From Lujinxingiaceae bacterium (GTDB lineage Bacteria > Myxococcota_A > Bradymonadia > Bradymonadales > Bradymonadaceae): a DNA stretch of 50,960 nt. A model generated the notes under the pieces. It had not been told where the DNA came from. It worked only from the letters and a program-made list of their open reading frames with translations, and did no database searches. The DNA is taken from assembly GCA_013697635.1 (NCBI GenBank), contig JACCWM010000177.1, positions 1-50,960 of the forward strand, written 5' to 3'. Made by a program: the position numbers and the translations under genes. Below, piece after piece: positions 1 to 50,960 of this stretch (its first letter is position 1; each line of letters starts with the position of its first letter).

Positions 1-21
1 TCGATTCTCAGTGCGCTCCAT

Positions 22-243
22 TTACACTTCGAAGGCCGAATTCCAGAAGATTGGGGTTCGCGCTATCTGAACATCTGAGCACCTGAAAACACTTTTTTCA
101 AAGTTACACAAAATAGGTTGCATTCCCACGGCCGCTTCGTTGTCGGCCGTGCGCGAGCCCATGAGCACGTCATGACCCAGGCTTACCAGACGCTTGGCGA
201 TCGCTTGACCCACCATCCCTGTACCGAATACGCCGATTTTCAT
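22..243 (-). pseudogene. Truncated NADP/F420-type oxidoreductase N-terminus
   Basis: The reading frame starts at an ATG (243) preceded by GGAG about 8 bases upstream. It opens with [19 protein letters not shown], a dinucleotide-binding Rossmann beta-alpha-beta with a GxGxxG loop, followed by [12 protein letters not shown]. This matches the start of the NADPH-dependent F420 reductase / NADP oxidoreductase family, whose members are usually about 200 residues. After roughly residue 39 the similarity stops. The remaining 34 residues look unrelated, and the frame closes after 73 residues. The last ~125 bases of the window's left edge look more AT-rich than the gene start. The gene is therefore either broken by a rearrangement or chimeric because of the assembly edge. 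Family assignment is good; activity is not expected. Confidence 0.6.
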
Positions 244-340
244 ATACATTCTCCGTTGAGTGATGCGTTGATGGCGGCAGTTTAGCGAGCCTCGCTCGAG
301 CTGTCCACGGCCAAGAAACAAAGCGCGCTGAGAAAATGCC

Positions 341-1861
341 ATGGCAAAAGTAATGCGGTTTTCGGGAGTTGTTCTGCTCGTCTCGCTCAAGGTGCTGGTG
401 AGTCTGGCGGCGTTGAGCGTGCCGGTGATGGGCGTCTGGTTTGCGTCGTCGCTGGCGGCCTTTTTTAACGGGCCGATCTGGCTGACGGTGGCCTGCGGGC
501 TGTTGTTCTTCCCTGTGTTGCCGCTGCTTTGGGACTTGTGGGCGACACAGCGTTTTCACCGCAAGGTGGCCAATTGCCCGCCCCAGCGTAAGCCACCCGA
601 GCGCATCCTGATGTTCTGGGATCGCCTCGTTGTGCGCACCCTGGTGATCAATCTGGCATTGCTGACGACGCTGGCGCTGGCCTTTCCCGAGCGCGGCTTC
701 ATGGCGCTCTCGACGCGCGGCGATTGGATGCTCACCGAGGCCGAAGGTGGCTGGGTCGAGCCCACACGCAAGGTGCTCTTTGCGGCGGCCGGCGGCCTCG
801 AGTGGCTCTACAAGCTTAGCCTGGACAACCCTTACAGCGAGTTTGCCGACAGCGAGACCAAAGCACCCACGAGCGATGAAGGCGGTGAACTCAAGACGGT
901 CATTCCCGACGTTGTCGAGCCCAAAGACGAGCAGCCAAAAGACAAAAAAACCGAGGACAAGGACGTCGAGCCCAAGCAGGCGCCCGCTCGCCAGGCGATG
1001 ACCTGGCCACCGCCGACGGGGCTGCATCCGCTGGTGGTCAACATGCCGCCCGAGGCCGAGCAGAGCATCGAGTCGGTGGCCAAGTACATTCTGGAGAACG
1101 AGCCCGAGGGGCTGTGGCGCGTCAAGGCGCTCTACGACTACGTGGCCGACCGCATCGTCTACGATGTGGCGGCCTTGACGGGTCATCGGCCCTCGCAAGA
1201 TGCCGAGACGGTGTTTCGCACCCGCATGGGCGTGTGCGCGGGCTATGCCCAGCTTCTGCGGGCACTTGGCGAGCATACCGGCGACGAGATCATCTACGTG
1301 GTGGGCGTCTCACGCAATCTCGAGGGCGAGGTCGGCGGTGGTGGGCATGCCTGGAACGCGGCGCGCGTCGACGACAAGTGGTATTTGCTCGATCCGACCT
1401 GGGGCTCGGGTCACATCACCGACAACGCCTTCAAGAAGGCCTACAACCCGGCCTATTTGTTCACGCCGCCCAATGTGCTGCTCAATACGCACTTTCCAGA
1501 CGACGAGGGCTGGCAATTACTGGGCGAGCCGCTCTCACGCGGAGAGTTCATGCGCCAGCCGATCTTGGGGGCGACCTTTTTTGCCAACGGCATGCGCCTG
1601 CTCGACCCGTCGCGCTCCCAGATCACGGTGGGCAAGGAGGCGACTCTGAGCTTTGAGAATCCGCGCGCGCGCTTCTTGATGGCCAGCGCGAGCCTCAAGG
1701 GTCAGAGCCAGCGCGAAGACTGTGAGGTCGTGCAGGGCCCAACGCCCACGGTGCGCTGCGCGTTCAAGGCGCCGGGAACCTATCAGGTCACCTTCTTTGG
1801 CAACACCGAGCGCTATGGAAGCTATGAGTTCTGGGGCCGCATCGAGGTCAACGGCGGCTGA
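341..1861 (+). CDS. Membrane-anchored transglutaminase-like protein
   Basis: A 506-residue protein. The N-terminal ~130 residues carry hydrophobic segments (about 7-35, 42-65 and 95-115), so it is probably an inner-membrane protein with a periplasmic or cytoplasmic C-terminal domain. A charged Lys/Asp/Glu/Pro linker follows (about 165-225). The C-terminal half has the transglutaminase-like cysteine protease core: Cys299 in GVCAGYAQ, His336 in GGHAWN and Asp351 in LLDPTWGSG. These form the expected Cys-His-Asp triad with normal spacing. A beta-rich tail follows. Bacterial members of this superfamily act as proteases or amidases more often than as cross-linkers; the substrate here is unknown. 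It is followed by a strong hairpin shared with the convergent downstream gene. The start is the first ATG after the divergent oxidoreductase fragment. Confidence 0.8.
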
Positions 1862-1874
1862 GCCGAACAAAAGC

Positions 1875-1907
1875 GGCGCCCTCGCAACACATGCTTGTGA
1901 GGGCGCC
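1875..1907. terminator. Strong hairpin between convergent genes
   Basis: A 13-bp stem (GGCGCCCTCGCAA paired with TTGTGAGGGCGCC, one G-U pair as RNA on the + strand) encloses a 7-base loop. It sits 14 bases after the transglutaminase stop and just past the stop of the convergent lipoprotein gene. There is no long T-run on either side, so it is an atypical, probably bidirectional, terminator or 3'-end stabiliser. Confidence 0.6.
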
Positions 1908-1914
1908 AAGACGC

Positions 1915-2655
1915 TCAGAATTCTACGCAGCCATCGACCTGCGTGCGGCCGTCGTTGTAGGCCGCCAAAATCTGGGACAGCTCGAGCGCGCGTGCGCGCC
2001 GAGGCTCGGTCGGCACGATCAGGCTCTCACAGTTGCGAAGCAACGCGCCGGCATCGTCGATGGCCAGCTCAATATCCGGGGAGGCCAAGGTTCCCGCGGC
2101 GAGATTGAGGCGCGCCGTGATGTACTGGCGTGCGAGCACGACCCAGGCATCGCCACCCACGCGTGGCGTTTGCAACACGCTCAGCCAGCCCTGGCCGCAA
2201 AGCGGTGTCTCCTCATCGATCGGCCAGCCAATGCGCTGATTGGGGCGCGGCGAATAGCGGTTGTGGTTGGCCCAAAATCCCGGACCAAGCGGACAGCTAC
2301 CGATACCGGCTATCACATCGGGGTCAACGATGAAGCCATCGGGATCGGGGACATCGGGGGCCGTGACCGCGTCGCCCTCGACGTCGGGCGTGGTGGTATC
2401 GGGCAAAACGTCGGCCGCATCGCCAGGATCGATGTCGTCCGCGTCGGCCACATCTGCCGGGTCGATGACATCGGGGAGATCCACGTCGTCGACGACATCG
2501 GCAATGTCGACACCATCGGCGACATCGACATCATCGGCGACATCGACATCATCGACGATCACGTCGGGTCGGGGATCATCTGGGTCGCCGTTGCATCCGG
2601 GGGCGACCAGAAACAGACCCCAACAAGCTACGATCCAAAACCATCTCTTATGCAT
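1915..2655 (-). CDS. Lipoprotein with Asp/Val-rich linker and GYWKNH-like domain
   Basis: A 246-residue predicted lipoprotein. The signal peptide ends in VAPGC (Cys21), and an AAGGAG ribosome site lies about 8 bases before the ATG. Residues ~24-110 are a low-complexity Asp/Val/Ala tract (DVDVADDVD-type) coded by repeated GAC/GTC/ATC triplets. This is a flexible acidic tether seen in many deltaproteobacterial surface lipoproteins. The C-terminal ~130 residues begin CPLGPGFWANH and continue with LSVLQTP and LARQYITARLN. This resembles a widespread secreted domain with a GYWKNH motif and the pattern 'hydrophobic-Q-P ... L-A-x-Q-x-I-A-x-x-L-N', whose function is not established. Two Cys at about residues 119 and 150 may form a disulphide. 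Function unknown; likely surface or periplasmic. Confidence 0.72.
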   Translation of the reverse strand: MHKRWFWIVACWGLFLVAPGCNGDPDDPRPDVIVDDVDVADDVDVADGVDIADVVDDVDLPDVIDPADVADADDIDPGDAADVLPDTTTPDVEGDAVTAPDVPDPDGFIVDPDVIAGIGSCPLGPGFWANHNRYSPRPNQRIGWPIDEETPLCGQGWLSVLQTPRVGGDAWVVLARQYITARLNLAAGTLASPDIELAIDDAGALLRNCESLIVPTEPRRARALELSQILAAYNDGRTQVDGCVEF

Positions 2656-2947
2656 GGCAAGACTCCTTTACAATAACTGTCATTTGCTCACGAGCACGCC
2701 ATACACCCCGTTCGCTCGCGCTCAATTTAACACGTCGATATACCTGAGAATGGGCAACACATGGATAAGGCCCATAGCAATGAAGGTAATCAACATGGCG
2801 ACAGCGCAAGGAGCAGCTTCCACAAGTGTCTGAATATAAAGAGAAATTCATTGCCCAAACAATCGGCACGTCTACCTTGAAAGGGTCGGCTTAGGCCGTT
2901 AAAGCCATGTGATTTCACGTCGAAGGTAGTCATTAGTCGGAGGTGTC
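2656..2947. promoter_or_regulatory. Divergent intergenic region
   Basis: About 290 bases between the divergent Asp-rich lipoprotein and the YagU-like gene. It looks less GC-rich than its surroundings and has no convincing reading frame. A weak -35/-10-like pair (TTGAAA at about 2878, TAAAGC 17 bases later) precedes the YagU-like gene. Both flanking genes have strong ribosome sites facing outward (AAGGAG and GGAGGT). Presumed to hold both promoters; nothing else recognised. Confidence 0.35.
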
Positions 2948-3679
2948 ATGCGCAGTACACACGTTTCACAAAACAATTCGAAGTCCAGCATCGGTCAGGG
3001 AATCATCGCCGATGTAGTCAAGGGCGCGCTCGCCGGCCTGCTGGGCACGCTGGCCATGGACGCCGTCAACAGCTTGATCTTTCGCCGCCATGGGCCGCGC
3101 ACGCTCTTGCGCGAGCAGAGCGCACGGATCATGCGAAAGCCCGCCACCCTCGGTGGCATCTCCAATCGCCTCAACGGCGCCTTTGGCGTCGAGATGATGC
3201 CCAAAAGATCGGCGGGTTTCGCGACGCACTATACCGTCAACGTGTTGCCTGCCATCGGCTACGGACTGCTTCGAAAGCGCGTGGGATTTATCGGCAAAGG
3301 CAAGGGCCTGATCTACGGCCTGGCCGCCTTTGCGCTGCTCGACGAGGGCCTGGCGCCACTGCTGAAGATCTCGTCCGGCCCGCGCGCCTATCCTGTTCAA
3401 ACCCATCTGCGCGGCCTGGCCAGCCACCTGGTCATGGGTCTGGTCACCGACCAAACGCTCGACTTGCTCGATCGAGGCGCCGACAAAATCGCCAGCAAGG
3501 GTGAGCAGGTCGACATCGCGATTGGTCAGGACAATCGATTCGTCGAGACGCAAAACCTGGGATCGCCAGCGAATGATGAGCCGGGTATTGACGCGATGGA
3601 CTCGCTGGGCGACGATCTGGGCGACGATCTGGGCGACGATCAAGGCATTGATTATCCAGGCTCGCCCACAATGATCTGA
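2948..3679 (+). CDS. YagU-like (DUF1440) inner-membrane protein with acidic tail
   Basis: A 243-residue protein with a near-consensus GGAGGT ribosome site five bases before the ATG. Residues ~18-45 (IADVVKGALAGLLGTLAMD) form a membrane segment typical of the DUF1440/YagU family. Further hydrophobic segments lie near 95-110, 118-135 and 150-170. In E. coli, YagU is linked to acid resistance; that role cannot be read from this sequence. The last ~45 residues are unusual: a hydrophilic acidic tail with a repeated GDDL unit (DNA repeat around 3605-3640). It lies 27 bases upstream of the broken DUF167 gene, which suggests a former two-gene operon. Confidence 0.65.
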   Translation: MRSTHVSQNNSKSSIGQGIIADVVKGALAGLLGTLAMDAVNSLIFRRHGPRTLLREQSARIMRKPATLGGISNRLNGAFGVEMMPKRSAGFATHYTVNVLPAIGYGLLRKRVGFIGKGKGLIYGLAAFALLDEGLAPLLKISSGPRAYPVQTHLRGLASHLVMGLVTDQTLDLLDRGADKIASKGEQVDIAIGQDNRFVETQNLGSPANDEPGIDAMDSLGDDLGDDLGDDQGIDYPGSPTMI

Positions 3680-3706
3680 GCCTGTTTCGCCCCGGAGCAT
3701 GCCCTC

Positions 3707-4135
3707 ATGCACGAGCCCGAAGACCCCGTCGAGTCCACCGACGACGGATGCATCCTGCACCTCTATGCGCGCCCTCGGGCAAGCCGCACCCAGATCGCCG
3801 GGCTGCACGACGGACGAATCAAGATGGGTTCCGTACCATGGGCACCCTGCCCGTGCGGTACCAGCGGCATCCTGCCCTCTGACGGTCATCTCATCAAGCA
3901 ACGACGCCAAAGACTGACGTCTCATCAAGTAACAACGCCAAATGTCGTGGTCTCAGGGGACCCGACTGCGCGGAATGGGCAGGATGCCCAGGGTACGGAA
4001 TCGGCAGGATGCCCAGGGTACGGAATCGGCAGGATGCCCATGGGACGGAATGGGCAGGATGCCCAGGGTACGGAATGGGCAGGATGCCCATGTCAGTCGT
4101 CGCGGCGTTTGACTTCGAGCTCAAAGAAATCCTGA
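3707..4135 (+). pseudogene. DUF167/YggU-family gene interrupted by repeat cluster
   Basis: The start is normal: an ATG with GGAG upstream, just after the YagU-like gene. The first 39 residues (DDGCILHLYARPRASRTQI then AGLHDGRIK) match the opening strands of the DUF167/YggU family, normally about 100 residues. Immediately after DGRIK (position 3823) the conserved V-x-L-x-APPVDGKAN core is absent. It is replaced by translated repeat DNA rich in Gly, Cys and Pro up to a stop at 4135. The 3' part runs antisense into the ribonuclease Z gene. The original 3' half is not seen between here and the RNase Z gene. I infer insertion or deletion mediated by the repeat cluster and call it a pseudogene. Confidence 0.65.
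3829..4095. repeat. Palindromic 25-bp repeat cluster with inverted copies
   Basis: Five consecutive 25-bp units occupy 3971-3995, 3996-4020, 4021-4045, 4046-4070 and 4071-4095. Each contains the hairpin TGGGCA-GGA-TGCCCA or its CGGCA variant, followed by GGGTACGGAAT. Two degenerate units in the opposite orientation lie at about 3829-3878 (TTCCGTACC...GGGCA.CCTGCCC). The middle holds a separate 22-bp direct repeat at 3890-3911 and 3921-3942 (CTCATCAAG then AAC.ACGCCAAA, two mismatches, 31-bp period). There are no unique spacers, so this is not a CRISPR array. It looks like a REP- or MITE-like element that has grown by tandem duplication. Its right end supplies the stop codon of the RNase Z gene. 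Confidence 0.85.
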
Positions 4136-5016
4136 GCGATCACCGTGTTGGGAAAGATCGCGCGGGCGTGCTCGAGGAAGATGTCGGGGCGCACATACTT
4201 CTGGGATATGTGGGTCAAGACCAACTTCTTGGCACCGGCTTCCAGGGCGCAGCGCGCGGCATCGGCGGCCGTGGAATGGCCGCGCTCATGGGCCAGACGC
4301 TCGTCTCCACCCGGATAGGTCGCCTCATGCACGAGCACATCGGCGTTGCGGGCAAGCTCGATGGCGCCCGCGCAGGGTGATGTGTCGGTGCAATAGACGA
4401 TCTTCAAGCCCGCGCGCGGCGGACCGAGCACGTCTTGGGGTAGGACCGTGCGACCGTCCTCGAGTGTCACCGCCTCGCCGCGCTGCAAGCGGCCATACAT
4501 CGGGCCGTGGGGCACGCCAAGCGCGCGGGCACCCTCGAGGTCGAAGCGCCCCGGCCGATCGCGCTCGACCAGGGCATAGCCCCAGGTCTCGATGCGGTGC
4601 TTTAGCGCGACGCTCTCGATGTGAAATTCGGGGTGCTCAAAGACGATGCCGGGCTCGGTGACCTCGTGGCTTCGCACCTGAAAGCCCGGCCACAAAATAT
4701 TCAACTCACGCAGACACTTGAGCCATCGTTTGAGGCCGCGTGGACCAACGATATCGAGCGCTTCGTGGCGTTGATTGAGCGTCTGGGAGCCGACAAGACC
4801 GGGCAAGCCGTTGACATGATCGCCGTGAAAGTGAGTCAAAAAGATCGCTTTGAGCGCGCCGGGTCGAAGCACAGATTTGGCCATCTGGATCTGGGTCGAC
4901 TCGCCGCAATCAAAGAGAAAAAGCTCGCCATCGCGGAAAAGAGCCATAGACGAGACGTTGCGTTGCGGTGTAGGCTTCCCGCTTCCGGTCCCAAGAAATA
5001 CCAGCTGAATTGACAT
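4093..5016 (-). CDS. rnz: Ribonuclease Z
   Basis: A 307-residue enzyme of normal length for bacterial RNase Z, which removes 3' trailers from tRNA precursors. The metallo-beta-lactamase fold is clear: LGTGSGKPTPQRNVSS near the N-terminus, the zinc motif THFHGDH at residues 61-67, CTDTSPC around residue 215, VHEATY, an exosite-region insertion (residues ~150-200) and the C-terminal motif LVLTHISQKY. The chain ends KRRDD, and its TGA stop (4093-4095) lies in the last base triplet of the palindromic repeat cluster, so the repeat abuts the gene exactly. It is divergent from another hydrolase of the same fold at 5137. Confidence 0.95.
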   Translation of the reverse strand: MSIQLVFLGTGSGKPTPQRNVSSMALFRDGELFLFDCGESTQIQMAKSVLRPGALKAIFLTHFHGDHVNGLPGLVGSQTLNQRHEALDIVGPRGLKRWLKCLRELNILWPGFQVRSHEVTEPGIVFEHPEFHIESVALKHRIETWGYALVERDRPGRFDLEGARALGVPHGPMYGRLQRGEAVTLEDGRTVLPQDVLGPPRAGLKIVYCTDTSPCAGAIELARNADVLVHEATYPGGDERLAHERGHSTAADAARCALEAGAKKLVLTHISQKYVRPDIFLEHARAIFPNTVIAQDFFELEVKRRDD

Positions 5017-5136
5017 CTTCTACATTCCAAAAGAGCAGGCAACTGTGGCCTACGTTTCATCGGGTGGGGAAGATAGCAGGCAACGCTACCCTTGACCACA
5101 AAGCATCGCTTTGGGGTCGTGATTCACGGAAATGAC

Positions 5137-5898
5137 ATGAGCTTTGAGATTTTGATGAACGGCGTCGGTGACGCCTTCTCCACCGATCACTTCGGGACAA
5201 ACTTTCTGGCCCGAAAGCAAGACTTCGTGCTCGCTGTCGATTGTCCAGACAGCTATCGAAACGCCCTCAATGCCAACGACTTCAAGCACGGCGACGGCGC
5301 GCTGGCGGTCGAACACATCGACGCCATGATCATCACCCATTTGCACGGTGATCACGTCAACGGCCTCGAGATGGTGGCTGCCTACCGCCGATTTGCCAAG
5401 GGCGGGCGCTTGAAGCTCTACACCTCGCCAGAGGTGGCCGAGGTGCTGTGGGATCGACGCCTGGCCGTGAGTCTGGGCACGTTGTACAACGGCGAAACGT
5501 TTGAGACCATGCAGCTTGAGGACTTTCTCGAGATGCACGTCATGGCCTGGGACGAGGAGATCTCGATCGGGCCCTTCACCATTGCGATACGGCGCACGCT
5601 TCATCACATCCCCGCCATGGCGATGCGCATCAGCGATGGTCAGGCAACGCTTGGCTACTCCTGTGATACGGTCTTCGATCCCGAGCTTATCGACTGGCTC
5701 CAAGACAGCGAACTCGTCCTGCACGAGTCGACCTTCGGCGTGGCCCACACACCGTTGTACAAGCTGCTCGAGCTGCCCGAGCCGCTTCGAGAGAAGATGC
5801 TCGTCGTGCATTATCCTGACGAGATGATCGGCGCCGAGATCGACGGCCTCACCCTGGCAAGCCAGGGTGAAATCTACGCCGTGGGCAAATCCGATTAG
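5137..5898 (+). CDS. RNase Z-like metallo-beta-lactamase-fold hydrolase
   Basis: A 253-residue protein. I chose the ATG at 5137 (GGA six bases upstream, product starting MSFEILMNGVGDAFS) over a TTG at 5092, which would add 15 residues. It has the zinc-binding motif THLHGDHVNG (residues ~67-76), a later His in RRTLHHIPAMAMR, a Cys-Asp metal site in YSCDTVFD and HESTF. These are the ligands of the RNase Z/ElaC-like branch of MBL hydrolases, but the tRNA exosite arm is missing. A non-tRNA substrate such as a small phosphodiester or ester is therefore more likely. It is divergent from rnz; its last four bases overlap the convergent bcp gene. Confidence 0.75.
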   Translation: MSFEILMNGVGDAFSTDHFGTNFLARKQDFVLAVDCPDSYRNALNANDFKHGDGALAVEHIDAMIITHLHGDHVNGLEMVAAYRRFAKGGRLKLYTSPEVAEVLWDRRLAVSLGTLYNGETFETMQLEDFLEMHVMAWDEEISIGPFTIAIRRTLHHIPAMAMRISDGQATLGYSCDTVFDPELIDWLQDSELVLHESTFGVAHTPLYKLLELPEPLREKMLVVHYPDEMIGAEIDGLTLASQGEIYAVGKSD

Positions 5899-6365
5899 AC
5901 CAGCTCGCGAGCCAGACGCTCGACGTGGCCGGTGGCTTTGACGTTGTCCTGAATCGCTGAGATTTTGCCCCCGGCGTCGATCAGAAACGTTGAGCGCACG
6001 ATCCCCACATAAACTTTTCCGTAATTGGTCTTCTCGCGCCAGACGCCGTAAGCATCGGCCATCGCATGGTCGACATCGGCGACGAGCGGGAAGTTGAGCT
6101 CGTGCTTGGCGCGAAACTTCGCGTGGCTCTGCACGGAATCGGGCGAGACGCCGAGCACCGTCCAGCCGGCGGCCTGCAGCGCGGCGTAGCGGTCGCGAAA
6201 GTCGCAGGCCTGCGCGGTGCAGCCCGGCGTCATATCCTTGGGATAGAAATAGATCACCAGCTTTTGGCCGCGAAAATCCGCGAGCGAGACGGTGCCCTGA
6301 TCATCGGTGGGAAGTGAGAAGTCGGGGGCGAGGTCGCCCACGCTGAGCTTGGGATTTACAGCCAT
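5895..6365 (-). CDS. bcp: Bcp/PrxQ-type thiol peroxidase
   Basis: A 156-residue peroxiredoxin that reduces hydroperoxides with thioredoxin as electron donor. The core reads DLAPDFSLPT, then FYPKDMTPGCTAQAC. Peroxidatic Cys49 and resolving Cys54 have the five-residue spacing of the PrxQ/BCP class. The C-terminal half has GVWREKTNYGKVYVGIVRSTFLID, typical of BCP. I chose ATG 6365 (MAVNPK). An in-frame start at 6404 would add 13 residues with no family similarity and would run into the terminator hairpin of the upstream gene. Cytoplasmic; probably transcribed on its own because that terminator precedes it. Confidence 0.92.
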   Translation of the reverse strand: MAVNPKLSVGDLAPDFSLPTDDQGTVSLADFRGQKLVIYFYPKDMTPGCTAQACDFRDRYAALQAAGWTVLGVSPDSVQSHAKFRAKHELNFPLVADVDHAMADAYGVWREKTNYGKVYVGIVRSTFLIDAGGKISAIQDNVKATGHVERLARELV

Positions 6366-6381
6366 GTTTTTATGTCCACTA

Positions 6382-6423
6382 CAAAAAAGAAAGTTCGCCA
6401 TCACACGGAGTTGATGGCGAACT
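6382..6423 (-). terminator. Rho-independent terminator of the S41 protease gene
   Basis: On the minus strand, a perfect 12-bp stem (6412-6423 with 6392-6403; AGTTCGCCATCA paired with TGATGGCGAACT) has an 8-base loop. It is followed by a T-rich run (TTTCTTTTTTGT). It lies 24 bases after the protease stop codon and before the bcp start. Confidence 0.88.
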
Positions 6424-6446
6424 AATCATATTGGCGGGCCGCTGAC

Positions 6447-9443
6447 TTACTGCTTTCGAAACACGAAGACACTCTCGGTCGTAGACATACCGACGTCGTT
6501 TCGAGTGACCACGGAGATGCGGTTCATCCCCTTGAACAGCGGCACATTGGCCGTGATATCGGCCTGTTGGCCGCCAACGCGCAGATAGTTGAGCTTGAGC
6601 GTGTTGAACTTGGCCAGGTCCTCTTGCTGGTGGACGATGACGTAGTAGTCCTTGATGGCCGAGCTGTCCGTGATTGCGCCCTTGATGCCGACACTCTTGG
6701 CGCTGGTCATCATGACCTCGGGCTTGAGCTCGACGCGCGGCTTTTGAAAGACGATCATCTGGTCGACACCCTTGAGTTCGGCCTTTTGACCGTCCTTGAA
6801 GTCGACGCGCTCCTGCTCGATCCAGGCTTTTCGGTGACCCAGGTCGAGCTTGAGCCAGCCGTCGAGGCGGCCGACGACAGGCATCGTCGCACCGGCTTGA
6901 GCCATGGCGATGGTGTCGGTCTGTGCCGAGGCACCGCCAAAGATCTTGGCCGGCCCACTGCTCACTGTGGCCGTGCCGTTGGCGGCGTTGACCTTCTTGG
7001 ACGTGGAGACAAAGGGGATCGTGAACTTCTTTTGAACGAACTCGCGGTAGGTCATGTCGTAGATGTCCACCTGCAGCTCGATCTCGGAGGCCTTCGGGGG
7101 AGTCTTGACGGTAAAGGAGAAGTCGACGCTCTTTCGCTCATCGACCTTGATCTTGCCAAGCTTCTCACGGCCGCGGTGCAAGTAGACCGAGCCGCCCGAG
7201 AGGTTCTTCAAGAAGACGGTGGTGTCCTCGCTTTGGGCGCCTCCCATGTTCTCCACAAAAATGCGGAAGGTGACGTCCTCGCCCTTTTGGAGCAGTCCGT
7301 CGCCGTTGGCGTCGATCACCTCGTAGGAGAAGCCAAAGTGCGGGCGCGGCTGGCCATTGGTCTTGAGATCGAGGCCGTACTGGCCCTCGAACTCGCGATT
7401 GGCGTCGCTGAGCACGATGTCGATGTGATCGTGGCGGCTGGCCGAGTCCTTGGGCGTGCTCACCTCAACGGCCCATTTCTTGGTCTGGCCGGGCATGAGC
7501 TTGCCAAAGAGAAACTCCCGGTCGCGCAGCATCGGGTTGTCACTTCGCGTGGAGCCCTTGACGCGGTAGAGCGGCTCGCTGCCCCGGTTGGTGAGCTCGG
7601 CGTTGATCGTGAATTTTTCGCCGGCGGCCACCGTGTCGTTGTCACGGCTGGTCGAAACCTTCAGATCGACGTTGGGCTTTTGAGCCGAGGTGCCGTCGGA
7701 CCAATCGACGCCGAGTTTTTTGAGCTCGGCGGTGATCGTGGCCAGCTCGCGGTCGTAGATCTTTTTGAGCTCGCCTTGCAGGTTGTTGAGCTGGGCCGAG
7801 CGGCGCCACTCTTTGCCCGAGGCGACCACCAGCTGCTGGGCCAGGCGAATCTCGAAGTCCTCTTTGAAGACGTTGGGATCGACGAATTCCTCTTCCTCGC
7901 CTTCGGCCAGCTCTTTTTGGGCGTCCGGGTTGAGGTAGCGAATGTAGCTTATCTGGCCCTCGCCGGCGCGCTCGGTGCGGTTGACCAGGTGCGAGCTCAG
8001 GTCCTGCTCGCGCAGGTTGTTCTGAGAGAGGAACATCTGGACATTGTTCTTGAGGATGTTCACCGGCACGGTGTGCAGATCGGGGATGATGCCCCGGCTC
8101 TGGATCGAGACGCCGCCGGGCGTCAGATACTGGGCCACGGTGAGCTTGAGCGCCGAAGAATCCGGGAACTCGTAGAGGATCTGCACGGTGCCCTTGCCAA
8201 AGGAGGTGTCGCCCAAGACGATCGCGCGGTTGTTGTTTTGCAGCGCGCCGGCGACGATCTCGGAGGCCGAGGCGCTACCGCCGTTGAGCAGCACGATGAT
8301 CGGATAGTCGGGCTCGCTGCCGGCCTTGGAGGCCGTCTTGGTCTCGCGCAGCTTGTTGCCCACGCCCACGGTGCTCACGATCGTGCCCTCGTTGAGGAAG
8401 AGATCGCTGACGCGGATCGACTGATCGAGCAGACCGCCGGGATTGTCGCGCATATCGAGCACGACGCCTTGCAGCCCGCCCATGCGCTCCTTGAGCTTTT
8501 TGAGATGGGCGACCAGATCGGTGGTCGTGTTGGCCTGGAAGTTCTTGATGCGGATGTAGCCCACCTTGTTGGCTAAAGCCTGGCTGTCGACCGAATCGAT
8601 CTTGATGATCGCGCGCGTCAGGGTGAACTGGCGCGCGTCGGTCCAACCCTTGCGAAGCACCCACAGATCGATGTCGGTGCCCGGATCGCCGCGCAACATG
8701 TTGACGGCCTCGTTGAGGTTCATGTTGACCGTGGACTCCTCGCCGATGCGCACGATCATGTCCTGGGCCTTGATCCCTTTTTGAGAGGCCGGCGTGCCGT
8801 CGATCGGGCTGATCACGGTGAGCGCGCCGTCGCGAATCGAGATCACGATACCCAGGCCGCCGAACTTGCCGCCGGTCTGGGTCTGCATCTCCTCGTACTG
8901 TGCCGGGGGCAACAGGTTGCTGTGCGGATCGAGCGTGGAGAGCAGGCCGTTGATCGCGGCGTACTCGACCTCCTGGACCTTGCGGTCGGCGTCCTTCTCC
9001 AGGTGCTGCTCCATAAACAAGAAGATCTCTTTGAGACGAAAGCTCATCTCCCAGAGGCTCTCGATGTTGCGCACATCGAAGCGCTTGGTCTTGTCACCGA
9101 CGCTGACGTCGATAAAGGCCGGCGTCGCATCGCCCTTTTGGTCATAGGCGATCACGACCTCGGCGATGTTGTTCTGAATCGCCTCCAAAGAGGCCACCAA
9201 CATCTTGGCGGGCTGGATGCGCTCGGGCTCGACGTAGTTGTCCTTGAGCTGCAAGAGCACACGGTTCAAGACCTTGAGCGAGGAGAGGTCGTAGGCCTCG
9301 TCGGCGCCCTCGGCGGCGGCGACCTGCGAGTGGCGAAGATCGAATTGAACGCCCCGATCACTGAATTGAACACTCAATACAAAAGCGATCGTCAGCGAGA
9401 GCAGGGCAACGAGGAAGCGACCGTTTCGTCTAAAGCTGTGCAT
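6447..9443 (-). CDS. Giant C-terminal processing (S41) protease with SH3- and Ig-like extension
   Basis: A 998-residue protein starting at ATG 9443 (MHSFRRNGRF, then one membrane anchor at ~9-26); an upstream TTG adds 22 residues of no known similarity. Residues ~50-180 are the CtpA cap region (DPHSNLLPPAQYEEM). A PDZ domain follows at ~190-275 (GGLGIVISI, GDPGTDIDL). The S41 protease core is at ~280-465, with DNPGGLLD, nucleophile Ser392 in GGSASASEI and general-base Lys417 in SFGKGTVQ. Their 25-residue spacing is that of Prc/CtpB. The remaining ~530 residues are extra: a helical segment, two or more beta-sandwich domains resembling CARDB/Ig folds (~590-800), an SH3b-like module (MPVVGRLDGWLKLDLG to KAWIEQERV, ~850-885) and a terminal beta domain. 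It probably cleaves periplasmic protein tails, with the extension binding envelope targets. Confidence 0.85.
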   Translation of the reverse strand: MHSFRRNGRFLVALLSLTIAFVLSVQFSDRGVQFDLRHSQVAAAEGADEAYDLSSLKVLNRVLLQLKDNYVEPERIQPAKMLVASLEAIQNNIAEVVIAYDQKGDATPAFIDVSVGDKTKRFDVRNIESLWEMSFRLKEIFLFMEQHLEKDADRKVQEVEYAAINGLLSTLDPHSNLLPPAQYEEMQTQTGGKFGGLGIVISIRDGALTVISPIDGTPASQKGIKAQDMIVRIGEESTVNMNLNEAVNMLRGDPGTDIDLWVLRKGWTDARQFTLTRAIIKIDSVDSQALANKVGYIRIKNFQANTTTDLVAHLKKLKERMGGLQGVVLDMRDNPGGLLDQSIRVSDLFLNEGTIVSTVGVGNKLRETKTASKAGSEPDYPIIVLLNGGSASASEIVAGALQNNNRAIVLGDTSFGKGTVQILYEFPDSSALKLTVAQYLTPGGVSIQSRGIIPDLHTVPVNILKNNVQMFLSQNNLREQDLSSHLVNRTERAGEGQISYIRYLNPDAQKELAEGEEEEFVDPNVFKEDFEIRLAQQLVVASGKEWRRSAQLNNLQGELKKIYDRELATITAELKKLGVDWSDGTSAQKPNVDLKVSTSRDNDTVAAGEKFTINAELTNRGSEPLYRVKGSTRSDNPMLRDREFLFGKLMPGQTKKWAVEVSTPKDSASRHDHIDIVLSDANREFEGQYGLDLKTNGQPRPHFGFSYEVIDANGDGLLQKGEDVTFRIFVENMGGAQSEDTTVFLKNLSGGSVYLHRGREKLGKIKVDERKSVDFSFTVKTPPKASEIELQVDIYDMTYREFVQKKFTIPFVSTSKKVNAANGTATVSSGPAKIFGGASAQTDTIAMAQAGATMPVVGRLDGWLKLDLGHRKAWIEQERVDFKDGQKAELKGVDQMIVFQKPRVELKPEVMMTSAKSVGIKGAITDSSAIKDYYVIVHQQEDLAKFNTLKLNYLRVGGQQADITANVPLFKGMNRISVVTRNDVGMSTTESVFVFRKQ

Positions 9444-9732
9444 GCAAAATCTCGGTATGTATGCTTCAACCCTTGCAAGGGCTTTTGTATGCTCAAACAA
9501 CCAGGTCAAACACCCGACCTGAGGTCATTGTACCATCAGCAGGACAGTAACCAAGAAGATGGTTACGCTAGCCTCCACTTCAACACCGTCGGCAGGCACC
9601 CACATTCCCGCGCCTGGCCTCAAGCCTACCCCAGGGGAAAATAGGTTGCAAAGAGTGGCTGTTGGGGTAATCTGCCACGATCGGATTGACCCGATGCTAC
9701 GCAGGTGCCTTGCGTCAGGGAGCTGTTGGCCA
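9444..9732. promoter_or_regulatory. Divergent control region of protease and kinase genes
   Basis: About 290 bases with no convincing gene. Two inverted repeats are visible: a perfect 12-bp palindrome CCCTTGCAAGGG at 9470-9481, 27 bases upstream of the protease ATG, and GTAACC-8-GGTTAC at 9547-9566. Both are candidate operator sites. Flanking the first, TATGCT occurs on either side (around 9460 and 9487). A possible but weak promoter for the kinase is TTGCAA near 9653 with TAATCT 16 bases on. Confidence 0.35.
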
Positions 9733-10998
9733 ATGACCCGAATGCCCGAAGTAGGCGAGCTCGTCGATGACGTTTTTCGCATCGAGTCCAAACTCGATGC
9801 CGGAAACTTCGGCGCCGTCTACAAGGTCCACGACATCCTCGAAGATCGCACCATCGCGCTCAAGGTGCTCAAGCCCGGACCGCACGATGAGGCCGAGCTT
9901 CGTCAACGCTTCGAGCGCGAAGCGCGCCTGGTCTACAGCCTGCAGCACCCCCACGTCGTCGAGGTCTACTACTACGGCGAGACGGCGTCCGGGCTGCCCT
10001 ACATGGCCATGGAGTACCTCAACGGCACGGATCTGCGCAGTCTGATCCACCACAATGGCCCGCTCAACCCTGCCCTGATCCGACGCATCAGCCTCGAGGT
10101 GCTCTCGGCGCTCGAGACCGCCCACGAGATTGGCATCGTGCACCGCGATCTTAAGCCGGCGAACATCTACCTGGTCAACGATGGCGGCAAGGGCCACGTC
10201 AAGGTGCTCGATTTTGGGTTTGCCAAGGCGCTCGATGGTGAGAGCCAGGGTGAGATCACCAACGCCGGCACGCTGGTCGGAACGCCGGCCTACATGTCGC
10301 CCGAGCTCGTGCACAAGAAAAACGTCGGGCCACCGGCGGACTTGTACGCGATGGGCTTGATCATGGCCGAGATGATCATGGGCGAGAAACTGATCAAGAT
10401 TGAGAGCGTCTACGAGACCATTCTCTTTCAAGCCTCGCCCAAGAACATCAAGATGCCTGCCCCGGTGGCAAACAGCCTCTTTGCCCAGATCATCAACCGC
10501 TCGGTCGCAAAGGATCTGGCCGAGCGCTACAAATCGGCCACCGAGATCATCGAGGACCTCAAGCGCCTCGACATCCCCGGCGTCGGCCCGCTCTCAAACG
10601 GCGCGCCCAGCGAGTATGGCAACGCCGACATGAATGCGCGCACTCGCCCGCGCTCCACGGGCATGCCCTCGATCGAGGAGGTCGACCGCGCCCTGGGCCT
10701 CGATCCCGAAGATCCCATCGGCTATCCGCCAATCCACGACCACGATCTGCCCATGCAGTCTCGCCCGATGCACAGCATGGCCGAGGACGAGCCCACCTTT
10801 GACAGGCCTCCTGAGCGCCTATCGAGCCCGTCGGACTCCAATGCACGGCCCGAGGACAGCTTTATCATGGGCAATCTGGCCATTCCCGCCTCGAGCGCGC
10901 CAGCGAGCAACTCCGGGATGGGCGAGATATTCGTGGGCATCATCGTCGGCCTGGCGATTTTGAGCATCATTTTGGCCTTCATCATGCACTTGGGATGA
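9733..10998 (+). CDS. Hanks-type Ser/Thr protein kinase, C-terminal membrane anchor
   Basis: A 421-residue kinase; ATG 9733 is preceded by GGGAG at a good distance, and the frame upstream shows no family similarity. All core motifs are present: Gly-rich loop LDAGNFGAVYKV (residues ~21-32), ATP-lysine Lys44 in IALKVL, catalytic HRDLKPANI (Asp139), DFGFA (Asp160) and GTPAYMSPE. It should be active. The kinase domain ends near residue 280. A Pro/Asp/Ser-rich linker of about 115 residues leads to one hydrophobic segment (~397-418) and a three-residue tail. The kinase domain is thus cytoplasmic and tail-anchored, with no sensor domain outside. Divergent from the S41 protease and upstream of the propeller lipoprotein operon, though 294 bases separate them. 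Targets unknown. Confidence 0.9.
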   Translation: MTRMPEVGELVDDVFRIESKLDAGNFGAVYKVHDILEDRTIALKVLKPGPHDEAELRQRFEREARLVYSLQHPHVVEVYYYGETASGLPYMAMEYLNGTDLRSLIHHNGPLNPALIRRISLEVLSALETAHEIGIVHRDLKPANIYLVNDGGKGHVKVLDFGFAKALDGESQGEITNAGTLVGTPAYMSPELVHKKNVGPPADLYAMGLIMAEMIMGEKLIKIESVYETILFQASPKNIKMPAPVANSLFAQIINRSVAKDLAERYKSATEIIEDLKRLDIPGVGPLSNGAPSEYGNADMNARTRPRSTGMPSIEEVDRALGLDPEDPIGYPPIHDHDLPMQSRPMHSMAEDEPTFDRPPERLSSPSDSNARPEDSFIMGNLAIPASSAPASNSGMGEIFVGIIVGLAILSIILAFIMHLG

Positions 10999-11292
10999 CG
11001 TTTGTCCGAGCCTGGCTGGCTGGTGCCGCACTCGCGACACCAATGTCCGATCGCGGATAAAGCACAGTCACCGCCTTGCACCGATGCGCCCCCCGGTCAA
11101 GGCTGACACCGATACCCACCCTTCAAATCCCAGGTGCTATTTCTTGCAAGCGCCTGAATCCATGAGACAATCCGGCCGCGCCCGCAGGTCGATTGCACGC
11201 AAAGCTGTCCCAGAAGCGCTCGCTGGTATGGTGCTTGCAATTTGTTCTGCCCAGTTGCCGCCCGCTCTCTTCGCACACAAGCAGGACCGCTC
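10999..11292 (+). promoter_or_regulatory. Upstream region of the propeller lipoprotein operon
   Basis: About 290 bases between the kinase stop and the first lipoprotein start. No RNA gene, strong hairpin or clear sigma-70 promoter was recognised. A good AGGA ribosome site lies 6 bases before the ATG at 11293. Presumed to hold the operon promoter. Confidence 0.3.
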
Positions 11293-13023
11293 ATGACGCA
11301 AAACCTCAAGCGCCCTTCCTCACTGCTCCTCTCCATGGCACTGGCTGCCTCTTTGCTGGTCGGCTCATCCGGCTGCGGAAGCGATGCGGGCAGCGATTAC
11401 GAGCCGGATCGCAACAACGCCACCAACAACAGCTCCAACAACACGAACAGCAACAACGACAACAACGCCGGCGAGGCCAACAACTCCAACAACTCCAACA
11501 ACCCCGACCCCTTCATCCCTGAGCAGGAGGAGTTCTTGGTGCGCGAGGTTGCGGCGACCGACAACCACGTCTTCGTTCCCAACAGCGATCCGGACAGCAA
11601 CACAGTGGCCTTGATCGACGGGCGCGACTTCAGCGTGCTGCCCCTTCGCGTTGGTCGCCAGCCCACGCAGGTGCGCGCCGCCCAGATCGAGGGTATCGGC
11701 TCGGTGGCCTATGTGCTTTGCGAAGGCTCCTCGGTGATCGCGCTGGTGCGCGCCGACATGAGCAGCGGCCTCGATCGTGGCCACGTCAACCTGTTGTCGG
11801 TGCCTCGCGAGGTCAACGCCTTGACGATGGCGCCCGACGGGCGCCACGCTCTGGCCTACATCGACCCGCGCCTGCCCCTCAACTCCGGTGCGAGCGTCGC
11901 CTCGTTGCAGACCCTGGCCTTGATTCGCCTGGGCAATCAGCCGAGCGAAGATCGCGTCTTCGAGCTCTCGGTGACGCGCCTGATCTCGAGCATCCAGTTT
12001 ACGAGCGACAGTCGCGAAGCCTTTGTCGTCGGGCGTGAGGGCGTCAACCGCATCGCGCTCTCGGAGATCATGGACGACGCGTTTGTCGCGCCGATCGGGC
12101 TCAACCTCTCCGATAGTATTTTCCCGCCCGACGATCAGGAGGTCGTCGTCAGCGCCGACGGCAGCTTCATGGTGGTTCGCACCAGCCAGTTCGCCGGCAT
12201 CGCCCTCTTCCGCCTTCCCGGCGCGCAGACGCCAGGCAGCGTGCAGGTCGTCGAGCTTTCGGCCATCCCGACCGACGTTGACCTGATCGAGCGCACGGAC
12301 TCGAGCGGCGCAGCGACGCGCACGATCATGGCGACGCTGCGCTCGCGTGAGCAGGTCGCATTGATCGACATAGACGCGCTCTTTGGCGGCGCCGAGGCCG
12401 AGGACGCGCTCACGCTGATCGACGTCAACGGCGCGCAAGCCGGCCTGGCGCGTCTGACCCCCGACGCCGACCAGGTGCTCATCTATTCGGGCCTGGTGGC
12501 CACGCCGCTGATGGGCGTGCTCGACCTCGAGAGCGGCGCGGTGCGAACCCACATGCTCCGAAACCAGATCCGCAGCCTCGCGATCTCCGAGGACAGCAAG
12601 TCGGCAGTGATCGTGCATCACAAGCAGGCCGGCACGATCGGCGCGGGCACCGATCCGCTGGAGGTCTTTCAGCGCAGCTACGGCATGACGATCTTCGACA
12701 TCGCCACAGGCTACAGCCGCCCGCTCGTGCTGCAAGGCGAGCCGACCGACATCGTCATGACGCGCACGCCCGACGGCCGCCCGATCGTCTACAGCATGCT
12801 CGTCTCCTCGGACCCGAGCAGCCAGGGCATCATGCGCGTCGACCTGACGAGCTTTCGAAGCGACTTCGTGCGCCTGGCTCGAAAACCCATCCAGCTTGGC
12901 ACCGTCGCCGGAAAGGTTTTCGTCAACCAGGACTCGCCGACCGGGCGCATCACCTTCTTTGATATCGAAACGCAGTCGCAGCGCACCGTCAGCGGCTACG
13001 AACTCAACGCCGGAATCGACTGA
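11293..13023 (+). CDS. Propeller-like lipoprotein 1
   Basis: A 576-residue predicted lipoprotein. A basic N-terminus and hydrophobic stretch end in a loose lipobox (VGSSGC, Cys28). A roughly 45-residue Asn/Ser tether (NNSNNTNSNN) follows. The rest is a chain of repeated beta-strand motifs such as NTVALIDGRDFSVLPLRVG and ALTMAPDGRHALAYIDP, as in YVTN/YncE-type seven-bladed propellers. Such proteins usually bind partners rather than catalyse. The C-terminus RTVSGYELNAGID is almost identical to that of the next gene, so the two are paralogues. The start is ATG 11293 with AGGA upstream; a TTG 51 bases earlier would break the signal peptide. The stop overlaps the next start (TGATG), indicating translational coupling. 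Function unknown; probably outer-membrane or surface exposed. Confidence 0.75.
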   Translation: MTQNLKRPSSLLLSMALAASLLVGSSGCGSDAGSDYEPDRNNATNNSSNNTNSNNDNNAGEANNSNNSNNPDPFIPEQEEFLVREVAATDNHVFVPNSDPDSNTVALIDGRDFSVLPLRVGRQPTQVRAAQIEGIGSVAYVLCEGSSVIALVRADMSSGLDRGHVNLLSVPREVNALTMAPDGRHALAYIDPRLPLNSGASVASLQTLALIRLGNQPSEDRVFELSVTRLISSIQFTSDSREAFVVGREGVNRIALSEIMDDAFVAPIGLNLSDSIFPPDDQEVVVSADGSFMVVRTSQFAGIALFRLPGAQTPGSVQVVELSAIPTDVDLIERTDSSGAATRTIMATLRSREQVALIDIDALFGGAEAEDALTLIDVNGAQAGLARLTPDADQVLIYSGLVATPLMGVLDLESGAVRTHMLRNQIRSLAISEDSKSAVIVHHKQAGTIGAGTDPLEVFQRSYGMTIFDIATGYSRPLVLQGEPTDIVMTRTPDGRPIVYSMLVSSDPSSQGIMRVDLTSFRSDFVRLARKPIQLGTVAGKVFVNQDSPTGRITFFDIETQSQRTVSGYELNAGID

Positions 13024-14948
13024 TGAAGACCTACAAACTCAGACTCAAACGCGCGACGCTGATTTGTGCCCTGGCGCTTTTGCCGGCCTGCGCTGACATG
13101 GGCGATCGCAGCTACGACTCACCAAGCGGCAGCAGTAATAATGGTAATAATAGCGATGGCTCGAACAACAGCAACAACGCTCCGTTTATCCCCGAGGATA
13201 AGGTCGAGTTCAGCTTCTCCAAGCCGGCGATTGTGGCCGAGACGATTTTCGTGGCCAACGAGACGCTCAATTCCGTGGCGGTCATCGACAGTCGCAACCT
13301 CTCGGTCACGACCGTGCTCGCCGGCTTTCGGCCAACGGCCGTGGTCGGCCCGGAGCCGGCCTTCGCCACAAGTAGCGCAGCGCGCGTGATGGCGCTCAAC
13401 GAGGGCAGCAACTCGGTGACGATCATCGATCCGGCAACGTTCGCCACGCGCACGGTCGCCGTGCTCCCCCATGCCAACGCGCTGGCCATCGACCCGTCGG
13501 GCCGCTACGGCGTGGCCTGGTACGACGACGCGCGCGCCCAGAGCGGCCAACGCGCCGGAGATCTCTCCTCGGTGAGCATCATCATGGGCGAGCGCTCGGT
13601 GAGCGTCGCCGTTGGCTTTCACGTGCGCCGCGTGCACTTCGACCGTACAGGCGAGCTCTTGCTCGTGCTCACCGACGACGGCATCAGCCGCATTGAGCTG
13701 GCATCGCTCGTCGCCGACAGCTTCGCGGCGCCCATTGCGATCGTCTCGCCCAATCTTCGCCAGATCAAGCCCGTCGATCTCGAGGTGGTGATCAGCCGCG
13801 ACGCCAAATATGCCGTCACGCGCACCACGGCCTGGAAGGGGCTGGTGTTGCTCGACATCGAGGCCCGCGAACAGCACCTGATCGCGCTCCCCGAGACGCC
13901 GACCGACATCGAATTCGTCGAGCGCGACGGCCTGGAGATTTTGGCCGTGCTGCGAAATCGCTCACAAATCGTGCGCGCCAGCGTGCCCCAGGGCCTGATC
14001 AACGCCGCCCTATGGTCGGCCGACAACGCTCTCCACACCCAGGTCGTCGGCTCGAGCCATGGCGAGGGCGACGTCGGTTTGAGCGATGCTGGCGACGCTG
14101 GCGACGCTGGCGACGACGTCGGGCAACTCGACACAGGCGCGAGCGACGACGCAGGTGCGAGCGACGACACAGGCGTTGAAGTAGATACGAGCATCGAGCC
14201 TGATGTTGGCGTCTTGGACGATGCCAGCGAAGGCGATGCCAGCGACGCAGCCGTCGATGACGATGCCACCAGCGAGCCCGGCCACTGGCCAGACCTCGAC
14301 GGCTTCAGCTACCTCGACATGATCGTGGCTGGCCTGGGTGCTGCGAGCATCTCGGCCGACGGGGCGAGCGCCCTGCTCTTTACCACGCTTGGCGAGGAGC
14401 GCCGCAGCGTGCTGCTTGGCCTCGAGGACAACTCCCAACGCGCGCTGATCTTTGAGAAGGGCATTCGCGGCGCGCTCTCCGACGAGCGCGGCAACACCTT
14501 CTTGGTCTTTCACTCCAAGAAGGACGGCCCGCTTCCGACCACGGCCACGCCCACCGACCCGGAGTACATCGCCAGAAGCTGGGGCGTCTCGATGCTCGAT
14601 GTCGCCACGGCCGCCACGCGGCTCGTGCTCACCCAACAAGAGCCTGGACCGACCACGCTCTGGGCCCCCGAGACCGGCGATGCGCGTGTCTTCATGGTCT
14701 TCAAGCAGCCCTCGCTGGTCAGCCAGATCCAGGACTCACACCGCGACGCGGTGGTGATCAATTTGCGTAGCTTTCGCACCGACGCCTTTCGCCTGCCCAG
14801 CCTGCCCGAGGGGCTGGGAGTCATCGCCTCGGCACGCAAGGTCTACATCAGCCAGACCCATCCGCAGGGACGCATGAGCTTTGTCAATGTCGACACCCTC
14901 GAGCGCCAGACCGTCACCGGCTACCAGCTCAACGCGGGAATCGAATAA
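13023..14948 (+). CDS. Propeller-like lipoprotein 2 with acidic loop insertion
   Basis: A 641-residue paralogue of the preceding lipoprotein. The signal peptide ends LLPAC (Cys23), followed by a Gly/Ser/Asn linker and the same FIPE(D/Q)xxEF entry. Propeller motifs include NSVAVIDSRNLSVTTVLAG and NSVTIIDPATFATRTVAV. Residues ~347-421 are an insertion absent from lipoprotein 1: an Asp/Ala/Gly/Thr tract (DAGDAGDAGDD, DDAGASDDTG) coded by GAC/GCT/GGC triplet repeats, falling between two predicted blades. The ending RQTVTGYQLNAGIE matches the paralogue. The start codon overlaps the previous stop. Probably co-anchored in the same membrane as lipoproteins 1 and 3; the acidic loop could bind divalent cations, which is inference only. 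Confidence 0.75.
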   Translation: MKTYKLRLKRATLICALALLPACADMGDRSYDSPSGSSNNGNNSDGSNNSNNAPFIPEDKVEFSFSKPAIVAETIFVANETLNSVAVIDSRNLSVTTVLAGFRPTAVVGPEPAFATSSAARVMALNEGSNSVTIIDPATFATRTVAVLPHANALAIDPSGRYGVAWYDDARAQSGQRAGDLSSVSIIMGERSVSVAVGFHVRRVHFDRTGELLLVLTDDGISRIELASLVADSFAAPIAIVSPNLRQIKPVDLEVVISRDAKYAVTRTTAWKGLVLLDIEAREQHLIALPETPTDIEFVERDGLEILAVLRNRSQIVRASVPQGLINAALWSADNALHTQVVGSSHGEGDVGLSDAGDAGDAGDDVGQLDTGASDDAGASDDTGVEVDTSIEPDVGVLDDASEGDASDAAVDDDATSEPGHWPDLDGFSYLDMIVAGLGAASISADGASALLFTTLGEERRSVLLGLEDNSQRALIFEKGIRGALSDERGNTFLVFHSKKDGPLPTTATPTDPEYIARSWGVSMLDVATAATRLVLTQQEPGPTTLWAPETGDARVFMVFKQPSLVSQIQDSHRDAVVINLRSFRTDAFRLPSLPEGLGVIASARKVYISQTHPQGRMSFVNVDTLERQTVTGYQLNAGIE

Positions 14949-14952
14949 GCCC

Positions 14953-14991
14953 ATGAAAAGAAACGCCTTTCAACCCAAGCGAGCGATGTAA
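14953..14991 (+). CDS. Possible 12-codon leader ORF
   Basis: An ATG at 14953 opens a basic 12-residue frame (MKRNAFQPKRAM). Its TAA stop overlaps the ATG of the next gene as TAATG (14989-14993). No clear ribosome site precedes it. It may couple translation of lipoprotein 3 to lipoprotein 2, or be chance. Confidence 0.25.
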   Translation: MKRNAFQPKRAM

Positions 14992-16595
14992 TGTTGATAC
15001 AAACGAAGAAATTATTGTTGGGTGCCGCAGCCGTCGCAGCGCTGACAGCAGCGTGTGGGCCGGACACCTCGAGTGCCTGGAAGCAGAACCTGCAGATCGG
15101 CACGCCGCTCGAGCTCAACGGAGATCTGGCCTTTCTAAACCGCAGCTTCGAGCAGGTGCACGTCGTGCGCTCAGGCATTCGCGACAACGCGCTCTTTGTC
15201 GATTCGCTTCGCCTCAATACGGGCAGCGAGCCGGGGCAAATCGCGCGCTCGAGAGACGAAAACACGCTTTTTGTCGTCAATGAAGGCGAGCGCACGCTGA
15301 GCGTCTTCGACATGCGAGGAGACGACGAGCCTGGCGTGCAAAAGGTCGCGCTTGGAAGCGCCTACGACCGCATCAGCGTCGATCCCGAGGGCCAGTTTGT
15401 GCTGCTCAGCTTTAGCGGCAACTCCTCAAAAAAGATCATCGCACGAAACCTCAACGAGCTTGGCATCGTCGATCTGCGCGCCGGCCTGCCTGAGCGCGCC
15501 GAGTTCGTCACGCTCTTTAGCCGCGCCCAGGATATCGTCTTCGCGCCGCCCTTTACCCTGGGCGGGCGCCCGCAGCGCATGGCAGCCGCACTCTCGCCAA
15601 GCGAGATCACGCTGATCGATCTCGAGGCCACCAACGAGTTCGACCGGCTGCGCAGCGTACCGCTGACGATAAGCCAGGCCGACCAGGTGCGAAACCCCGT
15701 GCAGGTCGTCTTCGACACCACGCCAAACGAGGCCGCGCCCGACACGATCAGCCTCTATGTATTGACCGACCGCGGTGAAGACATCACCCAGATCGTCATC
15801 CAGCCCAGCGTGCGCGAGGACGCGCTTCGCAAGTTCGATATCAGCGTCAACCAGTTGGCCGCCGGCCAGGCGCCCGTCAAGATGGCTGTGCTCGATTTGC
15901 CCGGCGTGGGCACGCGTCTGCTCGCCCTCGACGGCAGCCGCCCACGCTTTACCCTGGTCGACGTCACCAGTGGCGAGAGCGCCACCTTCGATCTGCCGAT
16001 CACTGCAGCGGCGAGCGACATGCTGGTCTTCAAGACCTTGCCTCCCGGCGGCGATCGCGTCGAAACGCGCGTGCTCGTCTACTCGACGCGCTCGCCGCTG
16101 GTGGCGATCATTCGCCCCGAGAGCATCGCCGTCTCCGGGGATACGCCCACGGCCGGCCAGACTATTCAAGCCATCCGCGCCAAAGAGGCGCCCCAGCGCA
16201 TCATCATGGACGGTGAGTTCGATCAGGACCGCGCCATCGCTTTTCACGCCGGCACCCAGGACGGCTTCACAGTGTTTAACCTTCGCACCAACCGAGCGAT
16301 CCCGATTCAGGGTTACGGGCTCTCGGATCTTGTTTTTGACGGCTCCGTCGGCTACGGCGTCTTTCGCGATTCGCCACACTTCGTGCGCTTCGATCTCGAG
16401 ACGGGCCACCCGACGGTCTTTGATCTACCGGCGCCGGGGCGTCGTATCTTTGCCCATGACACAACCTTGCTCGTGCAGCACGCCGATGCCTCGGGCAGCT
16501 TCACCGTGCTCGACGCCAACGAGCCTGTGCCAGCAAAGGCTCGCCACTTCGAGAACGTCTTCTTCAACGGTCTTTTTCAGCAGGTGCTGCCATGA
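14991..16595 (+). CDS. Propeller-like lipoprotein 3
   Basis: A 534-residue predicted lipoprotein with signal peptide MLIQTKKLLLGAAAVAALTA and Cys22 in TAACG. It lacks the Asn-rich tether of the two upstream paralogues and is more distant from them. It shares the same strand pattern (ENTLFVVNEGERTLSVFDMR, FVLLSFSGNSSKK) and a late IPIQGYGLSDL segment that recalls the GYELNAG ending. Predicted beta-propeller with no catalytic motif seen. The 42-base gap after lipoprotein 2 contains a 12-codon frame whose stop overlaps this start. The stop of this gene overlaps the next start by ATGA, so it is coupled to the outer-membrane barrel gene. Confidence 0.7.
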   Translation: MLIQTKKLLLGAAAVAALTAACGPDTSSAWKQNLQIGTPLELNGDLAFLNRSFEQVHVVRSGIRDNALFVDSLRLNTGSEPGQIARSRDENTLFVVNEGERTLSVFDMRGDDEPGVQKVALGSAYDRISVDPEGQFVLLSFSGNSSKKIIARNLNELGIVDLRAGLPERAEFVTLFSRAQDIVFAPPFTLGGRPQRMAAALSPSEITLIDLEATNEFDRLRSVPLTISQADQVRNPVQVVFDTTPNEAAPDTISLYVLTDRGEDITQIVIQPSVREDALRKFDISVNQLAAGQAPVKMAVLDLPGVGTRLLALDGSRPRFTLVDVTSGESATFDLPITAAASDMLVFKTLPPGGDRVETRVLVYSTRSPLVAIIRPESIAVSGDTPTAGQTIQAIRAKEAPQRIIMDGEFDQDRAIAFHAGTQDGFTVFNLRTNRAIPIQGYGLSDLVFDGSVGYGVFRDSPHFVRFDLETGHPTVFDLPAPGRRIFAHDTTLLVQHADASGSFTVLDANEPVPAKARHFENVFFNGLFQQVLP

Positions 16596-17311
16596 AGCCA
16601 TCCAATCGCCAACGATTCGCTAGCCTGCTCGTCGCAGCGAGCGTGCTCGGCGCGGCGCAAGCCCCGGCAGTGGCCCATGCGGGCGAGTTGATCGTCGAAG
16701 GCCGCATCAATACGACCTTCATCACCGACACCAGCTTTGACGCGCTCTCGAATGAAAACCACGTCGTCGGCACCTGGTTGGGCGTGGGCTACGATCTGGG
16801 CGCCTACGTCTTGCCCGGCTTTCGCGCCTACGTCTTGCTCGACAGCACGGGCCTGAGCCGCGAGCGCTTCAACGGCGCCTTGAGCATGGATTGGTCACGC
16901 CAGGTGTTGATGGCCGCTGCCGATTATGGCCCCGATTTGTGGGGCTTCTTTCGCCCATCGGTGCGCGTTGGAGCGGGCTGGGCTACGCAGTCGCTGACAC
17001 TTGCCTCGGCCAATCCGAGCGTCCACGACCGCACCCACGACCTGGCGGCGACGGCTGCGCTAGGCTTTGAGCTCTACGTACCCTACACCAACGATCCGGC
17101 AGGGCCTCCGCTGTTCAACACGATAACCTTCGGGCTCGGCGGCCACTTCGGTTACATGGCCCAGACGACGGCCAACTTCAATGATCTGCGCGCCGACGAC
17201 GATGCCTACGCCGACTCCGATCCCTGGCAGCGCGCCGGCTCAAACTTCGGCGAGCTCGACATCGACGGCCTGTACTGGAACCTGGGACTGGTCGTGCGCT
17301 TCTTGTTGTAG
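16592..17311 (+). CDS. Small outer-membrane beta-barrel protein
   Basis: A 239-residue protein with a cleavable signal peptide (basic start, hydrophobic core, cleavage near AVAHA-GE). The mature part alternates polar and hydrophobic residues with aromatic girdles (GVGYDLGAYVLPGFRAYVLL, VRVGAGWATQSLTL, ITFGLGGHFGYMA) and ends in YWNLGLVVRFLL. This fits an 8- to 10-stranded barrel, although the last residue is Leu rather than the usual Phe. It is the last gene of the operon, translationally coupled to lipoprotein 3. A porin-like channel or an anchor/translocator for the lipoproteins are both possible; I cannot decide. A weak hairpin (GCTCTT-12-AAGAGC, 17312-17335) follows. Confidence 0.65.
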   Translation: MKPSNRQRFASLLVAASVLGAAQAPAVAHAGELIVEGRINTTFITDTSFDALSNENHVVGTWLGVGYDLGAYVLPGFRAYVLLDSTGLSRERFNGALSMDWSRQVLMAAADYGPDLWGFFRPSVRVGAGWATQSLTLASANPSVHDRTHDLAATAALGFELYVPYTNDPAGPPLFNTITFGLGGHFGYMAQTTANFNDLRADDDAYADSDPWQRAGSNFGELDIDGLYWNLGLVVRFLL

Positions 17312-17340
17312 GCTCTTGGCTGGACTTCTAAGAGCTAAAG

Positions 17341-18273
17341 TCATTGCTTGTTGATAGCCCAGTCGTACTCGGTGAACTCGACCGTAGCCGAGCCCAATTG
17401 CAACACCTTGGCCTGCTCGGCGCTGACATAGCGCGCGATGTAGGCCTCAATTGAGCCGCTGTGTTTCTCGAAGTCCTGACGAAACCAGTTGAAGAGCTGA
17501 GTGGTGTAGACCGTGTTGCCTTCGACGCGCGTGGCCTGCGGCACGAACTCGCGCGTGGCCGCCTCGAGGTTTTGCTCGAGGTTGGCGTGGGTCATCGCCG
17601 ACGTGCGAAGTCGCGGACAGCTCTTGGCGGCACAGACCAGCACGAAGTGAATGCGCGGCTCGTCGAATTGAACGCGGATCACCTTGTTGTGCTCGAGGTC
17701 GTCGAGGGTCATCTTCTGGCCGGCCACGGTGTGCACGTCCTTGTTGAAGAAGCCATCGAGCTTCATCACGCTCTCGACGGGCCACTTGGAGATAATCGCA
17801 TCGAGCACCAGCGCGTTGTAAGCGTTGATGTAGAAGGCCAGGCGCGCACTCTTGCTCTTGGCGTCAAGCTTGGCCTCGCCCACCTGCTTGACGTAGCTCG
17901 CCAGCGCGGCGCGATCGGCGCTGTCGCCATGCCAGCGCCCGTAGGCGACCATGCCGCGTCGGTCGACGTACTTGTTGAGCAGTGCCTCGAACGGTGCGTG
18001 ATCGATCACATCGGCGTCGCCAGCCATCTCGGCTTTTTTCTCGGCCCTCTCTACCTTCTTCTCGGCCTTCGCTACCTTCTTCTCGGCCTGCTCTACCTTC
18101 TTCTCGGCCTGCTCTACCTTCTTCTCAGCCTGCTCAACTTTCTTGTCGGCCTTCTTGAGCGTCGTGGCCTGCTCGGCTGTGGTTTCGGGGCCGTCTGCGA
18201 AGGCCGACGGCAGGGCTGCCAGGCTGACTCCGAGCACAGAGGAGACGATCAAGGATTGGATTTTATGGCGCAT
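17341..18273 (-). CDS. DUF547 periplasmic protein with heptad-repeat coiled coil
   Basis: A 310-residue protein starting at ATG 18273, with a signal peptide (LGVSLAALPSAFADG). Residues ~40-90 are a strikingly regular Lys/Glu/Ala heptad repeat (KVEQAEK units), coded by near-identical 21-bp DNA repeats at about 18040-18150 and predicted to form a charged coiled coil. The C-terminal ~215 residues are a DUF547 domain: FEALLNKYVDRRGMVAYGRW, RLAFYINAYNALVLDAII, RIHFVLVCAAKSCPRLR and QLFNWFRQDFE. The conserved Asn-Ala-Tyr-Asn and Cys-Ala-Ala-x-Ser-Cys-Pro elements are intact. DUF547 has a papain-like/transglutaminase-related fold, but its biochemical role is unsettled. Located downstream of superoxide dismutase but separated by a terminator, so probably transcribed alone. 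Confidence 0.85.
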   Translation of the reverse strand: MRHKIQSLIVSSVLGVSLAALPSAFADGPETTAEQATTLKKADKKVEQAEKKVEQAEKKVEQAEKKVAKAEKKVERAEKKAEMAGDADVIDHAPFEALLNKYVDRRGMVAYGRWHGDSADRAALASYVKQVGEAKLDAKSKSARLAFYINAYNALVLDAIISKWPVESVMKLDGFFNKDVHTVAGQKMTLDDLEHNKVIRVQFDEPRIHFVLVCAAKSCPRLRTSAMTHANLEQNLEAATREFVPQATRVEGNTVYTTQLFNWFRQDFEKHSGSIEAYIARYVSAEQAKVLQLGSATVEFTEYDWAINKQ

Positions 18274-18383
18274 GTTAAGCTCACAATGACGATGCGTTAA
18301 CAAAAACTCGCTCTGGATCGATACTGAATCGAGAGATGGACGCTGGTCTTGACAAGGAAATTCACTATTCCACGCCAGGCCAG

Positions 18384-18426
18384 GAACAAAAAAACCCCGC
18401 GGCCATGAGGATGGTCGCAGGGTTTT
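18384..18426 (-). terminator. Rho-independent terminator of superoxide dismutase gene
   Basis: On the minus strand, a 16-bp stem (18411-18426 with 18391-18406; one wobble and one mismatch) closes on a 4-base loop. It ends in a run of seven T (18384-18390 region). It lies about 75 bases past the sodB stop. Confidence 0.9.
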
Positions 18427-18500
18427 CTTACAACGGCTGGCGGGATGAAGCAACAGGGGGGAATCGTTCCTCCGGCTCCCGTCGGCAACGGCTCAGCGTG

Positions 18501-19124
18501 TTACTTCACAGGAAACTTGTATTGCTGGGCGCTCTCAAAGTTGCGAGCAACGTCCTTCCAGTTAACGATGTTCCAAAAGTTATCCACGTACTGGCCGCGG
18601 TTGTTCTGGTATTTCAGGTAGTAGGCGTGCTCCCAGACATCGAGGGCGAGCACGGGAATTGCGGTGAACTGGGTTTGCTTCTGGTGGTTCTCGGCGGCCA
18701 GCGTGACGAGTTGATTGCCGCCCGGCTGCCAACACAAAAACGCCCAGCCGCTGCCCTCGACGGCCTTGGCGGCCGCGGCAAATTGCGCCTTGAAGCTGTC
18801 GAAGCTGTCGAAATCCTTCTTGATCTGGTTGAGCAGATCGCCCGACGGATCGCTGTAGTTGTTCGGCGAGCACATGTTGTTCCAGAACATCACATGATTG
18901 AAGTGACCGGAACCATGGAAGGCCGCAAGGCGCTCGAGGTGCTGGATCTGATCGAAGTTTCCGGACTTGCGCGCCTCGGCCATGCCCTGCTCGGCCTTGT
19001 TCAGCCCGTTAACGTAGCCCAGGTGATGCTTGTCGTGGTGCAGACGCATGGTCTGCTCATCGATGTAGGGCTCAAGTGCGTCATAGGCGTAGGGAAGTTC
19101 GGGAAGGGTATGAGTTCCAGCCAT
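18501..19124 (-). CDS. sodB: Fe/Mn superoxide dismutase
   Basis: A 207-residue enzyme that dismutates superoxide in the cytoplasm. The start at ATG 19124 is supported by TGGAGG eight bases upstream. Metal ligands are in place: His29 in LHHDKHHLGYV, His77 in HFNHVMFWNNM, and Asp162 and His166 in LDVWEHAYYLKY. Typical surrounding motifs GSGWAFL and QYVDNFWNIVNW are present. Sequence alone does not firmly separate iron from manganese use here. It has its own promoter (TTGACA / TATGTT) and terminator, so it is monocistronic. Confidence 0.95.
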   Translation of the reverse strand: MAGTHTLPELPYAYDALEPYIDEQTMRLHHDKHHLGYVNGLNKAEQGMAEARKSGNFDQIQHLERLAAFHGSGHFNHVMFWNNMCSPNNYSDPSGDLLNQIKKDFDSFDSFKAQFAAAAKAVEGSGWAFLCWQPGGNQLVTLAAENHQKQTQFTAIPVLALDVWEHAYYLKYQNNRGQYVDNFWNIVNWKDVARNFESAQQYKFPVK

Positions 19125-19182
19125 GAAATGCCTCCAGAAAAGAATTGATGGTGCCAAATAAAAAAAATAGGACTGTCCAAGC

Positions 19183-19216
19183 CCCACGAACATAGGTCGT
19201 GGGCGGGCTGTGTCAA
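19183..19216 (-). promoter_or_regulatory. sodB promoter with overlapping palindrome
   Basis: On the minus strand, a perfect -35 TTGACA (19211-19216) and a -10 TATGTT (19189-19194) are separated by 16 bases. A 7-bp inverted repeat, CCCACGA-7-TCGTGGG (19183-19203), covers the -10 box, a natural place for a repressor. The transcription start would lie about 55 bases before the ATG. Confidence 0.65.
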
Positions 19217-19257
19217 GCGCAGGTGTGAAAAAAATTTCGCGACCCGCTCGGCAGTGC

Positions 19258-20652
19258 TCAGCGTGCGGTGAAGTAGGCGTCCTCGACGCCCTCGACGTAC
19301 TCACCAACCAATCCGTCGACAAAGTCGCGGTTGCTCACGCTGAGTTCGATGCGCACGAAGCTCTGGTCTTGGTCGAGCGGCGGCGAGAAGACGCCGTCGG
19401 TAAAGAAGTGCTCGACGGCCTCGCTGTTGAGCTCCCAGCGGCCCTCGGCCGTACTCTCGTCGGGCAACAACTGCCCGGCGTTATCGACGCGAAGCATCCA
19501 AGCGAGATCGGTCTCGAGCACGCGGCCCTCAAAGAAGGACGAGAAGTCGGCGCGCGTAGGAGGCTGGCTAAAGGGGATGGGCGTCGCGGCGAAGAGCGCA
19601 GCCTCGGCCGCCTTGAGCAGCAGCTGAAGATCGCGCGCGTGATCGGGATCAACGCGCCTCCAGTGCATCGTGTTGTTGAACTCCGTCTTCAAACCGTACT
19701 CGATCGAGGCGCGCGCATAGCTCAGGCTCTTGACCAGCGCCGTGCGTGAGGCTTCCAGGCGCTGCGGGTGCGTGACACCGCGAAACAGTTGGCCATCGAG
19801 ATAGCGCACCGTGTAGTCCGCCGGGCCAAAGGCCGGCAAAAACAGCGGATCGTGCTCCGTGGGAGCAAGGCGCCAGGGGCCAAAGGCGTCTTGCAGCGTC
19901 CAACCATGCTCGTAGGCCGCCACAAAATAAATCAGCGCACGCACGGCGGCGACCGTCGACTGCAAGAGAGCAAGCTCGGAGCGGCCAAGCACCAGGCTCA
20001 GGTTCGGGTCGTGAAAGGTTTCGCCGGGCACGAAGATCCGCGTGAATTGCCCATCGTCCAAAGCGATCTGAAGGGTCTGCTCGATCTGCTCGAGATGATT
20101 GGCCACACCGACCAGGTTGAGCATCAAACGGTTGACCGGGTTGACCAGGCCCTCGACAAAACCACTGAGCGTGCGCAGTTGATCGCGCGTCCAGGGGAGC
20201 TGATCAGCGAGCAGGCCGCGTACGCCCAGATACTGGCCTTCGTCGTCCCAGCGCGCACCGCGCCCCAGCCAATACAACAATCCGTCGTTGCCATAGATCG
20301 TGGAACTGGCGTTGATCGCGCGGCTTGCGCCCAGGCTGTCGATGATCAGGGTCGAGAAACGCGCCGCGCCCGGCAACAACAGCAAATCCGTGATCGCCTT
20401 TCCGGCCGCCGCCGTGCCGTTTGTCGGCTCATCGGCGTGCCATGACGCATAGATTTGCTGCGCGCGCGCCACGTTGTGATTGGTCAGCGCCGACTCGGCA
20501 TCGACCGCGTTGCTCGATACCGCGTCGGGGCCGTAGGGGGCATCACGATCGAACGAGTCGTCCGCGCAGCTTACCAGCACAAGCGCCACGACCGTGGCGA
20601 TCACAAATGTGATCGCGGGTAATCTGAGGCTGTGAATTGAAGGTTTTTCCAT
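19258..20652 (-). CDS. Lipoprotein of unknown function
   Basis: A 464-residue predicted lipoprotein. The start at ATG 20652 (MEKPSIHSLRLP) gives a clean signal peptide ending LVSC; a longer frame upstream has no signal character. The mature protein is mostly helical by composition and contains a long central region with LLLLPGAARFSTLIID, DGLLYWLGRGARWDD and LFLPAFGPADYTVRYLDGQLF. I do not recognise a family or catalytic motif. The N-terminal part after the lipobox has a short repeat-like helix (NHNVARAQQIYASWH), suggestive of a TPR-type scaffold. Divergent from another lipoprotein gene at 20913. Confidence 0.6.
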   Translation of the reverse strand: MEKPSIHSLRLPAITFVIATVVALVLVSCADDSFDRDAPYGPDAVSSNAVDAESALTNHNVARAQQIYASWHADEPTNGTAAAGKAITDLLLLPGAARFSTLIIDSLGASRAINASSTIYGNDGLLYWLGRGARWDDEGQYLGVRGLLADQLPWTRDQLRTLSGFVEGLVNPVNRLMLNLVGVANHLEQIEQTLQIALDDGQFTRIFVPGETFHDPNLSLVLGRSELALLQSTVAAVRALIYFVAAYEHGWTLQDAFGPWRLAPTEHDPLFLPAFGPADYTVRYLDGQLFRGVTHPQRLEASRTALVKSLSYARASIEYGLKTEFNNTMHWRRVDPDHARDLQLLLKAAEAALFAATPIPFSQPPTRADFSSFFEGRVLETDLAWMLRVDNAGQLLPDESTAEGRWELNSEAVEHFFTDGVFSPPLDQDQSFVRIELSVSNRDFVDGLVGEYVEGVEDAYFTAR

Positions 20653-20865
20653 TGTCTCTTTGACCGCAATCCTGCGTATTCCAAGCGCGCACCGAGCACT
20701 GCACACGGTGCACAGGCTCTGGTCACTGCAAAAGCCTTGCCGACGCATTTTGAAGTGACGGCCCTGTCCGGCGCACCGTGGCCGGGCCTGGAGATTGGGC
20801 GCGCCAGCGCATCGAAGCAAGTTTTTGATCGCTGGTGTAGCTCTACTCCGATTTCGGATGGAGAG

Positions 20866-20895
20866 TTGTCGCTTTGCCCGGCCTTCCGATATAGT
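20866..20895 (+). promoter_or_regulatory. Sigma-70-like promoter for the 20.9-24.4 kb operon
   Basis: TTGTCG (20866-20871) and TATAGT (20890-20895) are spaced by 18 bases and lie 18 bases before the ATG at 20913, leaving a very short 5' leader with GAAGGG as ribosome site. Confidence 0.5.
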
Positions 20896-20912
20896 AGGGC
20901 GCACGAAGGGTC

Positions 20913-22151
20913 ATGACAATGGCGCAGGTGAATCAAAAAATGTGTGCAGCAGACCAACCAGGTCGGGGGTATTCGGCAGACACGGCCAAGCGCTGTGTGC
21001 TGCTTGGCGCCCTGTTTCTGGGCTGCTTGCTGCTGGCCACCGGATGCCCAAGCTTCGAGGATGGCTATTCCGGCACCTATCGTGAGGTGGATTTTGCGCC
21101 CAACCAGGACGAGGTGATCGCCGTCGACTTTTTTCGCTTCGGCACCGATGCGCGCGCCATCGTACGCTACTACCGGCGCACGGCCTCGAGCGCGATCGAT
21201 TCGCCGTTTTTGGCCCAAAACCAGACGCGCTGCGCCTGGACCAAGGCCGATCAGTTCGACGAGGACGCCCTGCGCTTCAGTCTGCCCATTCCGCCCTCGG
21301 CCAGGCGTCCACAGGCCAACGTCATCGGAGCCTTCGACAAGGACGCAGTGATGATTGCTCGCGTCGTCGAAGACGGCCAGCAAGAGGTGCCACGCGAGCT
21401 TAAATTGGCCCTGGTGAGCACGCGCCCAAACGCCAATTGCGTTGCCATTGAGGACTTCTTCGTGCGCGCGGTCTTCGACGAGCAGGAGAGCAATACACTG
21501 GCGATCGCACGCTACGAGCTGCGATACCCCGTGCTGGCGATCATGTGGGTGGGCGTCGAACCGGTTCAGCGCGACGGGGCCGTGCTTTTTGTCGCCTTCA
21601 ACCGGCCCGAGCCGACCGTGCGCCTCGATGCCGGACGAAATTTCTCAAGCGAGATCAACGGCTTGCAGGGCAGCCTTGCGCTGCTCATTCCCCAGCCGAG
21701 TGATCGCATCTTGGTGCGAAGCGGCAATACACGCTACGCGCTGGCACACTTTGTCGTCATCGACGATCGCGAGGCCGAGGGACGCTTCTCCTGGGATATC
21801 AACGAGGAGCCGATCGTCGCCACGGCGCTGCAGCGCGGTCGCCGCGAGGACGTGCCCGAAGACATCGAGAGCAACGGTTGGGGAAAGGCCGTTTTGTTCG
21901 TCGAGGGCAAGCTCAGCGAGCTCGATGACAACTTGCAGCTTCGACTCGACGGCCTGGAGCAGAGCGATGACAACGCTCACTTTTACATCGTCGATGTATT
22001 CTTCTATAACGACGAGGTGGCGCTCGTGCGACTGCCCCAGCGGCCGCAGCCCAACAAGACCGTGCAGCGGCGAGTGCCCATTCAGTTGACGGAGACCTAC
22101 CTGGACAGACGAGAAGTCCTGCTGCCACGTCTCTTTCCGTACAATTATTAA
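20913..22151 (+). CDS. Lipoprotein of unknown function
   Basis: A 412-residue predicted lipoprotein with an unusually long N-region before the hydrophobic core (VLLGALFLGCLLLATGC, lipobox Cys at ~45). The mature part is beta-rich: GYSGTYREVDFAPNQDEVIA, AIARYELRYPVLAIMWVGV and DNAHFYIVDVFFYNDEVALV. No family motif was recognised. It starts a probable three-gene operon with the outer-membrane protein at 22161 (9-base gap) and the protein at 23720, so it may be a partner lipoprotein of that barrel. ATG 20913 and ATG 20919 are both possible starts; the first has the better ribosome site. Confidence 0.6.
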   Translation: MTMAQVNQKMCAADQPGRGYSADTAKRCVLLGALFLGCLLLATGCPSFEDGYSGTYREVDFAPNQDEVIAVDFFRFGTDARAIVRYYRRTASSAIDSPFLAQNQTRCAWTKADQFDEDALRFSLPIPPSARRPQANVIGAFDKDAVMIARVVEDGQQEVPRELKLALVSTRPNANCVAIEDFFVRAVFDEQESNTLAIARYELRYPVLAIMWVGVEPVQRDGAVLFVAFNRPEPTVRLDAGRNFSSEINGLQGSLALLIPQPSDRILVRSGNTRYALAHFVVIDDREAEGRFSWDINEEPIVATALQRGRREDVPEDIESNGWGKAVLFVEGKLSELDDNLQLRLDGLEQSDDNAHFYIVDVFFYNDEVALVRLPQRPQPNKTVQRRVPIQLTETYLDRREVLLPRLFPYNY

Positions 22152-22160
22152 GCGTTCGCG

Positions 22161-23699
22161 ATGAATTGGGGGCCGCCGGGCCGCGCATCGGAGCGCACAT
22201 CATCTGTGGTCAACGTCGGCAACGAAGTGTTTTCTCAACAAGCTCATGGAGGCAAGTGGGGCCTGTGCGTGCTCGTGCTCGTGGCGCTTTGGGCCACATT
22301 GTACGGCGCGCCATCGACGGCCCAAGTCGTGCCCGAGACGCCCCTTCGAATCGTCGTCGCCCCACCCTTTCAGGTGTTGCTCCTCCACGAGGACGAGGAT
22401 GCGTCCACGAAGACCCTGGGCCAGAGCCTTCAGGACGGTGTCACCGCCTATCTGGTGAGTTATCCGGAGCAGTTTACGCTGGTCACCCAAAAGGAATTCG
22501 TCGGGCGTCTGGAGCGAAATCAACTCTTTGGAGGCACGCTCTCGCTGGCGCGCCAATGGGCCGAGATGGGCATCGAAGAGTACAAGCGCCTGCAGACGCG
22601 CGAAGCGATCGAGCATTTGGAGAAGGCGCTTCAAAACTTCACCAAGATACGCTTTGAAGCGATTGAGCCCGAAGAGATCGCCGAGGTGCTGCTCTATTTG
22701 ACCCTGGCCTATCTCGAGGATGGCGGCGATGTCGTGCGCCCGCTCGAGCTGATCAAGATGATGATCGTGCTCGATCCACAGCGCACGATCCGTGCCGGAT
22801 ACTACCCCGACTATATCGTGCAATTTTATCGCAGCGCCGGCGAGGCCTTGCGCGACGAGCTCCAACGCCTGGGGCCGTCGATTGGCCACGCCCGCGAGAT
22901 CGCAGCCACCGCTGGCGCCGACGCCGTGCTCTACGGCTACGTGGTGCCCGACGCTCAGCTCGGTGCCCGTGTTTTGCTTTATACGTATACGGTGGCGGCC
23001 GATGCTTTTTTGCCGCTCGAGGCGCTGGGTCTTGGAACCCTCGAGCGCGATGAGGTGCACGAAGCCGGCAGCCGCTTGATGAGTCGCTACAGCGCCTACC
23101 TGTTCGAAGAGCGAGCCGAGCCTCCTCGCCCGGTCGAGGCATCCCAGGGCCAGAGCGCGCTGGCCATCGAGCTGCAGTTTGCCTACGCGACCTTCTTGAA
23201 GTTCCCAAGCCCGATTGAGCGCTCCTTTGGCAATTACGGCGTCAGCGTCGGAGCGAACTTCTCTTTGACCCGCGAGTTCGGCGTGGCCGGCGCGCTGCAG
23301 GTGCTCAACTCGATGCGCGATTACAACGGCATTCTGCGCGAGGACTTCACCACGATCCGGGGATTTCTCGGCGGCCAGCTCGGCGTGGAGTTCTACGACT
23401 TCAACCTCTCGATTCAGACCGCCCTCGAGCTCACCCACGTCGGACCGATCCGCGCGATCGGCGACAAGAACTGCATCCCGGCGCCCGATCTGCTCTGCGA
23501 CAACAACTATGGCACTGTGGTCTTCGACCAGCTCGCCTTGCTCATGGGCGTCAACACTCGCCCCCGGCTCTCCTATCGGGTGACGCGCGCGCTCGAGGCG
23601 GTTGCAAGCGTCAGTGTCAGCTACTATTTCTATCCGATGACGGATCGGATTTTGAATTTTCCGCTCACCGCAGAGGTAGGCGTACAGTACCGATTTTAG
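22161..23699 (+). CDS. Outer-membrane protein with helical periplasmic domain and C-terminal barrel
   Basis: A 512-residue protein. The signal peptide core is CVLVLVALWATLYGAPSTAQ (~36-55). The start is uncertain because ATG 22161 has no good ribosome site; a GTG at 22206 is an alternative. Residues ~60-150 include RIVVAPPFQVLLL and a glutamate-rich region. Residues ~130-215 carry TPR-like helices (EAIEHLEKALQNF, EVLLYLTLAYLEDGGD). A TolB-N/LpoB-like element follows (GADAVLYGYVVPD, ~250). The last ~170 residues are amphipathic strands, and the chain ends VGVQYRF, the classic C-terminal phenylalanine recognised by the BAM complex. A periplasmic domain fused to a barrel suggests a structural or transport role. 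The partner is probably the upstream lipoprotein. Confidence 0.65.
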   Translation: MNWGPPGRASERTSSVVNVGNEVFSQQAHGGKWGLCVLVLVALWATLYGAPSTAQVVPETPLRIVVAPPFQVLLLHEDEDASTKTLGQSLQDGVTAYLVSYPEQFTLVTQKEFVGRLERNQLFGGTLSLARQWAEMGIEEYKRLQTREAIEHLEKALQNFTKIRFEAIEPEEIAEVLLYLTLAYLEDGGDVVRPLELIKMMIVLDPQRTIRAGYYPDYIVQFYRSAGEALRDELQRLGPSIGHAREIAATAGADAVLYGYVVPDAQLGARVLLYTYTVAADAFLPLEALGLGTLERDEVHEAGSRLMSRYSAYLFEERAEPPRPVEASQGQSALAIELQFAYATFLKFPSPIERSFGNYGVSVGANFSLTREFGVAGALQVLNSMRDYNGILREDFTTIRGFLGGQLGVEFYDFNLSIQTALELTHVGPIRAIGDKNCIPAPDLLCDNNYGTVVFDQLALLMGVNTRPRLSYRVTRALEAVASVSVSYYFYPMTDRILNFPLTAEVGVQYRF

Positions 23700-23719
23700 C
23701 GCAATCCAAAGGCGAAGCG

Positions 23720-24367
23720 ATGGATGTCGAATACAGTTTGAGCTTTGGACCGATCGAAGTTTCGCGCGAGGAGTTGCTCGACGCCTTGGAGCGCTTGCTG
23801 CGCCGCATCGAGGCCTGGCCTGAGGGAGAGGTGCTGCGGCTCAGCTATTCGCCCGAGGGGGTGGCGTATAGCGGCGAGGCTATCAAGGGCACCGAGCTCG
23901 ACGAGATTTTGGCGCAGACCGCCGACTGGGACGGCCTGCAGGTGATCATCTCCTACGAGTTGACGATCAGCGGGCTGATGCTGCTCAACGACATTGCCGG
24001 TTTTACCACGGTGATGCTGCGCGTGCCGGGCATCGCGATGCACTCCAAGCGAAAGGGCACATTTCAGGCCGAACGATTCTTCGATGTCGTGGCCGACGTG
24101 CTCGAGGATCTGGGCGCGGAATTTGCCATGCTGGAGCGCTCGTGGCCGGGACGCTCGCGCACGCTCGAGGACGTTGAGGAGTGGCTCGACCTGGTCGAGC
24201 GTGGCGAATTCTCACACGTCGAGTGGGTGCTCATGCGCGAGCGCGGCGTGCCCTTCGAGGAGGTCAGCTTCTTGGAGAGCAGCGAGTACCTGTTGGAGAA
24301 TTATGACTATCGCAACTTGTGGGTCGCCACACGATGGCCGGGGTTTCGGGCCAAACCGCTGGAGTGA
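23720..24367 (+). CDS. Conserved-looking cytoplasmic protein of unknown function
   Basis: A 215-residue acidic protein with no signal peptide or membrane segment. The first half alternates strand and helix (YSLSFGPIEVSREELLDALERLLRRI, LQVIISYELTISGLMLLNDIAG). The second half is helical and rich in Glu (RTLEDVEEWLDLVERGEF). I do not recognise the family. It lies 20 bases after the outer-membrane gene and is probably the last gene of that operon. Confidence 0.5.
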   Translation: MDVEYSLSFGPIEVSREELLDALERLLRRIEAWPEGEVLRLSYSPEGVAYSGEAIKGTELDEILAQTADWDGLQVIISYELTISGLMLLNDIAGFTTVMLRVPGIAMHSKRKGTFQAERFFDVVADVLEDLGAEFAMLERSWPGRSRTLEDVEEWLDLVERGEFSHVEWVLMRERGVPFEEVSFLESSEYLLENYDYRNLWVATRWPGFRAKPLE

Positions 24368-24463
24368 GCTGTGCTCATGCTTGGATAGCCGATCGTGGTG
24401 ATTAGCATCAAGGCGTCAGTTTTTTTCGAGCGCGGTGTTTTTCTCCACGAGGTAATAGCGATC

Positions 24464-24862
24464 ATGACCAGCCAGCAGCAAGAAGAGGGACGGCTTCGCA
24501 CCCATCCAGCCGAGCGCTTCGCGGCCGCCGAACAAGTGCTCGACATCGAGGAGATCCACGAGCAACTGATGAGTGAGCCGCACCCGGGCCTTGCTGGACA
24601 CCGCCAGATTGCGATCCTCAAAAAAGGCCCGCTCACCCAGGTCTACTTCGTCTTCGACGAGGGTGGCTGCATGCCCGATCATAGCGCCGATGGGCTCGTC
24701 ACCATTTACGCGATCGATGGGGAGTTTGCCGTCACTACCGCTGCGGCCAGGCACATACTCGAGCCCAACATGGTGCTCGTGCTCGAGCCCGGTATCGAGC
24801 ACCGCGTCGACGCACTGATGCCCGGGCGCATGCTGCTCACCGTCTATTTGGCCGAGCGCTAA
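24464..24862 (+). CDS. Small cupin-domain protein
   Basis: A 132-residue protein starting at ATG 24464 (MTSQQQEEG) with GAGGT about 12 bases upstream. One cupin barrel fills most of it: GHRQIAILKKGPLTQVYFV, GGCMPDHSADGLVTIYAIDGEF (first cupin motif, with one His and the Gly), then LEPNMVLVLEPGIEHRVDAL (second motif, PGxxH). The metal site appears partial, since the first motif has a single His and an Asp. Such stand-alone cupins bind small ligands or a metal; substrate unknown. The 14-base gap to the convergent methyltransferase is too short for a separate terminator. Confidence 0.7.
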   Translation: MTSQQQEEGRLRTHPAERFAAAEQVLDIEEIHEQLMSEPHPGLAGHRQIAILKKGPLTQVYFVFDEGGCMPDHSADGLVTIYAIDGEFAVTTAAARHILEPNMVLVLEPGIEHRVDALMPGRMLLTVYLAER

Positions 24863-24876
24863 GCGCTGCCTGGGCG

Positions 24877-25485
24877 TCATGACCGGCGAAACAAACAATA
24901 AACGAAGCTTTGAGCGCGCCCGGCCGGCGTTTGATGCGCTTCGCGGCGCACCTTTACGAGTTCGAGCTCTTTGCCAAGGGTTTGCGCGAGACTCTCCGGA
25001 CTGTAGCGAACGATCGGCAGGCCGCTGCAGCGCTCGGGACCATCTTCGGCGAAGGTGGCGATCACGGCGTGGCCACCCGACTCGAGCGTCGCGAGCAAGG
25101 TCTGCACATATTTTTGGCGATCGACTGGATCGGTGAGGAAATGAAAAACCGCGCGATCATGCCACAGCCGCTGGGGCGCGAGCGCGACATCGGTGATGTC
25201 GGCCTCGAGCCAGCAGACGCTGGGCGCGCGCTCACCGAGGCGTTGGCGGCTCGCAGCCAGGCCTGCAGCGGAGATGTCCAAGACGCTCACCTGGCCGTGG
25301 CCACGATCGAGGAGGTGATCGACCAGCAGCGAGGCGCCGCCGCCAATGTCGATGATCGCCTCGGCGCGGCCCAGGCTGCAGGCCTCGATGAGTTCAAGCG
25401 AGAGCGCGGGGCGAGGCTGAAACCAACTGACATCCGACGGCGACTTCTCGGTGTAGACGCCTTCCCAATGGGCCTTTCGTTCCAT
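24877..25485 (-). CDS. Class I SAM-dependent methyltransferase
   Basis: A 202-residue enzyme starting at ATG 25485 (GGAG about 9 bases upstream). It opens with HWEGVYTEKSPSDVSWFQPRP, a signature of a thiol/tellurite-type small methyltransferase group. The SAM-binding motif I is IIDIGGGASLLVDHLL, with the acidic motif II VSVLDIS and motif LEADITD. The last strand motif is AQSFVYCLFRRS. It probably methylates a small molecule in the cytoplasm. It lies 17 bases downstream of the DCC-family gene on the same strand, so the two form an operon. Confidence 0.85.
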   Translation of the reverse strand: MERKAHWEGVYTEKSPSDVSWFQPRPALSLELIEACSLGRAEAIIDIGGGASLLVDHLLDRGHGQVSVLDISAAGLAASRQRLGERAPSVCWLEADITDVALAPQRLWHDRAVFHFLTDPVDRQKYVQTLLATLESGGHAVIATFAEDGPERCSGLPIVRYSPESLAQTLGKELELVKVRREAHQTPAGRAQSFVYCLFRRS

Positions 25486-25502
25486 GCGCGTGCTCCAAAG
25501 AC

Positions 25503-25934
25503 TCAGGCCAGAAAACGACGGCGATTCTCGGCGGTGGGCAGCATACAACTCAGTTGTCGGCCAAACCAATTGTAACGATTTTTGGCAATGAGATTGTAGA
25601 TCATGTTTCGCAGCGGCCTTGGCACGAGCACCAAGACGTACAACAGGGGCCAGGCGCCCGGCAGCCTGCGCACAATGCGCAGCGCGGCCGTGCTCCGGGT
25701 GTAGGCGCGGCCATCTTCGATCAGGACGACGCTGTCGAGCTCATCGGGATCGAGGCCATGGTGCACAACCAGAGCGCGGCCTGCTTCGGACTGCAAGGAG
25801 GCAAATCCAAAGTGCATCGACGGGTCACGCTTGATGATGAACTGCACGGTCCCGTTGCAGAGGTTGCAGACACCGTCAAAGAGGATGATCGAGGCTGGTT
25901 CGGCCGTTTTTGATGCCAATTCGGTGTGGTTCAT
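25503..25934 (-). CDS. DCC-family (DUF393/YuxK) thiol-disulphide oxidoreductase-like protein
   Basis: A 143-residue protein with the family signature FDGVCNLCNGTV (Cys23 and Cys26, the DxxCxxC motif). It continues FASLQSEAGRALV, SVVLIEDGRAYTRSTAALRIVRRLPGAWPLLY and a C-terminal basic helix (NLIAKNRYNWFGRQ). Length and motifs match DUF393, a thioredoxin-fold-related family believed to have redox activity. Expressed upstream of the methyltransferase. The divergent M28 peptidase starts 177 bases away, so the gap should hold two promoters. Confidence 0.9.
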   Translation of the reverse strand: MNHTELASKTAEPASIILFDGVCNLCNGTVQFIIKRDPSMHFGFASLQSEAGRALVVHHGLDPDELDSVVLIEDGRAYTRSTAALRIVRRLPGAWPLLYVLVLVPRPLRNMIYNLIAKNRYNWFGRQLSCMLPTAENRRRFLA

Positions 25935-26110
25935 GTGAAAAACCTGTAAGTCGATGCCCTGTCCAAGGCCTTGATCGGACTTGACCCGTGATCGTCCCTA
26001 TTATCGTCTGCACCGAGTAGCTATACGCACCAAACAAGCAAATTGGAAGAGCGCGAAATTCCCGCAAACACGGCCCGATCAACGTTAATCGAAGAACGTC
26101 AGGAGCCACG

Positions 26111-27037
26111 ATGTCGATGCCAGGAGAGAGTTTTGCGGGCCCATTGCCAGAGCTGACGGCCGAACAAATCGCGCTTCGCGAAGAGTTGCGCGCCGACGTC
26201 TACATGCTGGCTGGCGAGATTGGACCGCGAAATGTCGCGCACCCAAAGGGCCTGGCCAAGGCCGTGGCCTATCTCGAGGGCGAGCTCGAGGCGGCCGGTT
26301 TTGCCCCGGCGCGCCAGGGCTTTCAGGCCGCCGGCCTGGAGTGCGTCAACCTTGAGGTCGAGGTGCCAGGCACCACCCGCTGCGACGAGATTGTGCTCAT
26401 CGGTGCGCACTACGACTCGGTGGAAAAGTGCCCGGCGGCCAACGACAACGCCAGTGGTGTGGCCGGCGTGCTGGCGCTTGCGCGTCGGCTGGTGCACACG
26501 GCGCCGGCACGCACGCTGCGCTTTGTGCTCTTCGTCAACGAGGAGCCGCCGCATTTTCAGACGCGCTATATGGGCAGCTGGGTCTATGCCAAGCGCTGCC
26601 GCGAGCGCGACGAAAACATCGTCGCGATGCTCAGCCTCGAGACGATCGGCTATTTCGATGATAGCCCGGCAAGCCAGCATTATCCCGTGCCCGGCCTCGA
26701 CCGCTTCTTTCCGAGCGTGGGCGACTTCATCGCCTTTGTCGGCAACCTCAAATCACGAAAGCTCGTCCATGAGGCGATCGGTGCTTTTCGCGAGTTGGCC
26801 GCGTTTCCATCGCAGGGTGTGGCACTGCCGGGCGTTGTTACGGGGGTTGGCTGGTCGGATCACTGGGCGTTTTGGCAGGAGGATTATCCGGCCCTGATGG
26901 TCACCGACACCGCCCCCTTTCGCTATCCCCACTACCACACGCTCGAGGACACCCCGGATAAGCTCGACTACGACCGCTTCGCGCGCGTCGTCGATGGCAT
27001 GGGCTCCGTGATTGGCCGGCTGACCAAGACGCTCTGA
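26111..27037 (+). CDS. M28-family zinc aminopeptidase
   Basis: A 308-residue peptidase; ATG 26111 has AGGAG seven bases upstream. Motifs of the M28 co-catalytic zinc site are present: IGAHYDSVEKCPAANDNASG (His and bridging Asp), the Glu pair in FVNEEPPHF, the Asp/Glu ligand region LSLETIGYFDD and the terminal His in PHYHTLEDTPDKLDY. No signal peptide is evident, so it may be cytoplasmic, unlike many secreted M28 enzymes. Expected to release N-terminal residues from peptides. Confidence 0.88.
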   Translation: MSMPGESFAGPLPELTAEQIALREELRADVYMLAGEIGPRNVAHPKGLAKAVAYLEGELEAAGFAPARQGFQAAGLECVNLEVEVPGTTRCDEIVLIGAHYDSVEKCPAANDNASGVAGVLALARRLVHTAPARTLRFVLFVNEEPPHFQTRYMGSWVYAKRCRERDENIVAMLSLETIGYFDDSPASQHYPVPGLDRFFPSVGDFIAFVGNLKSRKLVHEAIGAFRELAAFPSQGVALPGVVTGVGWSDHWAFWQEDYPALMVTDTAPFRYPHYHTLEDTPDKLDYDRFARVVDGMGSVIGRLTKTL

Positions 27038-27141
27038 GGCGTTGGGACGACATCAGGGCATACACCTCCGGGCGAATGTCAGGGTGGTTTCGTCGTTCGG
27101 CCCAAAAAACCACACTGTGAATACGCGCATTCCCACTGCGG

Positions 27142-27702
27142 CTACGGACAGCTCAAGGTTGCAGTGAATGAACCGCTCGGGCGTGCCCCCGGTGCAAACC
27201 AGGGGATCACGCGGGCGCCGTTGCAGGTGAGGCTGAGTTGGGTGCCGTCCAGTGAGGCGGTGCAGCCGAAGTCGGTCGCGCCTGGGATATTCTCGGCAAC
27301 AAGCTGCAGCAACTCGTAGCGCGTGCCTTTGTAGAGCGCGTTGAAGCTCGAGGCTGTTGCCTGGTAGCGGGCGCCGGCGGAGAGGGACGAAAACTCGATC
27401 GCCTCGGAGCCGAGATCGGCGGGCAGGCGCGCAGAGAGCACGTGAGGTCGAGCCTGGCCTTCGGCGTGGTTCACGATCACCGATGCGAAGGCGCGTACGA
27501 GCAAGACCGGCTCGCCATGGTAGCTGGCCGGCTCGCAGGTTGCCGAGAAGATGGAGTGCTCACGCAGATCATCGGCGATGGCGATTTTGAGCTGGCCGAC
27601 GCTTTGCTCGATCAGCGGCGGAGCCGTGGCTTGCTGCTCGCATCCGACGATCAGGGACAGGACGGCGGCGCAAAAAGCGAGCAGACGAAGGTAGGAGAGC
27701 AC
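27142..27702 (-). CDS. Small lipoprotein of unknown function
   Basis: A 186-residue predicted lipoprotein with signal peptide LLAFCAAVLSLIVGC (Cys21). The mature domain is beta-rich and has four further Cys (SATCEPAS, DFGCTAS, LTCNGA, TLSCP) that could form two disulphides in the periplasm. No family recognised. It lies 32 bases after clpP on the same strand and is probably cotranscribed. Confidence 0.55.
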   Translation of the reverse strand: MLSYLRLLAFCAAVLSLIVGCEQQATAPPLIEQSVGQLKIAIADDLREHSIFSATCEPASYHGEPVLLVRAFASVIVNHAEGQARPHVLSARLPADLGSEAIEFSSLSAGARYQATASSFNALYKGTRYELLQLVAENIPGATDFGCTASLDGTQLSLTCNGARVIPWFAPGARPSGSFTATLSCP

Positions 27703-27734
27703 GATGTGGGTACTCGACGAAGAATTGAGCGAGG

Positions 27735-28361
27735 CTATTTGCCGCGGGCGGCTTCTTTGAGCGGTGCCAGGGCTGCGCGTGATTCGATCACGGTGTCGAT
27801 GAGCCCGTACTCCTTGGCCTCGGCTGCGCTCATGTAGTAGTCGCGGTCGGTGTCTTTTTCGATGCGCTCGAGGCTTTGGCCGGTGTGGTGGGCGAGGATT
27901 TCATTGAGCTTTTCGCGCAGGCGCAAGATCTCGCGGGCTTGAATCTCGATGTCGGTGGCCTGGCCGCCGAGGCCGCCGCGCATCAGCGGCTGGTGAATCA
28001 GGATGCGGGCGTGAGGCAGCGCGAAGCGCTTGCCGGTGGCGCCGGCCGTGAGCATCAGAGCACCCATGGAGGCGGCCTGGCCCATGCAGATCGTGGTCAC
28101 CGAGGGGCGCACGTATTGCATGGTATCGTAAATCGCCAGGCCGGCGGTGACGCTGCCGCCCGGGGAATTGACATAGAGGCTGATGTCTTTTTCGGGGTCT
28201 TCGCTCTCGAGGTAGAGAAACTGCGCGATGATCGCGTTGGCCACATCGTCGGTCACGGGCGTGCCCAAGAACACAATCCGGTCTTTGAGCAGGCGGCTGA
28301 AGATATCCCAGCCTCGTTCACCACGGTGGGTCTGTTCGACAACGGAGGGGATGAAAGACAT
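27735..28361 (-). CDS. clpP: ATP-dependent Clp protease proteolytic subunit
   Basis: A 208-residue serine protease subunit that assembles as a tetradecamer with ClpX or ClpA and degrades unfolded or tagged proteins. I chose ATG 28361 ([20 protein letters not shown]) because AGG lies nine bases upstream; ATG 28367 would add two residues. The catalytic triad is Ser98 in [10 protein letters not shown], His123 in RILIHQP and Asp172 in [12 protein letters not shown]. The handle motif and GLID ending are normal. No clpX is within the window. The upstream gene on the same strand encodes a CbpA-type co-chaperone, giving a protein quality-control cluster. Confidence 0.97.
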
Positions 28362-28513
28362 GCGCATTGACCTGAGCAGGAGGGTGGACGTGGTGGGTGA
28401 ATTCAAGATCTACGGTGAGACGCCAGAAGCTATAACCTAAGTCATCGCAGATATCTTTCCATACGGTAGCGAGCACAATTGAGCAATGGGCAATGCGCGC
28501 CGTGGCCCAGGCC

Positions 28514-29473
28514 CTAGAGTTTGATGTCGCGGCGCACTTCGGCGTGGTAGCCGGTTGCGATAACCTCGGCGGCTGCACGGATTTCGTCGTCGATGTGCTC
28601 GGGGGCCTGGATCTGGACGATCACGTAGAAGTCGCCCTTGGTGCCGTCGCGCTCGACGCCCTGGCTCTTGAGGCGAAGGCGCGCCCCGGAGTGTACGCCT
28701 TCGGGGATGGTGACGGTGAACTCGCCCCAGGGCGTAGGAACCTTGACACGGGCGCCGAGCAGGGCTTCGGCCATGGTTACGGGCAGATCGAGCGAGAGGT
28801 TGAGGCCGTCGCGGCGAAGCAGGCCGTGGGGGGCGACGCGCAAATCGAGGATCAGATCGCCCGCCGGGCCACGGCCATGCTGGGTTTCGGGGGCCGGGCC
28901 GCCCTGAGCTTTGAGGCGCAGGCGCTCGCCATCACTGACGCCGGCGGGGATGCGCACCTTGAGGTGGCGGCCGTCGACGTTGAACTCGACCTGGCCGCCG
29001 CGCACCGCCGTCATGAACTCGAGTTCGACGGCGGCCGTCCAGTCGCTGCCGCGAGGCGGGGTATGAAAGCCGCCGAAGTTGGAGAACTCACTGGTGTCAA
29101 AGGGGCTGCGCCCGCCGAAGATGTCGCCAAAGATGTCCTGAAAGCTCGCGGCTGAGGCCGTGCGCTGGCGATGACGCTGGCCGCCGCCAAAGCCACCCTG
29201 CTGGGTTTGCCAACGCTGGTACTGGCGCGCGGACTCGGGATCGAAACCCTCACGCAGGCCGTCGAGGCCGAACTCGTCGTAACGCTTGCGCTTTTCGGGG
29301 TTACCGAGCACCTCGAAGGCCGCCGAAACTTTCTTGAAGTTGTCCTCGGACTCCTCGTTGTCCGGGTTCACGTCGGGATGGTACTTGCGCGCAAGTTTGC
29401 GGTAGGCACTTTTGATCGTGTCCTGGTTGGCGTCTCGGGCGACGCCCAGTATCTCATAGAGTTCTGTGTTCAT
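28514..29473 (-). CDS. CbpA-type J-domain co-chaperone
   Basis: A 319-residue protein. The J domain is residues 1-70 with the essential HPD motif (His32-Pro-Asp in KYHPDVNPD). A Gly/Phe-rich stretch follows (GGFGG, IFGDIFGG). Two beta-rich substrate-binding domains come next (VELEFMTAVRGGQVEFNV; GDLILDLRVAPHGLLRRDG; LGARVKVPTPWG). The Cys-rich zinc finger of DnaJ is absent, so this is a class B (CbpA/DnaJ2) protein. It stimulates DnaK ATPase and delivers substrates. Start ATG 29473; a longer frame adds only non-homologous residues. It lies 97 bases downstream of a gene of unknown function and upstream of clpP on the same strand. Confidence 0.92.
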   Translation of the reverse strand: MNTELYEILGVARDANQDTIKSAYRKLARKYHPDVNPDNEESEDNFKKVSAAFEVLGNPEKRKRYDEFGLDGLREGFDPESARQYQRWQTQQGGFGGGQRHRQRTASAASFQDIFGDIFGGRSPFDTSEFSNFGGFHTPPRGSDWTAAVELEFMTAVRGGQVEFNVDGRHLKVRIPAGVSDGERLRLKAQGGPAPETQHGRGPAGDLILDLRVAPHGLLRRDGLNLSLDLPVTMAEALLGARVKVPTPWGEFTVTIPEGVHSGARLRLKSQGVERDGTKGDFYVIVQIQAPEHIDDEIRAAAEVIATGYHAEVRRDIKL

Positions 29474-29569
29474 GGTCGACACTGCCGCGCGGGCCGAAGG
29501 CTTTGTGGCCCGCACGAGCGCTGCATCGCCGCCCGCGTCATTTGGGGCCTAAAAGATTGAGGCTCTACG

Positions 29570-30391
29570 TCACTCAAATGTAGGCTCGACAAAGCCCTTG
29601 CCCAGATTTTCACGGTTTCGCCCCTGGCGGCCAATGGACCAGCCCGAGGTCGCGCGTGCATCGGTGGGGTCGGGCGGAGTGCGCCGGGCCTGCTCGTGCA
29701 AGACGACCGCAAACGAGCCGCCGCCAAGGGGCAAGCCGACGCCCTCGGGTATATAACCGACCAGACCGAGTAAAATGGGTTTGTCGCTCAATTTTTTAGC
29801 GCTGGTGGCCACACCCTCCAACCAGCTCTCCATCGACAGGCTGTGACGGGCGAGATCTTTGAAAACGGCGCCGTCTTTGTCCGAGGCCGGCGCGGGCCCC
29901 AGGCGCATGTCGGTGTACTTCAAGACTTTCTTGAGCAAGGTCCAACCGCGCACGAGCAAGTCGTGGGTGGCGCGCACATCGCCCAAAGCCTCTTGAATCT
30001 CTTTGCTGGCGCGGATCATCGACAGGATACGAAGCGCGCGGGCGATCGCCGTAAGCGTGTGCTCGTGGGCGTGCAGATGTTTGTCAAAGACCTGCTCGAG
30101 CAGCGCCGTATCGGTGACGGCCGCTTTGAGGCGAAAGCGCGCGGTCTGTGCCCACATCTCGAGCTCGTCGACGGCGGCGTGCAGACCATGCTCGACGGTG
30201 CGATCTTCGCCCTGCTCCTCGAGTCGGCGCGTGATCAGGGCCTCGCCCTCTTCAGCGAGCTTGCGACCGCGCTCGACCACATCTTTGGTGAGACCCGCCT
30301 TGCTGAGCGCCTCGCGCACATCGAGCTGGCCATGGCCGGCATGAACGGCCAGAACTACGCGGCCCAATAGATGATAGTAGGTAGCTGACAT
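29570..30391 (-). CDS. Helical protein of unknown function
   Basis: A 273-residue soluble protein with a GAGGT ribosome site eight bases before its ATG. It is mostly helical (LSKAGLTKDVVERGRKLAE, ALLEQVFDKHLHAHEHTLT, ALRILSMIRASKEIQEALG). A less ordered C-terminal tail is rich in Gly, Arg and Pro (residues ~225-273). The N-terminal segment with His (LLGRVVLAVHAGHG) is not a recognised metal motif. No family identified. Upstream of the cbpA-like and clpP genes, so possibly stress related, by context only. Confidence 0.5.
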   Translation of the reverse strand: MSATYYHLLGRVVLAVHAGHGQLDVREALSKAGLTKDVVERGRKLAEEGEALITRRLEEQGEDRTVEHGLHAAVDELEMWAQTARFRLKAAVTDTALLEQVFDKHLHAHEHTLTAIARALRILSMIRASKEIQEALGDVRATHDLLVRGWTLLKKVLKYTDMRLGPAPASDKDGAVFKDLARHSLSMESWLEGVATSAKKLSDKPILLGLVGYIPEGVGLPLGGGSFAVVLHEQARRTPPDPTDARATSGWSIGRQGRNRENLGKGFVEPTFE

Positions 30392-30576
30392 GTGAAAAAC
30401 CTCGAGACGAACGGCTCAAAAAGGCGGCTTGGCGCGGCCGGAGCATAGCCCAAGCAAATGGCAGCGGCAAGCGCGGATGCGGGCGTCTAGATTCGTCGGG
30501 AAGTGTTGCCTGTCTGCCCGTTGTTGGGGTACAGATGTGCCGGCTTCGTCCACGATCACAACGCTTAGACAACCCC

Positions 30577-31344
30577 ATGGCCCTCACGAACGAAGAGATT
30601 GGCGAGCAGGTCGAGCGCATTGGCGCGGCAGCGCCGTTTCACGGCGCGTCGACCGAGCGCGCACGCCAGCCCTTCGCGCTCGAGCGCACCTGGAGAGAGG
30701 GTGCGCGCTATGTGGGGCTGCGTATCCGCGTCGACGATGTCTACGCCGCCGCCTATCAGCGCCCAGGCCAGTACACCACGTTGCAAGTCGGCGAGCAGGC
30801 CGCGCGCTTTTTTGCGATCGCGAGCGCGCCAGGCGCGGGCACGGGCTGGGAGTTTCTCGTCGACGCCGAGTCCGAGGCCGGCCTGCTCTTCGACGCGCTC
30901 GCTGACAAGACGCCCATCGCCGTGAGCATGCCCGAGGGTCGCGGCTTTCCGGTCGAGCAGGCCGTCGCCCGCCCGGTGCTGCTGTTTACGACCGGCAGTG
31001 GCGTGGCGACCATGCGGGCCTGTCTGGACTATTGGGAACGAAACCCGCAGCTTCGCCCATCCGCCGCCGCGCTCTACTATGGCGAAGCCTCGGGAGCCGA
31101 TTTTGCCTTTTGCGAAGATCTGGAGCGCTGGCGCGCCTGGGGCGTTCGCGTCTTTTTAGCCCAGGGCCAGTGCGAAGATCCAACGACGGGCTACCGCTAT
31201 GTTCAACAAGCCTTTGAGGCGGACCGTCCCCTGCTCGAGGACGCCTTCGTCTTCTTGAGCGGCGCCAGCGTGATGTTGCGCGCGGTTGCCGAGAAATTAT
31301 TGCTCCTCGGCGTCTCGCCGCAGCAGCTTTTCACCAACGTCTGA
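30577..31344 (+). CDS. Ferredoxin-NADP reductase-like flavoprotein
   Basis: A 255-residue protein starting at ATG 30577. The first ~120 residues form a FAD-binding barrel: RPGQYTTLQVGEQAARFFAIASAP holds the R-x-Y-(S/T)-related region, though the canonical RxYS is altered. The second half is the NAD(P)-binding Rossmann domain, with VLLFTTGSGVATMRACLDYW and YYGEASGADFAFCEDLERW, ending FLSGASVMLRAVAEKLLLLGV. No iron-sulphur Cys cluster was seen. It may shuttle electrons between NAD(P)H and an unknown partner. It lies 29 bases upstream of nadC. Confidence 0.75.
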   Translation: MALTNEEIGEQVERIGAAAPFHGASTERARQPFALERTWREGARYVGLRIRVDDVYAAAYQRPGQYTTLQVGEQAARFFAIASAPGAGTGWEFLVDAESEAGLLFDALADKTPIAVSMPEGRGFPVEQAVARPVLLFTTGSGVATMRACLDYWERNPQLRPSAAALYYGEASGADFAFCEDLERWRAWGVRVFLAQGQCEDPTTGYRYVQQAFEADRPLLEDAFVFLSGASVMLRAVAEKLLLLGVSPQQLFTNV

Positions 31345-31373
31345 GTCGTCACAAACATCCAGGAGCCTGAGCC

Positions 31374-32231
31374 ATGCATGTGTTCATCAGTCCCCGCATC
31401 ATCCGCCTCATCGATCTGGCGATCGAGGAGGACGAGCTTGGCTTTGACGTGACCTCGCAGGTGTTTTTCGAGGGCGAGCGCGCGCGCGCCCAGCTGATCG
31501 CCAAGCAGGCGTTAGTGGTGGCGGGCCTCGACGTGGTGCGCGCCGTCTTTGCGCGCGTCGATCCGGGCGTGCGCTGTGAATTCGCGGTCGAAGATGGTCA
31601 GGCGATCGAGTCGGGCATGACGCTTGGCTGGCTCGAGGGCGACGCGGTCTCACTGCTGCGCGCGGAGCGAACGGCGCTCAATTTCTTGCAGCGCATGAGC
31701 GGCGTGGCCAGCCTGACGGCCTCGTTTGTGGCTCAGATGGGCAGCTCGACCACACGCATCGTCGATACCCGAAAGACGCTTCCGGGCTGGCGCGAGCTCG
31801 ACAAGTACGCCGTTCGATGCGGTGGCGGCACCAACCACCGCTTCAACCTGGCCGGCGGCGTGATGATCAAGGACAACCACATCGCGGCAGCCGGCGGCAT
31901 CCAGCAAGCTTTTGAGCGGGTGCGCGAGCAGGCGCCGCACGCGCTGCGCGTCGAGATCGAGGTGAGTAACCTCGAGGAGCTCAGCGCGGCCTTGGAGACA
32001 GGGGCCGAGATCGTGATGCTCGACAACATGAACACCGAGACGATGAGCGCCGCGGTTCAACAAGTGCGCGCGCATCGCCATGGTCAACGTGTATTGATCG
32101 AGGCCAGCGGCAACATGACGCGCGAGCGGCTGCCCGAGCTTCGCGACATCGGCCTGGATTTCATCTCAGTGGGCGCGCTGACGCACTCGGCGAGCGCCGT
32201 CGACATCTCGATGCGCGTGGTGCTGCCATGA
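31374..32231 (+). CDS. nadC: Nicotinate-nucleotide pyrophosphorylase (carboxylating)
   Basis: A 285-residue quinolinate phosphoribosyltransferase that makes nicotinate mononucleotide from quinolinate and PRPP in de novo NAD synthesis. Diagnostic motifs: ERTALNFLQRMSGVAS, DTRKTLPGWRELDKYAVRCG, GGTNHRFNL, MIKDNHI, VEIEVSNLEE, VMLDNM and the end ISVGALTHSA. AGGAGCC precedes the ATG. The stop overlaps the birA start by four bases. nadA and nadB are not in the window. Confidence 0.96.
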   Translation: MHVFISPRIIRLIDLAIEEDELGFDVTSQVFFEGERARAQLIAKQALVVAGLDVVRAVFARVDPGVRCEFAVEDGQAIESGMTLGWLEGDAVSLLRAERTALNFLQRMSGVASLTASFVAQMGSSTTRIVDTRKTLPGWRELDKYAVRCGGGTNHRFNLAGGVMIKDNHIAAAGGIQQAFERVREQAPHALRVEIEVSNLEELSAALETGAEIVMLDNMNTETMSAAVQQVRAHRHGQRVLIEASGNMTRERLPELRDIGLDFISVGALTHSASAVDISMRVVLP

Positions 32232-32986
32232 GCGCGCTGCCGGCGATCGCGCTGTACGACAGCGTCGAATCGACCAACGATCTGGCGCTTGCTGCGGTGG
32301 GCGGTGATGCCGGCCACGGGGCCTGTTGGGTAGCCGATCGGCAACTGGCCGGGCGCGGCAGACGCGAGCTCGGCGGCCAACGGCGCGCCTGGCACTCGCC
32401 GGGCGGCCAGAACATCTACATGTCGGTGCTGCTGCGCCCGAGCATCGATGTCTCACGCGCGGCCGGGCTGACGCTTGCCAGCGGAGTCGGCGTCTGCCAG
32501 GTGCTTCGCGAGATGACCGGCGTCGACATCTGGCTCAAGTGGCCCAACGATCTGTTCGTGGGCAACCGCAAGCTCGGCGGCCTGCTCACCGAGGCGGCGA
32601 CAAGCGGCGCACAGCTCAGCGCTGTGGTTGTGGGCCTGGGCATCAACGTCAATCTTGGCGCTGAGGACGTGCCCGATGAGCTGCGTGCAATCATGACGAC
32701 GCTCGCGATCGAGGCCAAAGAGCGCTTCGACCGCCTGGCGATGCTCGCCGCGCTGCGAGCGGCGATCGTCGAGCGCTGCGATGCTTTTTGTGAGGCGGGC
32801 TACCCGGCGATTGCCCAGGCGCTGGGCGAGTTCGACCGCAGCGACGGCCGGGCCGTGAGCCTTGTCCAAGAGGGCAAGACGCTGGCCGGTACGGCGCGAG
32901 GCATCGGCGCCGACGGCCAACTTCTGGTCGAGCTCGAGGGCGGCGCGCTGATCGAGGTGAGCGCTGGCGAAGTGCGGTTTTTGTAG
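32228..32986 (+). CDS. birA: Biotin--[acetyl-CoA-carboxylase] ligase
   Basis: A 252-residue enzyme that activates biotin as biotinyl-AMP and attaches it to carboxylase carriers. Catalytic-domain motifs: DSVESTNDLAL, the biotinyl-AMP loop QLAGRGRRELGG, WHSPGGQNIYMSVLLRP and KWPNDLFVGNRKLGGLLTE. The C-terminal SH3-like domain (GRAVSLVQEGKTLAGTARGI) is present. The N-terminal helix-turn-helix of E. coli BirA is absent, so it is monofunctional (class I) and not a repressor. Translationally coupled to nadC; ends 8 bases before the convergent stress-protein gene. Confidence 0.95.
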   Translation: MSALPAIALYDSVESTNDLALAAVGGDAGHGACWVADRQLAGRGRRELGGQRRAWHSPGGQNIYMSVLLRPSIDVSRAAGLTLASGVGVCQVLREMTGVDIWLKWPNDLFVGNRKLGGLLTEAATSGAQLSAVVVGLGINVNLGAEDVPDELRAIMTTLAIEAKERFDRLAMLAALRAAIVERCDAFCEAGYPAIAQALGEFDRSDGRAVSLVQEGKTLAGTARGIGADGQLLVELEGGALIEVSAGEVRFL

Positions 32987-32994
32987 AGCCCAGA

Positions 32995-33969
32995 TTACTG
33001 ATCGTCGCTCAGCAAGGTCGTTTCGACCTCGGGGGGCACAATCATGACGTGGGTGGGGCTCGTGCGGGCGACGGTCCAGGCCGTGCGGCCCAGGGTGCGC
33101 GTGGAACGGGTGTGAGGGTCGTGGGCACCGAGCACGACCAGATCGGCGTTGTTTTCGTAGGCGTGGCGCACGATCTCGGTGGCCGGATCACCGACAAGCA
33201 CCTGACGACGCTCCATGGCGCGGGCGGCGGCCTCTTTTAAGGGGAAGGGGATGTGGATCTGCTGGCGCAGGCGCTCGAAGAGAGCATCAATCTTGTCCTC
33301 CGAGCGGCTGAGCACCTGGGCGGCGTTGAATTTGATGTTGCTGCTGAGCAGTTTGTTGCTGTCACCGGTAAATGGCGAGGGCAAAACGAAGAGCGTCTCG
33401 ACGCTGGCTCCGGTTTGAATGGCCAGTCCAATCGCCTTGGCGAAGACCTGGACGCTCGAGGCGGTCAAGTCGACGGCGACAACGATGTGATTGATGCGCG
33501 GTGAGCGCTCGAAATCGCGCACGAGCACGACGGGCTGGGCCACGCTTCGAAGCAGGCGCTCGGCGGTCGAGCCCAGTGCGTCGGGGTGCATGCCGCCTTC
33601 GCCAAAGGCGCCCATGACGATCATATGCGAGTCGATCGTTCGCACCAGCTCGGAGAGCAGCGTCTTGAGCGCGCCGATGCGCACGATCGGCTCGCCGATG
33701 AAGCCCTTGCTGGCTTTTTTATCGATGCGAAAGTGGCGGCAGAGCTGCTCGTAGGCTTCGCTCAAGATCTCGTGCTCGAACTCGACTTCGTCCTCACCGA
33801 GTCCGGCGTAGGGAAACAAGATATTGCGCGTATAGGGTGCCAGCGGCTCGACGATGTGCACGAGCTGCACCAGAGGGCTCTCGGAGCCCAGGCCGCGCGC
33901 AAACTCCAGCGCACAACGGCTGGAGTTCGAGAAATCGACCGGTACGAGAACCTGTTCAACTTTATACAT
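32995..33969 (-). CDS. Tandem UspA universal stress protein
   Basis: A 324-residue protein with two universal stress domains. The first is ~1-150 (VEQVLVPVDFSNSSRCALEF ... HMIVMGAFGEGG with RLLRSVAQPVVLVRD). The second is ~157-315 (INHIVVAVDLTASSVQVFAKA ... ADLVVLGAHDPHTRSTRTLG). The ATP-binding G-x(2)-G-x(9)-G(S/T) signature is best preserved near the end of the first domain. The ribosome site GAGGGA precedes ATG 33969. The 5' leader holds two adjacent hairpins (33985-34029). Confidence 0.88.
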   Translation of the reverse strand: MYKVEQVLVPVDFSNSSRCALEFARGLGSESPLVQLVHIVEPLAPYTRNILFPYAGLGEDEVEFEHEILSEAYEQLCRHFRIDKKASKGFIGEPIVRIGALKTLLSELVRTIDSHMIVMGAFGEGGMHPDALGSTAERLLRSVAQPVVLVRDFERSPRINHIVVAVDLTASSVQVFAKAIGLAIQTGASVETLFVLPSPFTGDSNKLLSSNIKFNAAQVLSRSEDKIDALFERLRQQIHIPFPLKEAAARAMERRQVLVGDPATEIVRHAYENNADLVVLGAHDPHTRSTRTLGRTAWTVARTSPTHVMIVPPEVETTLLSDDQ

Positions 33970-33984
33970 GACTTCCCTCAGGCC

Positions 33985-34029
33985 CCATTGAGCGCGATAC
34001 GCTCAATGGCCTCGCATCGCGATGCGAGG
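33985..34029 (-). promoter_or_regulatory. Twin palindromes in the leader of the stress-protein gene
   Basis: A perfect 20-bp palindrome (34010-34029, halves CCTCGCATCG / CGATGCGAGG) directly abuts a second inverted repeat (33985-33994 with 34000-34009; CCATTGAGCG-5-CGCTCAATGG). They lie 16-60 bases before the UspA ATG and 61 bases after the stop of the upstream gene on the same strand. There is no T-run. They could be a terminator for the upstream gene, a regulator site or an mRNA structure. Confidence 0.55.
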
Positions 34030-34090
34030 GTACGACAGATTGACTGAGGGCGAAGGCTTTAGTGTTGGTGCGTGAGCGCGAGGGCTTGAC

Positions 34091-34738
34091 TTACAATTGG
34101 TCGAACGTGTCAGGAATGCCGTCGCCTGTGGTATCCCACCCAAGGCGCACGCGCTTTCCGTTTTCGTAATATTCCCAACTGTTGGTGAGTCCGTCGCCGG
34201 TTTCGTCGCGTTCGATGCGCAGCAGCTTGGCGTCGTTATCGTAGAATTTCACGATGGTGAAGACGCCATCAAAGCCCAGTGCCAGCATCTTTCGCTTGAT
34301 CTCTCCATCTTGAAAGAAGGTCACGAGATCAACCTTACCATCGAGATCGAGGTCCATTTCTTCTTCGACGATATTGCCTGCCTCGTCGAGGTACTGCCAC
34401 AGATCGATCTGCCCATCGAAGTTGAGATCCCGTTCAATGCGCACCATGCCTTTTGATGTGGCATAGCTCCATTGATCGGGTTTTCCATCACCGTTGAGAT
34501 CAACGGTTTCGACAATGAGGCCGTCCGGGGAAAGATCTCCGGCGCGAGCTCGTTGCGCTTCAATTGGCGTAGGTCCGGCATCGCTCTGGTCGTCTTTCTG
34601 GTCAACCGAGGCGCACCCAGCGAGCAGGCACAGGCCAACCATCAAGCACCAGCAACAAAGCCAGTCGCGGCAGAAAAAAACAGTCCGAAAATCGGCGCTT
34701 TTCGAAGTCAAAATCTTGTTCTCGGTCTTTTTACACAA
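34091..34738 (-). CDS. Lipoprotein with Ca-binding DxDGD-type repeats
   Basis: Up to 215 residues. The lipobox is LLAGC (Cys42 from the TTG start at 34738). The start is uncertain: TTG 34738 or 34711, or ATG 34642, which leaves too short a signal peptide. The mature part carries at least five acidic loops with regular spacing: DLNGDGKPDQW, DLNFDGQIDLW, DLDLDGKVDL, DETGDGLTNSW and DTTGDGIPD. These resemble EF-hand, dockerin or thrombospondin type-3 calcium loops. Several are followed by aromatic-rich strands (WQYLDEAGN), suggesting a repeated calcium-stabilised beta structure. Periplasmic or surface role; partners unknown. Confidence 0.65.
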   Translation of the reverse strand: MCKKTENKILTSKSADFRTVFFCRDWLCCWCLMVGLCLLAGCASVDQKDDQSDAGPTPIEAQRARAGDLSPDGLIVETVDLNGDGKPDQWSYATSKGMVRIERDLNFDGQIDLWQYLDEAGNIVEEEMDLDLDGKVDLVTFFQDGEIKRKMLALGFDGVFTIVKFYDNDAKLLRIERDETGDGLTNSWEYYENGKRVRLGWDTTGDGIPDTFDQL

Positions 34739-34918
34739 AGCTCATCGCCTGACGGCAATAGCAGCTGGTAACTAGCAGAAAGATTGAATCAAGGCAACCC
34801 AAGACTAGGCCCGCTCAATGGCGAGCATGCCAGTTTGTTCTGGAATCGCGGCGATGGCTTGGGTAGACTCGGGCGAAGGTCTACCCCCTGACGATTCTCG
34901 GACGAGCTCTCTGCCATC

Positions 34919-36169
34919 ATGACTCGATTGTACGCGCCTCGGCGCCCGGTTGTATCTCTGCTCGTGCTCACCGTGTTGATCGGGGCATGTGGGCAGTCGC
35001 CGCGCCAGAAGCCGGCCACGCACAACAACCAGCCCGGTGAGGATGCCGGCCAGGACACGCGCGTCAATCCTGGTCTCGATGTCGAGGTCGAGGTCGATGT
35101 CGCCTTGGACGCCGCGCTCGACGACGCGCTGATCGAGGCCGACGGCTCCGATCCCGGTCCCGACGCCCTTCCGACCCAGATCACCACCCATGGGGCGCGC
35201 TTTACCGGCTACTTGCTGCCTTCGCAGCGTGTCAGCCTGGCGCTGAGCGCCGTGCAGGGCGACAAGGTCGTGCTCTGGCTGCGGCGCATCCGCGAGACGG
35301 CATGGGCGCCCTACATGGCGCTCGAGCGCGCCGGCCAGAGCACGCCGGTCGCGTTTGCCAATCCGCGTGCCAACGTCGACGCGCACATTCCTCATCGCGT
35401 CGAGGACCTCGCCACCGGCTTTGAGTTTTGGTACGGCGGCGCCTACACGCTCGCGCTCGAGAACCGCAGCACCGGTGCCGGGTGGTTCGAATTTACCCTG
35501 GAGTGCAAGAGCGGCCCATGCTCGTTCGAGGCACCGCAGCCCAATCCGGCGCTTCCCGGTCTGAGCGATGCGGCGCTGCGCCAGGCGATCCGCGCGGACC
35601 ACAGCCGCCACGTTACGATCGATTACGCCAATGCGCGCCGCCACGTCTTTCGCACGGTCGACAACCACGATGGCCAGGTCGAGTGCGCCTACACCGGCAC
35701 GCGCCTCACCACCGAGGACGTGCCCGATCCCAACTACATGAACATCGAGCACAGCTGGCCGCAGAGCCGCGGCGCAAGCAACGAGCCGCAAAAATCCAAC
35801 ATCCACCACCTTTTTCCCACGCGGACCCCGGCCAACGACGCGCGCGCCGCCTACTACTTTGGCGACGTGACCAGCGCCATCACCTGGTCCGAGGGTGGCT
35901 CGCGGCGAGGCAACAACGCGGCCGGCCAGGTGCGCTTTGAGGTGCGCGCGGCCTCGCGCGGCAATATTGCCCGGGCGATGTTCTACTTTTCGGTGGTCTA
36001 CGCCCAGCCGATTCCGGCCGACGAGGAGGCCACGCTTCGCGCCTGGCACGCCCAAGACCCGGTCGACGAGCGCGAGCGTGCGCGCAACGACGCCATTGCC
36101 GCCGTGCAAAATTCGCGCAACCCCTTCATCGATTTTCCGCAGATAGTCGGTCAGATCGCCGATTTTTAA
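34919..36169 (+). CDS. Endonuclease I-family lipoprotein A
   Basis: A 416-residue predicted secreted lipoprotein with LLVLTVLIGAC (Cys24) as signal. It has an acidic linker (DVEVEVDVALDAALDDAL, ~60-85). Residues ~90-200 form an extra beta domain. The C-terminal ~210 residues are an endonuclease I (EndA/Vvn-type) domain: MNIEHSWPQSRG with the catalytic His, then IHHLFPTRTPANDARAAYYFG, the Glu/Asn metal site, and the end NPFIDFPQIVGQIADF. The family cleaves DNA and RNA without sequence preference in the periplasm or outside the cell. The domain after SGPC is about 75% similar by eye to the next gene, a tandem duplication. Confidence 0.88.
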   Translation: MTRLYAPRRPVVSLLVLTVLIGACGQSPRQKPATHNNQPGEDAGQDTRVNPGLDVEVEVDVALDAALDDALIEADGSDPGPDALPTQITTHGARFTGYLLPSQRVSLALSAVQGDKVVLWLRRIRETAWAPYMALERAGQSTPVAFANPRANVDAHIPHRVEDLATGFEFWYGGAYTLALENRSTGAGWFEFTLECKSGPCSFEAPQPNPALPGLSDAALRQAIRADHSRHVTIDYANARRHVFRTVDNHDGQVECAYTGTRLTTEDVPDPNYMNIEHSWPQSRGASNEPQKSNIHHLFPTRTPANDARAAYYFGDVTSAITWSEGGSRRGNNAAGQVRFEVRAASRGNIARAMFYFSVVYAQPIPADEEATLRAWHAQDPVDERERARNDAIAAVQNSRNPFIDFPQIVGQIADF

Positions 36170-36193
36170 TCATCGCGCCAGGAGCTTTTTTTC

Positions 36194-37165
36194 ATGATTC
36201 GATGGTCTCGTCGCTGGCGTTTGGTCTTCTTCGTGCTCGCCCTGGCCCTGCTTTGGGCCGCCTGCGCATCGCCCGACGCTGATCCTGTCTCCAAGGACAC
36301 CGGTTCGCTCGCTGATGTAAGCGTTGACGCGCCAGGCGACACCTGGCTCGACGTCGCAACACCCGACGACATCGCCTCTGAGGACGATGTCGCGCCCATA
36401 GACGATATCGCCCCAATACCCGATGTCACGCCAGATTCGGACGCGGCGGCTGATACCACAAGCGAGGCGCCAGACGTCGCCGACGTCGCCGACGTGGCCT
36501 GCGATGGACCGTGCGCGCCGGGCAACAGCGGGCCAGCGCCCAATCCTGCGCTGCTCGGCTCGAGCGGAGAGACGCTGCGCGAGGAGATTCAACTCGATCA
36601 GAGCGGGCACCTCACCCTCGACTACGCCACCGCGCGCGGCCACATGTTTGGCACTATCGACAACATCGATGGCGAGGTCGAGTGCATCTACACCGGCGTG
36701 CGTCACGCCACCGTAGGCATTCCAGACGGCGGCTACATGAACACCGAGCACGGCTGGCCCCAGAGCCGCGGCGCAAGCCAGCTGCCCCAGCGCTCGAATT
36801 TGCACCATCTTTTTCCCACGCGCACGCCGGCCAACGACGCGCGCGCATCTTACTATTTTGGCGAGGTCGTCACGGCCACCTGGTCCGAGGCTGGCTCCAA
36901 GCGCGGCCCCGACGCCAGCGGAGAGGTGCGCTTCGAGGTGCGCGCCGAGGGGCGCGGCAATATCGCCCGCGCGTTGTTCTATTTTTCCGTGGTCTATGCC
37001 CAGCCGATTCCGGCCCACGAGGAAGCCGTGCTGCGCGCCTGGCACGCCGAGGACCCCGTCGACGCCCGTGAGCGTGCGCGCAACAACGCGATCGCGGCCG
37101 TGCAGAGCTCGCGCAACCCCTTCGTCGATTTTCCGCAGCTGGTCAACCAGATCGACGACTTCTGA
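36194..37165 (+). CDS. Endonuclease I-family lipoprotein B
   Basis: A 323-residue paralogue of the preceding gene, 24 bases downstream with AGGAGC as ribosome site. The signal ends LLWAAC (Cys23). A long Asp/Ala/Val linker (~35-105, DDIASEDDVAPIDDIAP) replaces the extra beta domain of paralogue A. The nuclease domain is intact: MNTEHGWPQSRG, NLHHLFPTRTPANDARASYYFG and NPFVDFPQLVNQIDDF. One visible change is Ser to Gly next to the catalytic His (EHGWPQS versus EHSWPQS), a variant also common in the family. Both are likely extracellular nucleases for DNA uptake as nutrient, predation or biofilm turnover. Confidence 0.88.
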   Translation: MIRWSRRWRLVFFVLALALLWAACASPDADPVSKDTGSLADVSVDAPGDTWLDVATPDDIASEDDVAPIDDIAPIPDVTPDSDAAADTTSEAPDVADVADVACDGPCAPGNSGPAPNPALLGSSGETLREEIQLDQSGHLTLDYATARGHMFGTIDNIDGEVECIYTGVRHATVGIPDGGYMNTEHGWPQSRGASQLPQRSNLHHLFPTRTPANDARASYYFGEVVTATWSEAGSKRGPDASGEVRFEVRAEGRGNIARALFYFSVVYAQPIPAHEEAVLRAWHAEDPVDARERARNNAIAAVQSSRNPFVDFPQLVNQIDDF

Positions 37166-37174
37166 GGTGATGGC

Positions 37175-38470
37175 TCAGATCAAGCCAAGCGCGCGGGCCA
37201 AGAAGGTGGCCATCTGCGCGCGGGTGACGTTTTGGGCGCCGCAGTAGCGGCGCGGCGCGCAACCGGTGGTGATCTTGGAGGCCGCCACGCGGTTGGCCGA
37301 GGCCTCAAAGAAGGCCCCGTTGTCGTCATCGAAGAAGTCGACGTTGGTGGCGGGCAAATTGAAGGCCCGAGCCAAGAAGACGGCCATCTGGCCGCGCGTG
37401 ATCGGATCGTTGCCACAGTATTTGCCCGTGGCGCAGCCCGAGGTGATGCCGGCGTGGGCGATGCGGTTGGCTTGGTCCTCGTACCAGGCGCCGTTGTCAT
37501 CGCTGAAATAATCACGCGGTGAGGCCGGCAGATCGAGGGCGCGCGTCAAGAAGACGGCCATCTGGCCGCGCGTGACCGAAGCGTCGGGGCAAAAGCGCGG
37601 GCGGTCGCCGCCTTCACAGCCCGAGGCGATGCCGGCCGCCGCGATCGCGTCGATCGCCTTCTCGTGGGTGTTGCCGTCGTCGTCGGAGAAGGCCCCCTTG
37701 AACGGGCGCGGCCCGAGCGCTTCGGTGAGCATCTTCGGTGCATCCTGGGTGTTGTTGTCCATGCACTTGTGGCTGGAGTGCTCGGAGTCAAAGCCCGAGC
37801 TCGTAAAGCGGCGCGCGCTGGCGTCGACCGAGTAGTACATGTAATCGGAGCCGCCCTTGACATGGGTCAGGCCAAAGGCGTGGCCGAGCTCGTGAACGGC
37901 GGCCGCGGCGACGACCTTGGGGTCGAACTGGTCGGCTTTGTAGACGTAGGCGATGTCGTTGACGAAGCGATTGCCACAGTCGAGCGGCGCAACCCCGATC
38001 GCGCCGCCATCGAAGACCGTCGCCGAGACGACGAGCATCGTGTAGGGGGCCTGAGCGGGTCGGCTCGTCGTCAGTTGCACGTTGTAGGGCTCGAAGGCGC
38101 GGCCAAGCTCGTCCATGACCACCTTTCGGCCGGCCTGATTGTTGTAGGCCGCCCAGGTGATCGATGCCCTGTCAAAGAAGGTGCGGGTGATGCTCGAGCG
38201 GTTGTTCGGCGCGTCGGCGCAGTAGCTCAAGTCCGGGCAGTCATTGACCGTTACGCCGCCGAAGTTCACGTACACGATCTGGGTGGCCTTGAGCTCCGAT
38301 TGGCGCTCTGCGAGCACGGCGTCGGCCGGGGGCACGACCATATCGTCGTGAAGCAGCGTGGTGACGCTCAGGCGACCCTCGCCGTCGCCATAACAGCTCA
38401 GCATGCTCGCCATGAGCAAAGTTGCGCCTGCTGCGGTTTTAGCCCGGGTCCAGCGCATTGTAATCATCAT
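37175..38470 (-). CDS. Secreted metzincin-type metalloprotease with three SLH domains
   Basis: A 431-residue predicted lipoprotein (start ATG 38470, with GGA seven bases upstream; signal ending MLSC, Cys26). Residues ~60-250 form a zinc protease domain with HELGHAFGLTH (His193, Glu194, His197, His203), the HExxHxxGxxH metzincin motif. A later Met in DYMYYS could be the Met-turn. The rest contains three repeats of ~60 residues (~253-431), each with FSDDDG or FDDDNGA, an AAxGIxxGC segment and VTRGQMAVFLARAL, as in SLH domains. Each repeat carries a Cys pair. SLH domains usually hold proteins on surface polymers in Gram-positives; in Gram-negatives the ligand is less clear. Convergent with endonuclease B, only 9 bases away. 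Confidence 0.85.
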   Translation of the reverse strand: MMITMRWTRAKTAAGATLLMASMLSCYGDGEGRLSVTTLLHDDMVVPPADAVLAERQSELKATQIVYVNFGGVTVNDCPDLSYCADAPNNRSSITRTFFDRASITWAAYNNQAGRKVVMDELGRAFEPYNVQLTTSRPAQAPYTMLVVSATVFDGGAIGVAPLDCGNRFVNDIAYVYKADQFDPKVVAAAAVHELGHAFGLTHVKGGSDYMYYSVDASARRFTSSGFDSEHSSHKCMDNNTQDAPKMLTEALGPRPFKGAFSDDDGNTHEKAIDAIAAAGIASGCEGGDRPRFCPDASVTRGQMAVFLTRALDLPASPRDYFSDDNGAWYEDQANRIAHAGITSGCATGKYCGNDPITRGQMAVFLARAFNLPATNVDFFDDDNGAFFEASANRVAASKITTGCAPRRYCGAQNVTRAQMATFLARALGLI

Positions 38471-38655
38471 TATTTTCCGCAATCAGTTGGATGTAAGCGC
38501 TTGTAGGATATGCCAAAACCCGGCGGCGCAGTCAAGCCGGCAGGCCAAAAACTCGGTCACGAGTGGCGAGATTCGAGAGCGCCAGCCTTGAAAACGCGTG
38601 GCTTTGGCCACATACTGGCCACTCTCAGATCACCCGAAATCACAGAGCAGAGTTT

Positions 38656-39204
38656 ATGAGCGATAAAGCCAGTGGCGTCAGCAACGAGGCCGTTTTGGCC
38701 AAGACCGGTCTTAGCTGGGAGCAGTGGTTTGTGATCCTCGATGGCATTGACGCCACGAAGATGAGCCACAAAGCGATCGCAAGTTGGCTCAACGAACACC
38801 ACGCCGAGATCGGCGCCTGGTGGGCGCAGTCGATCACCGTGGCCTTCGAGAAGGCGCGCGGCATGCGCGACGAGAACCAGAAGAGCGACGACTATGCGGT
38901 CAGCGCAAGTCGCACGATAGCGGTCGGCGTCGAGAAGCTCTTCGAGGCCGTGGCCAGCGAGCAGCTGCGCGCCGGCTGGCTCGACGAGGCGATCGTGGTG
39001 CGAAAGGCGACGCCCAACAAGTCGATGCGCATCACCTGGTCGGATGGAGCATCGAGCGTCAACGTGAACTTTTATGCCAAGGGCGCCGACAAGAGCCAGA
39101 TCGCGCTCGAACACGAGAAGCTGCCTGATGCCGACTCGGCCGCGGCGATCAAGATCTATTGGGGCGAGGCGCTCGACCGGCTCAAAGCCTTGTTGCTCAC
39201 CTGA
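38656..39204 (+). CDS. DUF4287/SRPBCC-like protein
   Basis: A 182-residue cytoplasmic protein starting at ATG 38656. The N-terminal ~75 residues (TGLSWEQWFVILDGIDATKMS, HKAIASWLNEHH, WWAQSITVAFEKARG) resemble DUF4287-type helical domains. The remainder (VSASRTIAVGVEKLFEAVA, VVRKATPNKSMRITWSDG, VNVNFYAKGADKSQIALEHEKL) resembles the SRPBCC/AHSA1 helix-grip fold, which binds hydrophobic ligands or partner proteins. This combination is often seen in actinobacterial and deltaproteobacterial genomes. Function not known; moderately sure of the family. Confidence 0.65.
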   Translation: MSDKASGVSNEAVLAKTGLSWEQWFVILDGIDATKMSHKAIASWLNEHHAEIGAWWAQSITVAFEKARGMRDENQKSDDYAVSASRTIAVGVEKLFEAVASEQLRAGWLDEAIVVRKATPNKSMRITWSDGASSVNVNFYAKGADKSQIALEHEKLPDADSAAAIKIYWGEALDRLKALLLT

Positions 39205-39243
39205 TCTTAACCTGGCACCTGACGCCTTTTGTTGTGGATTTCG

Positions 39244-42200
39244 ATGAAGTATATCGCCTTGATCTTGGTCGCCCTTTTGCCGCTTGTTGCCTGCCAATCA
39301 GGCCCCTCCGAGAGTCCGGATCCCAAGCCGCGCAGCGCGAGCTCAAGTGGTCAAGGCACAACGCGCGGGCCGACCCACGGCGCCGAGCGGCCGCGCTTTA
39401 GCCCCGATGGGCGCATGATCGCCTACCACGCGGGCAAGGCCGGGCAGCGCCAGATTCATGTGATGAACGTCGATGGCAGCGAGGCGCGCGCGCTGACGAG
39501 CCTTGCCGGCGACAACCGCGATCCGACCTGGGGGCCCGATGGCGCGCGCATCGTGTTTGCGTCCAATCGCGGCGGCGACTACGACCTGTACGCGGTCAAT
39601 CTGGTGGGCGGTGAGCTCGAGCAGATCACAAACTTCGAGGGCGACGAGCTCGAACCGACGGTGAGCTCGGTGCGCTACGCGTTTTATGCCGTGCGAAGCG
39701 ACGGCTGCAGCCGCTCGGGCGCCGACGGCGTCCAGGTCGACGGCTACGAAAAGGTCGTCTTCACCCGGCGCCACGACTCACCTGTGCGCGAGGAGGTCTG
39801 GTTTGCATCGATGACGCCGCTCAATGTGGCCTCGGTCAAGGCCAGCTGGCGCGAGCTCGACCAGCTTTCCCAGCACAACGTACACAATGGGCGTCTATCG
39901 CCCCCCGATGCGAGCTGTCGCGAGCCCGCGTTCTCCGGCGACGGGCTGAGCCTGCTGTGGAGCTGCGAGCCGGGCAAGATGACGATCAACGACAACCTGG
40001 CGAGCTGGGAGCAGAGCTTCGAGGGCGCACTTGCCGCTGTGGGTCAGCTGGGCAGCGCGTGCTCGTTGGATGACTGGGAGGGTGAATCGTTCATGACGGA
40101 TCCCTGCATCGCCAAGCTTGCGCGCCGCTACAGCGCGTATGCAGGTCCAGCGCGCTCGAGCGCGACCGATGGGGTCGAGCGTGCAGGGGCGTCGGCCAAC
40201 CAGATCGTGCTCGTCGGTGACGTCGACGGCAAGCTCGTCCACCGCGAGCGCATGGCCGATCGGGCCGAATGGATAGCCTTCGACATCGCGGCCGACGACG
40301 CGCGAAACGTCGTCTGGTCGCCCGATGGCAAGCGCGTTGCCTTTGATGCCGACGGCGAGCAGGGCCGCGAGATCGTGGTGGCCGAGGTCGACTTCTATTT
40401 GCAAGAGGTGCGCAACCTGCACACATTTGCCGAGCTCCACGGTGCCGGGCAATCGGCCAAACTGCACGCCAATCGCTTTGTCGCACGCCCCGGCCAGGAG
40501 AAGGAGTTTTATGCCCTCTACGAGAAGCTTCGCTACCAGAGGCGAGCGCAATTTATCACGGCCGATGCGGCCTTGCAGGCGTTTCGCGACGAGTTCGTCG
40601 AGATCTTGCAATCGGCCGAGGAGCGCGCGGCCGAAGATCTGCGCACCTTGAGCAAGGCATTGTTCGAGTATTTCGCCATCCAGTATGCCGAGAGCGGCGC
40701 GCCCCAACACCGCTACCTGGCCTTGTACTTCGCCACGGCCTGGGTGCCCCTGGAGGCCGCCGCGACGATGAAGATGCTCAGCGCCGACGACTACCTCACC
40801 TATTCATATTCGCGCTTCAACGACGACGAAGACGACGAAGACGACGAGGAGCTTGCCCAGTTCAATCGCCTTCGAGGCCCGCCGATTGAGCGCCTGCCGG
40901 CCGAGGCGCGCCGTGTGCTCGCGGCCGAGATTCCCGAGGGCTTTCGCGCCGAGGTCGGCGCACGCCTCGATTCGATGTTCGCCCACGCCGCCGTCGGGGA
41001 TCTAATAGTGCCTTCGCGCGCCAAGCCGGCGCGCATCGATTGGACGCAGTTCAAGGTGCGCGGCAACTATGCCGAGAACACCCTGGGCGGCTACTTTCTG
41101 GCCATGGTCTGGTATGCACAGGCGCCACTTCCATTCGACGCATCGCTGCACGACGTCGTGGTTGCCATGCGCCACGCGCGCGTTGGAGCGGGCAGCGCTT
41201 TGGAGACGTGGACGCGCATCGACGCGGTGGTCAGCACTTTCATGGGCAAGCCCGTCGACGCGACGATCGGCCAGCTCGTGCAGTTGAGCATCGATGAGCC
41301 CGCGCTGCTTCGCCCTTTTGACGCCAAGGCCATGGCCAGCCGGCTGGAAGCGCTGCGCGGTCCGATCATGCTTCGCGACGCGGAGGCCGCCGAAAGCGGC
41401 AGCGGCGAGCTCGCGCTCAAGATCACGCTCTTTCCCAAGCGCGTCGGCCTGGATTCGACGTTCTTTCGAGGCCTGACCCACCCCAACGTCGAGATGCGTG
41501 GCATGCCTTCGGCGCTCGATGTGATGGGCGTGCTCGCTGGAGAGCACGCGCGCGAATTGGCGCTCGAGCAGCTCGACTTGGAAGATGGCCAGATCTCGGC
41601 GGCCAACTACCGCGAGGCGCTCGACAAGCTGATCGCCGAGACACCGGCCATGACCAGCGGTGGAGGCTATTGGAACACCGACGTCTACCATAGCTGGCTT
41701 GCAACGCTGGTGGTGCTGGCCGGCGCCAGTGACGTTGCCAGCGATTCGCTGATGAGCTTTACCCACTCCAAAGCCTGGCAAGATCGGCGCATCGCCTCGG
41801 CGCTCGGCAGCTACACCCAGCTCAAGCACTCGGCCGTGCTCTACAACATGCAAGACATGGGCGTGGAGTGTGACAGCGACGACTCCTTTTATGTGATGAT
41901 CGAGCAGCCGATCTTGCCCATCCCCCACGGCTTCGTCGACCCCTTGCCAAGCTTCTTCGACGCCCTGGCAGCGCTCGCGGACAGGGTCTACAAACAACTC
42001 CACGACCAGCCCGAAGGCCCGCATGTCCCCTGGTGGAGCGGCGAAGAGAACGACCCCGTGCTCAACGCCCGCAACTTCGCGCGCGATCTGGCCGAACTCG
42101 CCCGCCACGAGCTCAGCGGCAAGCCCCTTAACCCCAAGCAGCTCGCCTGGATCGAAATCACCGGCGGTCGCCTCGAGGCGTTGACTCTGGGGCTGCAGAC

Positions 42201-42525
42201 AGACGATACGCTGCTCGTCATGGGCAGCGAGGCGCGCGCCCAGCGCGGCGTGGCGCTTGTCACCGACGTACACACCAACCTGCAACGCGCCCAGGTGCTC
42301 CAGCTTGGCATCGGCCGCCTGCTCAATCTCTACGTCGCCGTGCCCGACGGCATCGGCCAGACCATGACCCAGGGTGGCATGTTTTCGTTTTACGAGTTTG
42401 TGCAACCGATGAGCGACCGGCTCACCGACGAGCAGTGGGACGAGCGCATCACGGGCAAGCAGCTGCCGGCGCGGCCCAGGTGGACTGCGAGCTTTGTCGA
42501 AGAGGCCGCCGCAAAGGGTCTTTGA
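39244..42525 (+). CDS. Large lipoprotein: TolB-like propeller fused to DUF3160
   Basis: A 1,093-residue predicted lipoprotein. ATG 39244 gives the signal MKYIALILVALLPLVAC (Cys17). Residues ~40-390 hold WD40-like/PD40 repeats as in TolB (RPRFSPDGRMIAYHAGKAG, DPTWGPDGARIVFASNRGG, NVVWSPDGKRVAFDADGEQ). The C-terminal ~690 residues are a DUF3160 domain (YALYEKLRYQRRAQFITAD, LRTLSKALFEYFAIQYAE, WLATLVVLAGAS, TDVHTNLQ). DUF3160 proteins are large, helical and exported; no activity is established. A short polyacidic run (DDEDDEDDEEL) lies near residue 530. Two residues commonly seen near the end, YEF and LTDEQW, are retained. Probably monocistronic; the next 540 bases are repeat DNA. Confidence 0.8.
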   Translation: MKYIALILVALLPLVACQSGPSESPDPKPRSASSSGQGTTRGPTHGAERPRFSPDGRMIAYHAGKAGQRQIHVMNVDGSEARALTSLAGDNRDPTWGPDGARIVFASNRGGDYDLYAVNLVGGELEQITNFEGDELEPTVSSVRYAFYAVRSDGCSRSGADGVQVDGYEKVVFTRRHDSPVREEVWFASMTPLNVASVKASWRELDQLSQHNVHNGRLSPPDASCREPAFSGDGLSLLWSCEPGKMTINDNLASWEQSFEGALAAVGQLGSACSLDDWEGESFMTDPCIAKLARRYSAYAGPARSSATDGVERAGASANQIVLVGDVDGKLVHRERMADRAEWIAFDIAADDARNVVWSPDGKRVAFDADGEQGREIVVAEVDFYLQEVRNLHTFAELHGAGQSAKLHANRFVARPGQEKEFYALYEKLRYQRRAQFITADAALQAFRDEFVEILQSAEERAAEDLRTLSKALFEYFAIQYAESGAPQHRYLALYFATAWVPLEAAATMKMLSADDYLTYSYSRFNDDEDDEDDEELAQFNRLRGPPIERLPAEARRVLAAEIPEGFRAEVGARLDSMFAHAAVGDLIVPSRAKPARIDWTQFKVRGNYAENTLGGYFLAMVWYAQAPLPFDASLHDVVVAMRHARVGAGSALETWTRIDAVVSTFMGKPVDATIGQLVQLSIDEPALLRPFDAKAMASRLEALRGPIMLRDAEAAESGSGELALKITLFPKRVGLDSTFFRGLTHPNVEMRGMPSALDVMGVLAGEHARELALEQLDLEDGQISAANYREALDKLIAETPAMTSGGGYWNTDVYHSWLATLVVLAGASDVASDSLMSFTHSKAWQDRRIASALGSYTQLKHSAVLYNMQDMGVECDSDDSFYVMIEQPILPIPHGFVDPLPSFFDALAALADRVYKQLHDQPEGPHVPWWSGEENDPVLNARNFARDLAELARHELSGKPLNPKQLAWIEITGGRLEALTLGLQTDDTLLVMGSEARAQRGVALVTDVHTNLQRAQVLQLGIGRLLNLYVAVPDGIGQTMTQGGMFSFYEFVQPMSDRLTDEQWDERITGKQLPARPRWTASFVEEAAAKGL

Positions 42526-43064
42526 CCCTCACCACCCGAAGGGAAGACGACGTGGCGCGCCAGCGCCGGTGGTGGCTCTTGCCGTGGGGTCCCTAGCCCG
42601 GTTCCCGACCGTGCAGCGTGACCGTGAGCGAGAGCCGAGTCCGTGATCGTGATCGTGATCGTGATCGTGATCGAGTCCGTGATCGTGATCGTGAGCGTGA
42701 TCGTGGCCGCGCACGTGAACGGCTGTTCGCTCTTGCCGTTGCTACCTAGTTTTGAAAAACGGTAAAAGAGGGGCTGAGGACATCAGATTGAAGATCAACT
42801 GCCGGCCACGCTCCCGATCACGATCACGATCACGCTCCCGATCACGATCACGATCACGATCCCGATCACGATCACGATCACGATCACGATCACGATCACG
42901 ATCACGATCACGATCACGGTCCCGGTCGAGAGCCGGGCCATCCCTGGCCCGGAATTACGGAAGACCCGGCTCCCACTGAACGGTTGCTAAGAATAAGCGT
43001 TATGACTTCTGTCGAGCACAACTACTTCTCCCGCGGCCCGATCCACGTCCTTGGTACGCAGGGC
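42526..43064. repeat. Hexanucleotide (GATCAC)n block forming a large inverted repeat
   Basis: No gene is supported in this ~540-base gap. The left arm (about 42641-42708) is roughly 11 units of GTGATC with a few variant units. The right arm (about 42807-42925) is roughly 19 units of CGATCA/GATCAC. The two arms are reverse complements separated by ~100 bases, so they could pair into a long imperfect hairpin. GATC sites are extremely dense. A perfect 8-bp hairpin, CCGGGCCA-4-TGGCCCGG (42933-42952), follows. The frames through the block encode only Arg-Ser or Asp-His dipeptide runs, so they are not counted as genes. Confidence 0.85.
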
Positions 43065-43724
43065 TTACGGCAGCACGAGCTTCGCGACGGCCAAAAAGTG
43101 GAGCATGCCGGCGATAATGACGAGCAGGTGGAAGATCTCGTGGTAGCCAAAGCTTGCCGGCCAGGGGTCGGGGCGGCGAAAGGCGTAGACGACGGCGCCG
43201 ATCGTGTAGGCGACGCCTCCTGCGCCAAACAGCAAGGCGCCGCTTAGTCCGGTCGTGGCGTAGAGCGCGGGCATGGCCGTGGCGCCCACCCAGCCCAGCG
43301 CGACGAAGATGATCGCGGTGACGAATTTGGGGGCCTTGGGCCAGATAAACTCTTTGGCGATGCCCAGCGCGGCGCCGATCCAGGCTGTTAGCAGCAGGGC
43401 CGTGGCCGTGGTGCCCTCCATGGCGAGCAGGCAGACCGGGGTGATCGTGCCGGCGATCAGGATGTAGATCGCGGCGTGGTCGATCTTGCGAAGCAGGGCG
43501 CGCTTTGTGGGCGACCACATCGGGCGGTGGTAGAGCGCGCTGGTGCCGAGCAGGTTGGCCAGACTAAACGTGTAGATCAGGGCCGCGAGCATCGCGTAGA
43601 GCGTCGGTGCAACCGCGACGAGCATGGCGCCGGCGCCAAGGGCTGCAAAAAAGCCGGCATAGTGCTGGGAGCCGCGAAACTTCGGCTTGACGCGGTCTGC
43701 GGCGCGCGCGTCTTTGGACTTCAA
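43065..43724 (-). CDS. Hemolysin III / YqfA family membrane protein
   Basis: A 219-residue integral membrane protein of the PAQR superfamily, with about seven hydrophobic segments. Motifs: [21 protein letters not shown] at the N-terminus, [25 protein letters not shown] and [18 protein letters not shown] (His cluster of the metal site). The frame runs open into the desaturase gene upstream. The most likely start is a TTG at 43724 whose last bases form the TGA stop of the desaturase (TTGA), giving the family's usual length. Members are ceramidase-like hydrolases or have channel-like activity, and cytolytic function is not general. Cotranscribed with the desaturase. Confidence 0.88.
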
Positions 43725-44860
43725 GCGGCGGCCGGCATGCGCAGCATGCTGGTCTTGCCCACGGCGATGTCGGCCATCTTCTTGACGCGGCGAAACACAC
43801 CTTCTTGGACGTAGGGGATCTCGTATTTCTCGCACAGCGCTTTGACGCGCGGCTGGAACTGGCGGTACTTGAGCATCGGGATGTCTGGCCAAATGTGGTG
43901 CTCGATCTGGTAGTTGAGCCACAGATGCAAGTAGTCAATCGGATCGCTGCCGGTGTCGAAGTTGACCGAGCCAATCACCTGGCGCACGTAGTATTCGGCG
44001 CGCGAGGCCGGCCGGTCCGCGAAGCGGTAGAGATCGTCGCCGGTGTGGTTGGGCCCGACCACGCAAAAGGTGTGCAGGTTGGTCACGGCCTCGGCCATCA
44101 GCGAGTTGCAAAGCGCGCTAAACGCGCTCCAGGGCCCGAGCGGCAGGTAGGCCGCCGGCAAAAGAGCGAAGTTCAAGGCCGCATAAGGCGCGTAACAACG
44201 CTTCCAGAGCTGCCACTGCAGTTCGCTGTCGGCGAGCTCGCTCTGGTCGACCGTCTTTCCCAACTCCTTGGCGCGACGCTTGCGCTCAGCGGGGCGATCC
44301 AGCCAGGTGCGCATCGTGTTCGGCGCGTAGTAGGTCGAGCGCCAGGTCACAGCGAGCAAGCCCAAGATCGTGTAGCGCAGCGGATAGGGCAGGCTCGGAT
44401 TGTGCAAAACCTCGGTGTTGCGCTCGATCAAATCGGGGTCGTCTTCCTCGCCGGTGTAGGAGTGGTGCAAGACGTTGTGCTCGTAGACCCAGGCCTCCGG
44501 GATCATCCAGTCGGCCCAGTCCAAAAAGCGGCGCTTGCCGCGCGCAAAGACCTTGCTCGTGTATTTGGCCGGCACTCCGGGCACTTTATCGTAGCCGCGA
44601 TGGCCGATGTGGTGCATCAGCAGCCAGCGCGTCGAGCGGCCAAGACCCAGGCCCAGCGCGCTGACCGGATTGGGCGCGATCCAGCACGTCGCAAGGCCTA
44701 TCGCCGTAAAGAGCTTGCCCAAACGCTCGATCATCTGCAGGTGATCGATGTCCTCCTGGCCCAGAGACGCATCGATCTCGACGCGTAACTGCTCGATTTC
44801 GCTCAAAAAAGTGTCCATGTCGACGTGATCGAAGCGAAACGGTGGCGGGGGAGTGCTCAT
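43721..44860 (-). CDS. Membrane fatty-acid desaturase
   Basis: A 379-residue di-iron desaturase. Three histidine boxes are visible: [11 protein letters not shown] (~82), [17 protein letters not shown] (~129) and [12 protein letters not shown] (~318). Four hydrophobic spans lie between them, near 55-70, 160-180, 225-255. It introduces a double bond into acyl chains in the inner membrane using an external electron donor. It is the middle gene of a three-gene cluster: degenerate acyl-CoA synthetase upstream (92-base gap) and hemolysin III overlapping downstream. Membrane-lipid remodelling is the simplest shared theme. Confidence 0.92.
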
Positions 44861-44952
44861 GCAAAGTCACCTACTGCAAAGGTGGTCGGTCACGAAATTG
44901 GCTGGTTTACTATCATTTCGACGCTGTCGTCGCCAGCCCAATGAGCGGCCAT

Positions 44953-46332
44953 TCACGTGCTCGACGGGGCGTCGCCCAAAAACAAATAGCCGCTGTGGAT
45001 ATGCCCGACGGCGCCGGTTTTGAGCCAGCCGTGCTCGTCGACCTCGCGCGGTCCCTCGGCGCCGGCCCAGTAGCCGTCGAAGAGCACGTCTGCGCGGATC
45101 ATGACCTCGCCAGTCCCCTCAGCTTTGGCGCCGGCGATCTTGCAGGCATAGCCATGCACGGGGCGTCCCACCGAGTGGCGCCGGCGCGCGCCGGGGTGCT
45201 CCATGTGGCTGACGCCGCACTCGGCAAAGCCAAAGTGGCCCAGAACCTCGATCTTGGCGTGATCGAGGATGTCGTAGACGTCGTCGGGCACGCTGCCGCC
45301 CCAGACATAGATCGAGCGCAGCTTGCCACCGAACTCGCTCTTCATCGGCTCGTAGATCAGCTTCTGGGCGGCGCGCTCGCCGACCAGTCCCATCGCCCGC
45401 GACAGCGTGTCGAAGGTGCCCTCGGCGTCCGGGTCAGCCAGGCGCCTGAGAAACTCCGGCGCGGCCTCGATGCGCTGTCGCCAGCGCGACGACTGGCCTT
45501 CGAGAAAGGCCGGCCCGCACACCAGATGGGTGGGGCGCAAGCTGGAGAGGCTCGCGTTGAGCTCGGAGAGCGTCGCGGCCATCGCTACCGTGTGGCCGTT
45601 GAGCAGAGCCGCAAGCGTAAAGAGCGGCGCGCTCAACCAGCCGTAGCTGAGCAGCACGGCCAAACAGCTGTCGTCCTCGAGGGCCAGGTCGCGGCTCAAG
45701 TATTCGAGCATGATCGCCAGGCGACCGCCGCTGAAGTAGGCGGCGTGTGGGTCGGGACCCGGCTCGGGCTCAAAGAGGATCAAGGCCGCAAGCTTCGCGT
45801 CGAGCCCGTAGGTGCGCTCGGCCAGCGCATTGAGCCCGCCGCGGCGCAGGCGATCGCGGCCGGCCTCCTCCAGACTCTTGAAGGTGTGCACGTTCGAGGC
45901 GCCGCTGACGCCCTCGTCGTCGCCCTCGAGCACGACCCACTGCAGATGGTCGGGCAAGCTCGACGCCTGGCCGCGCAGATCGAGGCGCGCGCGTTGGTCA
46001 CGCGTCACAATCCAGTCGCAGCCGCTTCGAGCCAGGCAGCGAAGCGTCTCGCGGCGCTCGCGATCGGCGACCAGCGGCACCACGCAGCCGCCGATAAGCC
46101 AGGTGGCAAACGCAAAATCGAGCCAGGCCTGGCTGTTCGGAGCAACCATGCCCACACGCGTACCCGGCTCAAAGCCTGTAGCCATCAACCCCAACGCCAG
46201 ACGCTGCACGCGCCGGGTCCACTCCCAATAGGTCTCCTCGCCAGGCTGCTTGCCCGACGATGCCGTGATAAAAGCCGTGCGCTCTTTGTGATCTTGAAAG
46301 CGCTTCCAAAAATGCGTGGGAAAATTTCGCAT
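44953..46332 (-). CDS. Degenerate, truncated acyl-CoA synthetase-like protein
   Basis: A 459-residue ANL-superfamily protein. The N-terminal region is clear: YWEWTRRVQRLALGLMATGFEPGTRVGMVAPNSQAWLDFAFATWLIGGCVVPL. The ATP-binding P-loop (normally TSGTTGxPKG) is replaced around residue 200 by EPEPGPDPHAAYFSGGRL. The usual Tyr-Gly-x-Thr-Glu is reduced to GFAECGVSH. The Thr-Gly-Asp motif reads KTGAVGH, so the Asp is lost. The chain stops at LFLGDAPSST, before the C-terminal subdomain with the catalytic lysine. No continuation was found in the ~75 bases after the stop. The reading frame is otherwise intact over 1.4 kb, which argues for a maintained pseudoenzyme rather than recent decay. Adenylation is not expected. 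Confidence 0.78.
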   Translation of the reverse strand: MRNFPTHFWKRFQDHKERTAFITASSGKQPGEETYWEWTRRVQRLALGLMATGFEPGTRVGMVAPNSQAWLDFAFATWLIGGCVVPLVADRERRETLRCLARSGCDWIVTRDQRARLDLRGQASSLPDHLQWVVLEGDDEGVSGASNVHTFKSLEEAGRDRLRRGGLNALAERTYGLDAKLAALILFEPEPGPDPHAAYFSGGRLAIMLEYLSRDLALEDDSCLAVLLSYGWLSAPLFTLAALLNGHTVAMAATLSELNASLSSLRPTHLVCGPAFLEGQSSRWRQRIEAAPEFLRRLADPDAEGTFDTLSRAMGLVGERAAQKLIYEPMKSEFGGKLRSIYVWGGSVPDDVYDILDHAKIEVLGHFGFAECGVSHMEHPGARRRHSVGRPVHGYACKIAGAKAEGTGEVMIRADVLFDGYWAGAEGPREVDEHGWLKTGAVGHIHSGYLFLGDAPSST

Positions 46333-46501
46333 GGCCGGTCACCGTGGGCGAGAAATGTGGGTCGAAGGTTTTCGAGCAGGTTCAGATTTAGCACGTAATT
46401 GCGCCCCGTCAATGGGTGAGCCTTCATGCGCGAAGTTGCTTTTGTCGGCGTGATGCAATATTGCTGCGCATGGAATCAACGCCTCCTCCCCTCGAGCAGT
46501 G

Positions 46502-46975
46502 ATGTCCCCTTCCAGGCAAACAGCGAAGCAAAAGAAGGTCATCGGCTGGCGTGAATGGCTGTGCATGCCCGATCTGCACATCGACCGGATCAAGGCCAAG
46601 ATCGACACCGGAGCGCGCACCTCCGTGCTGCACGCGCTCGACATCAAGCGCTTCGAGCGTGACGGCGTCCAGATGGTGCGCTTTCGCGTTCATCCCTTGC
46701 AGCGCAACACCAGCGAGACCTCGATGGCCGAGGCCGTCGTCCAGGACGAGCGCGAGGTGCGAAGCTCCAACGGCCAGGTGCAGCTGCGCCTGGTGATCCG
46801 AACACGCGTGGAGATGGGCGAAGACTCCTGGCCGATCGATCTGACCCTGACCAACCGCGACGTGATGGGCTTTCGCATGCTGCTTGGCCGCGAAGCCCTG
46901 CGCGGGCGTTTCTTGATCGACGTCGGGCGCTCCTTTCTGGCCGGTCAACTCCCCGAGCCCTGGGATCGCCCTTGA
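46502..46975 (+). CDS. RimB-type retropepsin-like protease (RimK-associated)
   Basis: A 157-residue protein of the family formerly DUF785, now described as RimK-associated aspartic/zinc protease (RimB). The active-site-like motif is KAKIDTGARTSVLHAL (Asp near residue 36), followed by VVQDEREVRSSNGQVQLRLVIRTRVEMG and the mirror motif NRDVMGFRMLLGREALRGRFLIDV. ATG 46502 is chosen over GTG 46499. It lies 78 bases upstream of rimK on the same strand. RimB is reported to trim poly-glutamate tails added to ribosomal protein S6 by RimK, so the pair would form a modification/demodification couple. Confidence 0.88.
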   Translation: MSPSRQTAKQKKVIGWREWLCMPDLHIDRIKAKIDTGARTSVLHALDIKRFERDGVQMVRFRVHPLQRNTSETSMAEAVVQDEREVRSSNGQVQLRLVIRTRVEMGEDSWPIDLTLTNRDVMGFRMLLGREALRGRFLIDVGRSFLAGQLPEPWDRP

Positions 46976-47053
46976 AGCAGCCGCACCACCGCACCATCTA
47001 ACGACCGCCCTGCCCACAACCCCGGTGTCCCCCCTCGAGACGTGAAAAGTTTT

Positions 47054-47959
47054 ATGAAGATTGTCACTCTATCGCGCAAAGCCTCGCTGTATTCCACTCG
47101 CAGGTTGGTCGAGGCTGGCGAAGCTCGTGGCCACGAGATGCCCGTCATCGACTATCTGCGTTGTTATATGAACATCACCTCGCGCCGTCCGCTGGTGCTC
47201 TACGGCGGCCAGCAGGTCGACGGCGTCGACGCTGTGATTCCTCGCGTCGGCGCGACCTACACATTCTACGGCTTGGCCGTCGTGCGCCAATTCGAGATGA
47301 TGGGCGTCTTCTCGGCCAATGAGAGCCAGGGCATCTCGCGCTCGCGCGATAAGCTTCGCGCCATGCAGCTGCTCTCGCGCGCCGGCGTCGGCTTGCCGAT
47401 CACCGGCTACGCCCACTCGACCAAAGATGTCGACGGCGTGATCGACATCGTCGGCGGCGCGCCGCTGGTGATCAAGCTGCTCGAGGGCACCCAGGGCATC
47501 GGCGTCGTGCTCGCGGAGACCCGAAAAGCCGCGCAATCGGTGATCGAGGCCTTTCGTGGCCTCGACGCGAACATCTTGCTCCAGGAGTTCATCCGCGAGT
47601 CCGGCGGCGCCGACATCCGCGCCTTCGTCGTCGGCGACGAGGTCGTCGCCGCAATGAAGCGCCAGGCCGAGCCCGGCGAATTTCGCTCGAACCTGCACCG
47701 CGGCGGCACCGGCTCAGGCGTCGAGCTCACCGACGACGAGCGCGAGGTCGCCCTGCTCGCTGCCCAGACCGTCGGCCTGAACATCGCCGGCGTCGACTTG
47801 TTGCGCTCCAACCGCGGACCGCTGGTGATCGAGGTCAACTCCTCGCCAGGGCTCGAGGGCATCGAGAAGGCCAGCGGAATCGACGTCGCCGACAAGATCA
47901 TCACCTTCATCGAAGCCAACGCCTCCAGCGGAGCGAGCCGTGATCACATTTCCTTCTGA
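47054..47959 (+). CDS. rimK: RimK-type alpha-L-glutamate ligase
   Basis: A 301-residue ATP-grasp ligase starting at ATG 47054 ([22 protein letters not shown]). Motifs: [58 protein letters not shown] (ATP lysine), [15 protein letters not shown] and [15 protein letters not shown] (metal ligands Glu and Asn). It adds glutamates to the C-terminus of ribosomal protein S6 and may make poly-alpha-glutamate. It overlaps the next gene by 20 bases. Confidence 0.95.
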
Positions 47960-48911
47960 GGAGCCGGTCGTCATCACCATCGCAAAGACGGCGATAATCC
48001 CCGGCACGCGCCGCCACATCGAGATCCCGGTTGGCCGGCTACCCACCCAGACGCCGATGTCGATCCCCGTCGAGGTGGTTAACGGCAAATTCGCCGGACC
48101 CCGGCTGTGGTTAAGTGCCGCCCTGCATGGCGACGAGGTCAACGGCGTCGAGATTGTGCGTGAGCTGCTCGCAAGAATCGAGCCCGACACGCTCTGCGGC
48201 GCGGTGATTGCCGTGCCCACGGTCAACGTCTTTGGTTTCATCAATGGCTCACGCTATCTGCCCGATCGCCGCGATCTCAACCGCAGCTTCCCCGGCAGCA
48301 AGAAGGGCTCGCTCGCCGCACGCCTGGCTCGCCTTTTTCTCGAGGAGATCGTCACCCAGAGCACCCACGGCATCGATCTGCACACCGGCGCCGTCGGCCG
48401 CTACAACCACCCTCACATCCGCGGCAACCTCAACGATCCCGAGACGCGCCGCATCGCCGCAGCCTTTGGCGCTCCCGTGATGATGTCGGCCCCCGCCCCC
48501 GTCGGCTCGCTTCGCCACACAGCCGCCAACCGCGGCATCCCGATCCTGTTATTCGAGGGCGGCGAGGCCCAACGCTTCGACAGCTATCCGGTGGCCGTCG
48601 GCCTCGCCGGCATCCAGCGCGTGATGGACGAGCTCGGCATGTACCGCCACACGCCCGCCCCCGTCAGCCACGACCTGCTCGAATCCAAGACCAGCACCTG
48701 GCTTCGCGCCAAGCGCGCAGGCATCTTGCGTCTGGCCTTCGAGAGCGGCGACTTCGTCAAAAAGAAACAGCTACTTGGCACGATCGGCGACGTCTTCGAG
48801 CGTGAGGTCATCAAGATCTCCGCGCCCTTCGATGGCATCATCCTCTCCCACGTCACCCACCCCTTGGTTCACCAGGGCGATGCGATCTTGCACATCGCCC
48901 AACTCAGCTGA
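47940..48911 (+). CDS. Succinylglutamate desuccinylase/aspartoacylase-family deacylase
   Basis: A 323-residue M14-type zinc hydrolase starting at GTG 47940 inside the end of rimK. Zinc ligands are [10 protein letters not shown] (His and Glu) and the later His in [17 protein letters not shown]. Substrate-side motifs are [23 protein letters not shown] and [13 protein letters not shown] (catalytic Glu). A C-terminal beta domain ([27 protein letters not shown]) resembles a biotinyl-lipoyl fold seen in this subgroup. It is regularly found beside rimK, and its overlap here supports a shared pathway, perhaps acting on N-acylated glutamate. Confidence 0.9.
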
Positions 48912-49015
48912 AAAACCCAGGTGATTGCTGTTCTGAGCAAACGCGATGCTTATCATATCGGCTGAGTTCACCCGGCCTCGCTCGCGCGCCTTTGCCCACC
49001 ACGCAGGAGAATTTG

Positions 49016-49447
49016 ATGCAGATCCGTGATTTGATGACCCCCGCCCCGATCGTCGCCACCCGCGAGACCGCGATTCGCACCGTGCTCGACAGCATGATCG
49101 AGCACAATATTCGCCACGTACCCATTGTCGAAGACGCCATGGTGATCGGCATGCTCAGCCAGCGTGACATGACTTTTTTGGCCGGCGCCCTCGATTTGTT
49201 CTCCGATTTGGATACGTCCTTCATCGACTCGATCATCGACATGCCGCTCAGCCGTCTCGACGAGATGAACATGAAGCTCGAGGGAGATGTCTTCACCGTT
49301 GATGCCGGCGACGACGTGATGGTGGCCGTCGATATCCTGATCAACAAGCCGGTCTCCGCGCTCGTCGTCACCGAAGGCCCCACCGAGCGCGTGGTCGGAA
49401 TCTTGAGTTACGTCGACATCTTGCGCTGGGTTCGCGAGCGAGGCTGA
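49016..49447 (+). CDS. CBS-domain pair protein
   Basis: A 143-residue protein with GGAG seven bases before ATG 49016. Two CBS motifs form one Bateman module: MTPAPIVATRETAIRTVLDSMIEHNIRHVPIVEDAMVIGMLSQRDM (split here across residues 7-52) and FTVDAGDDVMVAVDILINKPVSALVV to VVGILSYVDILRW (~85-138). Stand-alone CBS pairs bind adenosine nucleotides and regulate partner proteins. The partner is unknown. It ends 4 bases before the convergent lipoprotein gene. Confidence 0.88.
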   Translation: MQIRDLMTPAPIVATRETAIRTVLDSMIEHNIRHVPIVEDAMVIGMLSQRDMTFLAGALDLFSDLDTSFIDSIIDMPLSRLDEMNMKLEGDVFTVDAGDDVMVAVDILINKPVSALVVTEGPTERVVGILSYVDILRWVRERG

Positions 49448-49451
49448 AAAT

Positions 49452-50507
49452 CTACTCCCCAATCCCCGGCACATCCCGACCTTCTCCAAAATCCAGCACC
49501 CAAAAGCGCGGCAATACCGGATAGCGCTTCGCTGCCGACAGATCGAGGCGTATCGGCGGCTCGAACTGGCCGTCGTCGGCCAGCGCAAAGGTGCCAAAAT
49601 GCATCGCGACGATCGTCTGCGCGCCCAGGGCCTCGTGTGCGTCGACGGCTTCGTCCGGCGAGATGTGCACGGGAGCCATGAACCACTGCGGGCGAAAGGC
49701 GCCAATGGGCAAGATCGCCAGGCGAATGGGCGCGTATTGCTCGCCAATCTCCTCGAAATGGCTGCCCCAGCCCGTATCGCCGGCGAAATACACCGAGCCA
49801 GCCGGCGACGTAATCACGAAGCCGCCCCACTGGCTGTTGTTGCGATCGGTTAGCCCGAGGTTGGTGAAATGTTGGGCTGGCACCCGCACGATCGTCGTCT
49901 CGGGGCCAAGCTGCTCGGCCTGCCCCCACGCCAGATCTTGGCCATTGGTCAACCCATGGCACTCCAGCAAGGCGTTGGTGCCAAGGCCGACGAAAATCTT
50001 CGGATTGTGTGCCTGAGCCAGGCGCTCGAGGGTAGGGATGTCGAGGTGATCGTAGTGGTTGTGGCTGATCAACACGGCGTCGATCGGCGGCAGATCTTCG
50101 AAGCGAATGCCCGGCGGCCGCCGGCGCTTGATTCCCAGATACGGCCGCGGGCCCACGCGCATCGACCAAACCGGATCGGTCAAGATGTTGAGACCGTCGA
50201 CCTGCACGAGCGTCGTTGCATGGTTGACAAAGGTCACCCGCAGCTCCCCCATGCCAACACGTTCGGGCGGTTTGGGCCCAGGCTGCGCGTCGGTCCAATC
50301 ACTCCAGTACCCGGGCTTTCGCGTCGATACCCAGCGCAAGAAGTCGAAGAAGCCTTTGTCGTCGATCGGATCGGGGTTGATGAATTGACGTCCGTCGAAG
50401 TGCTCCGAGGGTGGCGCCTCATAGATTGGCGAAGCAAAGGTCGAGCATCCTTTCAGAAGAAGGGCACCGGCCACCAGGCCAACTAAAGCAAATGCAAGTC
50501 GTCGCAT
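49452..50507 (-). CDS. NAPE-PLD/UlaG-like metallo-beta-lactamase-fold lipoprotein
   Basis: A 351-residue predicted lipoprotein; ATG 50507 with GGAGAG about 8 bases upstream gives the signal LVGLVAGALLLKGC (Cys21). The MBL domain has VNHATTLVQVDGLNILTDPVW, the zinc motif ISHNHYDHLDIPTL (HxHxDH), VPAQHFT, FAGDTGWGSHF and VAMHFGTFAL. This arrangement matches the NAPE-hydrolysing phospholipase D / UlaG-like branch. It may hydrolyse phospholipids or other phosphodiesters in the periplasm or outer membrane. The gene is followed on its 5' side by the terminal repeat block. Confidence 0.88.
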   Translation of the reverse strand: MRRLAFALVGLVAGALLLKGCSTFASPIYEAPPSEHFDGRQFINPDPIDDKGFFDFLRWVSTRKPGYWSDWTDAQPGPKPPERVGMGELRVTFVNHATTLVQVDGLNILTDPVWSMRVGPRPYLGIKRRRPPGIRFEDLPPIDAVLISHNHYDHLDIPTLERLAQAHNPKIFVGLGTNALLECHGLTNGQDLAWGQAEQLGPETTIVRVPAQHFTNLGLTDRNNSQWGGFVITSPAGSVYFAGDTGWGSHFEEIGEQYAPIRLAILPIGAFRPQWFMAPVHISPDEAVDAHEALGAQTIVAMHFGTFALADDGQFEPPIRLDLSAAKRYPVLPRFWVLDFGEGRDVPGIGE

Positions 50508-50613
50508 TGTGTCTCTCCGCGCAGTCCCATGTAGAACGTCAGTTCGGGCCGGAGTATGCGTCGAGCTCGCGCAACAGGCAACGCTGCCTTGAACCGCCAC
50601 GCAGTTTCTTGCG

Positions 50614-50960
50614 GCGCCGCCTGGGGGAACAAGCCCCCAGGCTCGTCGAGCAGATACAGCACCGGCTCTCGCGCCAAGGCGCGCCGGTGCACGTGGGTTC
50701 GGGCAGAGACGTTATTATCCTGATTGCGCCCGGCAGGCTTGCCTGCCACGGGGGCGCTGTATCTGTAACGGAGCCTGGGGGCTTGTCCCCCCAGGCGGGC
50801 GCGGTCCGTCGGCTCCCCTGACCCCACGACGCCAGCGGCCGGCCGCGCTAACATTGGCTCGGTGCGCCGCCTGGGGGAACAAGCCCCCAGGCTCGTCGAG
50901 CAGATACAGCACCGGCTCTCGCGCCAAGGCGCGCCGGTGCACGTGGGTTCGGGCAGAGAC
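50614..50960. repeat. 97-bp direct repeat with internal hairpins at window edge
   Basis: The 97 bases at 50614-50710 recur identically at 50864-50960, a 250-base period, and the second copy is cut by the window end. Each copy holds CCTGGGGG-6-CCCCCAGG (50620-50641) and a long bulged hairpin ACCGGC...GCGCC-AA-GGCGC...GCCGGT (50661-50688). The 153-base spacer holds an inverted version of the first hairpin (50774-50795) and GGCAGGC-TT-GCCTGCC (50732-50747). No gene is supported from 50508 to the end. Confidence 0.9.

Follow-up and report, generated by a model that had tools for sequence, protein, structure and literature searches.

The window analysed here, a stretch of DNA of 50,960 nucleotides, contains four genes (A to D) encoded on the same strand, and the open reading frames confirmed the coordinates assigned to them in the initial annotation. 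The genes and their features are as follows.

11293..13023, + strand: gene A, predicted propeller lipoprotein, 576 aa (open reading frame; AlphaFold2; homologs phylum-wide)
11374..11376, + strand: lipid-attachment Cys28 of A in GSSGC, Gly at +2 (sequence)
11377..11526, + strand: Asn/Ser/Asp-rich tether of A, from lipid anchor to first blade (sequence; poorly conserved in the alignment)
12985..13020, + strand: C-terminal signature of A, TVSGYELNAGID, after the last strand of blade 10 (sequence, AlphaFold2)
13021..13025, + strand: A/B junction TGATG, 1-base overlap (sequence)
13023..14948, + strand: gene B, predicted propeller lipoprotein, 641 aa, paralog of A (open reading frame; gene tree)
14064..14282, + strand: acidic, length-variable low-complexity insert in B (sequence, alignment)
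14910..14945, + strand: C-terminal signature of B, TVTGYQLNAGIE (sequence, alignment)
14953..14991, + strand: 12-codon open reading frame MKRNAFQPKRAM, its TAA overlapping the ATG of C (sequence)
14991..16595, + strand: gene C, predicted lipoprotein of a second propeller lineage, 534 aa (profile, tree)
15054..15056, + strand: lipid-attachment Cys22 of C in TAAC, Gly at +2 (sequence)
16592..16595, + strand: C/D junction ATGA, 4-base overlap (sequence)
16592..17311, + strand: gene D, predicted outer-membrane barrel, 239 aa (AlphaFold2, Foldseek, sub-threshold Pfam match in relatives)
within 16592..17311, + strand: layout of D, signal peptide and eight strands at residues 32-238 (AlphaFold2)

Two of the gene junctions described earlier, TGATG between A and B (13021-13025) and ATGA between C and D (16592-16595), are present. 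The TAATG assigned to the B/C junction (14989-14993) was misread, since its TAA is the stop codon of the 12-codon open reading frame and not that of B. The stop codon of B ends at 14948 and the ATG of C is located at 14991, leaving a gap of 42 bases; in the relatives L026, L028, L031 and L033-L036 the open reading frames of B and C overlap by 4 bases. The 12-codon open reading frame MKRNAFQPKRAM might be a translational-coupling leader or the remnant of an older start. The insert in B (14064-14282) is Asp/Gly-, Asp/Met- or Pro/Glu-rich depending on the relative and is absent in Lujinxingia. The gene just upstream of the module (9559-10998) codes for a Ser/Thr protein kinase that carries a hydrophobic segment at its C-terminal end. 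Promoter and Rfam scans revealed nothing relevant, and a genome search showed that the module is present in single copy in the window's own genome.

The prediction of three lipoproteins held, with lipoboxes visible in A, B (LPAC, Cys23) and C; their signal peptides end in these lipoboxes, and D carries an ordinary signal peptide. With signal peptide and lipobox cysteine, A, B and C qualify by sequence as bacterial lipoproteins, and a lipobox is likewise present in 84/102 full-length A-type and 64/72 full-length C-type open reading frames. In Myxococcus xanthus, Lys at position +2 is an inner-membrane signal and Ala at +7 a matrix signal for lipoprotein sorting (PMC3222651). The residues at +2 are Gly, Ala and Gly in A, B and C of the window and those at +7 are Ser, Arg and Ser, and Lys at +2 occurs in only one of the 84 A-type and one of the 64 C-type proteins. 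Since both signals are absent, A, B and C are expected to be outer-membrane lipoproteins by the M. xanthus rules, which are not proven for Bradymonadales. The distance from the lipid to the first strand of A-type proteins has a median of 58 residues (53 measurable proteins); for C, measurement of the tether by regular expression was unreliable. Display of the lipoproteins on the cell surface is possible.

None of the four proteins matches a Pfam family above the curated cutoff, and the same is true for their relatives save for a low-complexity collagen-type match. Whole-protein scores for Lactonase, YNCE, Cytochrom_D1 and PQQ_ABC_repeats did not exceed the curated cutoffs, and in NCBIfam the one model exceeded was the generic YVTN repeat TIGR02276, against which B scored 31.4 bits (cutoff 27.85). 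A profile search of the PDB returned 1L0Q, the YVTN propeller from a surface-layer protein of an archaeon, as best match for both A/B (E 4.8e-10) and C (E 4.4e-11). AlphaFold2 modelling of residues 66-576 of A (20 sequences; pLDDT 88.4, pTM 0.85) yielded 38 called strands, which we grouped into ten four-stranded blades. These would form a single ring or possibly two five-bladed rings. The strands of A, the TIGR02276 match in B and the 1L0Q profile match together identify A, B and C as YVTN-type beta-propellers. The propeller pattern noted earlier in all three lipoproteins was thus borne out for A by the model and for C by profile homology, and for B through its paralogy with A; the propeller folds of B and C are predicted from homology to A.

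Using the A model, Foldseek matched hundreds of propellers with low TM scores of about 0.3, consistent with a different blade number. Global superposition of A with 1L0Q is also poor (TM 0.32), which is consistent with more blades in A; 1L0Q differs further in carrying PKD domains. The ten-bladed propeller of Vps10p/sortilin resembles A in size only; these proteins are Asp-box membrane receptors of eukaryotes (PMC9356209) and are absent from the top 50 Foldseek matches of A. Conservation scores in the propeller are 0.37 for inter-blade loops and 0.25-0.31 for other loops, which does not single out one face. Model confidence drops at the C-terminal signature, just past blade 10.

The fourth protein had been described as a small barrel, and the AlphaFold2 model of D agrees: it is an eight-stranded barrel, with most strands at about pLDDT 90. 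Its nearest folds by Foldseek are OmpA, Ail, OmpX and OmpW, and the C-terminal residue of most D-type proteins is Phe or another hydrophobic residue; by strands, fold matches and C-terminal residue D is an eight-stranded OmpA-like barrel. The Pfam family OMP_b-brl is matched, below its cutoff, in 8/12 relatives. D differs from OmpA, OmpX and Ail in sequence (about 9-15% identity), in having no periplasmic peptidoglycan-binding domain and in being tied to C. The long loop that joins strands 7 and 8 of D was considered as a conserved surface contact and dropped, conservation there being no more than average.

A and B are full-length paralogs with about 31% identity in pairwise comparison. Pairwise BLAST of C against A or B found no similarity, and profile comparison showed that C is homologous to A/B (hhalign probability 97%, E 3.6e-11). 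The near-identical C-terminal signatures of A and B reported earlier (TVSGYELNAGID and TVTGYQLNAGIE) recur across A-type proteins: the motif [TS][GSA][YF]xL[NGSA] was found 8-13 residues from the end in 76/79 A-type proteins with a complete C-terminus and is thus not a chance resemblance. Since an iterated profile merged the A and C types, separate clean profiles and a gene tree were used instead. In this tree of 70 propellers, all 34 propellers encoded directly before D fall into one clade, apart from 35 of the 36 others (support 0.998). The exception is a propeller from L157, a short contig lacking D, on which position gives no label. The single clade indicates that the C type and the A/B type diverged before the sampled lineages did, and its topology argues that an ancient duplication gave rise to both types and that they have stayed together ever since. 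Within the family, A and B of the window come out as sister groups (support 0.845), so the tree places the A/B duplication as a local, lineage-specific one.

The phylum searched was that of Bradymonadales, presumably Myxococcota, a phylum of predatory bacteria, to judge by the named relatives (Bradymonadaceae, Lujinxingia and 'Myxococcales' MAGs) and by GTDB usage. Loci were selected through A or C and in no case through D, so the presence of D in them is an independent result. C was found in 14/21 genomes of the family, and wherever the contig was long enough the fetched family loci contain A-B-C-D in the same order, with different flanks. The genes are absent from some genomes of the same family, for instance from G004 (93% complete), which indicates a dispensable function. 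A search of 379 genomes of the phylum, in which three candidates per genome were scored, returned A-type matches in at least 157 genomes and C-type matches in at least 92, and 67 further loci were fetched for comparison of neighbourhoods.

Among 80 loci with hits the order was A-C-D in 36, A-A-C-D in 22 and C-D-A in nine, with a few variants. The genes thus stay together in relatives across the phylum. The gene counts do not show the equal stoichiometry once proposed: many genomes contain one A-type gene and others two, and the A:C gene ratio varies accordingly. A C-type propeller gene lies directly upstream of a D-type barrel gene in 73/80 loci; this count includes about 14 loci whose pre-D propeller gave a higher score with the A/B profile and was assigned to C by position, a procedure supported by the gene tree. 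In 44 of these 73 pairs an in-frame start gives the 4-base ATGA overlap. Twenty loci had been picked by A alone: a second propeller was present in 17, all of which also contain D (iterated D profile), and of the remaining three, two are cut off by a contig end.

All-against-all comparison of neighbours revealed, among the matches listed, no other family common beyond single lineages except kinases. Widespread Ser/Thr kinases, homologous to the one upstream of the module in the window, are encoded near the module at varying positions in at least 13 fetched loci and probably represent a common family rather than a part of the module. A-type genes with neither C nor D nearby (L164, 8564-10126; L181, 8495-10042) suggest lone paralogs in some genomes. 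In two distant genomes Cys-rich repeat proteins of the CTADSCDTKTGTC type adjoin the module (L125, 2-6478; L142, 11733-13205); these could be surface proteins. Scanning named genomes with the A profile returned ten loci, all from Bradymonadales-type MAGs or Lujinxingia and some on contigs already retrieved in the family search; when the C protein by itself was used as query against named genomes no relative came up, and a plasmid search with A gave no match.

Since the gene sets adjoin right across Myxococcota, the four genes probably build one cell-envelope complex that has not been described, and gene linkage together with the predicted folds makes a physical complex likelier than the initial annotation could claim. 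We infer a complex at the outer membrane in which D would be inserted as a narrow eight-stranded barrel, serving as a protein anchor and not as a channel. C, which shares a translational unit with D, would be its obligate partner. A and the duplicate B, whose flexible tethers are longer, would serve as propeller-tipped arms binding a ligand, a matrix component or a partner cell, modelled on other propeller lipoproteins that dock on barrels; the recognition role is suggested by such proteins as BtuG (PMC10404256). Their GYxLN tail, just past the last blade, might close the ring or dock to a partner. For this full arrangement, with D anchoring C and with A and B as tethered arms, we see about an even chance.

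The main rival is that the propellers face the periplasm and serve as a scaffold for envelope assembly or connect other machinery with the outer membrane, as in BamB/BamA or CglC/GltA/GltB. A periplasmic orientation is common among outer-membrane lipoproteins, and D belongs to the OmpA-type barrels; CglC of M. xanthus is periplasm-facing and has been proposed to help integrate the OmpA-like barrels GltB and GltA (PMC4488436). However, the A-type tether, with its median of 58 residues, is longer than a periplasmic partner seems to need, and among the matches listed no periplasmic or inner-membrane gene is conserved beside the module; we therefore consider this arrangement a serious possibility, though an unlikely one. 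That the four proteins are merely co-expressed and make no contact with one another appears improbable. Operons often hold functionally linked proteins that do not interact, and a conserved operon can reflect co-regulation alone, but the adjacency and 4-base coupling of C and D persist while the position of A changes (A-C-D vs C-D-A), which favours a C-D pair over co-expression. Membrane-anchored enzymes of the lactonase, PQQ or cytochrome type are very doubtful, since the weak sub-threshold matches to Lactonase, PQQ_ABC_repeats and Cytochrom_D1 lie far below the family cutoffs and extend over no more than one or two blades, which any propeller would be expected to give, and conserved columns of the A, B and C alignments contain no CxxCH haem motif. 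Export of the lipoproteins to the surface by D, which the initial annotation had considered and which the adjacent genes for candidate cargo and barrel would suit if D were a small Slam/type 11 secretion barrel, can hardly be upheld, because D has 239 residues, eight strands and no extra domain, and to our knowledge eight-stranded barrels of the OmpA/OmpX/Ail class have no protein-sized pore; known lipoprotein exporters (Slam/T11SS) have much larger barrels with a TPR periplasmic domain.

The proposed outer-membrane complex resembles BtuG-BtuB of Bacteroides, in which a lipoprotein with a beta-propeller is seated on an outer-membrane barrel and both come from one locus. The BtuG propeller, however, is seven-bladed and its partner BtuB a TonB-dependent transporter (PMC10404256), whereas the module described here combines an eight-stranded barrel with ten predicted blades and two propeller lineages; among the matches listed the eight-stranded barrel is the only barrel in the conserved module, with no TonB-dependent transporter. 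The GltA/GltB/CglC proteins of M. xanthus gliding likewise join OmpA-type barrels and an outer-membrane lipoprotein in one gene cluster, but CglC is reported to have no known domains, GltC is a TPR protein and no propellers were reported (PMC4488436); D was set beside GltA and GltB by barrel type. Searches of the open-access literature returned no description of propeller lipoproteins in Myxococcota or Bradymonadales and no system of this make-up, in agreement with the earlier remark that none was known.

Much of outer-membrane biology depends on complexes of lipoproteins and barrels, and myxobacteria serve as model organisms for behaviour that requires contact. A more far-reaching reading, which we put forward as speculation and consider rather unlikely, is a phylum-specific outer-membrane machine or receptor with no counterpart in other bacteria described so far. 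It would combine two ancient lineages of ten-bladed propeller lipoproteins with an eight-stranded barrel dedicated to them, and would function in the recognition of surfaces or in the predatory or social behaviour of Myxococcota. Being kept together across much of the phylum and built from proteins that belong to no named family, with no paper on it in the literature searched, the three-part module makes a strong candidate for an envelope complex that is new to the literature.
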